Assembly (NCBI RefSeq): GCF_021029445.1 | Contig: NZ_CP072610.1 | Coordinates: 1,426,001-1,490,000, forward strand | Origin: Pseudomonas wenzhouensis | Lineage (GTDB): Bacteria > Pseudomonadota > Gammaproteobacteria > Pseudomonadales > Pseudomonadaceae | DNA length: 64,000 nt | Reading direction: 5' to 3' | In this document: piece by piece, positions 1-64,000 of the stretch | Numbering within the stretch: position 1 is the first letter of the stretch | Layout: each line of letters starts with the position of its first letter | Notes under the pieces: generated by a model | Databases searched by the model: none | Told to the model about the DNA's origin: nothing | The model's input: only the letters and a program-made list of their open reading frames with translations | Position numbers and translations under genes: made by a program

Positions 1-1
1 T

Positions 2-1510
2 TTGCACACCTGGGGCGGCCTGCTGCCCAGTTGGCTGCTGTTCGTCATTCTGTTCAGTGGCACCGTGGCCTGCTTCGACAAGGAGCTGGAGCGCTGGATG
101 CGTCCGGCGCTGCACCTGTCGCAGCAGGCCACGTTGACGCTGAGCGCCGAGCAGTTGCGTGGCTGGCTGCAGACCAATGTCGCGGATGAATTGCATGCGT
201 TCTGGTTGCGTCCACCGAGCGAGCGTACTCCGTTCTGGTTACTGGCCTGGGAGGTCGACGGCAGTGAACATATCGAGCGTCGCACCTTCGCTCTGCACAT
301 CCTGCAGCCCTTGGCTGAAACCCTGGGCGGCGAGTTCTTCTTCACGCTGCACTATGAACTGCACGGCGGCATGCTCGGGCGCTATCTGGTGGGGCTGGCC
401 GGGATGTTCATGCTGGTGGCGCTCATCTCGGGGGTGATCATCCACCGGCGCATCTTCAAGGATTTCTTCACCCTGCGTCCGACAGCCAACGGCCAGCGCG
501 CCTGGCTGGACGCGCACAACCTGTTCGGCGTGGCTGGCTTGCCCTTTCATCTGCTGATGGCCTACACCGGCGTGGCGATCTTCGTCGCCTCCTACATGCC
601 GGCTGGCGTTCAGGTGGCTTACAAGAGCGATCTCACTCACTTCTTCAGCGAGGTGATGGGTGGGTATCACCGCGAGGAGCTGCATCGTCCGGCGACTGCA
701 GCGGTTTCCCTCGATACGCTGGTCGAGCAGGCGCGCACGCACTGGCAGGGCGGCGAGCCGGGGTGGATCAGCGTGCATCACCCGGACGATGCCTCGGCGG
801 TGGTGGAGATCCACCGCGCGGATAGCTCGCGCATCGCCAACCCGGCCGATACGCTGACCTTCGATGCGGGTACCGGCGAGTTGCTGCATGAGCAGCGTGC
901 ACCAGCCGGCTACAGCGCTTACCTGTGGTTGGCTGGCCTGCATATGGCGCAGTTCGGCGGTGCGCTGGTGCGGGCGATCTATCTGCTTTTGGGGCTGGCC
1001 GGCTGCGCCATGCTGGAGGCCGGCAGCCGAGTCTGGTTGAGCAAGCGTGCGACTCGTTGCGGGCGTGGTATCGGTGTGGTGCGTGCGCTCAATGGCGCGG
1101 TATTCGTTGGCCTGCCACTGGCCAGCCTGGCTCTGCTGTGGGGCAATCGCCTGCTGCCAGAGAACCTGCCTGCGCGGGCCAGTTGGGAGGCCTGGGTGTT
1201 CGTTGCCAGTTGGTTGCTGCTGGCGCTGTGGGCCGTGCTGCGTCGGCACAGCTCGCGCCTGCTGCGTCAGCAACTGACCCTCGGCGCGTTGCTGGCTCTG
1301 GGCCTGCCGCTACTGTCCGGGCTGCTGGCGCCGCACGGCCATCTGCTGGCCAGCCTGGAACGCGGTGACTGGGCGTTGGCCGGTATCGATCTGTTCCTGT
1401 TGCTGACGGGCCTGCTCTGCGTCTTGTGCGTTTGGCGTCTGGGGGTGCCGTCGGCCGTGCAGGTCAGCTCGGCGCAGGTATCGCGCGGGCCAGCCGGGGA
1501 GGTGCGCTGA
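2..1510 (+). CDS. PepSY-associated transmembrane protein, 5'-truncated by window edge
   Basis: Inner-membrane protein of the PepSY-associated TM family (PiuB-like), usually linked to siderophore uptake and proposed to handle periplasmic or membrane steps of iron release. The reading frame is open from the first bases and begins inside the family's usual first helix (HTWGGLLPSW), so the true start lies upstream of the window. Seen in the protein: a TM segment near residues 10-25, helices near 130-150 (GRYLVGLAGMFMLVALISG) and 175-200 (GLPFHLLMAYTGVAIF), a periplasmic loop with a PepSY-like stretch near 235-300, then at least four more hydrophobic segments to the C-terminus. The stop overlaps the next ATG (ATGA-type), so both are translated together. 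In Pseudomonas this pair normally follows a TonB receptor. Family assignment is firm; the exact substrate is not known. Confidence 0.85.
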   Translation: MHTWGGLLPSWLLFVILFSGTVACFDKELERWMRPALHLSQQATLTLSAEQLRGWLQTNVADELHAFWLRPPSERTPFWLLAWEVDGSEHIERRTFALHILQPLAETLGGEFFFTLHYELHGGMLGRYLVGLAGMFMLVALISGVIIHRRIFKDFFTLRPTANGQRAWLDAHNLFGVAGLPFHLLMAYTGVAIFVASYMPAGVQVAYKSDLTHFFSEVMGGYHREELHRPATAAVSLDTLVEQARTHWQGGEPGWISVHHPDDASAVVEIHRADSSRIANPADTLTFDAGTGELLHEQRAPAGYSAYLWLAGLHMAQFGGALVRAIYLLLGLAGCAMLEAGSRVWLSKRATRCGRGIGVVRALNGAVFVGLPLASLALLWGNRLLPENLPARASWEAWVFVASWLLLALWAVLRRHSSRLLRQQLTLGALLALGLPLLSGLLAPHGHLLASLERGDWALAGIDLFLLLTGLLCVLCVWRLGVPSAVQVSSAQVSRGPAGEVR

Positions 1511-1830
1511 TGCTGCTCGCTTTCGCCTTGGCCTATCTCGGCATGCTGACCCTGTGCCTGGCCATGTCGCGTCATCACAAAGCCTTGCTTGGCGGCGAGC
1601 CGGGATTTTTGCGCCAACGCATGCTGCGCTGGGCTGCGGCGATCTGCTTCGCGTTTGCCCTGTGGGTGTGCAGCCTAAGCTTGGGTAGCGAGATCGGCGC
1701 GGTGCTGTGGCTGTGCCAACTGATGCTCGCTGCAGTGCTGCTGGTCGTCGTGCTGGCCTGGCGCCATCTTTGGGTTGTACCGGTCGCAGTGCCGCTGCTG
1801 ACGAGCGGGATGCTTGCTTGGTGGATCTGA
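1510..1830 (+). CDS. DUF3325-like small membrane protein
   Basis: 106-residue hydrophobic protein with three or four predicted helices (residues about 1-16, 37-53, 56-80, 84-104). Its ATG overlaps the TGA of the PepSY-TM gene, indicating translational coupling. Small proteins of the DUF3325 type sit at this position in Pseudomonas iron-uptake clusters (TonB receptor, DUF3649, PepSY-TM, DUF3325). Function unknown; context suggests an accessory role in ferri-siderophore processing. The longer upstream in-frame ATG at 1426 lies inside the preceding gene and was not chosen. Confidence 0.75.
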   Translation: MLLAFALAYLGMLTLCLAMSRHHKALLGGEPGFLRQRMLRWAAAICFAFALWVCSLSLGSEIGAVLWLCQLMLAAVLLVVVLAWRHLWVVPVAVPLLTSGMLAWWI

Positions 1831-1969
1831 AAGGCCTGCGGCAATCCGCGTCTGTGTCTTTGCGTCACATCCCTGCATCATCCTCAAGTGGGTGTTTTTC
1901 CTGCATGCTCGTTAGCGGGTATCCATGTCGGATGCTCGGGCATCATGCTTGTTTGGGGAGAAGTGAACG

Positions 1970-2464
1970 ATGAATTGGGCGGAACGTCTGCGTGAGGGCA
2001 TGCATGGCCTGGCGGAGTCGCTGGGCAATCTGTTGATGGAGGCCTTCCATTACCTGGCGCTGTTCGCCATCGGGGCGATCACGGCCTGGGCGGGGGTGAT
2101 GACCTTCATCGGCATGCTGGAGAAGGGCCACATCACGGTCGATGACATTCTGCTGCTGTTCATCTACCTGGAATTGGCAGCGATGGTGGGCATCTATTTC
2201 AAGACCAACCACATGCCGATCCGCTTCATGATCTACGTGGCGATCACCGCGCTGACCCGCTTGCTGATTTCCGACATCTCCCATACCCATAAGCCGAGCT
2301 GGGGCGTGGTGATGGTTTCCGGGGCGATCCTGCTGCTGGCGCTGGCGATTCTGGTGGTGCGCTACGCCTCGTCGCGCTTTCCGGCCGTGGCCGGCCCGCA
2401 CCCCCGCAGCAAGGCGCGTAACCGTGAGGATGCCGAGGCCGAGCGCGACGATACCTCGGATTGA
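1970..2464 (+). CDS. PsiE-like phosphate-starvation-inducible family protein
   Basis: 164-residue inner-membrane protein. Four hydrophobic segments are visible (about 24-50, 57-75, 84-102, 112-132), with the PsiE-family core around residues 45-110 (VDDILLLFIYLELAAM, HMPIRFMIYVAITALTR) and a charged cytoplasmic tail (RSKARNREDAEAERDD). The E. coli homologue is induced by phosphate starvation through PhoB, but no convincing Pho box was seen here. The ATG at 1970 is preceded by a strong Shine-Dalgarno (GGGGAGAAG). The gene converges on the helicase gene, with stops 16 nt apart. Molecular function of the family is unknown. Confidence 0.8.
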   Translation: MNWAERLREGMHGLAESLGNLLMEAFHYLALFAIGAITAWAGVMTFIGMLEKGHITVDDILLLFIYLELAAMVGIYFKTNHMPIRFMIYVAITALTRLLISDISHTHKPSWGVVMVSGAILLLALAILVVRYASSRFPAVAGPHPRSKARNREDAEAERDDTSD

Positions 2465-2479
2465 GTCGCCGTCGCGCTG

Positions 2480-5110
<2,631 letters not shown>

Positions 5111-5231
5111 CAACGAAGCCCCGAGGCAGAAATGAATGGGCGCATGACTGGGCCGTAGCAATGCAAAGCCGCAGATTTTCGCATAGCCGCGTGGCGATTA
5201 GCAGGCGTTGCCAGCAGATTGCCGACAGCAG

Positions 5232-5248
5232 GGCGGGTACAACCCGCC
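5232..5248 (-). terminator. Hairpin downstream of the AraC-type regulator gene
   Basis: Perfect 7-bp inverted repeat (GGCGGGT, 3-nt loop, ACCCGCC) lying 8 nt past the araC-family stop, between that gene and the helicase on the same strand. There is no U-tract, so it may be a weak or Rho-assisted terminator or only an mRNA 3'-end stabiliser. Confidence 0.35.
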
Positions 5249-5255
5249 AGCACGG

Positions 5256-6128
5256 CTAGCGGAATGCCGCGCGGTACTGCCCGGGTGTGGCACCCAGCGC
5301 CTGGCGAAAGCGGTTACTGAAATGGCTGGCGCTGGCGAAGCCGCAAGCCAGCGCCACGTCGCTCAGCGAAGGCTGGGGTTGGCGCAACAACTGACAGGCG
5401 CGAGCCAGTCGCCGGGCCAGCACGTAGCGATGCGGCGGCAGGCCGAAACTGCTCTGGAACATGCGCGCGAAATGGTATTGCGACAGGGCGCAGAGCGCGG
5501 CCAGTTGGCTCAGCGGCAGTGGCGTCTCCAGATGCTGTTCGATGAACTCGCGCACCCGTCTGCGTTGCAGCGGAGCCAGGCCTCCTTTCAGGTTCAGCCC
5601 CTGGCGCAGGCCGACCTGGTTGAGCAGGGCATGGTCGAGCAACTGCTGAGCCAGGCTGCTGGCCAGCAGGCGTTCGCCCGGCTCCTGCCAGTCGAGGGTA
5701 CAGAGCTGGCGGAAACGCGCGGACTGCTCGGCATCCTCGAGAAAGGTCGCTTCTGCCAGTTGCAGGCTGCGTGGTTCGCGGTCGAGCAGGGCCACCGCAC
5801 CGAGGGCGAACTGTTCCTGCTCGATGTAAAGGTGGGCGAGTTGAATCTCGCCGTTGATGACCCAGGCCGACTGGTGTTCGGCCGGCAGGATGCACAGTTT
5901 GTCCGGTGCGCCCTTGTTGCCCGGCTGCTCGCGGCGAAAGGTGCCGGTGCCGCCGGCCAGGTAGCAGGACAGCGTGTGATGACTGGGCGCCAGGTAGTCG
6001 CGCGCATCATGGGCATTGCTCCAGCGCGCCACGGCCATGCCATTACCTAGCTCGGCCATGGCGTGCAGGCACGCGTTGGGCGAGCGACTCATGCTCTGGA
6101 ATACCTGCAGACGTTCGAATTGCGCCAT
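5256..6128 (-). CDS. AraC-family transcriptional regulator
   Basis: 290-residue DNA-binding regulator. The N-terminal part (about 1-180) is a cupin-like effector/dimerisation domain (SHHTLSCYLAGGTGTFRRE). The C-terminal 100 residues form the paired helix-turn-helix AraC domain (LSQLAALCALSQYHFARMF; LSDVALACGFASASHFSNRF; QALGATPGQYR). Start: ATG at 6128; a GTG at 6131 directly precedes it. It is transcribed away from the beta-glucosidase gene across a 200-bp intergenic region that contains a short inverted repeat (6195-6208), a candidate operator for auto- or divergent regulation. The effector is unknown. Control of bglX is possible from context but unproven. Confidence 0.88.
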   Translation of the reverse strand: MAQFERLQVFQSMSRSPNACLHAMAELGNGMAVARWSNAHDARDYLAPSHHTLSCYLAGGTGTFRREQPGNKGAPDKLCILPAEHQSAWVINGEIQLAHLYIEQEQFALGAVALLDREPRSLQLAEATFLEDAEQSARFRQLCTLDWQEPGERLLASSLAQQLLDHALLNQVGLRQGLNLKGGLAPLQRRRVREFIEQHLETPLPLSQLAALCALSQYHFARMFQSSFGLPPHRYVLARRLARACQLLRQPQPSLSDVALACGFASASHFSNRFRQALGATPGQYRAAFR

Positions 6129-6192
6129 CACCTTCTCCCTGATGTGGCCATGCTACGCCTGCTGGCAGGCAAAACCAGTGATGCCCCATAAA

Positions 6193-6210
6193 AAGCGCAA
6201 TTTTGCGCAA
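6193..6210. promoter_or_regulatory. Inverted repeat in the araC-bglX divergent region
   Basis: GCGCAA-TT-TTGCGC palindrome flanked by further A/T symmetry (AAGCGCAATTTTGCGCAA) 65-82 nt upstream of the AraC-family ATG and about 120 nt upstream of bglX. Its position and symmetry would suit a dimeric repressor or activator site, but nothing identifies the protein that binds it. Confidence 0.3.
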
Positions 6211-6330
6211 GGCGGGCGTCGTAATACCTGGCACGCCGTTGAATGGCAGCGTTTTTTTGCATGGAGCCAAGGCGCGGTGCAAGGACTCGGAGTATCGTGG
6301 CGACCATTCAGACAATGACCTGTATCCAGG

Positions 6331-8637
6331 ATGCCGCACCCGATGAAATACCTGCGCCAGTTCGCTCTCGTTTCTGCCCTGTTCGCCCCCAACTTGCTGG
6401 TCGCTGCGCCATCGATGGATGACAAGTCGGCTTTCATCGCCGACCTGGTAGGGCGTATGACTCTTGAGGAAAAGGTCGGCCAACTGCGCCTGATCAGTAT
6501 CGGCGGCGACATGCCGCGCGAACGCATTCGCGAAGAGATGGCCGCGGGGCGCATCGGCGCCACCTTCAATTCGGTGGTGCGCCCGGAGAACCGTCCGATG
6601 CAGGAGGCTGCCTTGCGCAGCCGCCTGGGCATACCGGTGTTCTTCGCTTACGACATCATCCATGGTCATCGCACCACCTTTCCCATCGGGCTGGGGTTGG
6701 CCTCGAGCTGGGACATTGCCGCCATCGAAAACAGTGCCCGGGTCGCGGCTTTCGAGGCCAGTGCCGATGGTCTGGACATGACCTTCGCGCCGACGGTGGA
6801 CATTTCCCGCGATCCGCGCTGGGGGCGCACGTCCGAAGGCTTCGGTGAAGATCCCTACCTGGTGTCGCGCATCGCCGCAGCCATGGTGCGGGGTTACCAG
6901 GGGAAAGACCCCAGCGACCCGCAGCGCATCATGGCCAGCGTCAAGCACTTCGCCCTGTACGGCGCGGTGGAGGGCGGGCGCGACTACAACGTGGTCGACA
7001 TGAGCCCGATGCGCATGTACCAGGATTACCTGCCGCCCTATCGCGCTGCCATCGATGCCGGCGCCGGCGGGGTGATGGTCGCGCTCAACGCAATCAACGG
7101 CGTGCCGGCCTCGGCCAATACCTGGCTGCTGCGTGGTCTGCTGCGCCGCGACTGGGGCTTCAAGGGCGTGGCGCTCAGCGACCATGGCGCGATCACCGAA
7201 CTGCTGCGCCATGGTGTGGCCGCCGATGGTCGCGAGGCGGCCAAACTGGCCGTTACCGCAGGTGTCGGCATGAGCATGGCCGATACGCTCTACGATCAGG
7301 AGCTGCCGGCGCTGGTGCGCAGCGGCGCGGTGCCGCAGCGCGTGCTGGATGAAGCCGTTACCCATGTGCTGAATACTAAGTACGACCTGGGGCTGTTCCA
7401 TGATCCGTTCCGCCGCATCGGCCGCGCCGAGGACGACCCGGTCGACGTCAATGCCGAAAGCCGCCTGCACCGCGCCGACGCACGGGCCATGGCGCGTGAT
7501 TCCCTGGTGCTGCTGGAAAACCATGGCGACACCCTGCCGCTGAGCAAGAACACCACCGTCGCGCTGATCGGGCCGCTGGCCGATTCGCCGGTGGACATGC
7601 TCGGCAGTTGGTCGGCGGTCGGTGTAGCTGAGCAGGCGGTAACGTTGCGCCAGGGCATGCAGGCCGCGCTCGAAGGCCAGGGCAAGCTGCTCTATGCCCT
7701 GGGCGCCAACGTCACCGACGATGCCCATGTGATCAATTACCTCAACCAGCTCAACTGGGATCGCCCGGAAGTGGTGCTGGACAAGCGCACGCCGCAGGCG
7801 ATTCTGGACGAGGCCGTGCGTGTGGCTTCCCAGGCCGACGTCATCGTTGTCGCCGTGGGGGAAGCGCGCGGCATGTCCCATGAGTCGTCCAGCCGTACTC
7901 GTCTGGATCTGCCGGACAGCCAGCAGGCCCTGCTGCGTGCGCTCAAAGCCACCGGCAAACCGCTGGTGCTGGTGCTGATGAACGGCCGGCCGCTGGCATT
8001 GAGCTGGGAGAAGGACAACGCCGACGCGATCCTGGAAACCTGGTACAGCGGTATCGAAGGTGGCCATGCCATCGCCGATGTACTGTTCGGCGAGCACAAC
8101 CCGTCGGGTAAGCTGCCGATCACCTTCCCGCGCTCGGTCGGGCAGATTCCCACCTACTACAATCATCTGCGCCTGGGCCGTCCGTATACACCCGGCACGC
8201 CGGGCAACTACACCTCGCAGTATTTCGAGGAGTCCAACGGCCCGCTGTATCCGTTTGGCTACGGTTTGAGTTACAGCGACTTCCAGCTGTCGGCACCGAA
8301 ACTGTCTGCCGAACGCATGCATGCGGGCGAGAAGATCCGTGTCAGCGTCACCCTGAAGAACGCCGGGCCACGGGCTGGCGCCACCGTGGTGCAGCTGTAT
8401 CTGCACGACGAGGCCGCGTCGGTGATCCGTCCGGTGAAGGAACTCAAGGATTTTCGCAGGGTCAAGCTTGAGGCAGGCGAAACGCGTGAGCTGAGTTTCG
8501 AGATCGACGAAGCCATGCTGCGTTTCTACAACGCCAACCTGCAGCATGTCAGTGAGCCAGGCGCCTTCCGTGTTCAGCTCGGGCTGGATTCGCAGAGCGT
8601 GCAGGAGGCGCGTTTCGAACTGTTATCACGCCAATGA
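6331..8637 (+). CDS. bglX: Periplasmic beta-glucosidase, glycoside hydrolase family 3
   Basis: Retaining beta-D-glucosidase of 768 residues (E. coli BglX is 765), hydrolysing beta-linked gluco-oligosaccharides in the periplasm. A signal peptide is visible (MKYLRQFALVSALFAPNLLVAAPS). The GH3 N-terminal barrel follows with the motifs KHFALYGAVEGGRDYN and the nucleophile Asp284 in GVALSDHGAI. The C-terminal alpha/beta sandwich starts near 400 (LVLLENHGDTLPLSK) and a fibronectin-III-like domain closes the protein (PFGYGLSYSDFQL onward). Start is ATG 6331; ATG 6343 begins directly at the signal peptide and is an equally good choice. It lies just upstream of opgGH, so one unproven possibility is trimming of beta-glucans made by that system. 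Confidence 0.92.
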   Translation: MPHPMKYLRQFALVSALFAPNLLVAAPSMDDKSAFIADLVGRMTLEEKVGQLRLISIGGDMPRERIREEMAAGRIGATFNSVVRPENRPMQEAALRSRLGIPVFFAYDIIHGHRTTFPIGLGLASSWDIAAIENSARVAAFEASADGLDMTFAPTVDISRDPRWGRTSEGFGEDPYLVSRIAAAMVRGYQGKDPSDPQRIMASVKHFALYGAVEGGRDYNVVDMSPMRMYQDYLPPYRAAIDAGAGGVMVALNAINGVPASANTWLLRGLLRRDWGFKGVALSDHGAITELLRHGVAADGREAAKLAVTAGVGMSMADTLYDQELPALVRSGAVPQRVLDEAVTHVLNTKYDLGLFHDPFRRIGRAEDDPVDVNAESRLHRADARAMARDSLVLLENHGDTLPLSKNTTVALIGPLADSPVDMLGSWSAVGVAEQAVTLRQGMQAALEGQGKLLYALGANVTDDAHVINYLNQLNWDRPEVVLDKRTPQAILDEAVRVASQADVIVVAVGEARGMSHESSSRTRLDLPDSQQALLRALKATGKPLVLVLMNGRPLALSWEKDNADAILETWYSGIEGGHAIADVLFGEHNPSGKLPITFPRSVGQIPTYYNHLRLGRPYTPGTPGNYTSQYFEESNGPLYPFGYGLSYSDFQLSAPKLSAERMHAGEKIRVSVTLKNAGPRAGATVVQLYLHDEAASVIRPVKELKDFRRVKLEAGETRELSFEIDEAMLRFYNANLQHVSEPGAFRVQLGLDSQSVQEARFELLSRQ

Positions 8638-8873
8638 GGGCGTGGTCCAAGGTGGCGGAAAATTTACTTGTGTGGGTACCTGTGCCGGACTTCACGATCT
8701 GGTAATAATGCGCAGAAAGAATCCTCGCATGCGGGGATGTCGCCGTCCGGCTGACTACCTGTATCGCGCTCGCGTTGTCTTTGCATCATTCACCTGATTT
8801 CAACTCGCGCAGCGACCGCCTGATGGGCTGGCCGCTGGCCGTCAGTACGTGTTGCCCTGGAGGTTGTGTGTCG

Positions 8874-10433
8874 ATGAGTCGTTGTTCTGGAACCCGTATG
8901 GGCAAGGCCGGCAAGCTGGCCCTCTGCGTGCTCCCGCTGTTGTTCGCTGCCCAGAGCTGGGCCTTCGATCTGGATGATGTGGCGGTCAAGGCCAAGGCTT
9001 TGGCTGCAGAAGGCTACAGTGCCCCGCAAAGCCAGTTGCCCGCTTCGCTGCGTGAGCTGCCGTTCGCCGGCTATCAAAAGGTGCGCTTCCTCGAAGAGAA
9101 GGCACACTGGGCGGATGGCAAGACGCCGTTTCGGCTGTACTTCTTTCACCAGGGCATGCACTTCGATGTGCGGGTGAAGATCAATGAGGTGACCGCCGAG
9201 GGCACTCGCGAGATCAAGTACGACCCGTCGATGTTCGACTTCGGCGACCTCAATCTGAACCCGGACGACCTCAAGGATCTCGGTTTTGCCGGCTTCAAGG
9301 TCATCAACGAGATCAATGCCAAAGGTACGCACGACGAAGTGATGAGCGTGCTCGGCGCCAGCTACTTCCGCATCGTCGGCAAGGGGCAGGTGTTCGGTCT
9401 TTCCGCACGCGGTCTGGCCATCGACACGGCGCTGCCATCGGGTGAGGAATTTCCGCGTTTCACCGAATTCTGGATCGAAAAGCCGCAGCCCGACCGCCGC
9501 AGCCTGGTGATCTACGCATTGCTTGACTCGCCACGGGCCACCGGCGCCTACCGCATGGAAATAAAACCGGGCCGCGACAGCGTGCTCGACGTGCAATCGA
9601 AGGTCTACCTGCGCGAAAACGTCGAGAAACTCGGCATCGCGCCGCTGACCAGCATGTACCTGTTCGGTGCCAACCAACCCTGGCCACGCCCCAACTACCG
9701 TCCGCAACTGCATGATTCCGAGGGCCTGGGGATTCATGCCGGCAACGGCGAGTGGATCTGGCGTCCGCTGAACAACCCGCAGCGCCTGAATGTCAGCAGC
9801 TACCGTATCGATAACCCGCGTGGTTTCGGCCTGATGCAGCGCAGTCGTGATTTCAGCCAGTATCAGGATCTCGATGATCGCTACGAGCTGCGGCCGAGCG
9901 GCTGGGTGGAGACCGTCGGTGATTGGGGTGCCGGCCATGTCGAGCTGGTGGAAATTCCCACCCCGGATGAAACCAACGACAACATCGTCGCCCTGTGGCG
10001 CCCGGAAAAGCTGCCGGCGCCGGGTGAGGCGCTGGACGTGGCCTATCGTCTGCACTTCAGTCGTGACGAGGCCAAACTGCACGACCCGCAACTGGCCATG
10101 GTCAGTCAGACCCGTCTGTCGGAGGGTGATATCAAGCAGGCCAACCTGATTCGCCAGGCCGATGGCAGCACCGCGCTGGTGATCGATTTTGTCGGTAAGG
10201 AACTGGCCAAGCGCCCGCCTGATGCGGCACCGCAGGTACAGGTCAGTGTCGATGACAACGCCGAGTTGCTGGAAGAGAACCTGCGTTACAACCCGGTGAG
10301 CAAAGGCTGGCGTCTGTTGCTGCGGGTCAAGATCAAGGACCCGGCGCAGCCGGTGGAGATGCGTGCCGCGCTGGTCGATGACGGCAAGCCTGTGTCGGAA
10401 ACCTGGAGCTATCAGCTGCCTTCTCATGAATAA
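8874..10433 (+). CDS. opgG: Glucan biosynthesis protein G (osmoregulated periplasmic glucans)
   Basis: Periplasmic protein of 519 residues required for assembly and branching of osmoregulated periplasmic glucans. The export signal is clear ([21 protein letters not shown]), followed by the typical OpgG N-terminus ([14 protein letters not shown]) and conserved segments [35 protein letters not shown] and [14 protein letters not shown]. The ATG at 8874 was chosen because GGAGG lies 10 nt upstream; a GTG at 8868 is too close to that site, and the longer frame upstream is not protein-like. It overlaps opgH by 8 nt, so the two form an operon with coupled translation, as in other Pseudomonas. Confidence 0.93.
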
Positions 10434-12966
10434 CAGCCTAGACGCTACTCAGATCCAGGATTACCTGGGCGAACTACCGCTCGATCATGAGCGCCGGCAA
10501 GCACTGGCTCATCGCCTGGAAGAGCAGGGCGGCGATTTTGCCACCCTGCATCGTGCCCTGCACGAAGACGACCTTGCGGCCGCCGAGCCTCAGGACGAAA
10601 CCCGCGAGATGCTCGAGTCGGTGCCAGCCCGCCTGGCGCTGGGCTGGCCGGATGCACTTGAGCGTGGCTGCCGCATCGTCCGGGATCATCAGGGCCGGCC
10701 CACCATCGATTCGACGCCGCCGATCAAGCGCACGCGCATGGTGCCGGAGCCCTGGCAGATCAACATCCTCGATCGTGGCTGGCGTCGCTTGAAAGGCGAA
10801 AAGCCGGCACCACGACCCCGCACGCGCGAGAGCGAGGACTTTACCGAGGAGCGCTGGCGGCATGTCGCTGCGGTGCGCCGCACGGCACTGTTGGTGCTGA
10901 TGATCGCGCAGACCGTGGTCGCCACCTGGTACATGAAATCGGTACTGCCCTATCAGGGTTGGTCGCTGGTTGATCTGGGCCTGGTATTCGAGCAGCCGTT
11001 GCACGAGTCGGCGCGGCAGATTCTGCCTTATGTGGTGCAGACCAGCATTCTGGCGCTGTTCGCCCTGTTGTTCTGCTGGGTGTCGATGGGCTTCTGGACC
11101 GCGCTGATGGGCTTCTTCCAGTTGCTCAAGGGCCGTGATCGTTACAGCATCTCGGCCAGCAGCTGCGGTGATGAACCCATTTCACCCCGGGCGCGCACTG
11201 CGCTGCTCATGCCGATTGCCAACGAGCATGTCCCTCGGGTGTTTGCCGGTCTGCGCGCGACCTTCGAATCGCTCAAGGCCACCGGGCAACTCGAGCATTT
11301 CGATTTCTTCATCCTCAGTGACAGCAACGACCCGGACATCTGCGTCGCCGAACAACAGGCCTGGATGGAGCTATGCCGCGAGGTGGAAGGCTTCGGCCAT
11401 ATTTTCTACCGCCGCCGCCGGCGCCGGGTGAAGCGCAAGAGCGGCAACATCGATGACTTCTGCCGGCGCTGGGGCAGCAACTACCGCTACATGGTGGTGC
11501 TCGACGCCGACAGCGTGATGAGCGGCGAATGCCTGACCCGCCTGGTGCGCCTGATGGAGGCCAACCCGGGTGCTGGCATCATCCAGACCGCGCCCAAGGC
11601 ATCCGGGATGGATACCCTCTATGCGCGCCTGCAACAGTTCGCCACCAGCGTCTATGGGCCGCTGTTCACGGCTGGCCTCAACTTCTGGCAGCTGGGTGAG
11701 TCGCACTACTGGGGTCACAACGCGATCATCCGGGTCAAACCCTTCATCGAGCACTGCGCCCTGGCGCCGCTGCCGGGCACCGGTTCCTTCGCTGGCGCGA
11801 TCCTCTCCCACGACTTCGTCGAAGCCGCGCTGATGCGCCGCGCTGGCTGGGGTGTGTGGATCGCCTACGACCTGCCGGGCAGCTATGAAGAGTTGCCGCC
11901 GAACCTGCTCGATGAGCTCAAACGCGACCGCCGCTGGTGCCACGGCAACCTGATGAACTTCCGCCTGTTCCTGGTGCGCGGCATGCATGCGGTACACCGC
12001 GTGGTGTTCCTCACCGGCGTCATGTCTTACCTGTCGGCTCCTTTGTGGCTGCTGTTTCTGCTGCTTTCGACCAGTTTGCTGGCGATTCATACGCTGATGG
12101 TGCCGGAGTATTTCCTGCAGCCCAACCAGCTCTATCCGCTGTGGCCACGCTGGCAACCAGAAGAGGCGGTGGCGCTGTTCTCGGCGACCATGACCCTGCT
12201 GTTCCTGCCCAAGCTGCTCAGCGTGCTGCTGATCTGGATCAAGGGCGCCGAGGCCTACGGTGGGCGCACGCGGGTGCTGTTGTCGATGGTGCTGGAGGCG
12301 TCCTGCTCGGTGCTGCTGGCGCCGGTGCGCATGCTGTTCCACAGCCTGTTCGTCACCGCTGCCTTCCTCGGTTGGTCGGTGCAGTGGAACTCGCCGCAGC
12401 GTGTGGATGATTCGACGCCATGGAGCGAAGCCTTCCGTCGTCACGGCACCCAGGTGCTGATCGGGATCAGCTGGACGGCACTGGTGGCCTGGCTCAACCC
12501 GGACTTCCTCTGGTGGCTGGCGCCCATCGTGGTGTCGCTGGTGCTGTCGCCGGTGGTCTCGGTGCTGACCAGCCGCACGGCACCGGGGCTGGCGGCACGG
12601 CGTAGCAAGCTGTTCCTGATTCCCGAAGAGCACAAGGTGCCCGTGGAGCTGAGCAACACCGCCGAGTATGAGCAACTGAACAGCTCGCGGGCGCTGCGCC
12701 AGGGCTTTTTGCGTGCCGTGGTCGACCCGCTTTACAACGCCCTGGTCTGCGCTATGGCCCGGGCGCGCCACGCCAAGGTGGTGCCGGCTGCCGAGGCGCT
12801 GCGTGATGAGCGTATCGAGGAAATCCTCAATGCCGGGCCGCAAGGCAAGGTCGAGGCGACCCGTTGGCGCCTGCTCAACGACCCCGACGGCATGGCGCGC
12901 CTGCATGCGCGCATCTGGCAAGAACCGCAATATCACGCCTGGCGCGAAGCGCTGCGCGATGCCTGA
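10426..12966 (+). CDS. opgH: Glucans biosynthesis glucosyltransferase H
   Basis: Inner-membrane family-2 glycosyltransferase of 846 residues that polymerises UDP-glucose into the linear beta-glucan backbone and is thought to pass it to the periplasm. N-terminal cytoplasmic region, membrane helices near 150-175 and 200-235, then the catalytic domain with [17 protein letters not shown], the D-x-D-type [13 protein letters not shown] and the (Q/R)xxRW signature in [10 protein letters not shown]. Several TM helices follow (for example [20 protein letters not shown]). ATG 10426 lies 5 nt before the opgG stop codon begins. A perfect 12-bp hairpin 4 nt after the stop probably ends the operon. Confidence 0.94.
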
Positions 12967-12970
12967 TCAG

Positions 12971-13005
12971 CACGCCACGCCCGCAGTCGTCGGGGGCGTG
13001 GCGTG
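12971..13005 (+). terminator. Terminator hairpin after opgGH
   Basis: Perfect 12-bp stem (CACGCCACGCCC with GGGCGTGGCGTG, 11-nt loop) starting 5 nt after the opgH stop. The downstream tract is only weakly U-rich (ATGCCTTTCT), so efficiency is uncertain. Confidence 0.6.
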
Positions 13006-13145
13006 ATGCCTTTCTGACATATCCGCTAACATCTGCAGGCGCAGTCTCGTGCTGCTGCACGGCACCATTGCGTCTGGAACGGGTCTTTGCCACCGATTGG
13101 TGGCCTGAACACCGTGTTCGTTGATGACATTGAAGAGGATGCACG

Positions 13146-13676
13146 ATGTCGAATCTGCATGATTGCGCGCAGCGCTATGGCTCGGTTACACGCCTGCTGC
13201 ATTGGGGGATGGCCATTGTGCTGGGGTGGCAGTTCGTCACCGTTCTGGCCCATGTCCTGCTGGAAGACAGCGCGCTGGACAAGTTCGCCTGGGGCACGCA
13301 CAAGGCAACAGGACTGCTGCTGATGGTGCTGGTGGTGATTCGTCTGCTTTGGGCGTTTTACAAACGCAACCGCCGTCCCGCCGCAGTCAGCATCCCGGCG
13401 CGCCTTGGGCATCTGGCCCTGTATGCACTGCTGTTCGTGATTCCTTTTGTCGCGCTGCTGCGTCAGTACGGCTCGGGCCGTGAGTTCGTGGCATTCGGCA
13501 TGACCGTCATGCCCGGTTTTGACGGCAAGATCGAGTGGATGATCGCTCCAGCCGGTCTGCTGCATGGCAACCTGGGCTGGCTGTTGCTGTTCATGGTGAT
13601 TGGCCATGCCGCCATGGCCTTTGTCCATCGCCGCCAGGGCGGTGAGGATGTATTGGCGCGAATGATCGGTCGCTGA
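13146..13676 (+). CDS. Cytochrome b561 family protein
   Basis: 176-residue di-heme b-type cytochrome of the bacterial b561 (CybB/YodB) family, an inner-membrane quinol oxidoreductase. Four TM helices are visible (about 17-38, 50-70, 85-105, 140-162). Candidate heme-ligand histidines lie in TRLLHWGMAI, WGTHKATGLLL, LLHGNLGW and VIGHAAMAFVHR. ATG 13146 has a fair ribosome site (GAAGAGG). The physiological partner is unknown. It is followed at once by the promoter region of the candidate Rsm RNA. Confidence 0.88.
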   Translation: MSNLHDCAQRYGSVTRLLHWGMAIVLGWQFVTVLAHVLLEDSALDKFAWGTHKATGLLLMVLVVIRLLWAFYKRNRRPAAVSIPARLGHLALYALLFVIPFVALLRQYGSGREFVAFGMTVMPGFDGKIEWMIAPAGLLHGNLGWLLLFMVIGHAAMAFVHRRQGGEDVLARMIGR

Positions 13677-13686
13677 AGCAGCCGTC

Positions 13687-13704
13687 TATGGCGAATGTCT
13701 TACA
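13687..13704 (+). promoter_or_regulatory. Possible GacA upstream activating sequence
   Basis: Rsm RNA genes of Pseudomonas carry an upstream site of the form TGTAAG-N6-CTTACA bound by the response regulator GacA. Here the right half CTTACA (13699-13704) is perfect while the left half (TATGGC) matches poorly. The site would lie about 57-74 nt before the inferred start of the RNA, in the usual range. Supportive but not decisive. Confidence 0.45.
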
Positions 13705-13727
13705 GGCGATGACGGCAACCGCCACTG

Positions 13728-13754
13728 TTGCCTGTGCGGGCCGATCACTAATCT
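13728..13754 (+). promoter_or_regulatory. Candidate promoter of the Rsm-like small RNA
   Basis: TTGCCT (13728-13733) and TAATCT (13749-13754) separated by 15 nt resemble weak sigma-70 -35 and -10 elements, as expected for an activator-dependent promoter. Initiation would fall near 13761, 10 nt before the first GGA hairpin. Confidence 0.45.
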
Positions 13755-13760
13755 ACACCC

Positions 13761-13868
13761 ATCCCCTGCAGCGACGGATCGCTGAGGATTACGGAAGATG
13801 ACCATGCCAGGAAGGCTGCCGACAGGATGTTGGATGGTTGAGAAGAAACCCGCTTCGGCGGGTTTTTT
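13761..13868 (+). ncRNA. rsmX: RsmX-type small RNA that would sequester RsmA/CsrA
   Basis: About 108-nt non-coding RNA inferred from structure. Six GGA motifs are present (13776, 13786, 13793, 13810, 13825, 13832). Three lie in the loops of short hairpins, the hallmark of CsrA/RsmA binding sites: GCGA-CGGA-TCGC (13771-13782), GCC-AGGAA-GGC (13806-13816) and CCGAC-AGGAT-GTTGG (13819-13833, one G-T pair). A strong intrinsic terminator closes the unit. Such RNAs (RsmX, RsmY, RsmZ) titrate RsmA/RsmE and so relieve translational repression under GacS/GacA control. The short size fits RsmX best, but assignment among the three is tentative. The start is inferred from a weak -10. A group II intron lies just past the terminator. 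Confidence 0.8.
13847..13868 (+). terminator. Intrinsic terminator of the Rsm-like RNA
   Basis: AACCCGC-TTCG-GCGGGTT stem-loop (7 bp, UUCG-type tetraloop) followed by a T-tract. It is a textbook Rho-independent terminator, and such hairpins are the preferred landing sites of bacterial group IIC introns. Confidence 0.9.
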
Positions 13869-14416
13869 GTTGGTGCGCCCGGCAGGGCGCACTCACTCAG
13901 GGGTGAAAGTCCCCCGCACACCCGGCAAGGGGAAGTGCTAGCTAGAGGCAAGGGTTTCGCGGGCGACTGCGAGTCTGAAGGAAGCCCGAGGCAAAGCGCT
14001 GGCCTGACGAACAGGAAGCGGATACGAGGCGGCATGGCGGGGTAAGCAGTCCATAATCTACGAAGCCCAATACTTGCACAGAACGCCATGACGTAGATCC
14101 GACAGGCATAAGCGTGAAAGTGGGTGCGCAATACCCGGGGAGATCTGCACGGTTGCCCGTCAGGGCCACCGGCACCGTGAGGTGCCGGGATGACCGCGCA
14201 GAAGTCAGCAGAAGGCATAGTAGGTCGCAAGACTGAAGGCCCGAACGATCAATACCGAGAGTAGGACAACCGATCTCGACAACCCACGATGATGCAGAAG
14301 CTCCCGGCACGGGAGGCCTGCCTGCCAGTGCCGGACGGAATCCGGACAGAAGCCCGCTAGGTGCTGAGGGGGTTGCGGCGACGGCTGGGCGAACGAAATC
14401 GGAGGACTATCGGCTC

Positions 14417-15676
14417 ATGGAGCAGGTGGTCGAGCCCAGCAACATGCGACGAGCGTACAAACGTGTCCTGAAGAACCGAGGCGCAGCGGGCGTTGATCGC
14501 CTGACGGTCGAGGAACTGAAGGACTGGCTGTTGGTGCACTGGTCAAGCGTGAAGACGACACTGCTGGAAGGTCGTTATTTGCCACGGGCAGTACGTCGAG
14601 TGGACATTCCCAAGTCGAATGGCGGGGTTAGAACACTTGGCGTTCCCACGGTGGTGGACCGACTCATCCAGCAGGCACTTCATCAAGTACTGCAACCGAT
14701 CTTCGAGCCCACGTTCTCCGATGGCAGCTACGGCTTCCGTCCACAGAGAAGTGCACTCAATGCGGTGGCCAAGGCGAAAGAGTACGTAGCTGACGCAAAG
14801 CACTGGGTGGTGGACATCGATCTGGAGAAATTCTTCGACCGGGTCAACCACGACGTGCTGATGGCTCGACTCGCCTATCGAGTGAAGGACAGTCGCGTCC
14901 TGAAGCTGATTAGGCGCTTCTTGGAAGCGGGGATGATGGCTGATGGTGTGATCCAACCTCGCAACGAAGGCACGCCTCAGGGTGGGCCGCTGTCCCCATT
15001 ACTGTCGAACATTCTGCTGACCGATCTGGATCGGGAGCTGGAAAGGAGGCAGTTGAAGTTCTGCCGCTACGCTGACGACTGCAACATCTACGTCGGCAGT
15101 GAAAGCGCAGGGCAACGGGCGATGGCGAACATCAGAGCCTTCCTGGAAGGTCATCTGAAACTGCGTATCAACGAGCAGAAAAGTGCAGTGGCACGGCCCT
15201 GGAAGCGGAAGTTTCTGGGTTACGCGATCACCATCTACCGCAACGAGGCACGGGTGCGAGCTGCACCGCAAAGCCTGCGTAGGCTGATGGATCGAGTTCG
15301 CGAGTTGCTGCGCAAAGGGCGAGGACGATCCTTGCCGCGTACCATCGAGACGCTGAATCCCGTCCTGCGGGGTTGGGCTAACTACTTCCGGCTGACCGCG
15401 AACATGCGAGCGCTGGACGAACTCGACTGGTGGCTGCGTCGAAGACTGCGTTGCCTGCTTTGGCGGCAGTGGAAAACCCCGAAAACCCGTGAACGCCGAC
15501 TCATTTCGCTTGGGCTCAAGCCTGAGCGAGCATGGAAATCGAGCGTCAACGGGCGTGGGCCTTGGTGGAACTCTGCCTCTAAACACATGAATCAGGCCGT
15601 GCCAACACTGTATTTCGCCCAAATGGGGCTGGTCTCGCTGCGCAGCACTGTGCAGCGACTCCAGTGTATGGGTTGA
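14417..15676 (+). CDS. ltrA: Group II intron reverse transcriptase/maturase
   Basis: 419-residue intron-encoded protein. Reverse-transcriptase blocks are intact: VRTLGVPTVVDRLIQQAL (RT2), YGFRPQRSALNAV, VVDIDLEKFFDRVNHDVLM (RT3), GTPQGGPLSPLLSNILL (RT4), the catalytic YADD at residues 218-221 (RT5), and KFLGYAI (RT7). The maturase/X domain follows (LNPVLRGWANYFRL). The protein ends soon after that with no H-N-H endonuclease, as in class C introns, which use nascent DNA to prime. It would promote splicing and retrohoming of its own intron. The ATG at 14417 lies within intron domain IV. Confidence 0.95.
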   Translation: MEQVVEPSNMRRAYKRVLKNRGAAGVDRLTVEELKDWLLVHWSSVKTTLLEGRYLPRAVRRVDIPKSNGGVRTLGVPTVVDRLIQQALHQVLQPIFEPTFSDGSYGFRPQRSALNAVAKAKEYVADAKHWVVDIDLEKFFDRVNHDVLMARLAYRVKDSRVLKLIRRFLEAGMMADGVIQPRNEGTPQGGPLSPLLSNILLTDLDRELERRQLKFCRYADDCNIYVGSESAGQRAMANIRAFLEGHLKLRINEQKSAVARPWKRKFLGYAITIYRNEARVRAAPQSLRRLMDRVRELLRKGRGRSLPRTIETLNPVLRGWANYFRLTANMRALDELDWWLRRRLRCLLWRQWKTPKTRERRLISLGLKPERAWKSSVNGRGPWWNSASKHMNQAVPTLYFAQMGLVSLRSTVQRLQCMG

Positions 15677-15742
15677 ACCGCCGTATGCGGAACCGCACGT
15701 ACGGTGGTGTGAGAGGGCTGAGGGAGTAATCCCTCACCCTAC
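15677..15742 (+). other. Group II intron domains V and VI
   Basis: Domain V: 9-bp lower stem (ACCGCCGTA with TACGGTGGT, containing a CGC triad), 2-nt CG bulge at 15698-15699, upper stem TGCG/CGCA with a GAAC tetraloop. Domain VI: AGGG..GAGGGA paired with TCCCTC..CCCT, leaving A15736 bulged as the branch-point candidate 6 nt before the 3' splice site. Confidence 0.8.
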
Positions 15743-15812
15743 TCGATCCTGTAAAAAGTGCCAGGTCATAACGAGAGCCTGATCAATCGCCTAGCTCCAG
15801 CGTTTTAGGCGT

Positions 15813-16004
15813 GGCGCTGACCTGAAAAGCTTCGCCTCGAGGCGGGGTTCCTACGCCAGACTGCTTTTGGTGCGTCAACTGGACGAAGCCCGACGTCATG
15901 CCGCGAACCCGTAGGAGCGGCGCCCCGCCGCGAATCTGCGCGGCGCTGACGCCAAGAGCTTCGCCCCGGGGCGGGGCTCCTACACAAGGCTGCTTTGTGA
16001 GCCT
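15813..16004. repeat. Tandem REP-like palindromic repeats
   Basis: The 290 bp between the intron and the helicase gene hold two near-identical direct copies of about 62 bp (15813-15875 and 15942-16003). Each runs GGCGCTGAC, a palindrome of the form TTCGCC-CG-GGCGGGG, TCCTAC and CTGCTTT. An inverted GTAGGAGCGGC unit (15911-15920) pairs with the second copy's GCTCCTAC to make a REP doublet. No gene was seen here. Confidence 0.7.
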
Positions 16005-16032
16005 CCTGGGCGCAGAGTATTCGCCGGGCGTT

Positions 16033-17919
16033 CTAGCTGGCCAGGCACTGCGTCGCACCCTGCGCCTTGCGCGTGTACCACAGCACCCGACTCACGCCTC
16101 GGGTGATGGCCACGTAGGCCAGGCGCCGGGCTTCATCCTGCATGGCCTGGTCGTAGCTGCCGGCGAAGAAACCGCACTGGGCGTAGAGTGCGTTGCGCAG
16201 CGGGTGTTTCTCTGCCGGCAGGCAGTCGTCGAGGATGATCGCGACTTCGGCCTGCAGGCCCTTGGCGCGGTGGATGGTCATAGTGCGCACCGGCAGCGAT
16301 TTATCGAGCTGCGCTCGCACCTGTTGCAGCGGCTCGTTGCGTCGGCTGAGCAGCATTACGGCGGTGCGGTCGGCGTTCGTGCGGCTGGCGACATGAGTGC
16401 ACTGCGCGCGTATTTCCTCCAGCAGACGCGGCAGGCCGCTGGTCAGCTCGAAGTGCTGAATCAGTTTCACGCCATGGTCGCCCGGTTGCATCGCCTTGGC
16501 CGCAATGCAGGTCTTGGCCTGCTTGTTGCTGACGTCTGCCAGCACCTTTTCCCCATCGCGGATCACCGGCTCGATGCTGCGGTAGTTGGTGCCCAGCAGC
16601 AGGGTGGTGCTCTTGCCGCGTCCGCGGCTGGGGAAGTGCCGGTCGAAATCGATGAACAGCTCCGGCGAACTGCCGCGCCAGCCGTAGATCGACTGCCAGT
16701 CATCGCCGATGGCCATCAGGCTGATGCGCTCGCCCGCCGCGTGCAGGCGGCGATGCACAGCCTGCAGCCACAGCACGATCTGCGGCGAAATGTCCTGAAA
16801 TTCATCGATCAGCAGATGACTAAGCGCGAGCAGGGCCGGGCCGGGTTTGCCGGCGTCGCTGCTCAGGCGCTCGCTGAGTTGCGCGAACGCACCGTTGAAG
16901 CTGATCAGCCCCTGACTCTTTAGCAAAGCGCTGAAGTGCTGGTGGAAACGCTGCATGGCCTCGATTAAATCGCGCTCGCGGGCTGCGCAGTCCAGAGTTT
17001 TCACCTCCAGACGGTCGAGGCGAATGCCCAGGCTCTCGGCGAAGTCGATCTGCCCGTGCAGCAGCTCGAATAGCGGCAGGGCGGCGAATTCACCGGGTAG
17101 CTTGCAGGCATCCAGTGGCGCCTTGGCTTTACCCTGTGGCGGTTCCTCGGGGGCCGGCAGCTTGAGCAGGCGATGGGTCAGGGCGCGAAAGCGCGCATCG
17201 CCTGCATAGGCATTTTGGTAGGCCTGCTTGAGCAGGCGCTGCTGTGCGGGGCGCAGGCGCCCGCCAGTCAGCGGGTTATCCGGCTCTGTGCCGGGTTCGT
17301 CCAGTTGCTCGAACCAGCGCGGATTGCCCAGGCTCTCCTTGGCCAGCGTGGCCATGGCCGCGTGGAAGGTGCGTACGCACTGGCGCGCATCGTGCGGGTA
17401 GTGCCAGAAGTCGAGCAGGCGCTGCAGGCGCTCACGCAACTCGGTGCAGGAGGCGTTGGTGAAGGAAATCACCGTCAGTCGCTTGGGGTCGACCTCCAGG
17501 TGGCAGAGCAGGAACACCACACGCAGCACCAGAGTGCTCGACTTGCCCGAGCCGGCGCCGGCGAAGATGCGTGCCAGCGGCGCACGGCAGAGGATCATCG
17601 CCCACTGTTCGTCCGACGGCGCACCGATCAACCCGGCGCCCACCGCCTGCGCCACGCGCTCGCGCATGGCCTGTACCTGAGCATCGTCGATCTTCAGCCG
17701 GGTGGCAGGGTAGATGCCGGCGGGGCCAGGCTTGCCGCTGGCGCTCTTGCGAGCGCTGGCTTTCTTGCTGGCGGTGGATTTCTTCTTGCTCTGCTTGCGT
17801 ACGGGCTTGCGCGGCTGCGCCGCTTCGCGCTCGGCGCGCAGGTAGGCGGTGGTGCGGGGGAAGTAGCGGGCGAGGGCGCTGGACAGCAGTTGTTTGTAGC
17901 GCGCGACGGCGGAAAGCAT
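16033..17919 (-). CDS. UvrD/Rep-family superfamily 1 DNA helicase
   Basis: ATP-dependent SF1 helicase of 628 residues. Order of motifs: a lysine-rich tail (SKKKSTASKKASARKSASGK, about 44-63), Q-motif region (PSDEQWAMIL), Walker A (AGAGSGKSSTLVLR, near 118-131), motif Ia (VISFTNASCTELRERL), motif II (LIDEFQDISPQIV), motif III (MAIGDDWQSIYGWRGS), motif IV region (LLGTNYRSIEPV), motif V (TMTIHRAKGLQAEVAIIL) and motif VI (RLAYVAITRGVSRVL). It is shorter than UvrD (about 720) and lacks a Tudor tail. It is probably a DNA-repair or replication-restart accessory helicase; the specific pathway cannot be told from sequence. The basic N-terminal linker is low complexity. Confidence 0.88.
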   Translation of the reverse strand: MLSAVARYKQLLSSALARYFPRTTAYLRAEREAAQPRKPVRKQSKKKSTASKKASARKSASGKPGPAGIYPATRLKIDDAQVQAMRERVAQAVGAGLIGAPSDEQWAMILCRAPLARIFAGAGSGKSSTLVLRVVFLLCHLEVDPKRLTVISFTNASCTELRERLQRLLDFWHYPHDARQCVRTFHAAMATLAKESLGNPRWFEQLDEPGTEPDNPLTGGRLRPAQQRLLKQAYQNAYAGDARFRALTHRLLKLPAPEEPPQGKAKAPLDACKLPGEFAALPLFELLHGQIDFAESLGIRLDRLEVKTLDCAARERDLIEAMQRFHQHFSALLKSQGLISFNGAFAQLSERLSSDAGKPGPALLALSHLLIDEFQDISPQIVLWLQAVHRRLHAAGERISLMAIGDDWQSIYGWRGSSPELFIDFDRHFPSRGRGKSTTLLLGTNYRSIEPVIRDGEKVLADVSNKQAKTCIAAKAMQPGDHGVKLIQHFELTSGLPRLLEEIRAQCTHVASRTNADRTAVMLLSRRNEPLQQVRAQLDKSLPVRTMTIHRAKGLQAEVAIILDDCLPAEKHPLRNALYAQCGFFAGSYDQAMQDEARRLAYVAITRGVSRVLWYTRKAQGATQCLAS

Positions 17920-18068
17920 GCGGTGAGAATGACCTGACGGATAAAGCCCGCATGATAAAGCCTGCGGCGCGATGGCAGGCAGTGATGGCGCAGCGATAAA
18001 TGCGCAACTTTGTGCAAGCGCGAGAGGCGAACGGGTTCCAGACTGTGATCAGTCCTGGGAGAGAGTCG

Positions 18069-18962
18069 ATGAACCTTGCGCTTTACCTGCTCACCGTACT
18101 GATCTGGGGCACCACCTGGATCGCCATTAAATTTCAGATGGGCGAGGTGGCCGTCGCCGCGTCCATCGCCTATCGCTTTGCCCTGGCTTCGGCCGTGCTG
18201 TTCGTCATGCTCTGGCTCAGTGGCCGTCTGCAGCCGCTGGATCGCCGTGCTCAGGGCGTTTGTTTGGTGCAGGGGCTGTGCCTGTTCTGCCTCAATTTCC
18301 TGTGCTTCTACACCGCCAGCCAGTGGATCCACAGTGGTCTGATCGCGGTGATCTTCTCCACCGCCACTCTATGGAATGCAATCAATGCGCGGCTGTTCTT
18401 CAGGCAGCGCATCGCCGCCAACGTGCTGCTCGGCGGCGCCTTGGGGTTGGCCGGTCTGGGTCTGCTGTTCTGGCCGGAGCTGGCCGGGCACGAGGCCAGC
18501 CGTGAAAGCCTGCTGGGCATTGGCCTGGCGCTGTGCGGCACGCTGTGCTTCTCGGCCGGCAACATGCTCTCCAGCCTGCAGCAGAAGGCCGGGCTCAAGC
18601 CGCTGACCACCAACGCCTGGGGCATGCTTTACGGCGCGCTGATGCTGGTGGGCATCTGCCTGGTCAGCGGCACGCCATTCACCTTCGACTGGAGCACGCG
18701 TTACGTCGGCTCGCTGCTGTACCTGGCGATTCCCGGTTCGGTGATTGGTTTTACCGCCTACCTGACCCTGGTCGGGCGCATGGGCCCGGAGCGCGCCGCC
18801 TACTGCACGGTGCTGTTCCCGGTGGTGGCGCTGAATATCTCGGTGTTCCTCGAGGGTTACCAGTGGACGGCCCCGGCCTTGCTCGGCCTGGGCCTGGTGA
18901 TGCTGGGCAACGTGCTGGTGTTTCGCAAGCCCAAGCCAGTGCCTGCCGAGGCCAGAGCTTAA
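18069..18962 (+). CDS. DMT-superfamily (EamA-like) exporter
   Basis: 297-residue ten-helix inner-membrane transporter of the drug/metabolite family. Two tandem EamA domains of about 140 residues each are seen (first: LYLLTVLIWGTTWIAIKFQMG to GLAGLGLLFWPEL; second: LGIGLALCGTLCFSAGNM to LGLGLVMLGNVLVF). A longer frame from 18000 exists, but the ATG at 18069 follows GGGAGAG at good spacing. Substrate unknown; family members export amino acids, metabolites or drugs. The gene stands alone, divergent from the helicase and convergent with mnmC. Confidence 0.85.
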   Translation: MNLALYLLTVLIWGTTWIAIKFQMGEVAVAASIAYRFALASAVLFVMLWLSGRLQPLDRRAQGVCLVQGLCLFCLNFLCFYTASQWIHSGLIAVIFSTATLWNAINARLFFRQRIAANVLLGGALGLAGLGLLFWPELAGHEASRESLLGIGLALCGTLCFSAGNMLSSLQQKAGLKPLTTNAWGMLYGALMLVGICLVSGTPFTFDWSTRYVGSLLYLAIPGSVIGFTAYLTLVGRMGPERAAYCTVLFPVVALNISVFLEGYQWTAPALLGLGLVMLGNVLVFRKPKPVPAEARA

Positions 18963-18977
18963 GCGCTGGTTGGCTGC

Positions 18978-19248
18978 GGTGCGCACGGCGCACCCTACGA
19001 AAGTGCCACGTACGACGGTAATGCTGTTCGCTTAAGGTTGCATGCGTTTGGCTCCCCTCTCCCATTTATGGGAGAGGGGCTGGGGGAGAGGGCTGACAGC
19101 ACTGCAAAACTGGTAGTTTTCCCTCTCCCCAGAGGGACGAGGGGACTGATCGCGCTCGACCATTTCTTATGTGAACAGCATTACACGTGCGGTGGCTCTT
19201 TTTTGCTGCCCCTGCGCGGCCAATTCGGTAGGGTGCGCCGTGCGTACC
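18978..19248. repeat. 271-bp intergenic element bounded by inverted 21-bp repeats
   Basis: The 300-bp gap between the DMT gene and mnmC has no gene. Its ends carry GTAGGGTGCGCCGTGCG-type sequences in opposite orientation (18978-18998 and 19228-19248, 20 of 21 positions identical). Inside lie a perfect 12-bp hairpin (19054-19065 with 19068-19079, CCCCTCTCCCAT type) and a second 10-bp inverted repeat (19083-19092 with 19121-19130). Layout resembles a MITE or composite REP. Confidence 0.6.
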
Positions 19249-19266
19249 GGCCTTCTACCGTGCAGA

Positions 19267-21228
19267 TCAGCTCCCGCGAATCAACCTGCGCAGCATAAAG
19301 CGATTGGGGTGGCAGGCTTCGGCCACTTCGCGTGGCACTGGCAGTGGTTCGTCATCCAGCCAGGCGGCGATCAGCTCGCCCGACAGCGGCGCGGTGATCA
19401 GCCCGCGCGAGCCATGGCCGCTGTTGATATACAGGCCATCCAGCCAGGGGCAGGGCGTATCCGGCACTTGGCGGGCGTCCTTGGCCAGCACGGCGTAGGC
19501 GTCGTTGAAGGCCTGCTGCTCGGCCAGTGGACCTACCAGCGGCAGATAGTCCGGGCTGGTGCAGCGAAATGCCGCGCGGCCTTGCAGTGTGCTCGGGTCG
19601 AGTGCTTGTGCATCCAGGCGCTCGGCCAGATCGAGGGAAATTTCCCGCAGCAGTTCGAGGTTGCCGGCATGTTCGGCGACGCTGGGCGTGAGGTCATCGC
19701 TATGGAAGTCGAAGCTGGCGCCCAGGGTGTGTTCACCTGCGCGTGGTGGTGCGACATAACCTTCGGCGCAGACCACGGTGTTCAGTGCGCGGCTGGACTC
19801 GCTGGCCGGCAGGCGGCTGATTTGCCCGCGAATGCGCTTCAGTGGCAGGTTCGCCTCCGGCAGCAGGCGGGAAATTTCTGCGGCGCAGGCCAATACCAGC
19901 ACCGGGGCTTCGGCCAGCACGCCGTTCTGTCCTTCGACGCGCCAGCGTTCGTCCTGTCGGCCCAGGCGCAGCGCCTCGTGATAGGGGCGCAGTTCGATCA
20001 GTGGGTGTTGCAGCAGTTGCCGGCATAGCGCTGGTGGGTGTACCCAGCCGGCATCCGGATAGAACAGGCCGCCGGCTGGCAGGCGGATGCCGGCGCGTTG
20101 CTCGGCCTCATCCTGGCTCAGCGCGTGCAGCAGGTCGTTGGGGAAGGCTGCGGCTAGTTTGGCCTGGCGCTCGGCTTCCTTGGCGTCGAAGGCCAGTTGC
20201 AGCACGCCGCAGGCATCCCAATCGACGCCACGCTGCAGGCGCTCCAGCAAGCGGCGGGTATGGCCGAAACCGGCGACGATCAGCCGCGACAGCGCCGTGC
20301 CGTGGGCCGAGAGTTTCAGGTAGAGCACGCCCTGGGGATTACCGGATGCCTCGCGCGCAACATCGTCATGACGTTCCAGCAGGGTCACGCGCCAGCCGCG
20401 TGCGGCCAGGCTGGCAGCCGTGGCGCAACCGGCCAGGCCGGCGCCGATCACCACGGCCTGGCGTTCGCCGGGTGGCAACTGCGGGCGGACGAACCAGGGC
20501 GCCGGGCGCTGTGCCGGCTCAGCCTGGAACGGGCCGGCGAGCATCTCGCGCTTGTGGCCGAAGCCTTTGACCCGCACCACGGCAAAGCCCGCCGCGATCA
20601 GCCCGCGCCGGACGAAACCGGCACTGGTGAAGGTGGCCAGGGTTGCACCTGGCGCCGACAGCCGCGCCAGTTCGGCGAACAGCGCGTCCGTCCACATCTC
20701 CGGGTTCTTCGAGGGGGCGAAACCGTCGAGGAACCAGGCATCGACCTGGGCATCCAGCTGCGGCAGGCACTCGAGCACATCGCCGATCATCAGCGTCAGC
20801 ACCACGCGCCCGCCGTCGAGCAGCAGGCGCTGGAAGCCGGGATGGATGGCGCGGTACTGCGCCAGCAGTTGCTCGGCGTAGGGCTTCAGCTCCGGCCAGA
20901 GGGCCAGGGCGCGCTGCAAGTCTGCCTGGGTCAGCGGGAATTTTTCCACGCTGACGAAGTGCAGCCGCGCGTCGCGCGGGGCATGCTCGGCAAAGGCCTG
21001 CCAGGCGCAGAGGAAGTTGAGCCCGGTGCCGAAGCCGGTTTCGCCGATGACCAGTCGTCCGCCCGCTGGGAGAGCCTGGCAGCGCTCGATGATCTGGTTG
21101 TGGGCGAGGAAGACGTGACGGGTTTCCTCCAGACCGTTGGCGCGGGAGAAGTACACGTCGCCATAGCTGCGCGACAGTGGTTGGCCGTGTTCGTCCCAGT
21201 CGAGCTGGGCGTTGTGGGCGTCGGACAT
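19267..21228 (-). CDS. mnmC: Bifunctional tRNA mnm5s2U34 methyltransferase / FAD-dependent cmnm5U34 oxidoreductase
   Basis: 653-residue enzyme that completes the mnm5s2U modification at wobble U34 of certain tRNAs. The N-terminal methyltransferase has the SAM motif GETGFGTGLN (62-71) and FLDGFAPSKNPEMW. The C-terminal FAD oxidoreductase, which removes the carboxymethyl group, has the dinucleotide-binding motif VVIGAGLAGCATAASLAARG. Fused MnmC is typical of gammaproteobacteria and the length agrees with the family. The ATG at 21228 (MSDAHNAQLDW) was chosen over an upstream in-frame start because the extra 23 residues do not look conserved. It stands alone between the repeat element and the divergent pap gene. 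Confidence 0.94.
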   Translation of the reverse strand: MSDAHNAQLDWDEHGQPLSRSYGDVYFSRANGLEETRHVFLAHNQIIERCQALPAGGRLVIGETGFGTGLNFLCAWQAFAEHAPRDARLHFVSVEKFPLTQADLQRALALWPELKPYAEQLLAQYRAIHPGFQRLLLDGGRVVLTLMIGDVLECLPQLDAQVDAWFLDGFAPSKNPEMWTDALFAELARLSAPGATLATFTSAGFVRRGLIAAGFAVVRVKGFGHKREMLAGPFQAEPAQRPAPWFVRPQLPPGERQAVVIGAGLAGCATAASLAARGWRVTLLERHDDVAREASGNPQGVLYLKLSAHGTALSRLIVAGFGHTRRLLERLQRGVDWDACGVLQLAFDAKEAERQAKLAAAFPNDLLHALSQDEAEQRAGIRLPAGGLFYPDAGWVHPPALCRQLLQHPLIELRPYHEALRLGRQDERWRVEGQNGVLAEAPVLVLACAAEISRLLPEANLPLKRIRGQISRLPASESSRALNTVVCAEGYVAPPRAGEHTLGASFDFHSDDLTPSVAEHAGNLELLREISLDLAERLDAQALDPSTLQGRAAFRCTSPDYLPLVGPLAEQQAFNDAYAVLAKDARQVPDTPCPWLDGLYINSGHGSRGLITAPLSGELIAAWLDDEPLPVPREVAEACHPNRFMLRRLIRGS

Positions 21229-21373
21229 GGTGCGGTTCCAGATATAACAGGCGGCGATTCTACCCGCTGTGCAGGCGCTTTTCCCGGCGCAGATCAATCC
21301 GCTGCTGGCCGCCGTCAGGCAAAGTCGCGTTCTATCCGTTAGGCTCTGATGACCATTCCAGGGAGGTCATTGC

Positions 21374-22855
21374 ATGTTCGAATCCGCCGAAATCGGCCGC
21401 AGTATCGACAAGGCCACGTTCGAAGCCGAAGAGCCGGCGCTGCGCGAGGCCTTGCTGGAGGCGCAGTACGAACTCAAGCAACAGGCGCGTTTCCCGGTGA
21501 TCGTACTGATCAACGGTGTCGAGGGCGCCGGCAAGGGCGAGACGGTGAAGCTGCTCAACGAGTGGATGGATCCGCGGCTGATCCAGGTCAGCACCTTCGA
21601 TGTGCAGACCGATGAAGAGCTGGCGCGGCCGCCGGCCTGGCGCTACTGGCGACAACTGCCGCCGAAGGGGCGCATGGGCATCTTCTTCGGCAACTGGTAC
21701 AGCCAGATGCTGCAGGGGCGGGTGCATGGCCAGTTCAAGGATGCAGTGCTGGATCAGGCCATCGATGCTGCCGAGCATCTGGAGCGCATGCTCTGCGATG
21801 AGGGGGCGCTGATCTTCAAGTTCTGGTTCCACCTGTCCAAGCAACAGATGAAGACGCGCCTCGAAGCGCTCAAGGATGACCCGCTGCACAGTTGGCGCAT
21901 CAGCCCGCTGGACTGGCAGCAGTCGAAGACCTACGACAAATTCGTGCGTTACGGCGAGCGCATCCTGCGCCGCACCAGCCGCGACTACGCGCCCTGGTAC
22001 GTGGTCGAGGGCGTCGATCACTATTACCGCAGCCTCACCGTCGGGCGCATTCTGCTCGAAGGCTTGCAGGCGGCGCTGGCGCGGCAGCAAGGCACAGTGG
22101 GGCGACCACATGCTGCACCGGTTTCCGGACAGAGCAGCGGCCTGTTGGCCAGCCTGGACATGACCCAGGCGCTGAGCAAGGACGACTACAAGGAGCAACT
22201 GGCCACCGAGCAGGCGCGCCTGTCCGGGCTGATGCGTGACAAGCGCATGCGCAAGCACGCCCTGATCGCTGCATTCGAGGGCAACGATGCCGCCGGCAAG
22301 GGCGGTGCCATCCGCCGCGTGACCGGCGCGCTCGATCCGCGCCAGTACCGCATCGTGCCGGTGGCGGCACCCTCCGAGGAGGAGCGCGCTCAGCCTTATC
22401 TGTGGCGCTTCTGGCGGCATATCCCGGCGCGCGGGCATTTCACCATCTTCGACCGTAGCTGGTACGGCCGCGTATTGGTCGAGCGTGTCGAAGGCTTCTG
22501 CAGCCAGGCCGACTGGCTGCGCGCCTATGGCGAGATCAACGACTTCGAAGAGCAGTTGACCAATGCCGGAGTGATCCTGGTGAAGTTCTGGCTGGCCATC
22601 GATCAGCAGACCCAGCTGAAGCGTTTCAAGGAGCGTGAGCAGATCCCGTTCAAGCGCTTCAAGATCACCGAAGAGGATTGGCGCAACCGTGAAAAGTGGG
22701 ACGACTACGCCGATGCGGTAGGCGATATGGTCGACCGTACCAGCACCGAGATCGCGCCCTGGACGCTGATCGAGGCCAACGACAAGCGCTTCGCCCGGGT
22801 CAAGGTGCTGCGCACCATCAACGAGGCCATCGAGGCGGCATTCGCCAGGGATTGA
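21374..22855 (+). CDS. pap: Polyphosphate:AMP phosphotransferase (class II PPK2)
   Basis: 493-residue enzyme that transfers phosphate from polyphosphate to AMP, giving ADP. It contains two tandem PPK2 domains, each with a P-loop: GVEGAGKG (48-55) in the first and GNDAAGKGG (about 303-311) in the second. The second also has the lid-type segment FDRSWYGRVLVERVEGF. The double-domain form is the class II type described from Acinetobacter and Pseudomonas. The ATG follows GGGAGG at good spacing. Monocistronic; a REP hairpin follows. It links polyphosphate stores to nucleotide pools under energy stress. Confidence 0.93.
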   Translation: MFESAEIGRSIDKATFEAEEPALREALLEAQYELKQQARFPVIVLINGVEGAGKGETVKLLNEWMDPRLIQVSTFDVQTDEELARPPAWRYWRQLPPKGRMGIFFGNWYSQMLQGRVHGQFKDAVLDQAIDAAEHLERMLCDEGALIFKFWFHLSKQQMKTRLEALKDDPLHSWRISPLDWQQSKTYDKFVRYGERILRRTSRDYAPWYVVEGVDHYYRSLTVGRILLEGLQAALARQQGTVGRPHAAPVSGQSSGLLASLDMTQALSKDDYKEQLATEQARLSGLMRDKRMRKHALIAAFEGNDAAGKGGAIRRVTGALDPRQYRIVPVAAPSEEERAQPYLWRFWRHIPARGHFTIFDRSWYGRVLVERVEGFCSQADWLRAYGEINDFEEQLTNAGVILVKFWLAIDQQTQLKRFKEREQIPFKRFKITEEDWRNREKWDDYADAVGDMVDRTSTEIAPWTLIEANDKRFARVKVLRTINEAIEAAFARD

Positions 22856-22862
22856 TGTCTTG

Positions 22863-22937
22863 TCGCGGCTAAAGCGGAATGCCGCCAAGCCGCTCCCACA
22901 GGTTACAGGGGAGCCGTGGGAGGGGCTTTAGCCGCGA
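22863..22937. repeat. REP double hairpin
   Basis: Perfect 13-bp outer inverted repeat (TCGCGGCTAAAGC at 22863-22875, GCTTTAGCCGCGA at 22925-22937) enclosing a 7-bp inner one (CTCCCAC at 22893, GTGGGAG at 22916). This is a classical Pseudomonas REP doublet. It lies 8 nt after pap and could end or stabilise its transcript. Confidence 0.8.
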
Positions 22938-23076
22938 TGCTTTTGTTTCGCCCCGGATTGCATCCGTGCACTGCCCCAGCATCGCCGCGTATACGCCAGA
23001 TCAATGATGGTCGCACCCTGGGATCGGCTGGATTTATCTTCACGCCATTCGCCATCCAATAACAACGAGGTGCGTC

Positions 23077-24264
23077 ATGCGTGAAGTGGTGGTCGTCGAC
23101 AGCGTGCGGACTGGCCTGGCCAAGTCCTTCCGCGGCAAGTTCAATATGACCCGGCCAGACGACATGGCCGCGCATTGCGTCGATGCGCTGCTGGTGCGCA
23201 ACGGCATCGACCCGAAGCTGGTCGATGACTGCATCGTCGGTGCCGGCTCCAACGAGGGCGCGCAGGGCATGAACATCGGGCGCAACGTCGCGGTGCTCTC
23301 GCGTTTGGGCAACCCGGTGGCGGGCATGACCCTCAATCGCTTCTGCTCCTCGGGCCTGCAGGCCATTGCCATCGCCGCCAACCAGGTGGCGTCTGGTTGC
23401 AGCGACATCATCGTCGCCGGCGGCGTCGAGTCCATCACCATGACCCTGAAAAGCATGAACATGGACAACCTGTTCAACCCGCTGCTGCAACAGGACAACC
23501 CCGGCATCTATTACCCTATGGGCAAGACTGCCGAGATCGTCGCCAACCGCTATGGCCTCAGCCGCGAAGCCCAGGACGCCTATGCCCTGCAGAGCCAGCA
23601 GCGCACCGCGCGCGCCCAGGCCGAAGGCCTGTTCACCGACGAGATCGTGCCGATGGCGGTGAAGTACCAGGTCGAAGACAAGGCCAGCGGCGAGAAGAAG
23701 ATTCTCGACGGTGTGGTCGAGGCCGATGACTGCAACCGCCCGGACACCACCCTGGAATCGCTGGCCAAGCTGCAGCCGGCGTTCGACCCGGCCGGTAGCG
23801 TCACCGCCGGCAATGCTTCGCAATTGTCCGATGGCGCCTCCATGACCCTGGTGATGAGTCTGGAAAAGGCGCTGGCGCAGGGCCTCAAGCCCAAGGCCTA
23901 CTTCCGTGGCTTTACCGTGGCCGGCTGCGAGCCGGACGAAATGGGCATCGGCCCGGTGTTCTCGGTACCCAGGCTGCTCAAGGCCAGGGGCCTGAGCGTC
24001 GACGACATCGACCTGTGGGAGCTCAACGAAGCATTCGCCTCGCAGTGCCTGTACTGCCGCGACAAACTCGAGATCGACAACGACAAGTACAACGTCAACG
24101 GCGGCTCCATTTCCATCGGCCACCCATTCGGTATGACCGGCTCGCGCCAGGTCGGCCATCTGGTGCGTGAGCTGCAGCGCCGCGAGCTGCGCTACGGCAT
24201 CGTCACCATGTGTGTCGGTGGCGGCATGGGGGCCACTGGGCTGTTCGAGGCGTATCGCGGATAA
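23077..24264 (+). CDS. Acetyl-CoA C-acyltransferase (thiolase)
   Basis: 395-residue thiolase that cleaves 3-ketoacyl-CoA with CoA, or condenses two acyl-CoA units. Catalytic residues are all present: nucleophile Cys90 (NRFCSSGLQAI), His349 (SISIGHPFGMTGSR) and Cys379 (MCVGGGMGATG). The protein begins with the thiolase N-terminus REVVVVDSVRTGLAKSFRGK. No beta-oxidation partner lies beside it, so this is likely a stand-alone degradative (FadA/FadI-like or beta-ketoadipyl-type) paralogue; chain-length preference cannot be read from sequence. The ATG follows AACGAGG. Confidence 0.9.
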   Translation: MREVVVVDSVRTGLAKSFRGKFNMTRPDDMAAHCVDALLVRNGIDPKLVDDCIVGAGSNEGAQGMNIGRNVAVLSRLGNPVAGMTLNRFCSSGLQAIAIAANQVASGCSDIIVAGGVESITMTLKSMNMDNLFNPLLQQDNPGIYYPMGKTAEIVANRYGLSREAQDAYALQSQQRTARAQAEGLFTDEIVPMAVKYQVEDKASGEKKILDGVVEADDCNRPDTTLESLAKLQPAFDPAGSVTAGNASQLSDGASMTLVMSLEKALAQGLKPKAYFRGFTVAGCEPDEMGIGPVFSVPRLLKARGLSVDDIDLWELNEAFASQCLYCRDKLEIDNDKYNVNGGSISIGHPFGMTGSRQVGHLVRELQRRELRYGIVTMCVGGGMGATGLFEAYRG

Positions 24265-24287
24265 ACACCGCTGGCGCCACCGGCAAC

Positions 24288-24310
24288 ACGCACCGCATGG
24301 CGCACCCTAC
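24288..24310. repeat. Copy of the GTAGGGTGCGCC-type palindrome
   Basis: GGCGCACCCTAC preceded by GCACCGCAT; matches the half-elements bounding the 18978-19248 repeat. It lies in the 120-bp gap between the thiolase and LysE-type genes. Confidence 0.5.
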
Positions 24311-24384
24311 GACATCGCTGGCCCCACGACGGCCAGCGATGCGCTGTTTATACTCGCGCTCTGCCCTGTCCGGAGCGCCAATCC

Positions 24385-25005
24385 ATGCCCTTTGCCGAAA
24401 ACCTGATCGCCTTCACCCTGGCCGCCACCTTGCTGACCCTCACGCCTGGCATCGATACGGCGCTGGTACTGCGCACCGCAGCGGTCGAAGGCCGGCGACA
24501 GGCGTTTCGCGCGGCGCTGGGCATCAATGCCGGCTGCCTGATCTGGGGCGCTGCCGTGGCCTTCGGCCTGGGCGCGCTGCTGGCGGTGTCCGAGTTCGGC
24601 TACAACCTGCTCAAGTACTGCGGCGCGGCTTATCTGGCCTGGCTCGGGCTGAATATGCTGCTGCGTCCGCGTACCTCGCTGGCGCCCGCGCAGGTGAGCG
24701 GCACACCTGATGCCAACTGGTTCCTGCGCGGCCTGCTGGGCAACGTGCTCAACCCCAAGGTGGGGATTTTCTACCTGTCCTTTCTGCCGCAGTTCATCCC
24801 GCAGGGGCAGCCGCTGATCGCCTGGACCTTCGGCCTGGTAGGCATCCACGTGACGCTCAGCCTGGTCTGGGCGGCGCTGCTGATCGGCGCCACCCAGCCG
24901 CTCGGTCGCTGGTTGCGGCGCGAGGCGGTGATCAGGTGGATGGATCGCAGCACGGGGCTGATCTTCCTGCTGTTCGCCGCGCGCCTGGCATTGAGCAGGC
25001 GCTGA
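24385..25005 (+). CDS. LysE-family amino-acid/metabolite exporter
   Basis: 206-residue inner-membrane exporter of the LysE/RhtB family. The signature start is present (LIAFTLAATLLTLTPGIDTALVLRTA), followed by GALGINAGCLIWGAAVAFG-like and LGNVLNPKVGIFYLSFLPQF motifs; about six helices. Transports outward an amino acid or related compound that cannot be specified. It is followed 43 nt later by a LysR regulator on the same strand, a common arrangement for exporter control, although such regulators are often divergent. Confidence 0.88.
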   Translation: MPFAENLIAFTLAATLLTLTPGIDTALVLRTAAVEGRRQAFRAALGINAGCLIWGAAVAFGLGALLAVSEFGYNLLKYCGAAYLAWLGLNMLLRPRTSLAPAQVSGTPDANWFLRGLLGNVLNPKVGIFYLSFLPQFIPQGQPLIAWTFGLVGIHVTLSLVWAALLIGATQPLGRWLRREAVIRWMDRSTGLIFLLFAARLALSRR

Positions 25006-25048
25006 GGCGTTATCCTGTGCCCTCGCGGCAACGAAACGGGCGGTGACG

Positions 25049-25972
25049 ATGGATCGGTTTCAGGAAATGAAGGTGCTGCTGGCCGTGACCGAGGCCGAGA
25101 GCTTCGCCGGCGGCGCCAAGCTGCTGGGCATCTCGCCGCCCAGCGTGACCCGCGCCGTCGCAGCGCTGGAGGCGCGCCTCGGCACGCTGCTGCTGGCGCG
25201 CAATACCCGCAGCCTGCGCCTGACCGAAGCCGGCCAGCGCTATGTCGAGGATTGCCGGCGCATCCTGCTGGAACTGGAAGAGGCCGAGGAACTGGCCGCT
25301 GGTGGCAGCGTCCGGCCACGGGGCCGGCTTAGCGTGACGGCGCCGGTGATGTTCGGCGAGTTGTTCCTGATTCCGCGCATCACCCAGTACCTCGACAGCT
25401 ACCCGGACGTGGAGATCAACGCGTTGCTGGTCGACCGCGTGGTGAACATGATGGAGGAGGGCGTCGACGTGGCCGTGCGCATCGGCACGCTGCCTGCTGG
25501 TGATCATCAGGCAATGCAGGTCGGGCAGATTCGTCCGGTGGTCTGTGCTGCACCGGCCTTCCTCGACCGCGTCGGGCGGCCGCAGCATCCGCATGAGCTG
25601 CGCGATGCGCCCATCATCCTGTCCAGCGCCAACGGTCTGCTCAGCCAGTGGCAGTTCGTCGGCGCCGAGGGTGTCTTCGGCTTCATGCCCGCGTCACGCC
25701 TCATCGTCAGCTCCAACCAGGCGGCGATCTGCGCCGCACGCCTGGGCTGGGGCTACACCCGCGCGCTGTCCTACCAGGTGGCCGAGGCTGTGGCGCGCGG
25801 CGAGCTTGAACTGCTGCTCGAAGCTTTCGAGCCACCGGCTGTGCCGGTGCACATCATTTATCAGGGGGGGCGCCAGGTTTCGGCCAAGGTGCGCACCTTC
25901 GTCGACTTTTGCGTCGAGAGCTTTCGTCTCGACCCGGCACTGCGCGCGGCTGGGACGCCATCCACGGCATGA
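25049..25972 (+). CDS. LysR-family transcriptional regulator (first of a pair)
   Basis: 307-residue LysR-type regulator: N-terminal winged HTH (MKVLLAVTEAESFAGGAKLL, SPPSVTRAVAALEARLG, LLLARNTRSLRLTEAGQRY) and a periplasmic-binding-like effector domain from about residue 90. The ATG at 25049 was preferred over the GTG two codons upstream. Its TGA overlaps the ATG of a second LysR gene, so the two are co-translated. Two adjacent, similar LysR genes suggest duplication. The target may include the LysE exporter upstream or the GST/flavoprotein genes downstream; this is inference from position. Confidence 0.88.
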   Translation: MDRFQEMKVLLAVTEAESFAGGAKLLGISPPSVTRAVAALEARLGTLLLARNTRSLRLTEAGQRYVEDCRRILLELEEAEELAAGGSVRPRGRLSVTAPVMFGELFLIPRITQYLDSYPDVEINALLVDRVVNMMEEGVDVAVRIGTLPAGDHQAMQVGQIRPVVCAAPAFLDRVGRPQHPHELRDAPIILSSANGLLSQWQFVGAEGVFGFMPASRLIVSSNQAAICAARLGWGYTRALSYQVAEAVARGELELLLEAFEPPAVPVHIIYQGGRQVSAKVRTFVDFCVESFRLDPALRAAGTPSTA

Positions 25973-26898
25973 GCCAGCACCGTGAAATGCAGGTGTTCCT
26001 TGCCGTGGCGCAGGCGGGCAGTTTGGCAGCGGCTTCCAGGGCGCTGCAACTGTCGCAGGCCACGGTGACGCGCAGCGTGACCCGCCTGGAGCAGCGTCTG
26101 GACAGCACCCTGCTGCTGCGCGGGCCTCGTGGCGTGAGCCTGAGCCCGGCTGGCGCGCGCTTTGCCGATAGCTGCCAGCGCATTCTGCAGCGGCTGGACG
26201 AGGCCGAGCGATCGGTGACGGGCCTGCATGCCCGTCCGGCCGGAGAGCTGAACCTGGCCCTGCCGCGGTTGATGATGCATCAGGTGCTGACGCCTATCGC
26301 CGTCGCCTACCTGGCGGCATTTCCTGAGGTCAGCCTGACTACCCGGGTGCGCGAAGAGCTGCCGAGGTTGCTGGAGGAGGGGATCGACCTGGCTGTGGTG
26401 GTCGGCCACCTGCCCAGTTCCTCCGGTTTCGCCGTGCCGCTGGGGCAGGTGCGCCCGCTGATCTGCGCGGCGCCGGCCTATCTGCAGCGCTGGGGCCGAC
26501 CGGCCATGCCGCAAGCCTTGCTCGAACACCGCACCATCGCCACCTCGTCGACCGGCCACGTGGGTGAGTGGCGCTTTGCACAGGAAACAGTGAAGGTCAC
26601 GCCACGGCTGACCTGCAGCACACCGCAGGCGTCCATTCGTGCAGCACTCGCCGGTTTCGGGCTGACCCGCTGCCTGAGTTACGAGGCCCATCACGAGCTG
26701 CAGACAGGGCAACTGCTGACCGTGCTCGAGCATTGCGCCGCCCCCCTTGCCGGTGCAGCTGTACTACCGCGAAGGGCGCCGGGCGGCGGCGCGGGTGCGC
26801 AGCTTTCTCGACTTCGCCGTGCCGCGGCTGCGTACCCATCCGGCATTTGCGCAGGAGTAATTGCGAAAAGTGAAATAGTGGATTGCTCTGCGTGGTGA
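25969..26898 (+). CDS. LysR-family transcriptional regulator with C-terminal frameshift
   Basis: 309 residues as read. The winged HTH is intact (MQVFLAVAQAGSLAAASRAL, SQATVTRSVTRLEQRL) as is most of the effector domain. After residue about 257 the sequence turns into low-quality A/G/R-rich residues. In the +1 frame after the six-C run at 26741-26746 it continues as LPVQLYYREGRRAAARV, RSFLDFAVPRLRTHP and ends at a TAA at 26858-26860, which matches the C-terminus of the paralogue just upstream. So one base is probably extra in the C run (real mutation or sequencing error). The DNA-binding domain would survive. The ATG overlaps the stop of the first LysR gene. Confidence 0.8.
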   Translation: MSQHREMQVFLAVAQAGSLAAASRALQLSQATVTRSVTRLEQRLDSTLLLRGPRGVSLSPAGARFADSCQRILQRLDEAERSVTGLHARPAGELNLALPRLMMHQVLTPIAVAYLAAFPEVSLTTRVREELPRLLEEGIDLAVVVGHLPSSSGFAVPLGQVRPLICAAPAYLQRWGRPAMPQALLEHRTIATSSTGHVGEWRFAQETVKVTPRLTCSTPQASIRAALAGFGLTRCLSYEAHHELQTGQLLTVLEHCAAPLAGAAVLPRRAPGGGAGAQLSRLRRAAAAYPSGICAGVIAKSEIVDCSAW

Positions 26899-26992
26899 TT
26901 CTTCTCTGGTTTGAATGGGTAGACCATGGCGCCATCGTCGCGAAAACAAGCCGTCTCGCGCTGGCCAACCCCCCTCCCAAGGAGTCATCGCC

Positions 26993-27619
26993 ATGTCCCG
27001 TCCCGCCATCAAGCTGTACAACTTTCCCCGTTCCGGCCATGCCCATCGCGCCGAGCTGATGCTCTCACTGCTGCAACTGCCCACTGAGTTGATCTTTGTC
27101 GATCTAGCCCAGGGCGCGCACAAGACACCGCAGTTCCTCGCCCTCAACCCCTTTGGCCAGGTGCCGGTAATTGATGATGGCGGCACCATCGTTGCCGACT
27201 CCAACGCCATTCTGGTCTACCTGGCCAAGCGTTACGGCAATCAGGACTGGCTGCCTGAGGAGCCAGCCGCCGCGGCCAAGGTACAGCGCTGGCTATCGGC
27301 GGCTGCAGGGCCATTGGCCTTTGGTGCCTGTGCTGCACGGCTGGTTACGGTGTTCGGTTACTCGTTCAACAGCGACGAAGTGATCAATCGCGCCCATGCG
27401 ATGTTCAGCGTGATGGAGGGGGGGCTGAACGACACCCCGTTCCTCGCCGGCGCCAAGCCGAGCATCGCCGATGTCGCCAACTACTCCTACACCGCCCATG
27501 CGCCGGAGGGCAACGTTTCGCTGGAGCCCTATCCGAACATCCGCGCCTAGCTGGCCCGCATCGAAGCGTTGCCGGGCTTCGTGCCGATGCCGCGTACCGC
27601 CGCCGGTCTGCAAGCCTGA
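26993..27619 (+). pseudogene. Glutathione S-transferase family protein interrupted by an amber codon
   Basis: The thioredoxin-fold N-terminus ([48 protein letters not shown]) and helical C-domain ([20 protein letters not shown]) are typical GST. Translation stops at TAG (27548-27550) after YPNIRA. The same frame continues directly with LARIEALPGFVPMPRTAAGL and ends at TGA 27617-27619. GSTs normally read YPNIRAWLARIEALPGF, so the TAG stands where TGG (Trp) is expected. The truncated product (185 of 208 residues) loses the last helix. A strong ribosome site (AAGGAG) precedes the ATG. Could be a point mutation or base-call error. Confidence 0.8.
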
Positions 27620-27669
27620 TACACAGCCGCTGCCGGGTGAACCGGCAGCCCCTCGGAAGGAGGCGCAGC

Positions 27670-29712
27670 ATGCAACAGCTCCCCAGCCGGCATTCGCCCT
27701 GGCACGCCGGTGAAAGACAGCTGCAGGAAAAGGTCGGCGTCGCCGAGCGTATGGAAGCACTTGGACAGAAGATGATCCGTGACCATATGCCGGAGCAGCA
27801 CCGCGAATTCTTTCAGCGCCTGCCGTTCATGATCGCTGGGGCCGTGGATCGCGCGGGCCAGCCCTGGGCCACTCTGATCGAAGGCGAAGAAGGCTTCGTC
27901 ACCTCGCCGGACCCGCGTCAGCTGTCATTCGATCTCGCCGCCATGGCCCTCGATCCGCTTGACCAGGCTATCGCCGGCCTTGGCGCGGGGGATGCCGTCG
28001 GCCTGCTCGGCATCGAGTTGCACACGCGGCGGCGCAATCGCATCAATGGGCAGATTCGCCAGGCTTCGGCGCAGCGCCTGGAGATCGCCGTGGAGCATTC
28101 CTTCGGCAACTGCCCGCAGTACATCCAGCTGCGCCACTACCGCCGCGTGCAGGCGCGGGGGGGCGAGCGCCTGGATGCGAGCGAACTGGATGTGCGCAGT
28201 GCGAAGATGATCCGCCGCGCCGATACCTTCTTCGTCGCCAGTTACGTCGAGCATGACGATGGCCGCCGCGCGGTGGACGTTTCCCACCGTGGTGGCCGTG
28301 CTGGTTTCGTGCGGGTGGAGGGCAATCGTCTGACCATTCCCGACTACGCCGGCAATCTGGCCTTCAATACCCTGGGCAACCTCAGCGTCAATCCACGCGC
28401 CGGCCTGTTGTTCATCGACTTCGCCACGGGCGATGTGCTGCAACTGGGCGGCCGTGCCGAGGTGATCCTCGACAGCCCGCTCATCGAGGCCTTTGCCGGC
28501 GCCGAGCGGCTAAGGACCTTCGACGTTGAGCAGGTGGTGCTGCGTTCGGCGGCGGTTGCGCTGCGCTGGGACTTCGAGGCCTATGCGCCGACCAGCCTGA
28601 TGACCGGCACCTGGACACAAGCCGATGCCCGCCTGCGTGAGCCTGAGCCGCACAATGCCTGGCAGCGCTGGCGTGTGCAGAGCTTACAGCAGGAAAGCGC
28701 CGATATCCGCTCCTTCGTGCTGGCCCCGGAAACGGGCGCTGCACCGAGTTTCGCCGCCGGCCAGCATCTGCCCATTCGCATCAGCGGCGCTGCCGGTGAA
28801 CCCCTGCTGCGCAGCTATAGCCTCTCCAGCGCACCGTCAGACGGCTATCTGCGCATCAGCGTCAAGGCGCAGGGTGTGGCTTCGCGATATCTGCATGCGC
28901 AGGTCAGGGTCGGTGACGTACTGGAGGTGCGTGCGCCGTTGGGCCGCTTCACCCTGAACTGCGACAGCGACAGGCCATTGGTGCTGATCGGCGCTGGTGT
29001 CGGTATTACGCCGTTGTTGTCGATGCTGCGCGAGCAGGTAGCGCTGGGGCAGGGCAAGCGCATGCATTTTTTCCAGGGCGCGCGGACGCTCGCTGATCTG
29101 CCGTTCCAGGCCGAGCTGCGCGAGTTGGTGCAGCGTGCAGGTGGTTTACTGAAGATTCACCGCGCTCTCAGCGCCCCGGAAGCGGACGCGCTGTTGAGAC
29201 TCGACTATGAACATCACGGGCGTATCGAGTTGGCTCAGATCAAGGCGGCGCTGCCGTTCGACGATTACGACTTCTATCTGTGCGGCCCCGCAGCCTTTAC
29301 CCAGGCGATCTACGATGGCCTGCGTGCTCTCAATATCGCTGATGAACGCATCCATGCCGAGGCGTTCGGCCCTTCGACGCTGACGCGTCGCCGTGATAGC
29401 CAGAGCGCTGTCTTGACGCAGCCGCCTGCCGCGAACGAGGCGGTGGCGGTGCATTTCAGTGCATCGAGCAAGGAGGCGAGCTGGAAACCGGGTAGCGGTA
29501 GCCTTCTGCATCTGGCGGAAAGTTGTGGCCTGACGCCCGAATTCAGTTGCCGGGGCGGCACCTGCGGCACCTGCCGGACACGCCTGGTCAGCGGTCAGGT
29601 GCATTATCCGCAGCCACCACTCGAGCTGCCGGATGCGGGTGATGTGCTGATCTGCTGCGCCGTACCTGCGCGGAGCGCAGATGGCCTGCAGCCGTTGGTA
29701 CTGGATCTGTGA
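27670..29712 (+). CDS. FMN-split-barrel / ferredoxin-reductase / 2Fe-2S fusion protein
   Basis: 680-residue redox protein with three parts. Residues about 1-300: pyridoxamine-5'-phosphate-oxidase-like FMN-binding split barrel (FQRLPFMIAGAVDRAGQPWAT, FFVASYVEHDDGRRAVDVSH, FIDFATGDVLQLGGRAEVI). About 320-560: FAD/NAD(P)H ferredoxin-reductase module (LLRSYSLSSAPSDGYLRISVK, LIGAGVGITPLLSMLRE, YLCGPAAFTQAIYDGLR). About 590-680: plant-type 2Fe-2S ferredoxin with C627, C632, C635 and C662/C663. AAGGAGG lies 6 nt before the ATG. The architecture suggests electron flow from NAD(P)H through FAD and the cluster to a substrate at the FMN site. Physiological substrate unknown. It lies 50 nt past the GST gene, probably co-transcribed. 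Confidence 0.88.
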   Translation: MQQLPSRHSPWHAGERQLQEKVGVAERMEALGQKMIRDHMPEQHREFFQRLPFMIAGAVDRAGQPWATLIEGEEGFVTSPDPRQLSFDLAAMALDPLDQAIAGLGAGDAVGLLGIELHTRRRNRINGQIRQASAQRLEIAVEHSFGNCPQYIQLRHYRRVQARGGERLDASELDVRSAKMIRRADTFFVASYVEHDDGRRAVDVSHRGGRAGFVRVEGNRLTIPDYAGNLAFNTLGNLSVNPRAGLLFIDFATGDVLQLGGRAEVILDSPLIEAFAGAERLRTFDVEQVVLRSAAVALRWDFEAYAPTSLMTGTWTQADARLREPEPHNAWQRWRVQSLQQESADIRSFVLAPETGAAPSFAAGQHLPIRISGAAGEPLLRSYSLSSAPSDGYLRISVKAQGVASRYLHAQVRVGDVLEVRAPLGRFTLNCDSDRPLVLIGAGVGITPLLSMLREQVALGQGKRMHFFQGARTLADLPFQAELRELVQRAGGLLKIHRALSAPEADALLRLDYEHHGRIELAQIKAALPFDDYDFYLCGPAAFTQAIYDGLRALNIADERIHAEAFGPSTLTRRRDSQSAVLTQPPAANEAVAVHFSASSKEASWKPGSGSLLHLAESCGLTPEFSCRGGTCGTCRTRLVSGQVHYPQPPLELPDAGDVLICCAVPARSADGLQPLVLDL

Positions 29713-29805
29713 GCGTTTCGCTGCGCCTGGTCGGCGTAAGTTGCCCGGAAACCTGGATGGCGAGCCTTGGCCTGTGCTGGCTGGCAGGGTGAACATTGCC
29801 GCGAA

Positions 29806-29837
29806 GCTGTTGCCGTTTCGGCTGAAACGGCAACAGC
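29806..29837. terminator. Perfect 14-bp inverted repeat between convergent genes
   Basis: GCTGTTGCCGTTTC, 4-nt loop GGCT, then GAAACGGCAACAGC. It lies between the stop of the fusion protein and the stop of the small minus-strand gene, so could act as a two-way transcript end. No U-tract on either strand. Confidence 0.5.
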
Positions 29838-29843
29838 CTCTGC

Positions 29844-30017
29844 TCACCCTTGCTGTTTCGAGGTTTCCAGCTCTTTGCGATAGGCGTCGGCTGCATCCCG
29901 GCTCGGGAAAATACCGACCAGTTCGCCATTCTGAATCACATCCCAGACCACGATGCCCATGGCACGGGCTTCCCGGGAAAGATGTTGGTTGTCACGCTCA
30001 TGTACGGTCACGTTCAT
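29844..30017 (-). CDS. Small conserved protein, 57 aa
   Basis: Short acidic protein (MNVTVHERDNQHLSREARAM, then VVWDVIQNGELVGIFPSRDA). The segment WDVIQNGELVGIFPSRDAADAYRKELE resembles small DUF2188-like proteins with a beta-strand pair and a helix (given here only as two overlapping pieces). The ATG at 30017 is preceded by GAGGAG. The upstream extension of the frame (to 30671) runs antisense through the transporter gene and is not coding. Function unknown. Confidence 0.65.
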   Translation of the reverse strand: MNVTVHERDNQHLSREARAMGIVVWDVIQNGELVGIFPSRDAADAYRKELETSKQQG

Positions 30018-30247
30018 GACGAATCTCCTCGAATAATCGATGCGGCGATATGTCGCTATTCGTTTATACGCCTCGTCAGCAAGCTGATTAAACCGGGGTT
30101 TGGGCAAAGAACTGTTGCCTCGATGCAACGAACGCTGAACCGATACGTTTGTCGTTGCGCTTGCCTTGCTGTGTCCGCGCTGCTGCTTGCGGGCCTGTTT
30201 AGTGGGGTGGTGTGTGCTGACTGTCGTATTGGCAGGCGCGTCTGCGC

Positions 30248-31012
30248 TCAGCCGCTGACCCAGCGCTGCCGGGCCCAGCCACTCAAGGCATCCACCGCCA
30301 GCACCAGCAGGAGCATGGCCAGGATCACCGTGGCCGCCTGCGCTTCCTGAAACAGACTGAGGCTCATGTAGAGCATCTGCCCCAGACCGCCGGCACCGAC
30401 GAAACCGAGCACGCTGGCCATGCGGATATTGTTCTCCCAGCGGTACAGGCTGTAGGCCAGCAGTTGCGGCCAGACGCCGGGCAGGGTGCCGTAGCAGAAG
30501 GCGACGATACGGCCACCGCCGCTTTTGCGGATGGCATCGGCTGGTTCGCGCGGGGTGTTTTCCAGCGCTTCGGCGAACAGGCGGCCGAGCACGCCGGCAG
30601 TGTGCAGCGCCAGGGCCAGGGTGCCGGCGTTGGGGCCTAACCCTGCGGCCAGCACCATCAGCGCCGCCCACACCAGTTCGGGAATGGCACGCAGGGCGTT
30701 GAGCAGCAGGCGTGTGACGTGCAGGGCGGCGCCGCCGAAGCGTCCGGCAGCGGGCAGTGCCAGGGCCAGGCCGAGCAGGGCGGCGAGCAATGTGCCGAGG
30801 GCGGACATGGCCAGGGTTTCCAGGGCGCCACGGCCAATGGCCTGCAGGTGTGCGCTGGAGAAGTCCGGCTGCAGGAAGCCGCTGGCGTATTGGCCCATCT
30901 GCGCCAGGCTGTCGCCGGCGACCAGAGCGCCTAGGTCGATGCCCAGATAGAGGAACGAGGCGATCACCGCAGCGAGAATGGCAGCGAGCAGGATCAGGTT
31001 GCCGGCTCTCAT
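30248..31012 (-). CDS. phnE: PhnE-type ABC transporter permease (second permease)
   Basis: 254-residue membrane permease of the phosphonate/phosphite/selenate class. Six hydrophobic segments; the cytoplasmic coupling (EAA-type) loop lies in LENTPREPADAIRKSGGGR and the C-terminal helices in [15 protein letters not shown]. Its ATG overlaps the stop of the upstream permease (31009-31012). It is last in the four-gene operon phnD-phnC-phnE-phnE. Two permeases suggest a heterodimeric channel. The symbol reflects family rather than proven phosphonate transport. Confidence 0.82.
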   Translation of the reverse strand: MRAGNLILLAAILAAVIASFLYLGIDLGALVAGDSLAQMGQYASGFLQPDFSSAHLQAIGRGALETLAMSALGTLLAALLGLALALPAAGRFGGAALHVTRLLLNALRAIPELVWAALMVLAAGLGPNAGTLALALHTAGVLGRLFAEALENTPREPADAIRKSGGGRIVAFCYGTLPGVWPQLLAYSLYRWENNIRMASVLGFVGAGGLGQMLYMSLSLFQEAQAATVILAMLLLVLAVDALSGWARQRWVSG

Positions 31013-31836
31013 GTCAGCCTCGCGCGCAGCAGACGGCTGAACTGGTCGGCCAGCAGTACCAGTAACAGGAAGGTGAGCAGCATGCTCGCCACTTCACCGC
31101 CGGCGAACATGCGCAGCGACAGGTCGATCTGCTGTCCTAGACCGCCGGCGCCGACGAAGCCCATCACCACCGAGGCGCGAATGGCGCATTCCCAGCGGTA
31201 CACGGTGTAGGAGAGCATTTCCCCGGCGGCATTGGGCAGCACGCCGTAGGCGAAGGCGCTCAGGCGGCTGCTACCGGCACCCAATAATGCGCGGGTGTGG
31301 CGGGCGTCGACCGATTCGAAGATTTCCGCATACACCTTGCCGAGCATGCCGGCGTAGGTGATGGCGATGGCCAGTACTCCGGCGGTGGGGCCGAGGCCGA
31401 CAGCGCGGACGAACAGCAGCGCCCAGACGATTTCCGGCACGCTGCGCAGGAAGATCAGCAAGCCGCGCACCGGCCAGCGCGCCAGGTTCGCCCACCAGGC
31501 CGGGCGGCCACCCCGGTGCACGGCCGACAGCGACAGCGCACGGCTGGCCAGCAGTGCGGCGGGTATGGCGATGAGCAGTGCCAGGCTCATGCCGGCGGTG
31601 GCGATGGCCAGGGTTTCCAGGGTGGCGCGGCCGAGCAGGGCGAGGAACTCGCCGTCATGCGCGGGCGGCCAGAAGCCGGCGAGAAAGTTGCCCATGGCGC
31701 GGGTGTTGTCGCCATCGATCAGCACGGCCAGATCCAGCTCGCTCAGGCGCAGGCCCGGCCACAACAACAGCAGCGCCAGTACGCTGATCAGCAGGCGCGG
31801 CAGGGCGGCGGGGTCGCGTGGGGCGGTGGTCAGCAT
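31009..31836 (-). CDS. phnE: PhnE-type ABC transporter permease (first permease)
   Basis: 275-residue permease with a long first periplasmic segment, about six helices, coupling loop [20 protein letters not shown] and the family C-terminus [20 protein letters not shown]. The start ATG overlaps the end of the ATPase gene (ATGCTGA), so translation is coupled. It resembles its downstream neighbour in layout and presumably pairs with it. Confidence 0.83.
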
Positions 31837-32630
31837 CGCGGGATATGCGTCGGTTGCGGTGGCACGGGCGAGCTGGGCGTGGCCTGCAGCTGTTCGTTGG
31901 CATACAGCGCCTGCAACTGTTCGGGCTGCACCTGTTCGGTCGGCAGGTCGAAAGCGATGCGCCCGTCGCGAATACCGATCACCCGCGGGAAGTGCGCCAG
32001 CGCCAGGTCAACGGCGTGCAGGCTGGCCAGCAGGGTCATGCCGCGTGCGGCGGCTTCGCGGTTGAGCACGGCCAGGGTATGGCCGGCCAGCACCGGGTCC
32101 ATAGCCGAGACCGGTTCATCGGCGAGGATCAGCTCCGGCGCCTGGTACAGCACGCGGGCGATGCCGACGCGCTGCAACTGGCCACCTGAGAGCTGGTCGC
32201 AGCGCTGGTAGAGCTTGTCGGCGATGTCCAGCCGCGCAAGCGCGGCCTGGGCGCCGCTGGCATCCAGCGGATACAGCAGGTTGAGCAGGCCCTTGGCCAC
32301 TGACCACTGGCCAAGCTTGCCTGCCAGCACGGCGGTGACCACGCGCTGACGCGGCGGTAAAGGCGGCGCCTGGTGGATCAGCCCGATACGCGCACGCAGA
32401 CGCTGGCGCTGGCGGGCAGCCAGACGCCAGGGGTTGTGCTGCAGCAGGTCGATCTCGCCGCGCGTAGGTTGCAGGCCGGTGGCCAGCAGACGCAGCAGGG
32501 TGGTCTTGCCGGCGCCCGAGGGGCCGATGATGGCTACCCGTTCGCCGGGGCTGACCTCAAGGTCGATGTTCTCCAGCGCGACCTTGCCGTTGGCGTGGGC
32601 CAGGCCCACGCCACGCAGGGCGATGCTCAC
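31830..32630 (-). CDS. phnC: PhnC-type ABC transporter ATPase
   Basis: 266-residue ATPase that powers import. Walker [22 protein letters not shown]-loop region [10 protein letters not shown], signature [15 protein letters not shown], Walker [15 protein letters not shown], and switch histidine in [15 protein letters not shown]. The start is GTG at 32630, overlapping the TGA of phnD (GTGA); no ATG is available near the domain start ([10 protein letters not shown]). Second gene of the operon. Confidence 0.88.
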
Positions 32631-33478
32631 TTCAACAGACCGGCGGCGCGAGCGGCTTCCTCGATGCCTTCGTAGTTCTCGGGCGTGGTTTCGATGAAGC
32701 GGCTGGCGGCCTGGAGGTCGAGAATCGCCTTCTGTTCCGGCTTGGCCGGGTCGAGGACGAGGAAGGCGCTCTTGATCTTCGCCTGCAGATCGGCGTCGAG
32801 GTTGCCGCGCACGGTCCAGTTGTAGTCGTAGTAGGTCGGGGTGGTGGCGAAGACCTTGACCTTGTCGGTGTCGACCTTGCCGCCATCGACCAGCTTCTGC
32901 CACACCGAGGCGTTGAGCACACCGGCGTCGGCCTTGCCGGCCTGTACCCAGGCAGCGGTGGCGTCGTGGGCGCCGGAATAGGCCACGCGGCTGAAGAAGT
33001 CTTCCGGCTTGATGCCGTCCTGCAGCATGAAGTAGCGCGGCATCAGGCTGCCGGAGGTGGAGGACACCGAGCCGAAGGCGAAAGTCTTGCCTTGCAGATC
33101 CTGCAGCGATTTCACCGCCGGGTCGGAGGTGATGAACTTGCTGGTGAACTCGGCGTCCTGCTCGCGCTGCACCAGCGGCACGGCATTGCCGGTCTTCAGG
33201 CGTGCCTGGACGAAGGTGAAGCCGCCGAGCCAGGCCATGTCGATACGATCGGCAGCCAGGGCTTCGACCACGGCGGAGTAGTCGGCCACCGGCACGAACT
33301 CCACCTTCATGCCCAGTTCCTGCTCCAGGTAGGCTCCCAGCGGCTTGAACTTGCGCAGCAGCTCGGTGGGGGCTTCGTCAGGGATGGCCGAGACCTTGAG
33401 GACGTCGGCAGCTTGCGCGAATACAGCAGATACGGACAGGGCGATACCGGCGGCGAGCGCCAGGGTGTTCTTGAACAT
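32627..33478 (-). CDS. phnD: PhnD-type periplasmic substrate-binding protein (phosphonate/selenate class)
   Basis: 283-residue solute-binding protein with a signal peptide ([20 protein letters not shown], cleavage after AQA). Conserved segments: [60 protein letters not shown], and the ligand-site stretch [17 protein letters not shown]. Close relatives in Pseudomonas are often annotated as putative selenate-binding proteins; others bind phosphonate or phosphite. No phn C-P lyase or ptxD gene lies nearby, so ligand identity is open. First gene of a four-gene operon reading leftward. Confidence 0.85.
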
Positions 33479-33613
33479 GTCGGATTCTCCGGTTCAATAG
33501 CGGTGAAGGCGCGCGGAGTATAGTGGCCCGACGCTGCCGATGCAGCCTCGGCAGCACGCAACTGACGCCGGGGTTAAGATGCGCGCTGGATACGAACTGC
33601 CTGGAGTTGATCG

Positions 33614-34504
33614 ATGACCGCAACGCTTCCCGCCCTGGCCTTCGCCGGGATTGGTTTGATGGGCCTGCCGATGACCCGCCGCCTGCTCGCAGCAGGCTAC
33701 CCGTTGACCCTGTGGAACCGCACGCCGGACAAGTGTGCGCCGCTGTTGGCGCAGGGCGCGCATCGCGTGGAGAACCCTGCCGAACTGTGTCGCGATGCCA
33801 ATGTGGTGATGCTCTGCCTGGCCAATACCGAGGTGGTGCGTGAGGTGGTGTTCGGCCCGGGCGGGATCGTCGAGGGTGCGCGGCCGGGGCAGTTGCTGGT
33901 GGACTTTTCCAGCCTGGAGCCGGCGGCCACCCGTGAGATGGCCGCCGAGTTGGAGTCACGTACTGGCATGCGCTGGGTGGATGCGCCGGTTTCCGGTGGT
34001 ACGCCGGGTGCCGAGGCCGGCACGCTGGCGATCATGGCTGGCGGCCGGGAAGAGGACGTGGAGCGTGTGCGCCCGGTGCTGGCGCATCTGGGCCAGCGCC
34101 TGACGCGCATGGGCGAGGTGGGCGCCGGGCAGGTGACCAAGGTGTGCAACCAGATGTTCGTGGCCTGCAACGCGCTGGTGATCGCCGAAGTGGTGGCGCT
34201 GGCCGAGCGCTCCGGCGTCGACGCCAGCTTGATCGCCCCGGCGCTGGCCGGCGGTTTCGCCGATTCCAAGCCGCTGCAGATTCTCGCGCCGCAGATGGCC
34301 GCCAGCCAGTTCGAGCCGATCAAGTGGCACGTGCGCACGCTGCTCAAGGACCTCGATACGGCAGTGAAGCTGTCGCGCGAGCAGGGCAGCGCCACGCCCA
34401 TGAGCGGCCTGGCCGCGCAGCTGATGCGCCTGCACGGCAGCCAGGGCAACCTGGAACGCGACCCTGCCACCCTGGTGGAAATGCTGCGGGAGCAATGCCC
34501 ATGA
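33614..34504 (+). CDS. glxR: NAD(P)-dependent beta-hydroxyacid dehydrogenase (tartronate semialdehyde reductase type)
   Basis: 296-residue oxidoreductase of the 3-hydroxyisobutyrate-dehydrogenase family. Dinucleotide-binding motif near the start (FAGIGLMGLPM), substrate-binding DAPVSGGTPGAEAGTLAIM (123-141), catalytic Lys176 and Asn179 in GQVTKVCNQMF. The ATGA overlap with the next gene, a hydroxypyruvate-isomerase homologue, supports a role in reducing tartronate semialdehyde to glycerate, but glyoxylate carboligase is absent nearby. Related enzymes act on sugar-derived 4-carbon acids (tetronate pathways). Symbol given as best fit. Confidence 0.78.
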   Translation: MTATLPALAFAGIGLMGLPMTRRLLAAGYPLTLWNRTPDKCAPLLAQGAHRVENPAELCRDANVVMLCLANTEVVREVVFGPGGIVEGARPGQLLVDFSSLEPAATREMAAELESRTGMRWVDAPVSGGTPGAEAGTLAIMAGGREEDVERVRPVLAHLGQRLTRMGEVGAGQVTKVCNQMFVACNALVIAEVVALAERSGVDASLIAPALAGGFADSKPLQILAPQMAASQFEPIKWHVRTLLKDLDTAVKLSREQGSATPMSGLAAQLMRLHGSQGNLERDPATLVEMLREQCP

Positions 34505-35286
34505 AGATCGCGGCCAACCTGTCCATGCTGTTTACCGAGTTGCCGCTGCGCGAGCGCGTGCTGGCGGCGATGACGGCGGGTTTCGATGGCGTGGAAATTC
34601 AGTTCCCCTATGAGTTGCCAGCGGTAGCCCTGAAAGAAGTGCTGGAGTTGACCGCTTTGCCGCTGGTGCTGATCAATGTGCCGGTAGGCGATCTGATGAA
34701 CGGCGGCCCCGGCCTGGCCAGCGTGCCGGCGCGCCAGGCCGAGTTCGACGCCGCCCTGCAGGAGGCGCTGACCTACGCCGCCATGGCGCGCCCGGCCTGC
34801 ATCAATGTGCTGCCCGGCCGCCTGGCCGAAGGCGTGAGCCGCGAGCAGGCGCTGGATTGCCTGGCCGCCAACCTGCGCAAGAGCGCCGAGGCCTTCGCGA
34901 CGTTGGGCATCCGCGTGTTGGTGGAGGCGATCAACCCGATCGACATGCCGGGCTTTCTGATCAATACGCCGGAGGATCTGGATGCGCTGCTGCGCGCAGT
35001 GGATCACCCGAATCTGGCCGCGCAGTACGACCTCTACCACATGGCCCGTCAGGGATTGGACGTGGCTGCCGGCCTGCGCCTGCTGGCCGGACGCATTGGC
35101 CATGTGCAGTTCGCCGATGTGCCGGGGCGTGGCGCACCAGGCAGCGGCGAGCTGGTTTTCGCGCCGTTGCTGGGCATCCTGCGCGATAGCGGTTATGGCG
35201 GCTGGCTGGGCGCCGAATACAGGCCTGGAGAGGAGGGCACGCTGGCCAGCCTAGGCTGGTTGGCGCAGTGGCAGCAGCGCACCTGA
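34501..35286 (+). CDS. hyi: Hydroxypyruvate isomerase family protein
   Basis: 261-residue TIM-barrel of the AP-endonuclease-2/xylose-isomerase-like superfamily. N-terminal MKIAANLSMLFTELP and GFDGVEIQFPYELP are typical of Hyi/OtnI. Metal-binding acids are seen at Glu142 (VLVEAINPIDMPGF) and Glu239 (GAEYRPG). It interconverts hydroxypyruvate and tartronate semialdehyde, or the 2-oxotetronate isomers in the OtnI subgroup. It overlaps glxR by 4 nt, so the two are one operon. Confidence 0.83.
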   Translation: MKIAANLSMLFTELPLRERVLAAMTAGFDGVEIQFPYELPAVALKEVLELTALPLVLINVPVGDLMNGGPGLASVPARQAEFDAALQEALTYAAMARPACINVLPGRLAEGVSREQALDCLAANLRKSAEAFATLGIRVLVEAINPIDMPGFLINTPEDLDALLRAVDHPNLAAQYDLYHMARQGLDVAAGLRLLAGRIGHVQFADVPGRGAPGSGELVFAPLLGILRDSGYGGWLGAEYRPGEEGTLASLGWLAQWQQRT

Positions 35287-35299
35287 TTCATTCGTGCAG

Positions 35300-35323
35300 G
35301 GGCGGGCATGCTTATGCCCGCCC
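35300..35323. terminator. Bidirectional hairpin between hyi and the tubulin-like gene
   Basis: Perfect 10-bp stem GGGCGGGCAT-GCTT-ATGCCCGCCC between two convergent genes, 13 nt after the hyi stop and 42 nt past the stop of the tubulin-like gene. No clear T-tract. Confidence 0.5.
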
Positions 35324-35365
35324 TGCCTGCCGGCGCTGTGCCGGGCTCTTGCCCACGCGGGGCGG

Positions 35366-37534
35366 CTACTTTCCGTAGTCGTTGAGCGAGATAACCCGCG
35401 TCTTGCCGATACGGTGGCGGTAGATTTCGCGCAGGTACTTGATCGCTTGCTTGACGCTTTCGCGCGACAGACGGATGTCGTTGATCGACACGAATTTCTC
35501 CGTGTCGTGGATCAGCTCGCGGTACTTCTTCTCGTACATCGGCTTGATCGCGTACCAGTTGGTGTCGAGGATCTTCGCCGGGTCTTCGTATTCATTGAGC
35601 ATGGCGTCGAGTTGTGCCTCGTTGAAGCGCTCGGAGACGATGAATTCGAGCATGGCGTCATCCAGGCTTTCGTCGAAGCGGTACTGGTCGCGGGCGAAGC
35701 AGCGTTTGATGTAGGCGACGATCAGGGTCAGGAAATCATCCGACAGGCACGGGCTCTTGACGATCAGGGTGGTCAGCGAGAGGTTGGCCGAAGCGCCAAT
35801 CACCAGCGCGTAGCGTTTCAGCGTGGTGTTGGGGAACAGGTTGTTGAGGTGGGTCTTGAGGCGGTTCAGATCCATGTAGGACAGCTTGTAGTCCTTGGGC
35901 AGCGAGACGATGGAAACCACCGATGAGCAGTTCTTGAAGAAATGCAGTTCGCTCAGCTCCGTAGCATCGTAGCCACTGGATTTGTACTGTTCCAGCGCCT
36001 GGCGATAGCGCTTGGATTCTATCGGCAGCAGGCTGATGCCTTCGATGGCCTGGGTGACCTTGTTGAAATGCGGCAGGTCGATGGAGCGGAAGAACAGGTC
36101 GTCGATGTTCAGCCGTGGTTGGCTCTGCTCCTTGTCCAGCACACGGAATTTCTCCGAAAGCTGGGCCTGCTGGTCGGGCACCACGGATTCGGCATAGGCC
36201 ACGGCCACCGGGCCGGCCAGGCTCATGAACAGGTCGTTGGCGTCGAGGCGGATCGTCTCGCCGATGTCGATGCCGGCGCGGCGGAAGTAATTCTGGTCGT
36301 AGTCGCTGGTCACCGCCTGGGCGGTGAGGATGTTGAAGATCTGCTGCGAGATGTACTGGTTGGCGTGGCGCTCCATGGCGGTCACGTCGATGTTGTGGAT
36401 GCTGCCGTCACCGCTTTCCTCGGCGTAGCGCATGATGTCGTTGGAGATCAGCATCATCGCGTTCCAGGGACGGATGCGGCGCATCACGCTTTCGGCGCTG
36501 TTCTGCTCGTTGTCGAAGTTGTAGGAGAAGTCCCATTCCTCGGCCAGGTACTTGCACAGCAGGCGCCCGGCGTTGATGTGCAGCGCCTCGGACATCTCGC
36601 TGCGCTGGTCGGAGATGTTCGGCAGAATGCAGATGCCGCTGGTGAAGATCGGCTCGAAGACGAAACCTCCACGCTCGGCTTCGCCATCCTCCGGCGTCTT
36701 GTCGTCGAAGGTCTTGCTCATGTAGGCGAACTGCTGCGCCAGGCCGAATTCGGAGGCCATGCCCGAGCCGGTGCCGCCACCGGCACTGAAGATATAGAAG
36801 TACAGGCGTGACTGGTTGGCCTTGATGCCGCAGGAGTCGATCAGGTAGCTATGGATGAACTTCCAGTCTTCGTTGGAGAAGCGTTGGGTGTCCTTGTTGA
36901 GGATGATCTTGGCCAGGTACTGACCGAGAATCGGCGCATTGCCGGCGCCACCGGCATGCACCTCGGACAGGTCCATGATCTTCATCTTGCTGTAGTCGTC
37001 GAGAAAACCGCTCGTCTCGCCCTTGCGCGAGAAGCGGATGCGCCCGGCGATGTCCTTGTCCAGGTCGCCGAGCATCACCAGTGGCTCGATCAGGAATACC
37101 GGTTTGCTGCGCTTGCTCGGGGTGCGTAGCAGATTGCTGCGTATCCAGCGGCTGGGGCGCGAGGTTTGCTCGATGGCAGCGGTGGCTTCGCTGTGAAACT
37201 CTTCCAGGTAGAACTGGCGTGCGTTGTAGACCAGCGAGGCGACGTCCAGAGCGATGTTCGAGCCGCAGCGGCCGAGGCCGATCAGGCACACCGAAGGGAA
37301 TTGCTGGATGTGGCTCGATTCGCCTTCGTCCAGTGGATCGCTGAGCGGGAACACCATATTGCGCAAGCCATCGAGGTTATCGAGGATGCGTTCGATATCG
37401 CGCTCGGTGAAGTACAGATACTGCTCGCCGCTTTCGCTCAATACCGGCAGCGCGGGCGGCGCCAGCAGGTTGTCGGCGATATCTGCCAGGGTTGCTTCCT
37501 TTGCAGTTGCTGCGGCGTTTTTTCTAGTTTTCAT
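35366..37534 (-). CDS. Large tubulin/FtsZ-like GTPase-domain protein
   Basis: 722-residue protein. The tubulin/FtsZ nucleotide-binding signature GGGTGSG is at residues 252-258 (FSAGGGTGSGMA), preceded by a Rossmann-like start GLGRCGSN (86-93), an AGGAGN loop (194-199) and followed by an Asn in LISNDIM (365) where the family contacts the nucleotide. This layout fits the bacterial tubulin-like family of PF13809 type rather than FtsZ (about 390 aa) or phage PhuZ/TubZ. The extra C-terminal 300 residues are not recognised; no TM helix is seen. Base usage matches its neighbours, so recent transfer is not evident. The ribosome site is weak and a long inverted repeat sits in the leader. Role unknown; filament formation or scaffolding is inference only. 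Confidence 0.75.
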   Translation of the reverse strand: MKTRKNAAATAKEATLADIADNLLAPPALPVLSESGEQYLYFTERDIERILDNLDGLRNMVFPLSDPLDEGESSHIQQFPSVCLIGLGRCGSNIALDVASLVYNARQFYLEEFHSEATAAIEQTSRPSRWIRSNLLRTPSKRSKPVFLIEPLVMLGDLDKDIAGRIRFSRKGETSGFLDDYSKMKIMDLSEVHAGGAGNAPILGQYLAKIILNKDTQRFSNEDWKFIHSYLIDSCGIKANQSRLYFYIFSAGGGTGSGMASEFGLAQQFAYMSKTFDDKTPEDGEAERGGFVFEPIFTSGICILPNISDQRSEMSEALHINAGRLLCKYLAEEWDFSYNFDNEQNSAESVMRRIRPWNAMMLISNDIMRYAEESGDGSIHNIDVTAMERHANQYISQQIFNILTAQAVTSDYDQNYFRRAGIDIGETIRLDANDLFMSLAGPVAVAYAESVVPDQQAQLSEKFRVLDKEQSQPRLNIDDLFFRSIDLPHFNKVTQAIEGISLLPIESKRYRQALEQYKSSGYDATELSELHFFKNCSSVVSIVSLPKDYKLSYMDLNRLKTHLNNLFPNTTLKRYALVIGASANLSLTTLIVKSPCLSDDFLTLIVAYIKRCFARDQYRFDESLDDAMLEFIVSERFNEAQLDAMLNEYEDPAKILDTNWYAIKPMYEKKYRELIHDTEKFVSINDIRLSRESVKQAIKYLREIYRHRIGKTRVISLNDYGK

Positions 37535-37553
37535 GTGCGACAGTCCGGCGAGT

Positions 37554-37596
37554 CAGTGGGTATTGGCCACTGGCCATAAGATGGCCAATACCACTG
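37554..37596 (-). promoter_or_regulatory. Long imperfect inverted repeat in the leader of the tubulin-like gene
   Basis: On the + strand, CAGTGGGTATTGGCCA (37554-37569) and TGGCCAATACCACTG (37582-37596) pair as 15 bp with a single bulged base around a 12-nt loop. It sits 20-62 nt upstream of the ATG and has no U-tract. It could be an operator or a structured 5' UTR controlling expression. Confidence 0.5.
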
Positions 37597-37757
37597 GTTC
37601 TAGCACGGAATGATGCAAATTGCCTTGTTTTGTGGCTGTCCGACGGCAATTGCTCGAAGGTACCAGAGCCAATGGATTGAGTGACGTTCTCGGCTTGCCT
37701 CGGCTTTGCTCGTTGAGGCCTGCTGGTTGCGTGATGGCGAAGGTGAGCGGCAGACGA

Positions 37758-38735
37758 TCAGGGCACCAGGAGGATCTTGCCGTCGCGCTCGCCGCTGGCC
37801 GCCGCGGCGACAGCGTCCTTGATGTGTGCCAGGTCATAGGTGGCCGCAACACGGGTCTTGAGCTTGCCACTGGCGATCAGTTGCACCAGCTCGCCGAACA
37901 CCTTCATCTGTTGCGCCGGGCTGGCCTGCTGGAACCACTTGGCCAGCCAGAAGCCGCGCAGGGTCACGTCACGGAACACGAAGGAGGCCGGCGACACCTG
38001 GCAGGCCTGGCCGCTCATCATGCCGTAGTTCACCAGTACACCGCCGTTGGCCAGTACAGCCGCCAGGTTGTCGGTACTGACGCCGCCGACCGCATCGATA
38101 CCCAGGCGCACTTCGGCGCCGCCAATGGCTGCACGCACGCGCTTGGCCAGATCCGGGCCGTCCACCAGCACCACGTCGCCACCTTCGGCTTCAACTGCAG
38201 CGACAGCCGACTCGCGGCGTACCACGTTGATGGTCTTGAAACCGCGCAGCTTGGCCAGTTGGATCAGGTAGCTGCCAACGCCTGAGTTGGCGGCGTTCTG
38301 GATCACCCAGTCGCCCGGCTTGAGGTCGACGAATTCACTGAGCAGCAGCGAAGCGGTCGGCGGGTTGACGGTGAGCATGGCCAACTGTTGTGGATCGGCG
38401 TCCGGCAGCGGGATGAGCTTGTCTGCCGGCGCGTTCATGGCGCTTACCCAGGTGCCGCAGCCGACTGGCAGTAGCACGGTTTGGCCGACCTTGAAGTTGC
38501 CGACACCTTCGCCGAGTGCCTCGACCTTGCCGACACCTTCATTGCCACCCACCGCCGGTAGCGGTGGCAGCATGCCGTAGGCGCCGGTCAGGGTCAGCAC
38601 GTCGGAGGGGTTGATCGGCGCAGCCAGAACCTTGACCCGTACCTGTCCGGCGGCAGGCTCGGGCAGGTGCAGGGGCACTGCGCTGATCACGTCCTGTGGC
38701 ACCGGGCCACGTTGCTGATATTCGGCTTTGAGCAT
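37758..38735 (-). CDS. MDR-family oxidoreductase (zinc-dependent alcohol dehydrogenase / enoyl reductase-like)
   Basis: 325-residue medium-chain dehydrogenase/reductase. Features: N-terminal GroES-like domain (APINPSDVLTLTGAYG, AVGGNEGVGKVEALG), nucleotide-binding fold NAANSGVGSYLIQLAKLRGF, and NYGMMSG. The pattern NPSDVL and GNEGVG matches mitochondrial-type trans-2-enoyl-CoA reductases (Etr1/MECR-like), and no catalytic-zinc cysteine set is visible. NADPH-dependent reduction of an enoyl thioester or quinone is likely; substrate unproven. ATG 38735 is preceded by AGGAG; the longer frame upstream is rejected. Confidence 0.85.
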   Translation of the reverse strand: MLKAEYQQRGPVPQDVISAVPLHLPEPAAGQVRVKVLAAPINPSDVLTLTGAYGMLPPLPAVGGNEGVGKVEALGEGVGNFKVGQTVLLPVGCGTWVSAMNAPADKLIPLPDADPQQLAMLTVNPPTASLLLSEFVDLKPGDWVIQNAANSGVGSYLIQLAKLRGFKTINVVRRESAVAAVEAEGGDVVLVDGPDLAKRVRAAIGGAEVRLGIDAVGGVSTDNLAAVLANGGVLVNYGMMSGQACQVSPASFVFRDVTLRGFWLAKWFQQASPAQQMKVFGELVQLIASGKLKTRVAATYDLAHIKDAVAAAASGERDGKILLVP

Positions 38736-38881
38736 GCTCTGATCTCCTGAAGTCGGGCGCAAAATGCGTGCAGCCAGTCTAGCCGCGATAGGGCAAAGCG
38801 GAATGAATCGACCGGCATCCACTCTGGTGATGAAGGCGTACAGGCGTCTATGCTCTGCTGGGTTCGATAATGGAGTAAACA

Positions 38882-39607
38882 ATGGTCAGATGGTGGCTGG
38901 GATGCATGGTGGCATGCTTGAGCGCGACCGCAGTGGCAGAGGTGCTGCATGTCGGTTTCGGTACGCACAAGCCACCTTATGTGTTCGAGGGCGAACCGCG
39001 TGGCCTGGAATACGACATCGTCGAGCGCGCTGCGCGTAATGCCGGTTTCGCCGTGACTGCCTATTACGCCCCACTGGAACGGCTGCACCTGATGTTGCGG
39101 CGTGGCGACATCGATGCGATTGCCACCACCCATGAGCGCAGCGGGGTAGAGGCCTTTTACTCCGACGTCTATATCCACTACCACAATGCGGTCGTGGCAC
39201 TGGCCGGGCGTGGCTATCGCATCGAGCGTGTCGCCGACCTTGGCCAGTACTCCGTGAGTGCTTTCCAGCGTGCCCGTTTCCTGCTCGGCCCGGAGTTCGA
39301 GCAGATGGCCATGAACAATCCGCGTTATCGCGAAGAGGCGTTGCAGATCAACCGTAACCGCCTGCTGTATAGCGGGCGCATCGATTTGGTGGTGGGTGAC
39401 AAGAGGATCATTCAATACCTCAATCGTGATGTGGACGATCAGGTCGACGTCAGCCAGCCGCTGGCCTGGTTCGAACTCTTTGCACCAACGTCTTACCGCG
39501 TAGGCTTTCGGCGCGACGACCAGCGTCAGCGTTTCGATGAAGGGCTGCGCATGCTCAGAGAAAGTGGCGAGTACCAGCGTATCCAACAGCGTTATCGCTC
39601 AGACTGA
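38882..39607 (+). CDS. Periplasmic solute-binding protein (family 3-like)
   Basis: 241-residue exported protein: signal peptide (VRWWLGCMVACLSATAVA) then a short SBP_bac_3 domain (VLHVGFGTHKPPYVFEG, GLEYDIVERAARNAGFAV, RRGDIDAIATTHERSG). No permease or ATPase is adjacent, so it may be an orphan sensor- or scavenging-type protein, as is common in Pseudomonas. Ligand unknown. Its start lies 146 nt from the divergent oxidoreductase gene. Confidence 0.8.
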   Translation: MVRWWLGCMVACLSATAVAEVLHVGFGTHKPPYVFEGEPRGLEYDIVERAARNAGFAVTAYYAPLERLHLMLRRGDIDAIATTHERSGVEAFYSDVYIHYHNAVVALAGRGYRIERVADLGQYSVSAFQRARFLLGPEFEQMAMNNPRYREEALQINRNRLLYSGRIDLVVGDKRIIQYLNRDVDDQVDVSQPLAWFELFAPTSYRVGFRRDDQRQRFDEGLRMLRESGEYQRIQQRYRSD

Positions 39608-39690
39608 AACCTGAGGAAACTGTTGCAGGGCTGTCAGCGCCCGGCCGTTATTGCACCATGGCGGCTTGTCTGATCCATGGAGATGCCACG

Positions 39691-40836
39691 ATGCCGCGCC
39701 TGAAACCTCTCGCAGCCCTTGGTCTGATCGCCCTGTTCGGTTATCAGCACAGCTTCGCCGAAGACCGCCAGTTGACCTCCGAGTTGGGGCCGGTGACTCT
39801 GCAAACCATCGCCGACGGGCTGACCAGCCCCTGGGCCGTGGCCTTTTTGCCGGATGCTCAGGGCTATCTGGTGACCGAGCGCCCGGGCACGTTGCGCCGG
39901 GTGAGTGCCGATGGCCAGGTCTCCGCGCCAATAAGCGGCGTGCCTGAGGTTTTCGCCGTGGGGCAGGGCGGCCTGCTCGATATCGCGCTGTCGCCGGATT
40001 TCGCCGAGGATCGTCTGGTCTATCTGTCCTACTCCGAAGAGGGCGACGGCGGCGCCGGGACGGCAGTCGGGCGCGGCAAACTGTCGGCCGATACCACGGC
40101 GCTGGAGGATTTCGAGGTGATCTTCCGTCAGCAGCCCAAGTTGTCCAGTGGTACGCACTTCGGTTCGCGCCTGGTGTTCGACCGCGAGGGCCACCTGTTC
40201 ATCGCCCTGGGCGACAACAACAACCGACCCACAGCGCAGGATCTCGACAAGCTACAGGGCAAGGTGGTGCGCATCTTCCCGGACGGGCGCATCCCCGAGG
40301 ACAATCCCTTTATCAGCCGCGACGGTGCGCGCGAGGAAATCTGGTCCTACGGCCATCGCAACCAGCAGGGTGCGGCGCTCAATCCCTGGAGCGGCCGTTT
40401 GTGGACTCACGAGCATGGCCCTCGCGGTGGCGATGAAATCAACATTCCCGAAGCCGGCAAGAACTATGGCTGGCCGCTGGCCACGCATGGCGTCAACTAC
40501 TCGATGCTGGCCATCCCCGAGGCCAAGGGTAAAACGCTCGAAGGCACCGAGGCGCCTTATCACGTCTGGGAGAGGTCACCGGCCATCAGCGGCATGGCGT
40601 TCTATGATGGCGAGCGTTTCCCGGCCTGGCAGCACAACCTGTTCATTGGCGCGCTGGCCGGCCAGGCGCTGATTCGCCTGCAGCTCGATGGCGACAAGAT
40701 CGTGCATGAGGAGCGTTTGCTGGAATCACTCCGGGCGCGCATCCGCGATGTGCGGCAAGGGCCGGACGGTTATCTTTACGTGCTGACGGAGACGCCGAAA
40801 GGGCAGTTGCTGCGTCTGGGGCTGAGCAGCGAATAA
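39691..40836 (+). CDS. PQQ-dependent soluble aldose sugar dehydrogenase (YliI-like)
   Basis: 381-residue periplasmic six-bladed beta-propeller. Signal peptide (LKPLAALGLIALFGYQHSFA), then family motifs SPWAVAFLPD, YLVTERPGTLRRV, GQGGLLDIALSPDF, SSGTHFGSRLVFDREGHLF, EIWSYGHRNQQGAALNP, HEHGPRGGDEINIP and GKNYGWPLATHGVNY. These match the glucose/sorbosone dehydrogenase family, which oxidises aldoses using PQQ, with electrons going to the respiratory chain. GGAG lies 8 nt before ATG 39691; the longer frame from 39658 lacks a signal peptide at its start. Confidence 0.9.
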   Translation: MPRLKPLAALGLIALFGYQHSFAEDRQLTSELGPVTLQTIADGLTSPWAVAFLPDAQGYLVTERPGTLRRVSADGQVSAPISGVPEVFAVGQGGLLDIALSPDFAEDRLVYLSYSEEGDGGAGTAVGRGKLSADTTALEDFEVIFRQQPKLSSGTHFGSRLVFDREGHLFIALGDNNNRPTAQDLDKLQGKVVRIFPDGRIPEDNPFISRDGAREEIWSYGHRNQQGAALNPWSGRLWTHEHGPRGGDEINIPEAGKNYGWPLATHGVNYSMLAIPEAKGKTLEGTEAPYHVWERSPAISGMAFYDGERFPAWQHNLFIGALAGQALIRLQLDGDKIVHEERLLESLRARIRDVRQGPDGYLYVLTETPKGQLLRLGLSSE

Positions 40837-40850
40837 CATCTGAGGGGGCC

Positions 40851-40869
40851 GGGTGCGCATGGCGCACCC
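40851..40869. terminator. Short palindromic hairpin between convergent genes
   Basis: GGGTGCGC-ATG-GCGCACCC, 8-bp perfect stem, between the PQQ-enzyme gene and the small minus-strand gene. It belongs to the same GGGTGCGC-type palindromes found at 18978, 19228 and 24288. Confidence 0.5.
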
Positions 40870-40876
40870 GCAACGA

Positions 40877-41068
40877 TCACTTCTTGCTGATGGTGATCTG
40901 GCGAGTGCCGCCGTAAGTCTGGCCGCTGACGCCCTTGGCGATTTGCTGGATCTCACCGCCGCTCTGCAGGAAGGCTGCAATCTGCGCCTCGATGGACTCG
41001 CGGGTTTCCACGGCAGGAGCGGGCTTGCTGGCTTTGCTGGAGGAGGACTTCACGCGCAGGGTGGCCAT
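40877..41068 (-). CDS. Small conserved Pseudomonas protein, 63 aa
   Basis: 63 residues: a lysine/serine-rich N-terminus (MATLRVKSSSSKASKPAPAV), a predicted helix (RESIEAQIAAFLQSGGEIQQ) and a short basic tail (GTRQITISKK). ATG 41068 is preceded by AAAGAG at 9 nt; ATGs at 41074 and 41086 are alternatives adding 2 or 6 residues. Not recognised functionally; charge pattern would allow nucleic-acid binding, which is only a guess. Confidence 0.65.
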   Translation of the reverse strand: MATLRVKSSSSKASKPAPAVETRESIEAQIAAFLQSGGEIQQIAKGVSGQTYGGTRQITISKK

Positions 41069-41308
41069 GACCATGATCTCTTTCATATGGGCGGCCGGAC
41101 ATTATGCCTCAAACAGGCCCGCTCTGCTTGGCTAATCGCGCTGTCATCAGTGATCTGGCCGCATGCCGAGGTCTTTTCGCAGCCATTTAACCCTGGTTTC
41201 CCAGATACTTAAGGCATTTTCCGACCGGTCGTCGATTCACCCGTCAGCCGGCCCGGTGGCCTCTGAACTCGGGTAGAATGGCCGGCTGTTTTGGCGAGGT
41301 GAAACACG

Positions 41309-42151
41309 ATGGCCGTTATTGGACGGATGAATTCTTTGCAGGTGGTCAAACACACCGACTTCGGTCTGTACCTGGACGGTGGTGCCGACGGTGAAATCCT
41401 TCTGCCCAAGCGCTACATCCCCAAGGATACGCCGAGTGAGGTCGAGGACTGGCTCAATGTGTTCATCTACCTCGACAGCGAAGACAAGCTGATCGCCACT
41501 ACGCTCAAGCCGAAGATCCAGCTCGGCGAGTTCGCCAGCCTCAAGGTGGTGGATATCAACCGCGTTGGCCTGTTCTTCGACTGGGGCCTGCCCAAGGATC
41601 TGTTGCTGCCGCACTCCGAAGAGAAGCGACCGCTGCAGATCGGTGATTACTGCGTGGTCTACCTCTATCTGGATAAACGCACCCGCCGCCTGACGGCCAC
41701 CGCGCGCCTGGATCGCCACCTGGACAAGGTGCCGGCCAACTACCAGGTCGGTCAGGAGGTCGATCTGCTGGTGGTCGAGCGTACCGACCTCGGTTTCAAG
41801 GCCATCATCGATGGCAAGCACTGGGGCCTGATCCACAAGAACGAGCTGTTCAAGTTCATCCGCAGCGGCATGCGTGAGAAGGGCTACATCAAAGAGCTGC
41901 GCGCCGACGGCAAGATCAGCCTGAGCCTGCAGCCTATCGGCCACGAGGCCGCCAGCGGCCTGGCCGAGCAGATCATCGAACGCCTGCGCGCCCACGGCGG
42001 CGTACTGGCCCTGGGCGACAAGAGCCCGCCCGAGCTGGTCGCCGAGCATTTCCGGGTCAGCAAGGGCAACTTCAAGAAAGCCATCGGCGGCCTCTACAAG
42101 CAGGGGTTGATCCGCATTCACGACGACCGCATCGAGCTGCTCGGCGACTGA
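41309..42151 (+). CDS. cvfB: CvfB-family S1-domain RNA-binding protein
   Basis: 280-residue cytoplasmic protein with three S1-like OB folds followed by a winged-helix domain, the CvfB/YitL architecture. Visible units: GRMNSLQVVKHTDFGLYLDG and EILLPKRYIP (first), GEFASLKVVDINRVGLFFDW (second), VGQEVDLLVVERTDLGFKAI (third), and the C-terminal helix-rich part ELVAEHFRVSKGNFKKAIGG. In Staphylococcus CvfB affects virulence; in Pseudomonas the role is unclear, presumably RNA-related. GAGGTG lies 7 nt before the ATG. The gene is followed by tRNA-Thr. Confidence 0.87.
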   Translation: MAVIGRMNSLQVVKHTDFGLYLDGGADGEILLPKRYIPKDTPSEVEDWLNVFIYLDSEDKLIATTLKPKIQLGEFASLKVVDINRVGLFFDWGLPKDLLLPHSEEKRPLQIGDYCVVYLYLDKRTRRLTATARLDRHLDKVPANYQVGQEVDLLVVERTDLGFKAIIDGKHWGLIHKNELFKFIRSGMREKGYIKELRADGKISLSLQPIGHEAASGLAEQIIERLRAHGGVLALGDKSPPELVAEHFRVSKGNFKKAIGGLYKQGLIRIHDDRIELLGD

Positions 42152-42163
42152 CGCCGCAGCGAC

Positions 42164-42192
42164 TTGAGCGCGAGCGCGGTAACTCGCATAAT
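42164..42192 (+). promoter_or_regulatory. Sigma-70 promoter for tRNA-Thr
   Basis: TTGAGC (42164-42169) and CATAAT (42187-42192) with a 17-nt spacer; transcription would begin about 7 nt before the tRNA. Confidence 0.7.
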
Positions 42193-42205
42193 GCCGGCGT
42201 TTTCC

Positions 42206-42281
42206 GCCGGTGTAGCTCAGTCGGTAGAGCAGCGCACTCGTAACGCGAAGGTCGCAGGTTCGATTCCTGTCTCCGGCACCA
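42206..42281 (+). tRNA. tRNA-Thr (anticodon CGU)
   Basis: 76-nt cloverleaf with encoded 3' CCA: acceptor GCCGGTG with tail TCCGGCACCA, D arm GCTCAGTCGGTAGAGC, anticodon loop CTCGTAA (anticodon CGT, decoding ACG), T arm with GGTTCGATTCC. It closely matches the E. coli thrW type. An intrinsic terminator starts 9 nt after it. No integrated element or duplicated tRNA end was seen next to it. Confidence 0.95.
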
Positions 42282-42289
42282 TGCATATC

Positions 42290-42315
42290 AAAGGGTCAGC
42301 TTCGGCTGACCCTTT
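42290..42315 (+). terminator. Intrinsic terminator after tRNA-Thr
   Basis: AAAGGGTCAGC-TTCG-GCTGACCCTTT, perfect 11-bp stem with UUCG loop, followed by GTCGTTTCT. Confidence 0.88.
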
Positions 42316-42399
42316 GTCGTTTCTGTTCCGAACATTCTTTCGCAGTGTTGTCGAAGCAGGTGTAATGATCCCTGATCATGACCCAGATGGGAGTCGCTC

Positions 42400-42726
42400 A
42401 TGTTCGTTCGCTCGCTCGTGTTGTTTCTGGCCACGGCATTGGCCGCTGCGGCCTTCGCCGATCAGCCGCAGACCATTCGCGTCATTCCCAAGCCGTACGT
42501 CAGCCCTGGCGCCAGTGGCAGCGTTTCGGGGTCGTCGAGCTACCAGCAGCACAACCTTTATGGCGGACAGCGTCTACCGCAGGGTACTGTGCGTCAGGAG
42601 AGCCGCTATGGCAGCCAGTCTGTCGAGTCGCGCGGTGGGATTCGGCAGAGCATCGAGTATCCGGGCGGGTTGATCATCGAGCGTCAGCCAGGCAGTGGCA
42701 GTTATCAGCAACAACGCAGCCGCTGA
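42400..42726 (+). CDS. Small exported protein of unknown function
   Basis: 108 residues with a clear signal peptide (MFVRSLVLFLATALAAAAFA, cleavage before DQPQT). The mature part is polar, rich in Ser, Gly, Gln and Arg (SGSVSGSSSYQQHN, IRQSIEYPGGLIIERQPGSG), likely unstructured and periplasmic. No known domain. The ATG lies 118 nt after the tRNA; the gene converges on a diguanylate cyclase with 4 nt between stops. Confidence 0.7.
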   Translation: MFVRSLVLFLATALAAAAFADQPQTIRVIPKPYVSPGASGSVSGSSSYQQHNLYGGQRLPQGTVRQESRYGSQSVESRGGIRQSIEYPGGLIIERQPGSGSYQQQRSR

Positions 42727-42730
42727 GACC

Positions 42731-43768
42731 TCATGACGCAGCGCCAGCCTGGTTCAGGCTGGCGGCGATCACGGCGCGGTTACGTCCTTCGCTTTTGGCT
42801 CGGTAGAGGCATTCATCGGCGCGCTGCAGCCAGCTTTCCCAATGTTCGCCGCTATGCAGAATGGCGCCGCCGATGGAGACGGTGACCGCGCCGCCCGGGC
42901 TCTGCAGTTCACTGGCGACCCTGTCCAGCAGATGCCGCGCGGCCGTGCGCAGGCCCTCTGTGTCGGTGTTGGGCAGCAAAAGCAGAAATTCTTCACCACC
43001 GAAGCGAAACAGGCGGTCTTCCTTGCGCGAGCAGCGCATGATCAGTTCGACGAAGGCCACCAGTACCTGGTCGCCGATATGATGGCCAAAGCGGTCGTTG
43101 ATCTGTTTGAAGTGATCCAGGTCCATCACCAGCAATCCGTAGCTGTCGCTGTGGCGGCGGTGGCTGGCCATGGCGATCTTCAGTTCTTCGTTCATGGCCC
43201 TGCGGTTGCGGGCGCCGGTGAGCGGATCATGCAGAACCATCTCCTGCAGACGGTCGCGCTGGTTGCGCGTGCGAAAGGCGAAAATGAAGCTGAGCACGCT
43301 TGCCATCGAGCAGGTGACCAGGAACGACACCATCTGGTAATGGCTTTCGAACACGCTGCCGGGTATCAGCAAAGCATGGCTGGTCAGGCTGCCCAGAACC
43401 AGCGAGCTGGCGAGCAAGGCCTTGCCAGGGGTGACCATGAAGAAGTTGAACAGGATCAGCGGATAGATCCAGAACAGGCCATTGACCCCCAGATTGATGA
43501 CGATCAGCGTGGCGGCGATAGAGAACACGGCTGCCAGGAAAATGCCAGGCTTGACCGTATCCCGGGTGAGCCAGGCATAGCGCACGGCAAAGAGCGTGGA
43601 CAGGACGATGATGCTGTCGGCGATGCCGACCAGGTAATTGCCTTCCAACAGACGGTAGACGGCATAGGGGGAAATGCCGATGACGCCGAACAGGCCCATC
43701 AGGGTGATGATCGACAGCTGGAAGTCATTGCGCAGGCGCTTGAGCAGGCGAGCGGTCTGGGTCGGCAT
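42731..43768 (-). CDS. Membrane diguanylate cyclase (GGDEF)
   Basis: 345-residue enzyme making cyclic di-GMP. N-terminal half has about six TM helices (LSIITLMGLFGVIGIS, ADSIIVLSTLFAVRYAW, AAVFSIAATLIVINLGV and others), a MASE-like sensory module. The GGDEF domain from about 185 has DPLTGARNRRAM, DLDHFKQINDRFGHHIGDQV, the active-site GGEEF, and the inhibitory-site RKED exactly five residues before it. So it should be active and product-inhibited. ATG 43768 (MPTQTARLLKRL) was chosen over one at 43831 because the extra segment is not conserved-looking; both ribosome sites are weak. Confidence 0.87.
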   Translation of the reverse strand: MPTQTARLLKRLRNDFQLSIITLMGLFGVIGISPYAVYRLLEGNYLVGIADSIIVLSTLFAVRYAWLTRDTVKPGIFLAAVFSIAATLIVINLGVNGLFWIYPLILFNFFMVTPGKALLASSLVLGSLTSHALLIPGSVFESHYQMVSFLVTCSMASVLSFIFAFRTRNQRDRLQEMVLHDPLTGARNRRAMNEELKIAMASHRRHSDSYGLLVMDLDHFKQINDRFGHHIGDQVLVAFVELIMRCSRKEDRLFRFGGEEFLLLLPNTDTEGLRTAARHLLDRVASELQSPGGAVTVSIGGAILHSGEHWESWLQRADECLYRAKSEGRNRAVIAASLNQAGAAS

Positions 43769-43872
43769 GGCATTACTTTTCGTTGTTGTGACGCAAGCAT
43801 GCAGAGCTTGGACTGCTAATGGCAAGCGCATTCTTGAGCAAATGGCCAGTATTTGTCGTGCTGTCTGAATGC

Positions 43873-44277
43873 TCAGTGCGCGCGCAGTGTCAACAGGTTT
43901 TTTGTGCGTTGATAGCGAGCCAGGCGTTGTTGCAATTCAACGGGTAACTGCGTGCAGGGATGAAAGCCCTGGCGTTGATAGAAGACGCTGAGATCGGGAT
44001 GACAGAACAGCCATATCGGCTGCGGATGGCTCTTCAGACTGTGTGCCAGCAGGGCGTTGGCCAGCCCCTGGCGGCGCTGCGCCGGGGCCACGAAAAGGCC
44101 GGTGAGCCACTGCCCGTCAGCGACCGGGCGCAGGCACAATGCGGCGACGATTGTGCTGCCTTGCTGGGCGACCCAGAGTTCATCGCCGGCCTGGCTGCGC
44201 ATGGACGAGCGATGCTCGCGGTAGAACTTGTCCACCAGGGGGCGCAAAGCACTGGGCAGTTGGCGGTAGGCAGGCAT
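43873..44277 (-). CDS. GNAT-family N-acetyltransferase
   Basis: About 134 residues forming a compact GNAT domain: GDELWVAQQGSTIVAALCLR, core acetyl-CoA motif LFVAPAQRRQGLANALLAH, and C-terminal FYQRQGFHPC. The start is uncertain: ATG 44277 (MPAYRQLPS) begins at the domain; ATG 44289 and GTG 44298 are upstream options and no strong ribosome site is seen. Substrate unknown. It follows the homocysteine methyltransferase on the same strand after a hairpin. Confidence 0.8.
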   Translation of the reverse strand: MPAYRQLPSALRPLVDKFYREHRSSMRSQAGDELWVAQQGSTIVAALCLRPVADGQWLTGLFVAPAQRRQGLANALLAHSLKSHPQPIWLFCHPDLSVFYQRQGFHPCTQLPVELQQRLARYQRTKNLLTLRAH

Positions 44278-44290
44278 ACTCAGGGGCATG

Positions 44291-44322
44291 CAGGGCACGC
44301 GGTCAGCGTGCCCTGAGTTTTT
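44291..44322. terminator. Hairpin between the methyltransferase and GNAT genes
   Basis: CAGGGCACGC-GGTCA-GCGTGCCCTG, perfect 10-bp stem, followed on the + strand by AG and five T. On the minus strand, where both flanking genes lie, the A-tract precedes the stem, so it would be a poor intrinsic terminator there. Confidence 0.5.
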
Positions 44323-44325
44323 CCG

Positions 44326-45225
44326 CTATTGCAGATGGCGCTTCAGCTCGGCGATATGCTCCGGGCCGATGCCGCAGCAGCCACCGAGCATGCTGGCGCC
44401 ACGCTGGCGCCAATCCCTGGCCCAGGCCAGATAGCCGGGTGGATCGAGATCTTCGCGCAGCTCATCCAGGCCATCGTTGGCTTTGGCGTCCTTGGGTTGC
44501 GGCGGGAAGGCATTGGCATAGGCGCCGAGGGTGGCGTCCACGCCCAGGCGGGCGAAGGTGTCGTGTGCCACGTCGATGGCCGCACCGATGACTTCCGGCT
44601 GGCTGCAGTTGAACAGCAGGTGCTGCACGCCGAGGCTGGCCATGGCTTCTACGGCTTCGCTCAGCGGCTCGCCGGAGCGTAGGCGCGGCGTATCGTCGAC
44701 GCCATCATCCTGCAGGGTGAAAGACACCCAGAACGGCTTGCCGTCCTGCGGCAGCAGCGCATGGGTGGCGCGCACCTCGGCGATCGAGCTCTGCGTCTCG
44801 GCCAGCCACAGGTCGACATGCGGGGCCAGGCCTTGCAGCAGCGGTGTGAGGATTTCACTGACGCGCTGCGGTTGGAACAGATCCGGCCGGTAGGAGCCGA
44901 ACAGCGGCGGCAGCGAACCGGCTACGCGAACCGGATGAGCGCTGGCATCGGCTGCCTGGCGAGCCAGGCGACCAGCGGTGTCAGCCAGGCGTTGGCCTTC
45001 GGCCGCGAAGCGCTGTTCACCGATATGAAAAGGCACCACGGCATAGCTGTTACTGGTGATGACCTGTGCACCAGCCTCGATGAACGCCGTATGAGCAGCA
45101 ATCACGGCCTCCGGTGCTTCGGTCAGTGCCAGGGCCGACCATTCCGGCTGGCGAAAGGGCGCGCCACGGCGCTGCAGTTCCCGGCCCATGCCGCCGTCGA
45201 GAATAACCAAAGGCTTGTCGTGCAT
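44326..45225 (-). CDS. mmuM: Homocysteine S-methyltransferase family protein (MmuM-like)
   Basis: 299-residue zinc-dependent methyltransferase that moves a methyl group from S-methylmethionine (or another donor) to homocysteine, giving methionine. Motifs: VILDGGMGRELQRRGAPF at the start, TSNSYAVVPFHIG, the zinc-site cysteine in LLFNCSQPEVI, and the paired cysteines in MLGGCCGIGPEHIAEL. ATG 45225 (MHDKPL) was chosen; the extension to 45261 overlaps the promoter region. It is divergent from an amino-acid-type ABC uptake system, which might supply the methyl donor (inference). Confidence 0.88.
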   Translation of the reverse strand: MHDKPLVILDGGMGRELQRRGAPFRQPEWSALALTEAPEAVIAAHTAFIEAGAQVITSNSYAVVPFHIGEQRFAAEGQRLADTAGRLARQAADASAHPVRVAGSLPPLFGSYRPDLFQPQRVSEILTPLLQGLAPHVDLWLAETQSSIAEVRATHALLPQDGKPFWVSFTLQDDGVDDTPRLRSGEPLSEAVEAMASLGVQHLLFNCSQPEVIGAAIDVAHDTFARLGVDATLGAYANAFPPQPKDAKANDGLDELREDLDPPGYLAWARDWRQRGASMLGGCCGIGPEHIAELKRHLQ

Positions 45226-45328
45226 ATGCGTTCCGCTTATATCAATATGAATAGAATTCACTTCTTGGATGCCGTTTATAACTATTTAATACGCCATCCT
45301 TTCGTCTCTCTATTGTTCAGGTATTTCA

Positions 45329-46150
45329 ATGCGTTTGCCAACCTTGCTCGGCGCCAGCCTGCTTGCCGCCACCTTCACCACTCAAGCCTTCGCGGGTGCC
45401 ATTCTCGATCGTGTGCAGTCGAAGCAGGAAATGGTCAACGTCCTGATGGAGAGCTACCCGCCGTTCTCCTTCCTCAATGAGCAGAATCAGCTCGATGGCT
45501 TCGATGTCGACGTGGCCAAGGCCGTAGCCGAAAAGCTTGGGGTCAAGGTGCGTTTCGAGACGCCGTCCTGGGACGTGATCGCGGCGGGTCGCTGGAATGG
45601 CCGTTACGACATCTGCATCTGCTCGATGACGCCGAGCAAGGCGCGCGCCGAGGTGTTCGACTTCCCGGTGGAATACTACGCCTCGCCGGCGGTGATCGTG
45701 GTCAATGCCAAGGATCAGCGCATTCAGTCGGCCAAGGATCTCAACGGCCTGAAAGTTGGCCTGACCAGTGCTTCCAGTTACGAGAGCTACCTGAACAAGA
45801 ACCTGGTGATCGAGGGTGATGAGTCGCGCAAGATCGAGTATCCGTTCGACTTCGTCCAGATTGCCCCCTATGACACCGACAACGTCGCCTTCCAGGATCT
45901 GGCTCTGGGCGCCGGTGTACGCCTGGATGCCGTGCTGACCAACCTGGTGACTGCACAGCCACGCCTGCAGCAGGATGCCCGCTTCAAGTTGGCCGGTGCG
46001 CCACTGTATGAAGAGCCGAACTCGGTGGCCATCGAGAAGGGCGATGCCGAGTGGAACGCCAAGGTGCGCGAAGTGTTCGCCGAGCTGAAAGCTGACGGCA
46101 CCCTGACGCGCCTGTCGCAGAAGTGGATCGGTGCTGATATCAGTAAATGA
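45329..46150 (+). CDS. Amino-acid-type ABC transporter substrate-binding protein
   Basis: 273-residue periplasmic protein: signal peptide (LPTLLGASLLAATFTTQAFA), SBP_bac_3 domain (MESYPPFSFLNEQNQLDGFD, VDVAKAVAEKLGVKVRF, GRYDICICSMTPSKARAEVF, LNGLKVGLTSASSYESYL). Family 3 proteins bind polar amino acids or opines. Its TGA overlaps the ATG of the permease gene. The 103-bp upstream region, shared with the methyltransferase gene, is unusually A/T-rich, consistent with divergent promoters. Ligand unknown; a sulfur amino acid such as S-methylmethionine is a testable idea. Confidence 0.87.
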   Translation: MRLPTLLGASLLAATFTTQAFAGAILDRVQSKQEMVNVLMESYPPFSFLNEQNQLDGFDVDVAKAVAEKLGVKVRFETPSWDVIAAGRWNGRYDICICSMTPSKARAEVFDFPVEYYASPAVIVVNAKDQRIQSAKDLNGLKVGLTSASSYESYLNKNLVIEGDESRKIEYPFDFVQIAPYDTDNVAFQDLALGAGVRLDAVLTNLVTAQPRLQQDARFKLAGAPLYEEPNSVAIEKGDAEWNAKVREVFAELKADGTLTRLSQKWIGADISK

Positions 46151-46968
46151 GTGATCAGCACGTTACCCAAGGCCAGACCCAGAACGGGGCTGGCTTTGGC
46201 CTGTTCGGTTTTCGTTCGCGCCTGTATCTGACCTGGCTGGCGTTGTTCGCCCTGTTCGTCGGCTTTTTCCTCAGCTTCGATCTGCAGTTCGCCATCATCG
46301 CGGAGAAGTTTCCCTATCTGGCCGGCTTCAAGCTCGGCCCGAATGGCTTCTTGCAGGGCGCGGCGCTGACGCTGTTCCTGTGCCTGTGCTCGATGGTGGT
46401 GTCGCTGCTGCTGGGCTTCGCCGCGGCGTTGGCGCGCCTGTCGAACAGCGCGGTGCTGGTGGGCGTTGCCAGCTTCTACACCTCGTTCTTCCGTGGCACG
46501 CCGTTGATGATCCAGATTCTGCTGATCTACCTCGGCCTGCCGCAGATCGGTCTGGTGCCCGGGGCGATCAGCGCCGGCATCATCGCCCTGTCGCTCAATT
46601 ACGGTGCCTACCTCAGTGAAATTTTCCGTGCCGGCATCCTCGCTGTGCCGGCCGGGCAGCGCGAGGCCGCCGTGGCCATGGGCATGCGACCGGCGCAGAT
46701 TTTCCTCTTCATCGTCCTGCCGCAGGCCATGCGCACCATCATCCCGCCCACGGCCAACCAGTTCATCTCGATGCTCAAGGACTCGTCCCTGATCTCGGTG
46801 ATGGGCGTCTGGGAGGTGATGTTCCTCGCTCAGTCCTATGGCCGCTCCAGTTATCGCTACCTGGAGATGCTGACCACTGCGGCGGTGATCTACTGGGTGC
46901 TGTCGATCATCCTCGAACTGATCCAGGCGCGCCTGGAGCGGCGCTTCTCGCGCGGTTATCAGCGCTGA
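46147..46968 (+). CDS. Amino-acid ABC transporter permease
   Basis: 273-residue His/Glu/Gln/Arg/opine-type permease (HisMQ family). Helices include YLTWLALFALFVGFFLSF, GAALTLFLCLCSMVVSLLLG and VIYWVLSIILELI. The EAA coupling loop is GQREAAVAMGMRPAQIFLF. ATGA overlap with the binding-protein gene shows coupled translation. No ATPase gene is present here, so an ATPase encoded elsewhere must serve it. The stop codon forms part of a convergent terminator hairpin. Confidence 0.88.
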   Translation: MSDQHVTQGQTQNGAGFGLFGFRSRLYLTWLALFALFVGFFLSFDLQFAIIAEKFPYLAGFKLGPNGFLQGAALTLFLCLCSMVVSLLLGFAAALARLSNSAVLVGVASFYTSFFRGTPLMIQILLIYLGLPQIGLVPGAISAGIIALSLNYGAYLSEIFRAGILAVPAGQREAAVAMGMRPAQIFLFIVLPQAMRTIIPPTANQFISMLKDSSLISVMGVWEVMFLAQSYGRSSYRYLEMLTTAAVIYWVLSIILELIQARLERRFSRGYQR

Positions 46969-46989
46969 CGCCAGCTCAGGCTGGCGTCA
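46966..46989. terminator. Convergent terminator hairpin overlapping two stop codons
   Basis: TGACGCCAGC-TCAG-GCTGGCGTCA, perfect 10-bp stem. The first three bases are the permease stop and the loop contains the minus-strand stop of the next gene. A compact shared transcript end. Confidence 0.6.
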
Positions 46990-47305
46990 GTTGGCGGCGT
47001 TCGGCGCGGATTTCCGGCAGGTCGCTGCGGCGCAGATAAACGCGCAGCGGCTCGCTGAGATTGACCCGGTCATCGATGCGCTGCTCCTGCAGCCAGGCCA
47101 GGCGCTGGCGATCCAGACGCATCAGGCCGGCGTCATCGGCCTGCCAGACATATTCGCAGGTGGGCGTGATGGTCTCGGCCGGTACATCGAGGCCGAAGCT
47201 GTCCTCTGAAAAGCGCAGCAGGTAGTGGCCGGTCTTGGCGTTGAAGCCGACGAAACCTTGCAACTGGTCGGCGGCCTGGCAGATCTGGGCGGACGTGATA
47301 CTCAT
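46976..47305 (-). CDS. Conserved hypothetical protein, 109 aa
   Basis: 109-residue soluble protein with no TM or signal. Readable segments: QICQAADQLQGFVGFNAKTG, HYLLRFSEDSFGLDVPAETI, TPTCEYVWQADDAGLMRLDR, QRIDDRVNLSEPLRVYLRRS. Pattern suggests a small alpha/beta fold; no catalytic motif recognised. Alone on its strand, tail to tail with the permease gene. Confidence 0.7.
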   Translation of the reverse strand: MSITSAQICQAADQLQGFVGFNAKTGHYLLRFSEDSFGLDVPAETITPTCEYVWQADDAGLMRLDRQRLAWLQEQRIDDRVNLSEPLRVYLRRSDLPEIRAERRQLTPA

Positions 47306-47446
47306 GGCAAACCTCGTTTCCTGTGGGGTTTGCAGGCAAGGCGAATGGTTTTGTTTATCGGCGCAGCCTAATCGCTGGTGCTGTCACCCGCGTTGTCGTG
47401 GATCAAGAAACTGCCGCGAGCGGTTTTGATGCCGTGAGCGACGCTC

Positions 47447-47854
47447 TTACACAGACGGCAGCCGTTTCAGGGCCGGCAGCACCTGATCGCGCAGAAGTGG
47501 CGCCAGGTCGTCAGGAAGGGGCAGGGAAGTATCGATCCAGCGCAGTTCCTCCAGCTCGGCAGCCGGTTGTACGGCGTGGGGCAGGGCGGCGTGAAAGATG
47601 TCTGCCTGCACCCAGGTGTCGGCCTCGTTGGCGGCGGGCGCCTGGAACTGGCCGAGTGGTTGCAGTGCGCCGGCTGGCAGTTGCAGCTCCAACTCTTCGA
47701 GCAGCTCACGCTGAAGCGCAGACAGCGCATCTTCGCCCGGCTCGCGCTTGCCGCCAGGCAGCATGAAGAAACGGGTATTGCGCTTGCGCACGAGCAGCAG
47801 GCGGCCGCGTTCGTCGAACAGGCAGGCGGCCGCGATCTGTAGGGTGTTGTTCAT
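47447..47854 (-). CDS. NUDIX hydrolase
   Basis: 135-residue pyrophosphohydrolase. The Nudix box GX5EX7REUXEE is visible in GGKREPGEDALSALQRELLE then EL, within an otherwise typical fold (AAACLFDERGRLLLVRKRNT, FFMLPGGKREPGEDA). Probably a house-cleaning enzyme of the MutT type acting on a nucleoside-diphosphate derivative; substrate not predictable. ATG 47854 was chosen; an in-frame extension to 47896 overlaps the terminator hairpin. Confidence 0.86.
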   Translation of the reverse strand: MNNTLQIAAACLFDERGRLLLVRKRNTRFFMLPGGKREPGEDALSALQRELLEELELQLPAGALQPLGQFQAPAANEADTWVQADIFHAALPHAVQPAAELEELRWIDTSLPLPDDLAPLLRDQVLPALKRLPSV

Positions 47855-47866
47855 GGGATAAGCAGC

Positions 47867-47887
47867 GGGCGCCCGATCAGGGCGCCC
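47867..47887 (-). terminator. Hairpin between the yebC-like and NUDIX genes
   Basis: Two copies of the self-complementary GGGCGCCC separated by 5 nt, forming an 8-bp stem just past the yebC-like stop. No U-tract, so strength is uncertain. Confidence 0.4.
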
Positions 47888-47895
47888 AGCGAACA

Positions 47896-48597
47896 TCAGC
47901 CAGCGAGGCCGACGTAAACGTTCTGCACGTCATCGTGGCCGTCGATGGCTTCGAGGAAGGCTTCGACTTCTTCCATCTGCTCCGGCGTCAGGCTGGTCAC
48001 CGGATTCTTCGGACGGTAGCCGAGCTTGGCCGAGTTGACGGTGAAGCCCTGTTCCGGCAGCGCCTTGCACACGGCGTCGAGGTCGGTCGGGTCGGTGATG
48101 AACAGGGTGGCGCCTTCGTCATCGGGCACGAAGTCCTGGGCGCCGGCTTCGATGGCGGCCAGTTCCGGGTCGGCATCGCTGTCGGTGCTGGCCTCGATCA
48201 GGCCGACATGGTCGAAATCCCAGCTGACCGAACCGGAGGCACCGAGCTGGCCCTTGCGGAACAGCACGCGGATCTCGGCCACGGTGCGGTTGACGTTGTC
48301 GGTCAGGCACTCGACGATCACCGGCACCTGATGCGGGGCAAAGCCTTCGTAGAGGGTGCGCTCGTAGTTGATCACTTCACCGGACAGGCCTGCGCCTTTC
48401 TTGATGGCGCGCTCGAGGGTGTCCTTGGGCATCGAGGCTTTCTTGGCCTGGTGCACGGCCAGGCGCAGCTTGGGGTTCATGTCCGGGTCGGCGCCGTTGC
48501 GCGCGGCGATCATGATTTCCTTCACCAGCTTGCCGAAGATCTTGCCTCGGGCATTGGCGGCGGCTTCTTTGGGTTTGGCTTTCCACTGGGCGCCCAT
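47896..48597 (-). CDS. YebC/PmpR-family protein (second paralogue type)
   Basis: 233-residue YebC-family protein: [88 protein letters not shown]. Its start [20 protein letters not shown] differs from the canonical YebC start (MAGHSKWANIKHRK), so it is the paralogue rather than the ruvC-linked YebC/PmpR. The family has been described both as transcriptional regulators and, more recently, as factors relieving ribosome stalling. ATG 48597 follows AGGAG at 7 nt; the longer frame is rejected. Confidence 0.88.
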
Positions 48598-48717
48598 CTG
48601 GGGTCTCCTGGCCGAGAAGTGAGTCGGCGTCAGGCTCTGGTACGCCTGACGATCGGATAGGCTGCGGATTCTAGTGCCTTGCGCGGCTATCGGCACCTGC
48701 AATTTCAGCCGGTGGGC

Positions 48718-49452
48718 TCAGAGGTAGCGCCAGATCAATTGCACGCCCGCCAGCAGAATGCCCAGCCGGGCGATGCGGTAGAACCACAGGTGGTTGACGC
48801 GTGATTGCAGCCACAAGCCGCTCCAGACGCCCAGCGGGACGATGGGCGCGAGCATCAGGCTCAGTAGCAGATTCTCCTCGGTGAACTGGCCCAGCGCTGC
48901 GTAGGGCAGCAGCTTGGCGGCATTGGTGAGCAGGAAGAACAGGTTGATGGTGGCGACGAAGCGCACCTTGTCCAGTTGCTGCGGCAGCAGGTGCATCATC
49001 ACCGGTGGGCCACCGGCGTGGGCGACGAAGCTGGTGAAGCCGGCCAGGCTCGACAGCAATGTGCCACGGCCTTTGTGCAGTGGACGTGGTGCCTGGTTGC
49101 CAGCCAGAAACCCAAGACCGACGAAAACGATGGCGATGGCGCCGATCAGCAGGCCAATGGCACGCTCGTCGAAGAAGCCGAAGGTCAGCGAACCGATGCC
49201 GATACCGATCACCGCGCCCGGCAGCATGACCTTGAGGTTGGCTATATCCCACTTGCCCCAGTAGGCCTTCAGCCCGACCACGTCGGCCAGGCAGAGAATC
49301 GGCAGCATCACCGCCACGGCCTGTTTCGGCGACGTGGCCAGTGCCAGTAACGGCACGGCAATGCCGCCCAGGGCGCCGCCGAAGCCGCCCTTGGACAGCC
49401 CGGTGAGAAACACTGCCGGCAAGGCGAACAGAAGGAAATCGTGCAGAGTCAT
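48718..49452 (-). CDS. TSUP-family (TauE/SafE-like) membrane transporter
   Basis: 244-residue inner-membrane protein of the sulfite-exporter family. About eight helices, with the typical first (LLFALPAVFLTGLSKGGFGG) and the repeat-half motif VAHAGGPPVMMHLLPQQLDK. Family members export sulfite or organosulfur anions or take up related acids. Monocistronic, convergent-free, divergent from eamA by 140 nt. Substrate unproven. Confidence 0.86.
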   Translation of the reverse strand: MTLHDFLLFALPAVFLTGLSKGGFGGALGGIAVPLLALATSPKQAVAVMLPILCLADVVGLKAYWGKWDIANLKVMLPGAVIGIGIGSLTFGFFDERAIGLLIGAIAIVFVGLGFLAGNQAPRPLHKGRGTLLSSLAGFTSFVAHAGGPPVMMHLLPQQLDKVRFVATINLFFLLTNAAKLLPYAALGQFTEENLLLSLMLAPIVPLGVWSGLWLQSRVNHLWFYRIARLGILLAGVQLIWRYL

Positions 49453-49592
49453 GGGCTTGGCGTAACGCTACGAAGGCGCGCAGGTTAGCAGCCGCCAGTG
49501 GCTGTGTGGTTTTTTTCCTCGGCCTCTGTGTCTGTCGGCTGTCAGGGGAAGGCTGCTCTAATGCCGGCTCACTCAACCTGAGGTTTGCGTCC

Positions 49593-50486
49593 ATGACACC
49601 CAAGGATCTGCTGCTGGCGCTGCTGGTAATCGTCGTCTGGGGGCTGAACTTCGTGGTGATCAAGGTCGGCCTACAGGGTATGCCGCCGATGCTGATGGGC
49701 GCGTTGCGCTTTATGCTCGCGGCCTTTCCGGCGATTCTCTTCGTGCGTCGGCCGCAGGTGCCGCTGCGCTGGATGCTGGCTTATGGCATGACCATTTCAG
49801 TGGGGCAGTTCGCCTTTCTCTTCTACGCCATGTATGTCGGCATGCCGGCTGGCCTGGCGTCGCTGGTGCTGCAGTCGCAGGCGTTCTTCACCCTGTTCTT
49901 CGCCGCGCTGTTTCTCGGCGAGCGGCTGCGCGGCAGCAACCTGTTTGGCCTGCTGGTGGCAGCCAGCGGCCTGCTGTTGATCGGACTGCAGGGCGGGCAG
50001 GCGATGACCCTGGCCGGTTTTGCCCTGACCATCGCGGCGGCGTCGATGTGGGCGCTGGGCAACGTGGTCACGCGCAAGCTGGGCAAGGTCAATCTGGTTG
50101 GGCTGGTGGTCTGGGGCAGCCTGATACCGCCGCTGCCATTTCTGGCGTTATCACTGTGGCTGGAAGGGCCGGAGCTGATCAGTCAGTCGCTTCGTAGCCT
50201 CGGCCTGGACTCGCTGCTGGTGCTGGCCTACCTCGCATTCGGCGCCACGATTCTCGGCTACGGTCTGTGGAGCCGCCTGCTGTCGCGTTACCCGGCCAGC
50301 CAGGTGGCACCGTTCTCGCTGTTGGTGCCGGTGGTGGGTATCAGCTCCTCGGCCCTGCTGCTGGGCGAGCGCCTCGGCAGCCTGGAGATGGCTGGCGCGG
50401 CGCTGGTCATGGTGGGTCTGCTGATCAACGTCTGGGGCGGGCGCCTGCTCGATGGTTGGCGGCAGCGGGCTACAGGCGCTGTTTGA
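49593..50486 (+). CDS. eamA: O-acetylserine/cysteine exporter EamA
   Basis: 297-residue DMT transporter that resembles E. coli EamA along its whole length: LLALLVIVVWGLNFVVIKVG, LRFMLAAFPAILFVRRPQVP, GQFAFLFYAMYVGMPAGLAS, LVLQSQAFFTLFFAALFLGE, VAPFSLLVPVVGISSSALLL. Ten helices in two EamA repeats. In E. coli it exports cysteine-pathway metabolites. ATG 49593 (MTPKDLLLALL) chosen; the extension to 49506 does not resemble the family. A REP element follows. Confidence 0.88.
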   Translation: MTPKDLLLALLVIVVWGLNFVVIKVGLQGMPPMLMGALRFMLAAFPAILFVRRPQVPLRWMLAYGMTISVGQFAFLFYAMYVGMPAGLASLVLQSQAFFTLFFAALFLGERLRGSNLFGLLVAASGLLLIGLQGGQAMTLAGFALTIAAASMWALGNVVTRKLGKVNLVGLVVWGSLIPPLPFLALSLWLEGPELISQSLRSLGLDSLLVLAYLAFGATILGYGLWSRLLSRYPASQVAPFSLLVPVVGISSSALLLGERLGSLEMAGAALVMVGLLINVWGGRLLDGWRQRATGAV

Positions 50487-50532
50487 CCTGCTTGTTGCGG
50501 ATTCTGTCGCTTGCCGGTGAGTTGAGGCGTGG

Positions 50533-50581
50533 GTAGGCGCCAGCGTGCTGGCGATCCGGTCAGCGGCAAGCAGGCTCCTAC
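50533..50581. repeat. REP palindrome after eamA
   Basis: GTAGGCGCCAGCGTGCTGGC near 50533 and GCAGGCTCCTAC to 50581; the form GTAGG(A)GCCAGC-GCTGGC is a common Pseudomonas REP. It lies between convergent genes. Confidence 0.7.
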
Positions 50582-50608
50582 GGATTTATGGCGCTGAGGG
50601 CGGCAACA

Positions 50609-51148
50609 TTAGCCTCGCGTGGGCTGTTGCGGCAGGCGTTCGAGGATCTGGTCCAGGCGTTGCTGGATGCGCTGATCGATCTTTTCGTGCAGGCGCATGA
50701 TTTCCAGTTCGGCGCGCAGGTTCACCTCGAAGTCCAGGCGTGCGGCCAGGCGATCCTTCGCCGCCTGGCGGTTCTGGCTCATCATGATGATCGGCGCCTG
50801 GATGGCGGCCAGGGTCGACAGCATCAGGTTGAGAAAGATGTAGGGGTAAGGGTCGAAGGCCATGCCGAAGTGCGAGAGCACGTCGGTGTTGATCAGCATC
50901 CAGCCGAGCATGGTCAGCGAAAAACAGATGATGAAGGTCCAAGAACCGCCGACGGCAGCGACCCTGTCCGAAAGCCGTTCGCCGAAGCTCGACTGCTCAT
51001 CCGACGCATCGGCAGCGTCGCGGCTGATGGGGCGGCGCTGGCGGATTCGTTCGAGCACATGGCTTTCTTCCGGCTCCAGTTCGTGGGGGGCTTTGCCGAG
51101 CAGGGTCTGGGCGAGTTTTTGCAGCGGGTGCGAGGTGTCGTTGCTCAT
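50609..51148 (-). CDS. DUF1003 membrane protein
   Basis: 179 residues. Two TM helices (GSWTFIICFSLTMLGWMLIN, PYIFLNLMLSTLAAIQAPII) and the DUF1003 signature IIMMSQNRQAAKDRLAARLD with a following coiled region rich in charged residues (AELEIMRLHEKIDQRIQQRL). N-terminal part is soluble. Function unknown; members are often induced by stress. Alone on its strand in front of a diguanylate cyclase. Confidence 0.85.
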   Translation of the reverse strand: MSNDTSHPLQKLAQTLLGKAPHELEPEESHVLERIRQRRPISRDAADASDEQSSFGERLSDRVAAVGGSWTFIICFSLTMLGWMLINTDVLSHFGMAFDPYPYIFLNLMLSTLAAIQAPIIMMSQNRQAAKDRLAARLDFEVNLRAELEIMRLHEKIDQRIQQRLDQILERLPQQPTRG

Positions 51149-51207
51149 CGTGACTGCTCATTTATGGCTGACAGTAGCAGGGATGCTGAATCGCTCCGGC
51201 CGACTTG

Positions 51208-52737
51208 TCACCTGTCCGCTGCATCCTGGCGTGTTGCACTTTCCAGGCGGTTGCGACCATTGGCCTTGGCCCGATACAGCGCCTGGTCCGCTGCGTCGAT
51301 CAGGCTCAGGGCGCTTGTGGCGCTGTCCTGGGTAGCGGGGCTCAGGCTGGCCAGGCCGATGCTCACCGTAATTCTCTGGAATGGACTGTTCTCGTGCGGC
51401 AGTGCGCTGTGCTGCAGGTTTGCCATGAACGCGAGAGCGATGGCTTCGGCGCCCTCGCTACTGGTGTTCGGCAGAATCACTGCCAGCTCTTCGCCGCCGT
51501 AGCGTGCCGCCAGGTCGCCGGGGCGACGCATGTGGCGCTGGAGCAGGTCGGCGACGCTGCGCAGGCATTCGTTACCCGCCAGGTGGCCGTAGTGATCGTT
51601 GTAGCGCTTGAACAGGTCGATATCGAGCAGCATCAGGGTAAGGTCTGAACCCTGGCGCTGTGCACGGCGAATTTCCACTTCCAGCGCCTGGTCGAAGCTG
51701 CGACGGTTGGCCAGGCCCGTCAGGGCGTCCTGCGAAGCCAGTATTTCCAGGCGGGCATTGGCGTCGAGCAGTTCTTCCCGGGCGCTGAGCAGTTGGCGCT
51801 CGGCGCGCGACCGACGGTGAATGTCGACAAGTAGCCGCTGGCCGATGATGGCGACGGCGAGCAGCAGAATCAGAACCACCGTGGCGAACAGTCGTGCATC
51901 ACGGCGCCAGGCCGTTAGCGCCTCATCGCGGCCCAGCGCGACCACGGTGATCAGGGGGAGGTTGCTGTTATGACGGAACGCGTACAGGCGCTCGATGCCA
52001 TCGATGCGGGAGACCTGTGTGGTCGTGGCCTGTTGCTGTGCGCGTAATGTCTGAAAGATCGGCGAGCTCGACCAATCCAGGCCCACATCCTGTTCACGGA
52101 AAGGTTGGCGAACCAGCAGGGTGCCATCGCTGGTTGAGAGGTTCATCGTGCCTTGCTGGCCCAGATCGAGGCTGCCGAACAGGTGGAGGAAATGCTCCAC
52201 GCTCAACGTGATGGCCACCACGCCGGAGAAATTGCCGTCGGTATCGTTCAGGCGCCGGCTGACGGTGAATATCCACCCGTGCGCCAGGCGGCTCTTGATG
52301 GTCGGGCCGATGAATGTCTCGGGCGAGGGATTGTCGCGATGATGGATGAAGAACGCACGATCGGCGGCGTTCGGGCGCGCATTGATATCGCCCCGCGATA
52401 CCAGCAGGCGATCACCCTTGGCGTTGTAGATGATGATGGTGCTGGCCAGTTTGAGCACCCGGCTCTGTTCCTGCACGACCTGCTGCAGGCGATCAAGATG
52501 TGCCCGACCCTTGCCTTCCTGCTCCAGGCGTTCTGCCAGCTCCACCAATACCAGCTCGGATTGGCGAATCACCCCTTCGCTGTAATTGTCTAGGGCACGC
52601 GCCAGGTTGAGATTGGCCACGTTCAGCTCATGCAGGGCACGCTCGCGGGAAAACCAGATCTGCCAGGCCGTCAGCAATGCCAGCGACAGGCATATGAATA
52701 CCAGCAGGATGAAGGTGAGCCGGGTACCGCGTTTCAT
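51208..52737 (-). CDS. Diguanylate cyclase with periplasmic dCache-like sensor
   Basis: 509 residues: TM1 (LTFILLVFICLSLALLTAWQ), a periplasmic sensor of about 260 residues resembling a double-Cache domain (IIIYNAKGDRLLVSRGDINA, GWIFTVSRRLNDTDGNFSGV), TM2 (LFATVVLILLLAVAIIGQRL), a linker coiled coil (RAERQLLSAREELLDANARL) and a GGDEF domain with DALTGLANRRSFDQ, DIDLFKRYNDHYGHLAGNEC and GGEEL. The inhibitory RPGD lies five residues before the active site. So catalytically competent, ligand-sensing and feedback-inhibited by structure. ATG 52737 (MKRGTRL) is the natural start; the longer frame overlaps ppiC. Confidence 0.9.
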   Translation of the reverse strand: MKRGTRLTFILLVFICLSLALLTAWQIWFSRERALHELNVANLNLARALDNYSEGVIRQSELVLVELAERLEQEGKGRAHLDRLQQVVQEQSRVLKLASTIIIYNAKGDRLLVSRGDINARPNAADRAFFIHHRDNPSPETFIGPTIKSRLAHGWIFTVSRRLNDTDGNFSGVVAITLSVEHFLHLFGSLDLGQQGTMNLSTSDGTLLVRQPFREQDVGLDWSSSPIFQTLRAQQQATTTQVSRIDGIERLYAFRHNSNLPLITVVALGRDEALTAWRRDARLFATVVLILLLAVAIIGQRLLVDIHRRSRAERQLLSAREELLDANARLEILASQDALTGLANRRSFDQALEVEIRRAQRQGSDLTLMLLDIDLFKRYNDHYGHLAGNECLRSVADLLQRHMRRPGDLAARYGGEELAVILPNTSSEGAEAIALAFMANLQHSALPHENSPFQRITVSIGLASLSPATQDSATSALSLIDAADQALYRAKANGRNRLESATRQDAADR

Positions 52738-52816
52738 AAACCCAGAGCCCTGCCGTGGGACTGAACAGCGTGTGCAACGGAAAAACCACCGGCGGGTGGC
52801 TTCCATTGCGAGAGAA

Positions 52817-53098
52817 TCAGTCCTGACGGCTGGTGACTTCCAGCAGGTGATAACCGAACTGAGTCTTGACCGGGCCTTGCACCACGCCGACCGGTGCGCT
52901 GAACACCACGGTGTCGAATTCCTTGACCATCTGGCCCGGGCCGAAGGAACCCAGATCACCGCCGCTACGGCCGGACGGGCAGGAGGAGTTGTCGCGGGCC
53001 AGTTGGGCGAAATCGGCACCGCCCTCGATGGCGGCTTTCAGTTCGTTGCACTTGTCTTCGCTGGCAACCAGGATGTGGCGGGCAGTGGCGCGGGCCAT
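52817..53098 (-). CDS. ppiC: Peptidyl-prolyl cis-trans isomerase, parvulin type
   Basis: 93-residue single-domain parvulin, as in E. coli PpiC (93 aa): ARHILVASEDKCNELKAAIE, GADFAQLARDNSSCPSGRSG, GDLGSFGPGQMVKEFDTVVF, GPVKTQFGYHLLEV. Cytoplasmic catalyst of proline isomerisation. The ATG at 53098 follows GGAGATACTC-type context. Monocistronic. Confidence 0.93.
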   Translation of the reverse strand: MARATARHILVASEDKCNELKAAIEGGADFAQLARDNSSCPSGRSGGDLGSFGPGQMVKEFDTVVFSAPVGVVQGPVKTQFGYHLLEVTSRQD

Positions 53099-53448
53099 GG
53101 GAGTATCTCCTATCGAATTGAGGTGCAGAGCCTAGCGCAATCGTCTCGACATGCAAAACACGGTAGACAAACTGATGCGTTGCGGCAAGGTTTTGCCTGT
53201 GTGGGCCGGTGATTGCTATCAGCACAGGGCTGAACGATGTCATGGGCGCGTGACGGTCACCTGCTTCAGCGCTGCACAACGCTTGCGCCGCTCTGCCGGC
53301 AGATGATCCGGACGCTGAGGCTTGCCTGGGCTCGGGCATGTTCGGGAGAGGTACAAATGCCGGCCTGCTAGGTGAGCCTGTGCGGTGGCCTGCGGCAACT
53401 GGCCTGGAACCTGCATTGACGGCCGTACAGGTGCACAGGGAGATTGCC
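53099..53448. other. 350-bp intergenic region without a gene
   Basis: Divergent region between ppiC and a hypothetical gene. No convincing ORF, RNA or repeat was seen. A purine-rich ribosome site (AGGGAGA, about 53437) precedes the next ATG. Confidence 0.6.
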
Positions 53449-53898
53449 ATGACCAACATTAACAACAGCATGCCCGCCATGCTCAGCTACTACGGCAGCC
53501 AGCTCAACAATCGCACCAGCGCCGCCAGTGGCGAAGCCGACAGCCAGGCGAGCCAGGACCCGCTGGCCGATTTGCGGCGTTTTGCCCAGCAGGTGGTCGC
53601 GCGCAGTGAGGGCGGGCTGTTGCGTGCGATGAATGGCGGCGCGACGGCGAGCAGCAATGCCGTGCAGCGCAGCAGTAGCGATCCGGCTGCCATGCCTTCG
53701 GTGATCCAGCTGCCGGACGTGGCACAGCTCGATCGTGACGATGCCGCCACGCTGCTGCAGCAGGTGCAGAAGATGGTCGACGCCGGGCTCGATGGCAGCA
53801 TGCGCATCGCTGGCCACAATGGCGACAGGCAGACCGACTCGCTGGAAACCTACCGCCAGTGGCTGCAGGAAAAGGGCGGGCTGAGCGTTTACGCCTGA
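53449..53898 (+). CDS. Hypothetical protein, 149 aa
   Basis: 149-residue soluble, polar protein. Features: a Ser/Ala/Gln-rich N-terminal half (SAASGEADSQASQDPLADLR), a helix (RFAQQVVARSEGGLLRAMNG), and a C-terminal conserved-looking part (DAATLLQQVQKMVDAGLDGS and TDSLETYRQWLQEKGGLSVY). No signal peptide, TM or known domain; composition recalls secreted or flagellar-type effectors but nothing specific supports that. ATG chosen by ribosome site at 6 nt. It overlaps the 3' end of the convergent broken diguanylate cyclase by 10 nt. Confidence 0.65.
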   Translation: MTNINNSMPAMLSYYGSQLNNRTSAASGEADSQASQDPLADLRRFAQQVVARSEGGLLRAMNGGATASSNAVQRSSSDPAAMPSVIQLPDVAQLDRDDAATLLQQVQKMVDAGLDGSMRIAGHNGDRQTDSLETYRQWLQEKGGLSVYA

Positions 53899-54935
53899 GC
53901 AGTGGCCTGGGGCTTATCGTCCCGGGCGATGACCTGATTGCGTCTGGCCCGTTTCGCCGCGTAGGTGCGCCGGTCAGCCGCCTGCATCAGCTCATGCAGC
54001 GACTGGCCGTCCGCTCCGAAGCCCGCCACCCCCGCACTCAGTGTCATGCACAGAGCATCGCCCTCGACTGGCAGCGGCGCTGCGGCCAGACGCTCGCGCA
54101 AACTGTCGGCAATCGCGTAGGCCTGCGCAGCCGTGCTGCCGGGCAGCAAGATGGCAAATTCCTCACCCCCTAGGCGGCAGAACAGGTCATTGCTGCGCAA
54201 GCGCTGCGCCAGCACCGTGGCGAAGTGCGCCAGGGCGTGGTCGCCGACGTCGTGACCGAAACGGTCATTGATCTGCTTTAAGTGGTCGATATCGATGAAG
54301 ACCAGCGCTAGCGGCGTGCCATTGCGCAACGCATGGGCGCGCTCACGTTCGAAGACGTCGGCGAGCTTCAGTCTGTTCGGTAAACCTGTCAGGGCATCGC
54401 TGGTGGCCTGTGCGGTCAGGCGCTGCTCGTTGCGCAGGTGGCTGTGTTCATAGATGTGCGCGAAGATCATGACGGCCAGACTGGCCAGGCCGATATTGGC
54501 GATGATCTCGACGTGCTGCAGCAGCGCCTCGGAAGAGTAGCGCCGGCTAAAGGCGAACAAGCCGATGCTGACGAACAAAACCGAGACATACAGGCCCAGG
54601 CGCAGCCCCAATAACAGATATCAAATGATCGGAATTGTCTGTATCCAGGCGAACACGGCAAAGGTGGTGTGGGTCTGAGCCAGCGCCACGATCATGATGC
54701 TGAAGAACGGCAGTAGGTAAATGGCGGTCAATAGCTGCAGGTTGCGCGTTCGCTCGAGAATGCTCAGCAGATAGAGTGAGACGCCGGCGTAGGCGATCTC
54801 CAGGCCAGCCAGCAGCCAGTTTTCGTGCAACAGATTGACCGCCGAGAAGAACAAACCACCGCCCAGGGTGATCCAAAGCAGGGCCCTGAGGACCAGGCGA
54901 CGGTGTTGCTCGTTCTTTGCGAAGTAACCAGGCAT
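53889..54935 (-). pseudogene. Diguanylate cyclase interrupted by an in-frame TGA
   Basis: A 348-codon gene with five or six N-terminal helices (LVLRALLWITLGGGLFFSAV, LLTAIYLLPFFSIMIVALAQ, LYVSVLFVSIGLFAF) and a GGDEF domain (DALTGLPNRLKLADVFERER, IDHLKQINDRFGHDVGDHAL, GGEEF with RSND five residues earlier). A TGA at 54621-54623 stops the frame after FAWIQTIPII, and the same frame resumes at once as YLLLGLRLGLYVSVL. No frameshift is involved. The stop lies in a TM segment, so the upstream piece lacks the catalytic domain. A TTG inside the downstream half could allow an internal start. Either a point mutation (for example TGG to TGA) or a base-call error. Confidence 0.82.
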
Positions 54936-55125
54936 CAGTGTTCTCGAATGAGGCTTGAGCCAAGTGCAGGGCATGGATGGCGATGGATGAAACCAGGCAG
55001 GAAGCCTGCCGGGCGGCGCTACTGCCCGTGCATGCGCGCCTGCGACAGGGTGATAAGCCGGGCATGATCGAGTGCCGGAGATTACGTCAGATTGACGACG
55101 GTAGTAAGGAAAGGGAGAGGGCGGT

Positions 55126-56010
55126 ATGACAACGATGAACAAGCGCGGCGGCTACCGTTGCCTGCTGGTGCTGGTGCTGGTGCTGGTGCTGGTGCTGCTG
55201 ATGATGATGGCCGGGCAGGGTATTGCTCGGGCATCCGAGGATCTCGCCTTGATCGAAACGATCAATGCCTATCGGGGTGACATGCAGCGCTGTGGCGTGC
55301 AGGTATCCGAGCCGCTGCCGCCACTGAGCAACGATCCGCGCCTGATATTGCCGGCCAATGGCACTGGCGATCTGCAGGACTCGCTCAGCGCTGCCGGCTA
55401 TCCCCTGGTCAATGTGCAGGCCATCACCCTCTCTGGCCCACGCAACGCAGAGGCGGCCATGCAGGCGTTGAGCGAGAGCTTCTGTCGTGTGCTGCTCGAT
55501 CCGCAGTTCATCGACATCGGTGTCAGCCAGCAGGATCGTGACTGGCGCATCGTCCTGGCCCGGCCGCTGCTCAGTGGGCGCCTGCAAACCTGGCAGACCG
55601 AGGGCGAGAGTCTTCTGCAACAGATCAATGCGGCCCGCGCACAGGCGCGTCAGTGCGGTGGCCAGGCCTTTGCCGCTGCCGCACCGCTGGTGTGGAGTGC
55701 CGAGTTGGGCAGTGCCGCCGAGAGCCACAGCCGGGCCATGGCCAACGGCAATTTCTTCGCCCACCAGGGGCCAGATGGGCTCACGCCTGGGGATCGCGCC
55801 GAACTGGCCGGCTATGAGGGCGGCAAGGTGGGCGAGAACATCGCCGCTGCACTGGATAGCACCGCCAAGGTGGTCGAAGGTTGGCTGGCCAGCGCCGGGC
55901 ATTGCGCCAATATCATGAACCCCGAGTTCAGCGAGCTGGGCGCAGCCTATGCCAACGATCCGCAAAGCGATGCCGGCATTTATTGGACGGCGCTGTTTGG
56001 TGGGCAATGA
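55126..56010 (+). CDS. CAP-domain (SCP-like) exported protein
   Basis: 294 residues. Signal peptide with an exceptional hydrophobic core made of Leu-Val repeats (CLLVLVLVLVLVLLMMM) encoded by five copies of CTGGTG (55165-55194). The mature part has an N-terminal region and a C-terminal CAP/SCP domain from about 165 (LLQQINAARAQARQCGGQAF, LVWSAELGSAAESHSRAMAN, FFAHQGPDGLTPGDRAELAG, VGENIAAA, GHCANIMNPEFSELGAAYA). CAP proteins are secreted or periplasmic with varied, mostly unknown roles. ATG 55126 follows GGGAGAG; 55135 is an alternative. Repeat number changes would keep frame. Confidence 0.87.
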   Translation: MTTMNKRGGYRCLLVLVLVLVLVLLMMMAGQGIARASEDLALIETINAYRGDMQRCGVQVSEPLPPLSNDPRLILPANGTGDLQDSLSAAGYPLVNVQAITLSGPRNAEAAMQALSESFCRVLLDPQFIDIGVSQQDRDWRIVLARPLLSGRLQTWQTEGESLLQQINAARAQARQCGGQAFAAAAPLVWSAELGSAAESHSRAMANGNFFAHQGPDGLTPGDRAELAGYEGGKVGENIAAALDSTAKVVEGWLASAGHCANIMNPEFSELGAAYANDPQSDAGIYWTALFGGQ

Positions 56011-56124
56011 CGATATGGGCCAGGCCACGGGCTGACATCTGACGCTCGGTCAGGCCTTGCCACCGCTGCGCGTCACAGCCCGGCAGCTGCGGCCGAACCG
56101 TTTGTGCCAAACAGCGCTGCAGGC

Positions 56125-56145
56125 GCCGCCCCACGGTGGGGCGGC
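56125..56145. terminator. Hairpin between the CAP gene and rlhA
   Basis: GCCGCCCC-ACGGT-GGGGCGGC, perfect 8-bp stem between convergent genes, 7 nt from the rlhA stop on the minus strand. No U-tract on that strand. Confidence 0.5.
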
Positions 56146-56151
56146 AGCGGC

Positions 56152-58161
56152 TCAGTGGCTGTAACCCGGCTTCTGGCGAATGGTCTTGAGCAGGTCGTCC
56201 GGGCTGATGTGGCCGACCACCTGAGTGGCGGCACTGCCCGGCTGCGGCAGGTCGAGGATGTGCCCCTTCATCTTGCCGATCACGTGCATCTCGCACGGCT
56301 TGCAGTCGAACTTCAGGGTCAGCACTTCATCGCCATGCACCAGCTGCATCGGCGCCACCTTGGTGCGCACGCCGGTCACGCCCTTGGCCTGCTTGGGGCA
56401 CAGGTTGAAGGAGAAACGCAGGCAGTGCTTGGTGATCATCACCGGCACTTCGCCGGTTTCCTCGTGGGCCTCGTAGGCGGCGTCGATCAGCTGCACGCCA
56501 TGGCGATGGTAGAAGTCGCGGGCCTTCTGGTTATAGACGTTGTAGAGGAACGACAGGTGCGACTCCGGATACACCGGCGCCGGATCGGTTTCGGCCTTGC
56601 GGCTGCCGCGTGGGTGAGCAGCGACTCGCGCTGCGGTCAGCGACTCGATGGCGTCGCGGCGTAGCGCCTTGAGCTGCGAGTTGGGCACGAAGAACGCCTG
56701 CGGCGCATCCAGTGTCACGCCCTGGGCGTGGTAGATGGTGGTGCCGAGCTGGGTGAGCAGGTCGCGCAGGCCGTCGAGCGCCTGTTCCGGTTTGTTGGCG
56801 ACGCCGAACGGGCCGGGCAGGGCGATCTCGACACTGATGCCTTCTTCGCTGGTGGCGGTGAGCGTCAGGGCATCCTCGCGCAGCACGGCCTTCCAGCTCA
56901 CACCGATACGGCGTTCGGCGCTGGTGCGCTGCAGGGCCTGTTGCCAGTTGTGGTCGAGGTTGCGGCTCAGCGGGTGGTTTGGGCGCAGGCGGAACAGGCC
57001 TTCAGGCATCTCGTTGGGTTCTACGCGGTAGCGATAGCGCTTCTCGCCGTCCTCTTCGAACTCGCCCTTGAGTTCGCAGATGTTGGCGCGGAAACCCACC
57101 ACCTCGCGCTTGACCAGCACGTTGAGGCCGTCGCCGTTGGACAGCGGAGTGTCGGTGACGGCGATCAGGTCGCGCTTGTTGACCTTCTCGACATGGCCGA
57201 CCGGCAGGCCGGTGAAGGTCGGCGAGTCGAAGGCGCCGATGTCCACCTTGCGCTCGGTGACGAAGTAGTCGGTGCTGCCACGGTGGAAGGTCTTGTCCGG
57301 GTCGGGCACGAAGAAGTGCGCGGTACGGCCGCTGGAGGCGCGGGCCAGATCCGGGCGGTCTTCGAGAATGGCATCGAGTTCGCGGCGGTAATGGGCGGTG
57401 ATGTTCTTCACGTAGGCCACATCTTTGTAGCGGCCCTCGATCTTGAACGAGCGCACGCCGGCCTCGACCAAGGCACGCAGGTTGGCGCTCTGGTTGTTGT
57501 CCTTCATCGACAGCAGGTGTTTCTCGTAGGCGATCACGCCGCCTTTTTCATCCTTGAGGGTGTAGGGCAGGCGGCAGGCCTGCGAGCAGTCGCCACGGTT
57601 GGCGCTGCGCCCGGTCTGCGCGTGGGAGATGTTGCACTGGCCGGAGAAGGCCACGCACAGCGCGCCGTGGATGAAGAACTCGATGGCCGCGTCGGTGGCA
57701 TCGGCAATCTGGCGAATTTCCTGCAGGTTCAGCTCGCGCGCCAGTACCAGTTGGGAGAAGCCGGCCTGGTCGAGAAACCTGGCGCGCTCCAGCGTACGGA
57801 TATCGGTCTGGGTGCTGGCGTGCAGCTCGATCGGCGGAATATCCAGCTCCATCACCCCCATGTCCTGCACGATCAGCGCATCCACACCGGCGTCGTAGAG
57901 CTGGTGGATCAGCGCGCGCGCCGGCTCCAGTTCATCGTCGTGCAGGATGGTGTTGATCGTGGTGAACACCCGCGCGTGATAGTGGCGGGCGAACTCCACC
58001 AGCCTGGCGATATCGCTCACGTCGTTGCAGGCATTGTGCCGCGCGCCGAAGCTCGGGCCGCCAATGTAGACGGCGTCGGCGCCATGCAGGATGGCCTCGC
58101 GGGCGATTTCGACGTCACGCGCAGGGCTGAGCAGTTCCAGGTGGTGTTTGGGCAGGGACAT
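56152..58161 (-). CDS. rlhA: 23S rRNA 5-hydroxycytidine C2501 synthase (U32 peptidase family)
   Basis: 669-residue RlhA, closely similar to the E. coli enzyme (about 653) along its length. N-terminal: LELLSPARDVEIAREAILHG, ADAVYIGGPSFGARHNACND, IPPIELHASTQTDIRTLERA. The U32 signature with cysteines is in ALCVAFSGQCNISHAQTGRS and NRGDCSQACRLPYTLKD. C-terminal DUF3656-type half ends with MITKHCLRFSFNLCPKQAKG and FDCKPCEMHVIGKMKGHILD. The enzyme hydroxylates C2501 of 23S rRNA and is thought to use Fe-S and prephenate-derived chemistry. Length and conserved cysteines are intact. Monocistronic. Confidence 0.95.
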   Translation of the reverse strand: MSLPKHHLELLSPARDVEIAREAILHGADAVYIGGPSFGARHNACNDVSDIARLVEFARHYHARVFTTINTILHDDELEPARALIHQLYDAGVDALIVQDMGVMELDIPPIELHASTQTDIRTLERARFLDQAGFSQLVLARELNLQEIRQIADATDAAIEFFIHGALCVAFSGQCNISHAQTGRSANRGDCSQACRLPYTLKDEKGGVIAYEKHLLSMKDNNQSANLRALVEAGVRSFKIEGRYKDVAYVKNITAHYRRELDAILEDRPDLARASSGRTAHFFVPDPDKTFHRGSTDYFVTERKVDIGAFDSPTFTGLPVGHVEKVNKRDLIAVTDTPLSNGDGLNVLVKREVVGFRANICELKGEFEEDGEKRYRYRVEPNEMPEGLFRLRPNHPLSRNLDHNWQQALQRTSAERRIGVSWKAVLREDALTLTATSEEGISVEIALPGPFGVANKPEQALDGLRDLLTQLGTTIYHAQGVTLDAPQAFFVPNSQLKALRRDAIESLTAARVAAHPRGSRKAETDPAPVYPESHLSFLYNVYNQKARDFYHRHGVQLIDAAYEAHEETGEVPVMITKHCLRFSFNLCPKQAKGVTGVRTKVAPMQLVHGDEVLTLKFDCKPCEMHVIGKMKGHILDLPQPGSAATQVVGHISPDDLLKTIRQKPGYSH

Positions 58162-58307
58162 GGTGGTTTCTTTTATCAGGCTGGCACACGGGCAAGGCGC
58201 GCATTGTACCGGGCTGTGGCCCGCTGGGCACTCGCCAGATGCCGGACGGCTGGCAATACGCGCCGATGCAGGTACAGTAGCGGCCTTTTTCAGGCGGAGG
58301 CGTGGCG

Positions 58308-58952
58308 ATGGACAACAGAGGGTTGGAGAAGCTCGATCAGTGGCTGCTCAAGTACGGCAACGATGACTCGATCCTCTCGGCCAGCGAGCTGGACGGCTTC
58401 TTCGCCGCTATCGTCTCCGCGCCGCGCCAGGTCGCGCCGGCCGTGTGGTACTCGGCGATCTGGGCCGATCAGCCGCCACAATGGCCGAGCGACAAGGATG
58501 GCGAACGTTTTATGAAGCTGGCCGTCGAGCTGATGAGCGAGGCCGCCTACATGCTCGCCGAAGAGCCGGACGACTACGAAGCGATCTTCCTGGCCGACAA
58601 CAACGGCAAGGGCGAGAAGCTGATCGTCTCGGAGTGGTGCGCGGGTTACCTGCGCGGCGCTGCAGTGGCCGGCTGGCTCGATGCATCGCTGCCGGAGTCG
58701 GTGGCGGCAGCGCTGAAGCTGATCACCCTGCATGGCGATGAAAGCGGCAGCGCGACGCTCAAGGCCATGTCCGATGCCGAATACGACGCCAGCACGGCGC
58801 TGCTCGAACCCGCCGCCGTCGAGCTTTTCCAGTATTGGCAGGAAAACCTGGACCCGCTGCTGCCGGTGCGCCGCGAGGAGGCTAAAGTCGGGCGTAACGA
58901 CCCCTGCACCTGCGGCAGTGGCAAGAAGTACAAGCAGTGCTGCATGCGCTGA
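58308..58952 (+). CDS. YecA/UPF0149-family protein with SEC-C zinc motif
   Basis: 214 residues: UPF0149 domain ([46 protein letters not shown]) and a C-terminal SEC-C metal-binding tail ([19 protein letters not shown]). E. coli YecA-type proteins bind the ribosome or SecA partner regions; exact role unknown. ATG 58308 was chosen because GGAGG lies 7 nt upstream; a GTG at 58302 is too close to it. Divergent from rlhA. Confidence 0.88.
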
Positions 58953-59060
58953 GTCGTGACCCGCTGTACATGCATGCCGGTGCGCGTCTGCATCGGCTGC
59001 GCGTCGTTTTGGCGGCGCTTGGGATATGATGCGCACCTCACGATTCAGCGGCGGTTCAAC

Positions 59061-59804
59061 ATGCCTGGCAATGCGCTCTACACCGACCTGTCAGGCTATT
59101 ACGACCTGATGTGCGCGGACATCGACTACGCCGCGCAAAGCCATTGCGTGCAGCGTGTGCAGCAGTTGTTCGGCAATGGCGGCAGGCGTCATCTCGACCT
59201 GGCCTGCGGTACCGGCCCACATGTGCGTCACTTTCTCGATGCCGGCTATGCCAGCAGCGGCCTGGACATCAACCAGCCAATGCTCGACCGCGCCGCCCAG
59301 CGCTGCCCCGAGGCGCATTTTGCCCTGCAGGACATGTGCGCCTTTGAGGTCGACGCACCGCTGGATCTGATCACCTGCTTTCTCTACTCCATCCACTACA
59401 GCGCCAGCATCGAACGGCTCAAGGCCTGCATCGCCAGCGTGCACGGCGCCCTGGCCGCTGGCGGGGTGTTCTGCTTCAACGCCGTGGACAAGCGGCGCAT
59501 CGACAACGCCTTATTCGTCTCTCACAGCGCACGACATGAGCACGCGCAGTTTCGCTTCAGCTCCGGCTGGTACTACCAGGGGGAGGGTGAGCAGCAGGCG
59601 CTGCGTTTGCGTATCGAGCGCAGCGTGGCGGAGCAGACCGAGGTTTGGCACGACGAGCACCCGATGGTGGCGGTGAGCTTCGCCGAGCTGCAAAGCCTGC
59701 TGGCGCCGTACTTTGAGGTGCAGGTGCTGGAGCACGACTACCAGCGGCTACTGCCCTGGGATGGTCAATCGGGCAATGCATTGTGGGCCTGCGTCAAGCG
59801 CTAG
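59061..59804 (+). CDS. Class I SAM-dependent methyltransferase
   Basis: 247 residues with the Rossmann methyltransferase motif I LDLACGTGPHVRHFLDAG, motif II GLDINQPMLDRAAQR, and FALQDMCAFEVDAPLDLITC. Begins LYTDLSGYYDLMCADIDYAA, common to the UbiE/Coq5-like and small-molecule methyltransferases. Substrate unknown. ATG 59061 is preferred; a longer frame from 58956 has no family match. It ends about 110 nt before the Fur box of the siderophore receptor. Confidence 0.85.
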   Translation: MPGNALYTDLSGYYDLMCADIDYAAQSHCVQRVQQLFGNGGRRHLDLACGTGPHVRHFLDAGYASSGLDINQPMLDRAAQRCPEAHFALQDMCAFEVDAPLDLITCFLYSIHYSASIERLKACIASVHGALAAGGVFCFNAVDKRRIDNALFVSHSARHEHAQFRFSSGWYYQGEGEQQALRLRIERSVAEQTEVWHDEHPMVAVSFAELQSLLAPYFEVQVLEHDYQRLLPWDGQSGNALWACVKR

Positions 59805-59914
59805 GCCGGCCAAGGTTGTCGGCATCAGTACCCAGCAAGCACTGATATTTCGCATTTTGCATGCGTCCCGGCAGAGCCTCGATGCAGGGCAAATAAATAC
59901 TTCTAAATATTAAA

Positions 59915-59929
59915 TGAAAAAAATTATCA
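59915..59929 (+). promoter_or_regulatory. Fur box upstream of the siderophore receptor
   Basis: TGAAAAAAATTATCA matches the 7-1-7 Fur consensus (TGATAAT-N-ATTATCA) at 12 of 14 positions, in a strikingly A/T-rich patch of an otherwise GC-rich region, 32 nt before the receptor ATG. Fe-Fur would repress the receptor in iron-replete cells. Confidence 0.75.
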
Positions 59930-59961
59930 TGCGCGCCCGCTAATAACTCGCTAATGACTGG

Positions 59962-62073
59962 ATGCGTGCCGAGATGTTCTTCCTTTCGCGACTGACCCCT
60001 ATTACGCTGGGCTTTTCCGTTCTACTGACAACCGGCTTTGCCTGCGCTGCACCGGCCAACCTGCCTGAGACCGTGGTCTACGGTGAGGCCGACGAGGAGG
60101 CCGACAGTCCACGGGTCAAGGAAGTCAGTACCGCCACCCGCACGGCTACCCCGGTGCGTGACGTGCCGCAGGCCATCGACGCACTGAAGACCAGCAATGT
60201 GCTGAACTATGGCACCAATGATCTGGGCAAGGCGCTCAGCGGCCTGCCCAACGTCAGCAGCGGGGCGGATACCCGTTTCGACAGTCTGCGCATCCGTGGC
60301 TTCGATGCCAGCAACGACTTCTACCTGGACGGCGTGCGTGACGACAGCCAGTACGTGCGCGACCTGCACAACATCGAGCGCATCGAAGTGCTCAAGGGGC
60401 CGGCAGCCGTGCTCTACGGGCGTGGCAGCCAGGGCGGTATCGTCAACCGTATCAGCAAGGCGCCCGAAGCCGGGCGCCGCTCCACGCTCGAGGCGCAAGG
60501 CAGCAGTGAAGACCTGCGCAGCCTGTATGCCGACCTCAGCGCCGACCCCACCGACACCATCAGCCTGCGCCTGAACATGGGCAACGAGGACAGCAACAGC
60601 TTCCGTGATGGCGTCTCCAGCCATCGCCAACTGTTCGCGCCGTACATGAGCTGGCAACTGACGCCTGAGCTGAACTGGCTTGTGCAGTACGAATACAGCC
60701 GCTTCGACCGCACCCCGGATCGCGGCATTCCCGGTGTTGGCGGGCGCCCGGCGGACGTCAAGCGCGGCACCACCTACGGCGATGACCGCGACTACATCGA
60801 CGACACCACGCAATCACTGCGCTCCAGACTCACCTACGAACTGAGTGACAACTGGCAACTACGCCATACCGCCAGCCTGTTCAAGCTCGACAGCGACTTC
60901 GACAACACCTACCTAACCGGCTTCAACGCCGCTACTCAGCGCGTGACCCGGCAGCGCTGGCAGCAAGATCTGCGTACCCAGAACCTGTTCAACAACCTAG
61001 TGGCCGAAGGCACCGTCGACACCTTCGGCTTCGAGCATCGTCTGCTGACCGGTGTGGAAATCGGCAGCCAGCGTCGTGACCCGAAACTTTACAGCGCGCT
61101 CGCCGTCAACCAGGGGGGCCAGGCCGTACCCACGCTCGACCTGTACAACCCGGATCGCAGCCAGAGCCACCGGGGCGCCATGACCCTTTCCAGCAACAAC
61201 CACACCGAAGTCGAAAGCCGTGGCCTCTACGTGCAGGATCAACTGCGTATCAATGACCAATGGCAACTGCTGGCCGGCCTGCGTTACGACGAATTCGAGG
61301 TGGCCACCACCAACAAGCTGCGCAACCTCAAGGAAGACCGCAGCAGCTACGGCCTCAGCCCCCGCGCCGGTATCGTCTGGACGCCGCTGCAGCATCACGC
61401 CTTCTACGCCTCCTGGAGCAAGACCTTTTCCCCGGTCGGCGGTGGCCTGATCGGCATCACCCCGGGCGCCTCGGGCAATGGCAACGAACTCGAGCCCGAA
61501 CAGACCCGGCAGAAGGAAGTCGGTATCAAGAGCGACTGGCTGGACGAGCGCCTGAGCACCACCCTGGCCATCTACGAGCTGGAACTGTACAACCGCCGCA
61601 CCACTGACCCGAACGACCCGACCCTGACCATCCTCACCGGCCTGCAGCGCTCGCGCGGCATCGAATTGACTGCCACCGGCCGACTGGTCGGCAACTGGTA
61701 CGTGCGTGGCGGCATCGGCCTGCAGGACCCCAGCATCGTCAAGGACAAAAACGGCCTGGAAGGCAACCGCGTCAGCAACGTTGCCAAGCGTAATGGCAGC
61801 CTGTTCATCACCTGGAAGCCCGAGCTGGGCTGGTACGCCGAAACCGGCGTGACCCTGGTTGGCCAGCGCTTTGCCGACAACCAGAACACCACCGTACTGC
61901 CTGGCTATGGCGCCTGGGACGCGCTGGCCGGCTACCGCCACAAGGACTGGGACGTGCGCGCGGCGCTGAACAACATCACCGACCGCACCTACTACAGCTC
62001 CGCCACCAGCGCCGGGCAAATCCGCCTGGGAGACCCGCGTAATCTGGTGGTCAGCGCCAGCTACTCGTTCTGA
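59962..62073 (+). CDS. TonB-dependent siderophore receptor
   Basis: 703-residue outer-membrane receptor. Signal peptide (LGFSVLLTTGFACA), a TonB-box-like stretch (PETVVYGE) and plug domain (RDVPQAIDALKTSNVLNYG, LRIRGFDASNDFYLDGVRDD, IERIEVLKGPAAVLYGRGSQ, GGIVNRISKAP), then a 22-strand-type barrel ending in the required Phe (LVVSASYSF). No N-terminal signalling (STN) domain, so not a FecA/FpvA-type transducer. Plug resembles catecholate or ferrioxamine receptors; ligand unproven. ATG 59974 is a possible alternative start. A Fur box precedes it. Confidence 0.92.
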   Translation: MRAEMFFLSRLTPITLGFSVLLTTGFACAAPANLPETVVYGEADEEADSPRVKEVSTATRTATPVRDVPQAIDALKTSNVLNYGTNDLGKALSGLPNVSSGADTRFDSLRIRGFDASNDFYLDGVRDDSQYVRDLHNIERIEVLKGPAAVLYGRGSQGGIVNRISKAPEAGRRSTLEAQGSSEDLRSLYADLSADPTDTISLRLNMGNEDSNSFRDGVSSHRQLFAPYMSWQLTPELNWLVQYEYSRFDRTPDRGIPGVGGRPADVKRGTTYGDDRDYIDDTTQSLRSRLTYELSDNWQLRHTASLFKLDSDFDNTYLTGFNAATQRVTRQRWQQDLRTQNLFNNLVAEGTVDTFGFEHRLLTGVEIGSQRRDPKLYSALAVNQGGQAVPTLDLYNPDRSQSHRGAMTLSSNNHTEVESRGLYVQDQLRINDQWQLLAGLRYDEFEVATTNKLRNLKEDRSSYGLSPRAGIVWTPLQHHAFYASWSKTFSPVGGGLIGITPGASGNGNELEPEQTRQKEVGIKSDWLDERLSTTLAIYELELYNRRTTDPNDPTLTILTGLQRSRGIELTATGRLVGNWYVRGGIGLQDPSIVKDKNGLEGNRVSNVAKRNGSLFITWKPELGWYAETGVTLVGQRFADNQNTTVLPGYGAWDALAGYRHKDWDVRAALNNITDRTYYSSATSAGQIRLGDPRNLVVSASYSF

Positions 62074-62225
62074 CCGGGCCAGAGCCCCTGTCGTAATGCT
62101 CTATCAGCGTTGGCGGGCGTTCAACGTCCGCCCACTGCGCGTGTGCAGGCGCGATGTCGGTTGACCGCAACAGGTGATGGCGCTCGGCGTTTCGTGAAGC
62201 CCCGCGCCTGGTGTGGGGCATCGCC

Positions 62226-62921
62226 TCAATGCAGCGCGCGTGAAGGCAGACGCTCGTCGACCAGTTGCTGTGCCTGCAGGGCGAGCGCGTCGAGGTGCGC
62301 GTCACGCTGTTTTTCCGCCTGTTGCATGGCGCGCTGGCCGTGCTGCTTGAGCAGGTAGGCGTGAATCTGCCTGACCTCCGTGGAGGCAAACACCGGTGCC
62401 AGGTCGGCGACCGCGACCATGCCACTGGAGCGATAGTCACGGCTGCTCATCACCACCAGCGCACCTTGCGCGGCCAGCACCCCCAACCCCAATGCTTCAA
62501 ACAGCGGCACCTTGGCTGCCACGCAGGCCAGCTCCAGGTGCGGGCGTAGCTCCAGCACGCGTTGCAGCAGTGCGCGGCCGATGCCCTGACGGCGGTGTGC
62601 GGCATCGACTGCCAGATAGGCGAGGGTGCAGGCGGCAGCATCGTCCGGGCTGGGCAGATACAGGGCAAACCCCAGCACGCGGGCCGGGTCTTCAGCGTCC
62701 AGCGCCAGTAGCAACTGCACCGGGCCATCGGCCTCGCCGTTCATGGTCTGCAGGTGCAGATGCAGCTCATAGCCGATCACGTACTGGTACAACTGATACA
62801 GCGGATTGCTTGGCAGCAGCGGTACTGCGCTGACATCGGCGAAGTAGTCCACCACCATCTGCTGCACTTGGCTCTTCAGTGACTCGGGCGGCGGGCTGCT
62901 GAGGTGGGCAAGGGTGAACAT
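62226..62921 (-). CDS. GNAT-family N-acetyltransferase with C-terminal extension
   Basis: 231 residues. GNAT core in the middle: LGFALYLPSPDD, AYLAVDAAHRRQGIGRALLQ, VAAKVPLFEALGLGVL. The C-terminal 50 residues are a charged helix (AYLLKQHGQRAMQQAEKQRD, ALALQAQQLVDERL) not typical of the minimal domain. The N-terminal segment has SQVQQMVVDYFADVSAVPLL. Substrate unknown. ATG 62921 is the only plausible start. Separated from the receptor by 150 bp with weak hairpins. Confidence 0.82.
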   Translation of the reverse strand: MFTLAHLSSPPPESLKSQVQQMVVDYFADVSAVPLLPSNPLYQLYQYVIGYELHLHLQTMNGEADGPVQLLLALDAEDPARVLGFALYLPSPDDAAACTLAYLAVDAAHRRQGIGRALLQRVLELRPHLELACVAAKVPLFEALGLGVLAAQGALVVMSSRDYRSSGMVAVADLAPVFASTEVRQIHAYLLKQHGQRAMQQAEKQRDAHLDALALQAQQLVDERLPSRALH

Positions 62922-63067
62922 CGGTATATGGGGTCCGCTGGAAAATGCGTGGGCCGTGGATTGTAACCTGCGGCGGCATTGTTCGACCTCGAGCCATCTG
63001 CTGCCTCTGGCCGTTGAGCGCCTCGGGTAAGATGGCGGCGCAGCGAACTCAGACCCAGAAGAACCTT

Positions 63068-63403
63068 ATGCCGTCGCCAAAACGAAAATACTCAGCTGTG
63101 GAGCGCGAGCTGATCCGTACCCTGACCCTTGCCTGTGAAACGGCGAAAAGCGAAATCGTCGGCTTCCAGTGGCTGACCCATGACGTGGACTACGAGCGGT
63201 TTCCGCAGAGCCTGCGCGTGACCTGGATGTTCGACAGCGAGGCGAGCAGGGCACGCACACTCGCCAGTTCGGACAAGGCGCGAATGCTGGAACTGACGCA
63301 GGCCGCTTTCGATGAGGTGGGCATCAGCGTTTCCAGCATCGCCGACCACGTAGCGTTCTCGGTCGAACGACCGGCAAGGGACAAGCGTGGCCAAGGATAT
63401 TGA
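63068..63403 (+). CDS. Conserved hypothetical protein, 111 aa
   Basis: 111 residues: basic start (MPSPKRKYSAVERELIRTLT), WLTHDVDYERFPQSLRVTWM, FDSEASRARTLASSDKARML, FDEVGISVSSIADHVAFSVE. Related Pseudomonas proteins exist and are sometimes labelled Fis-family without a clear HTH. Not recognised as an enzyme. ATG 63068 follows GAAGAACC-type context; upstream extension rejected. It overlaps the next gene by 17 nt. Confidence 0.72.
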   Translation: MPSPKRKYSAVERELIRTLTLACETAKSEIVGFQWLTHDVDYERFPQSLRVTWMFDSEASRARTLASSDKARMLELTQAAFDEVGISVSSIADHVAFSVERPARDKRGQGY

Positions 63404-63578
63404 GAACCCCTGCGTGTCGCTGTGCCAGCTCAACAGTGAGCTGTGCGTCAGTTGCGGGCGCACGCGTGAGGAAATCCGCAAATGGCGGGGCATGAAACGG
63501 CCCGAGAAGATGGCAACCGTGCAGAAGGCCGCAGCGCGGATGAAGGCGATTGCCAAGAAGAAAGGTAAAGGTCAGTAG
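63387..63578 (+). CDS. DUF1289 protein
   Basis: 63-residue protein starting at GTG (63387). Cysteine-rich N-terminus (NPCVSLCQLNSELCVSCGRT, four cysteines, likely a metal site) and the DUF1289 helix (REEIRKWRGMKRPEKMATVQ) with a lysine-rich tail. Overlaps the upstream gene, so co-translated. Function unknown; often adjacent to this same partner in Pseudomonas. Confidence 0.83.
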   Translation: MAKDIENPCVSLCQLNSELCVSCGRTREEIRKWRGMKRPEKMATVQKAAARMKAIAKKKGKGQ

Positions 63579-64000
63579 TGTGGATGACGCTTTTTCATCC
63601 GCCATTGCGATGGTAGCCGGCTCACTTCCCTTCGGCGTGAACCCGCCGCTTCTACGTTGTTGCTGATACCGGTTCCGCCCTTACGGCGGGTCACTTCTGG
63701 CAAACGCCCCAGAAGTAACCAAGAGGGCTTGCCCCTGGCATCCGGCCCGACTTCGTCGGGTCCCCTCGCTCCATCATTGCTCCAGGGGCACGCCGCGAAG
63801 GGCCATCCCTGGCCCATCGCGGCTCTCGCGGCATCCATGCCGCTCAACCCCTTGCACAACGATTCTACTCGGCCTCCTGACGGGGGCGTTTGGCGTCGTC
63901 TGCGAGATTGGTGCTCCAGCACTAAAGAGCTAGAGCATGGCGGCAGCGCCACGATGCTTTCGGGATGTTCTGAAAATGTCATTTATCGTCACTCCCGCGA
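63579..64000. repeat. Gene-free region with a dispersed intergenic repeat
   Basis: No reliable gene. It holds a sequence family common between Pseudomonas genes: CGCCCTTACGGCGGGTCACT (about 63675), CCCGACTTCGTCGGGTC (about 63748), CCAGAAGTAACCAAGAGGGC (about 63709). A minus-strand open frame over it (63572-63982) is compositionally a repeat shadow. Confidence 0.55.

Follow-up and report, generated by a model that had tools for sequence, protein, structure and literature searches.

At the locus described here, within a window of 64,000 nucleotides of DNA that was analysed as a whole, a gene for a cytochrome b561-type protein is followed in the same direction by an upstream activating sequence of the GacA type, a probable -10 element, a small RNA gene that ends in an intrinsic terminator, and a group II intron with its own reverse transcriptase/maturase gene (Table 1). 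The b561-type protein is 99% identical to its counterpart in Pseudomonas mendocina EF27 and scored 35.8 bits with the NCBIfam b561 equivalog NF008566, below the cut-off of 170. Judging from this protein and its surroundings, the genome belongs to the mendocina/oleovorans group of Pseudomonas. A preliminary description of the sequence had singled out the interval 13687 to 13868, which runs exactly from the first base of the activating box to the last base of the T-run, as the site of a candidate RsmX-type RNA. The small RNA rsmX is well known, and Pseudomonas uses it to sequester RsmA when lifestyle changes. A covariance model for rsmX was reportedly built by Moll et al. in 2010, going by the title of their paper.

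Table 1. Features of the rsmX locus (positions in the window) and the second rsmX of the genome (positions on the contig)
Feature	Position	Strand	Evidence
Cytochrome b561-type protein, 176 aa	13146-13676	+	ORF; Pfam PF01292, 82.5 bits
GacA-type upstream activating sequence, TATGGC-GAATGT-CTTACA (TATGGCGAATGTCTTACA)	13687-13704	+	Sequence, pattern search, conservation
Probable -10 element TAATCT, no clear -35	13749-13754	+	Conservation
rsmX sRNA, 108 nt, 6 GGA	13761-13868	+	RF02144, 83.1 bits; fold z = -3.15; covariation
Stem-loop 1, CGGA loop (GCGA-CGGA-UCGC at 13771-13782)	13766-13787	+	Rfam structure
Short hairpin 2, ACGGA loop, absent from minimum-energy fold	13788-13799	+	Rfam structure
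Hairpin 3, GCC-AGGAA-GGC	13806-13816	+	Rfam structure, fold
Hairpin 4, CCGAC-AGGAU-GUUGG	13819-13833	+	Rfam structure, fold
Intrinsic terminator, UUCG loop, T-run	13846-13868	+	Rfam alignment; stem conservation
Group II intron, 1,875 nt, class C judged by position; outside rsmX	13873-15747	+	Rfam group-II-D1D4-3, D1D4-1, Intron_gpII
Intron-encoded reverse transcriptase/maturase, 419 aa	14417-15676	+	TIGR04416, 420.6 bits (cut-off 300); RVT_1, GIIM
Second rsmX (L002)	contig 112908-113012	-	RF02144, 72 bits

Identity and structure of the small RNA

When the whole window was searched against all Rfam families, RF02144 (rsmX) matched the small RNA end to end (E = 8.3e-14), with model positions 1 to 114 mapping onto the 108 nt and 83.1 bits against a gathering score of 56; laxer filters returned the same score. 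A search with Rsm covariance models had been named beforehand as the computational part of a test of the RsmX-type reading; the RNA passed it, and the match begins exactly at the predicted start, 13761. Identities as the two sister RNAs were rejected: the RsmY model (RF00195) gave 25.3 bits against a cut-off of 57, and a genome search with the RsmZ model (RF00166) reported no match at this position.

The preliminary description had recognized three hairpins exposing GGA in the loop, and all three lie where it placed them. Its count fell one short, as the Rfam structure gives four GGA loops by adding the short hairpin 2. It had also listed three further GGA motifs, and the RNA does contain six in all. 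By itself that number is unremarkable, being reached or exceeded in 396 of 2,000 dinucleotide shuffles. All six motifs can be placed singly in a loop closed by at least three pairs, which only 6 of the 2,000 shuffles equalled (mean, 2.0). The RNA folds with -42.1 kcal/mol, and none of 200 shuffles was equally stable; this minimum-energy fold pairs the GGA of hairpin 2 with a 5' UCC and hides one GGA.

Pairing according to the Rfam structure held in 87.8% of the cells of a 37-sequence rsmX alignment, compared to 31.2 to 44.2% when the structure was slid along the alignment, and cells with changes on both sides of a pair numbered 31, compared to 5 to 14 in slid structures and 11.6 in shuffles. 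Eleven pairs carried such both-sided changes, a value that none of 500 shuffles reached (mean, 5.3), although shuffling leaves the relatedness of the sequences in place, and the number of pairs separates poorly because slid structures reach 4 to 10 (10 at slide -1). Some pairs were badly kept, namely columns 8-28, unpaired in 34 of the 37 sequences, and columns 14-19 and 52-84, unpaired in 25 each. The terminator stem, AAACCCGC-UUCG-GCGGGUUU, was paired in 99.7% of cells. As the preliminary description had proposed, the transcript region closes with a UUCG terminator, followed by a T-run (T6) to 13868.

An upstream box of the rsmX type

The activating box spans -74 to -57 relative to the predicted rsmX start. 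The classical GacA palindrome is TGTAAG-N6-CTTACA, and the box fits 8 of its 12 positions, while it fits the form TATRGC-N6-CTTACA completely. Describing it as a half-perfect GacA site was correct in placing a box upstream of the RNA but not in implying degeneracy, as this is the usual rsmX form; the label presumably came from comparison with the palindrome. A degenerate GacA site was therefore rejected. The palindrome itself occurs, in perfect form, at -75 of the rsmY gene of this genome.

Across the 4.45-Mb single-contig genome, the pattern YATRGC-N6-CTTACA has exactly two sites, one at -74 of each rsmX gene, and no site when reversed as a control; here the box is specific enough to single out both rsmX copies. 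The narrower TATRGC-N6-CTTACA was present in all 17 orthologues linked to b561 (at -74 in 16 of them and at -71 in the other). Among 25 rsmX loci found with Rfam, a set that overlaps the b561-linked one by a single place (L023 and L046), 19 had both halves of the box, placed at -73 to -75, and 23 had CTTACA. The probable -10 element is conserved as well: every one of the 17 b561-linked relatives has TAATCT at -12, and 18 of the 25 Rfam-found loci have it somewhere between -14 and -5.

Passages of a study of P. brassicacearum (PMC7911923) relate that the box TATAGCGAAACGCTTACA served there to find rsmX-2, whose own box is nearly the same and whose expression depended exclusively on GacA by northern blotting and a lacZ fusion, and suggest that a few changes in the box may account for an 8-fold difference in expression. 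The window box differs from this published rsmX box at several positions.

The cytochrome b561 gene as a neighbor

Given that the box starts just 11 nt past the b561 stop codon and that both genes point in the same direction, the RNA could in principle be a product of the b561 3' untranslated region, or the region could be a mere b561 terminator, without a promoter of its own. We regard this as extremely improbable: a conserved activating box and a -10-like element stand between the stop codon and the RNA, and in 23 of 25 loci rsmX genes scoring over the cut-off lie away from b561, most of them behind a box of this type, the second copy in this genome among them.

With the b561 protein as query, 27 b561 loci were found in named genomes; in 17 of them (L032 to L047 and L049) the order is b561, box, and rsmX, with rsmX as the direct neighbor of b561. 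Rfam scans of the whole of the other 10 loci, whose b561 genes are more distant (46 to 60% identity), found no rsmX, and these loci contained no box-like site. An RF02144 search of 57 genomes, this one included, found matches in 32 and matches over the cut-off in 24, all in one genus of 22; 14 control genomes had none. Only two of the 25 over-cut-off loci, L023 and that of the window, had a b561 gene at a distance of about 1.5 kb or less, and none of 6 loci below the cut-off did. Because this neighbor is so rarely shared among rsmX loci, a functional partnership between b561 and rsmX was rejected as unlikely, and the position next to b561 looks like a clade-specific address.

One P. paralactis locus (L056, positions 1249 to 1375) holds a TwoAYGGAY RNA (RF01731, 61.2 bits; cut-off, 43), a family that shares an Rfam clan with rsmX.

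Gac/Rsm components elsewhere in the genome and on plasmids

The assignment to the Gac/Rsm pathway, also made in the preliminary description, is supported by the presence of GacA, RsmA, RsmY, and RsmZ genes in the genome. One response regulator exceeded the cut-off of NF007018 (GacA/UvrY), with 313.1 bits compared to 280; CsrA/RsmA had one match, an open frame of 67 aa; and single genes were found for rsmY (105 bits, the only one over the cut-off) and rsmZ (106 bits). The Rfam-detectable set of Rsm sponges therefore comprises two rsmX, one rsmY, and one rsmZ, alongside one detected RsmA. The second rsmX is diverged; its stem-loop 1 is different, it has a box of its own, and a sequence similar to it occurs in L025 (genome G027).

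Taken together, the full-length covariance match, the conserved structure, and the box leave us highly confident that 13761 to 13868 is rsmX, a GacA-activated sRNA gene of the Gac/Rsm pathway. Like the rsmX RNAs of P. protegens CHA0, P. syringae (rsmX1 to rsmX5), and P. brassicacearum, it has a full-length match of the RF02144 type and GGA hairpins, and it shares with known rsmX genes the length of 108 nt, a box of the TATRGC-N6-CTTACA type, and the UUCG terminator. It differs from them in sitting behind cytochrome b561 in this clade and in having a group II intron after its terminator. While P. brassicacearum rsmX-1 and rsmX-2 form a tandem pair, according to passages of PMC7911923, the two copies here are dispersed. 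RsmY and RsmZ, encoded elsewhere in the genome, have the pathway and the GGA motifs in common with the window RNA.

Among 72,556 plasmid records, two matched the window rsmX region; on each of them an Rsm RNA scores above an Rfam cut-off and is preceded by a GacA-type box at -75. Only one of these plasmids was recovered with two further rsmX queries, and a phage collection had no match to one rsmX query (L012). On the 586-kb P. luteola plasmid NZ_CP044084.1, an Rsm-type RNA (L103, 3024 to 3136; RsmY model, 67.6 bits; cut-off, 57) lies inside the conjugation (tra) region behind a perfect rsmX-type box, TATAGCAAAAGGCTTACA, and is a putative plasmid-borne sponge RNA; the record has no CsrA over the cut-off (one match, 20 bits). 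The 98-kb plasmid NZ_CP135972.1 carries rsmX (L104, 2975 to 3088; 96.9 bits) near curli-type genes, with the box CATGGCAAAAGGCTTACA. In the available passages of PMC9928087, which deals with RsmQ, a CsrA homologue of plasmids, Rsm RNAs borne on plasmids are not mentioned.

A group II intron directly behind the terminator

Only 4 nt (GTTG) separate the rsmX T-run from the intron start, GTGCG. Bacterial class C introns habitually insert just behind terminators, as passages of PMC8919778 describe, and the window intron resembles them in its GTGCG start, its position a few nucleotides past an intrinsic terminator, and its group II reverse transcriptase/maturase, for which TIGR04416 is a general rather than a class-specific model. 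The corresponding site in the closest relative, P. mendocina EF27 (L032), is empty: the flanks of the window intron, when joined to each other, align to it at 95.7% over 421 nt. The exact junction between terminator and intron was found in 1 of 398 genomes of the genus, the window's own, by an exact-pattern search that misses diverged junctions. Full-length copies of the intron, about 91% identical, occur on four Pseudomonas plasmids. Our literature search returned no paper joining a group II intron, a terminator, and rsmX, and for rsmX in P. mendocina it returned one paper, which concerns microgravity. GC-rich inverted units resembling REP elements (CGTAGGAGCGGCGCCCCGCCGC and GGGGCGGGGCTCCTAC) lie downstream of the intron, at 15825 to 15985, and similar units are found beside the second rsmX.

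An intron immediately downstream, the presence of three more Rsm RNAs elsewhere in the genome, and a score below those of many relatives (the best of which reach 117 bits) would all fit a decaying or functionally altered copy, in which the intron disturbs termination or expression while the second rsmX takes over together with rsmY and rsmZ. This reading is very unlikely: the insertion left the box, the RNA, and the terminator stem with T6 intact, the RNA and the intron-free copy of P. mendocina EF27 differ at a single base of 108, and class C introns behind terminators have a limited effect on host genes (passages of PMC8919778). As the intron starts 4 nt past the terminator, read-through from the rsmX promoter might be the main source of intron transcription, placing the expression of a mobile retroelement and of its reverse transcriptase under Gac control, an idea we consider improbable.

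The genome contains at least three further full-length introns of 1,926 nt, which align to the window intron over 1,894 columns with an identity of about 66% (two of them, L074 and L075, are 99.7 to 99.9% identical to L073), and at least eight short copies (L076 to L083; for example, G000:C1:1700101-1700782) of 682 to 683 nt, which leave no room for a maturase gene; both counts are lower bounds because 40 of 61 candidates were scored, and a degraded piece near 1377818-1378334 was excluded. Seven of the short copies are 93.4 to 99.9% identical to the eighth, L081. A terminator-like hairpin precedes 11 of 12 introns examined, compared to 716 of 20,000 random positions in the fetched loci; seven short copies follow such hairpins, and the twelfth intron, also a short copy, lies directly behind a full-length one. 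Of the full-length element, the short form retains approximately 390 nt at the 5' end and 73 nt at the 3' end. Since it keeps only both ends, mobilization in trans by a resident maturase is the natural reading of these sequences, and it probably applies. Among 76 genomes searched, this genome being one of them, 17 contained related intron sequence, with many of the matches partial, and the spacing of end matches suggests that another genome of the genus (G066) holds a similar set of short introns.

Implications

The RNA at this locus is a genuine additional rsmX and belongs to a well-established class of RNA. A standard covariance scan turned it up at once, and the practical lesson is that Rsm RNA genes carry no open reading frame and are found by covariance models.

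On the evidence of conservation and published work on rsmX, phosphorylated GacA would act through the TATGGC-N6-CTTACA box at -74, and the resulting 108-nt RNA should end at its own UUCG terminator, as strong sequence evidence indicates. From what is known of the Gac/Rsm pathway and of this RNA family, the transcript would be expected to accumulate at high density, its GGA loops would bind and titrate RsmA, and mRNAs repressed by RsmA would be released and translated. It would do so beside the second rsmX, rsmY, and rsmZ, acting on the single detected RsmA. The intron behind rsmX offers a natural test of whether an intron that follows a terminator affects a dosage-sensitive regulatory RNA.
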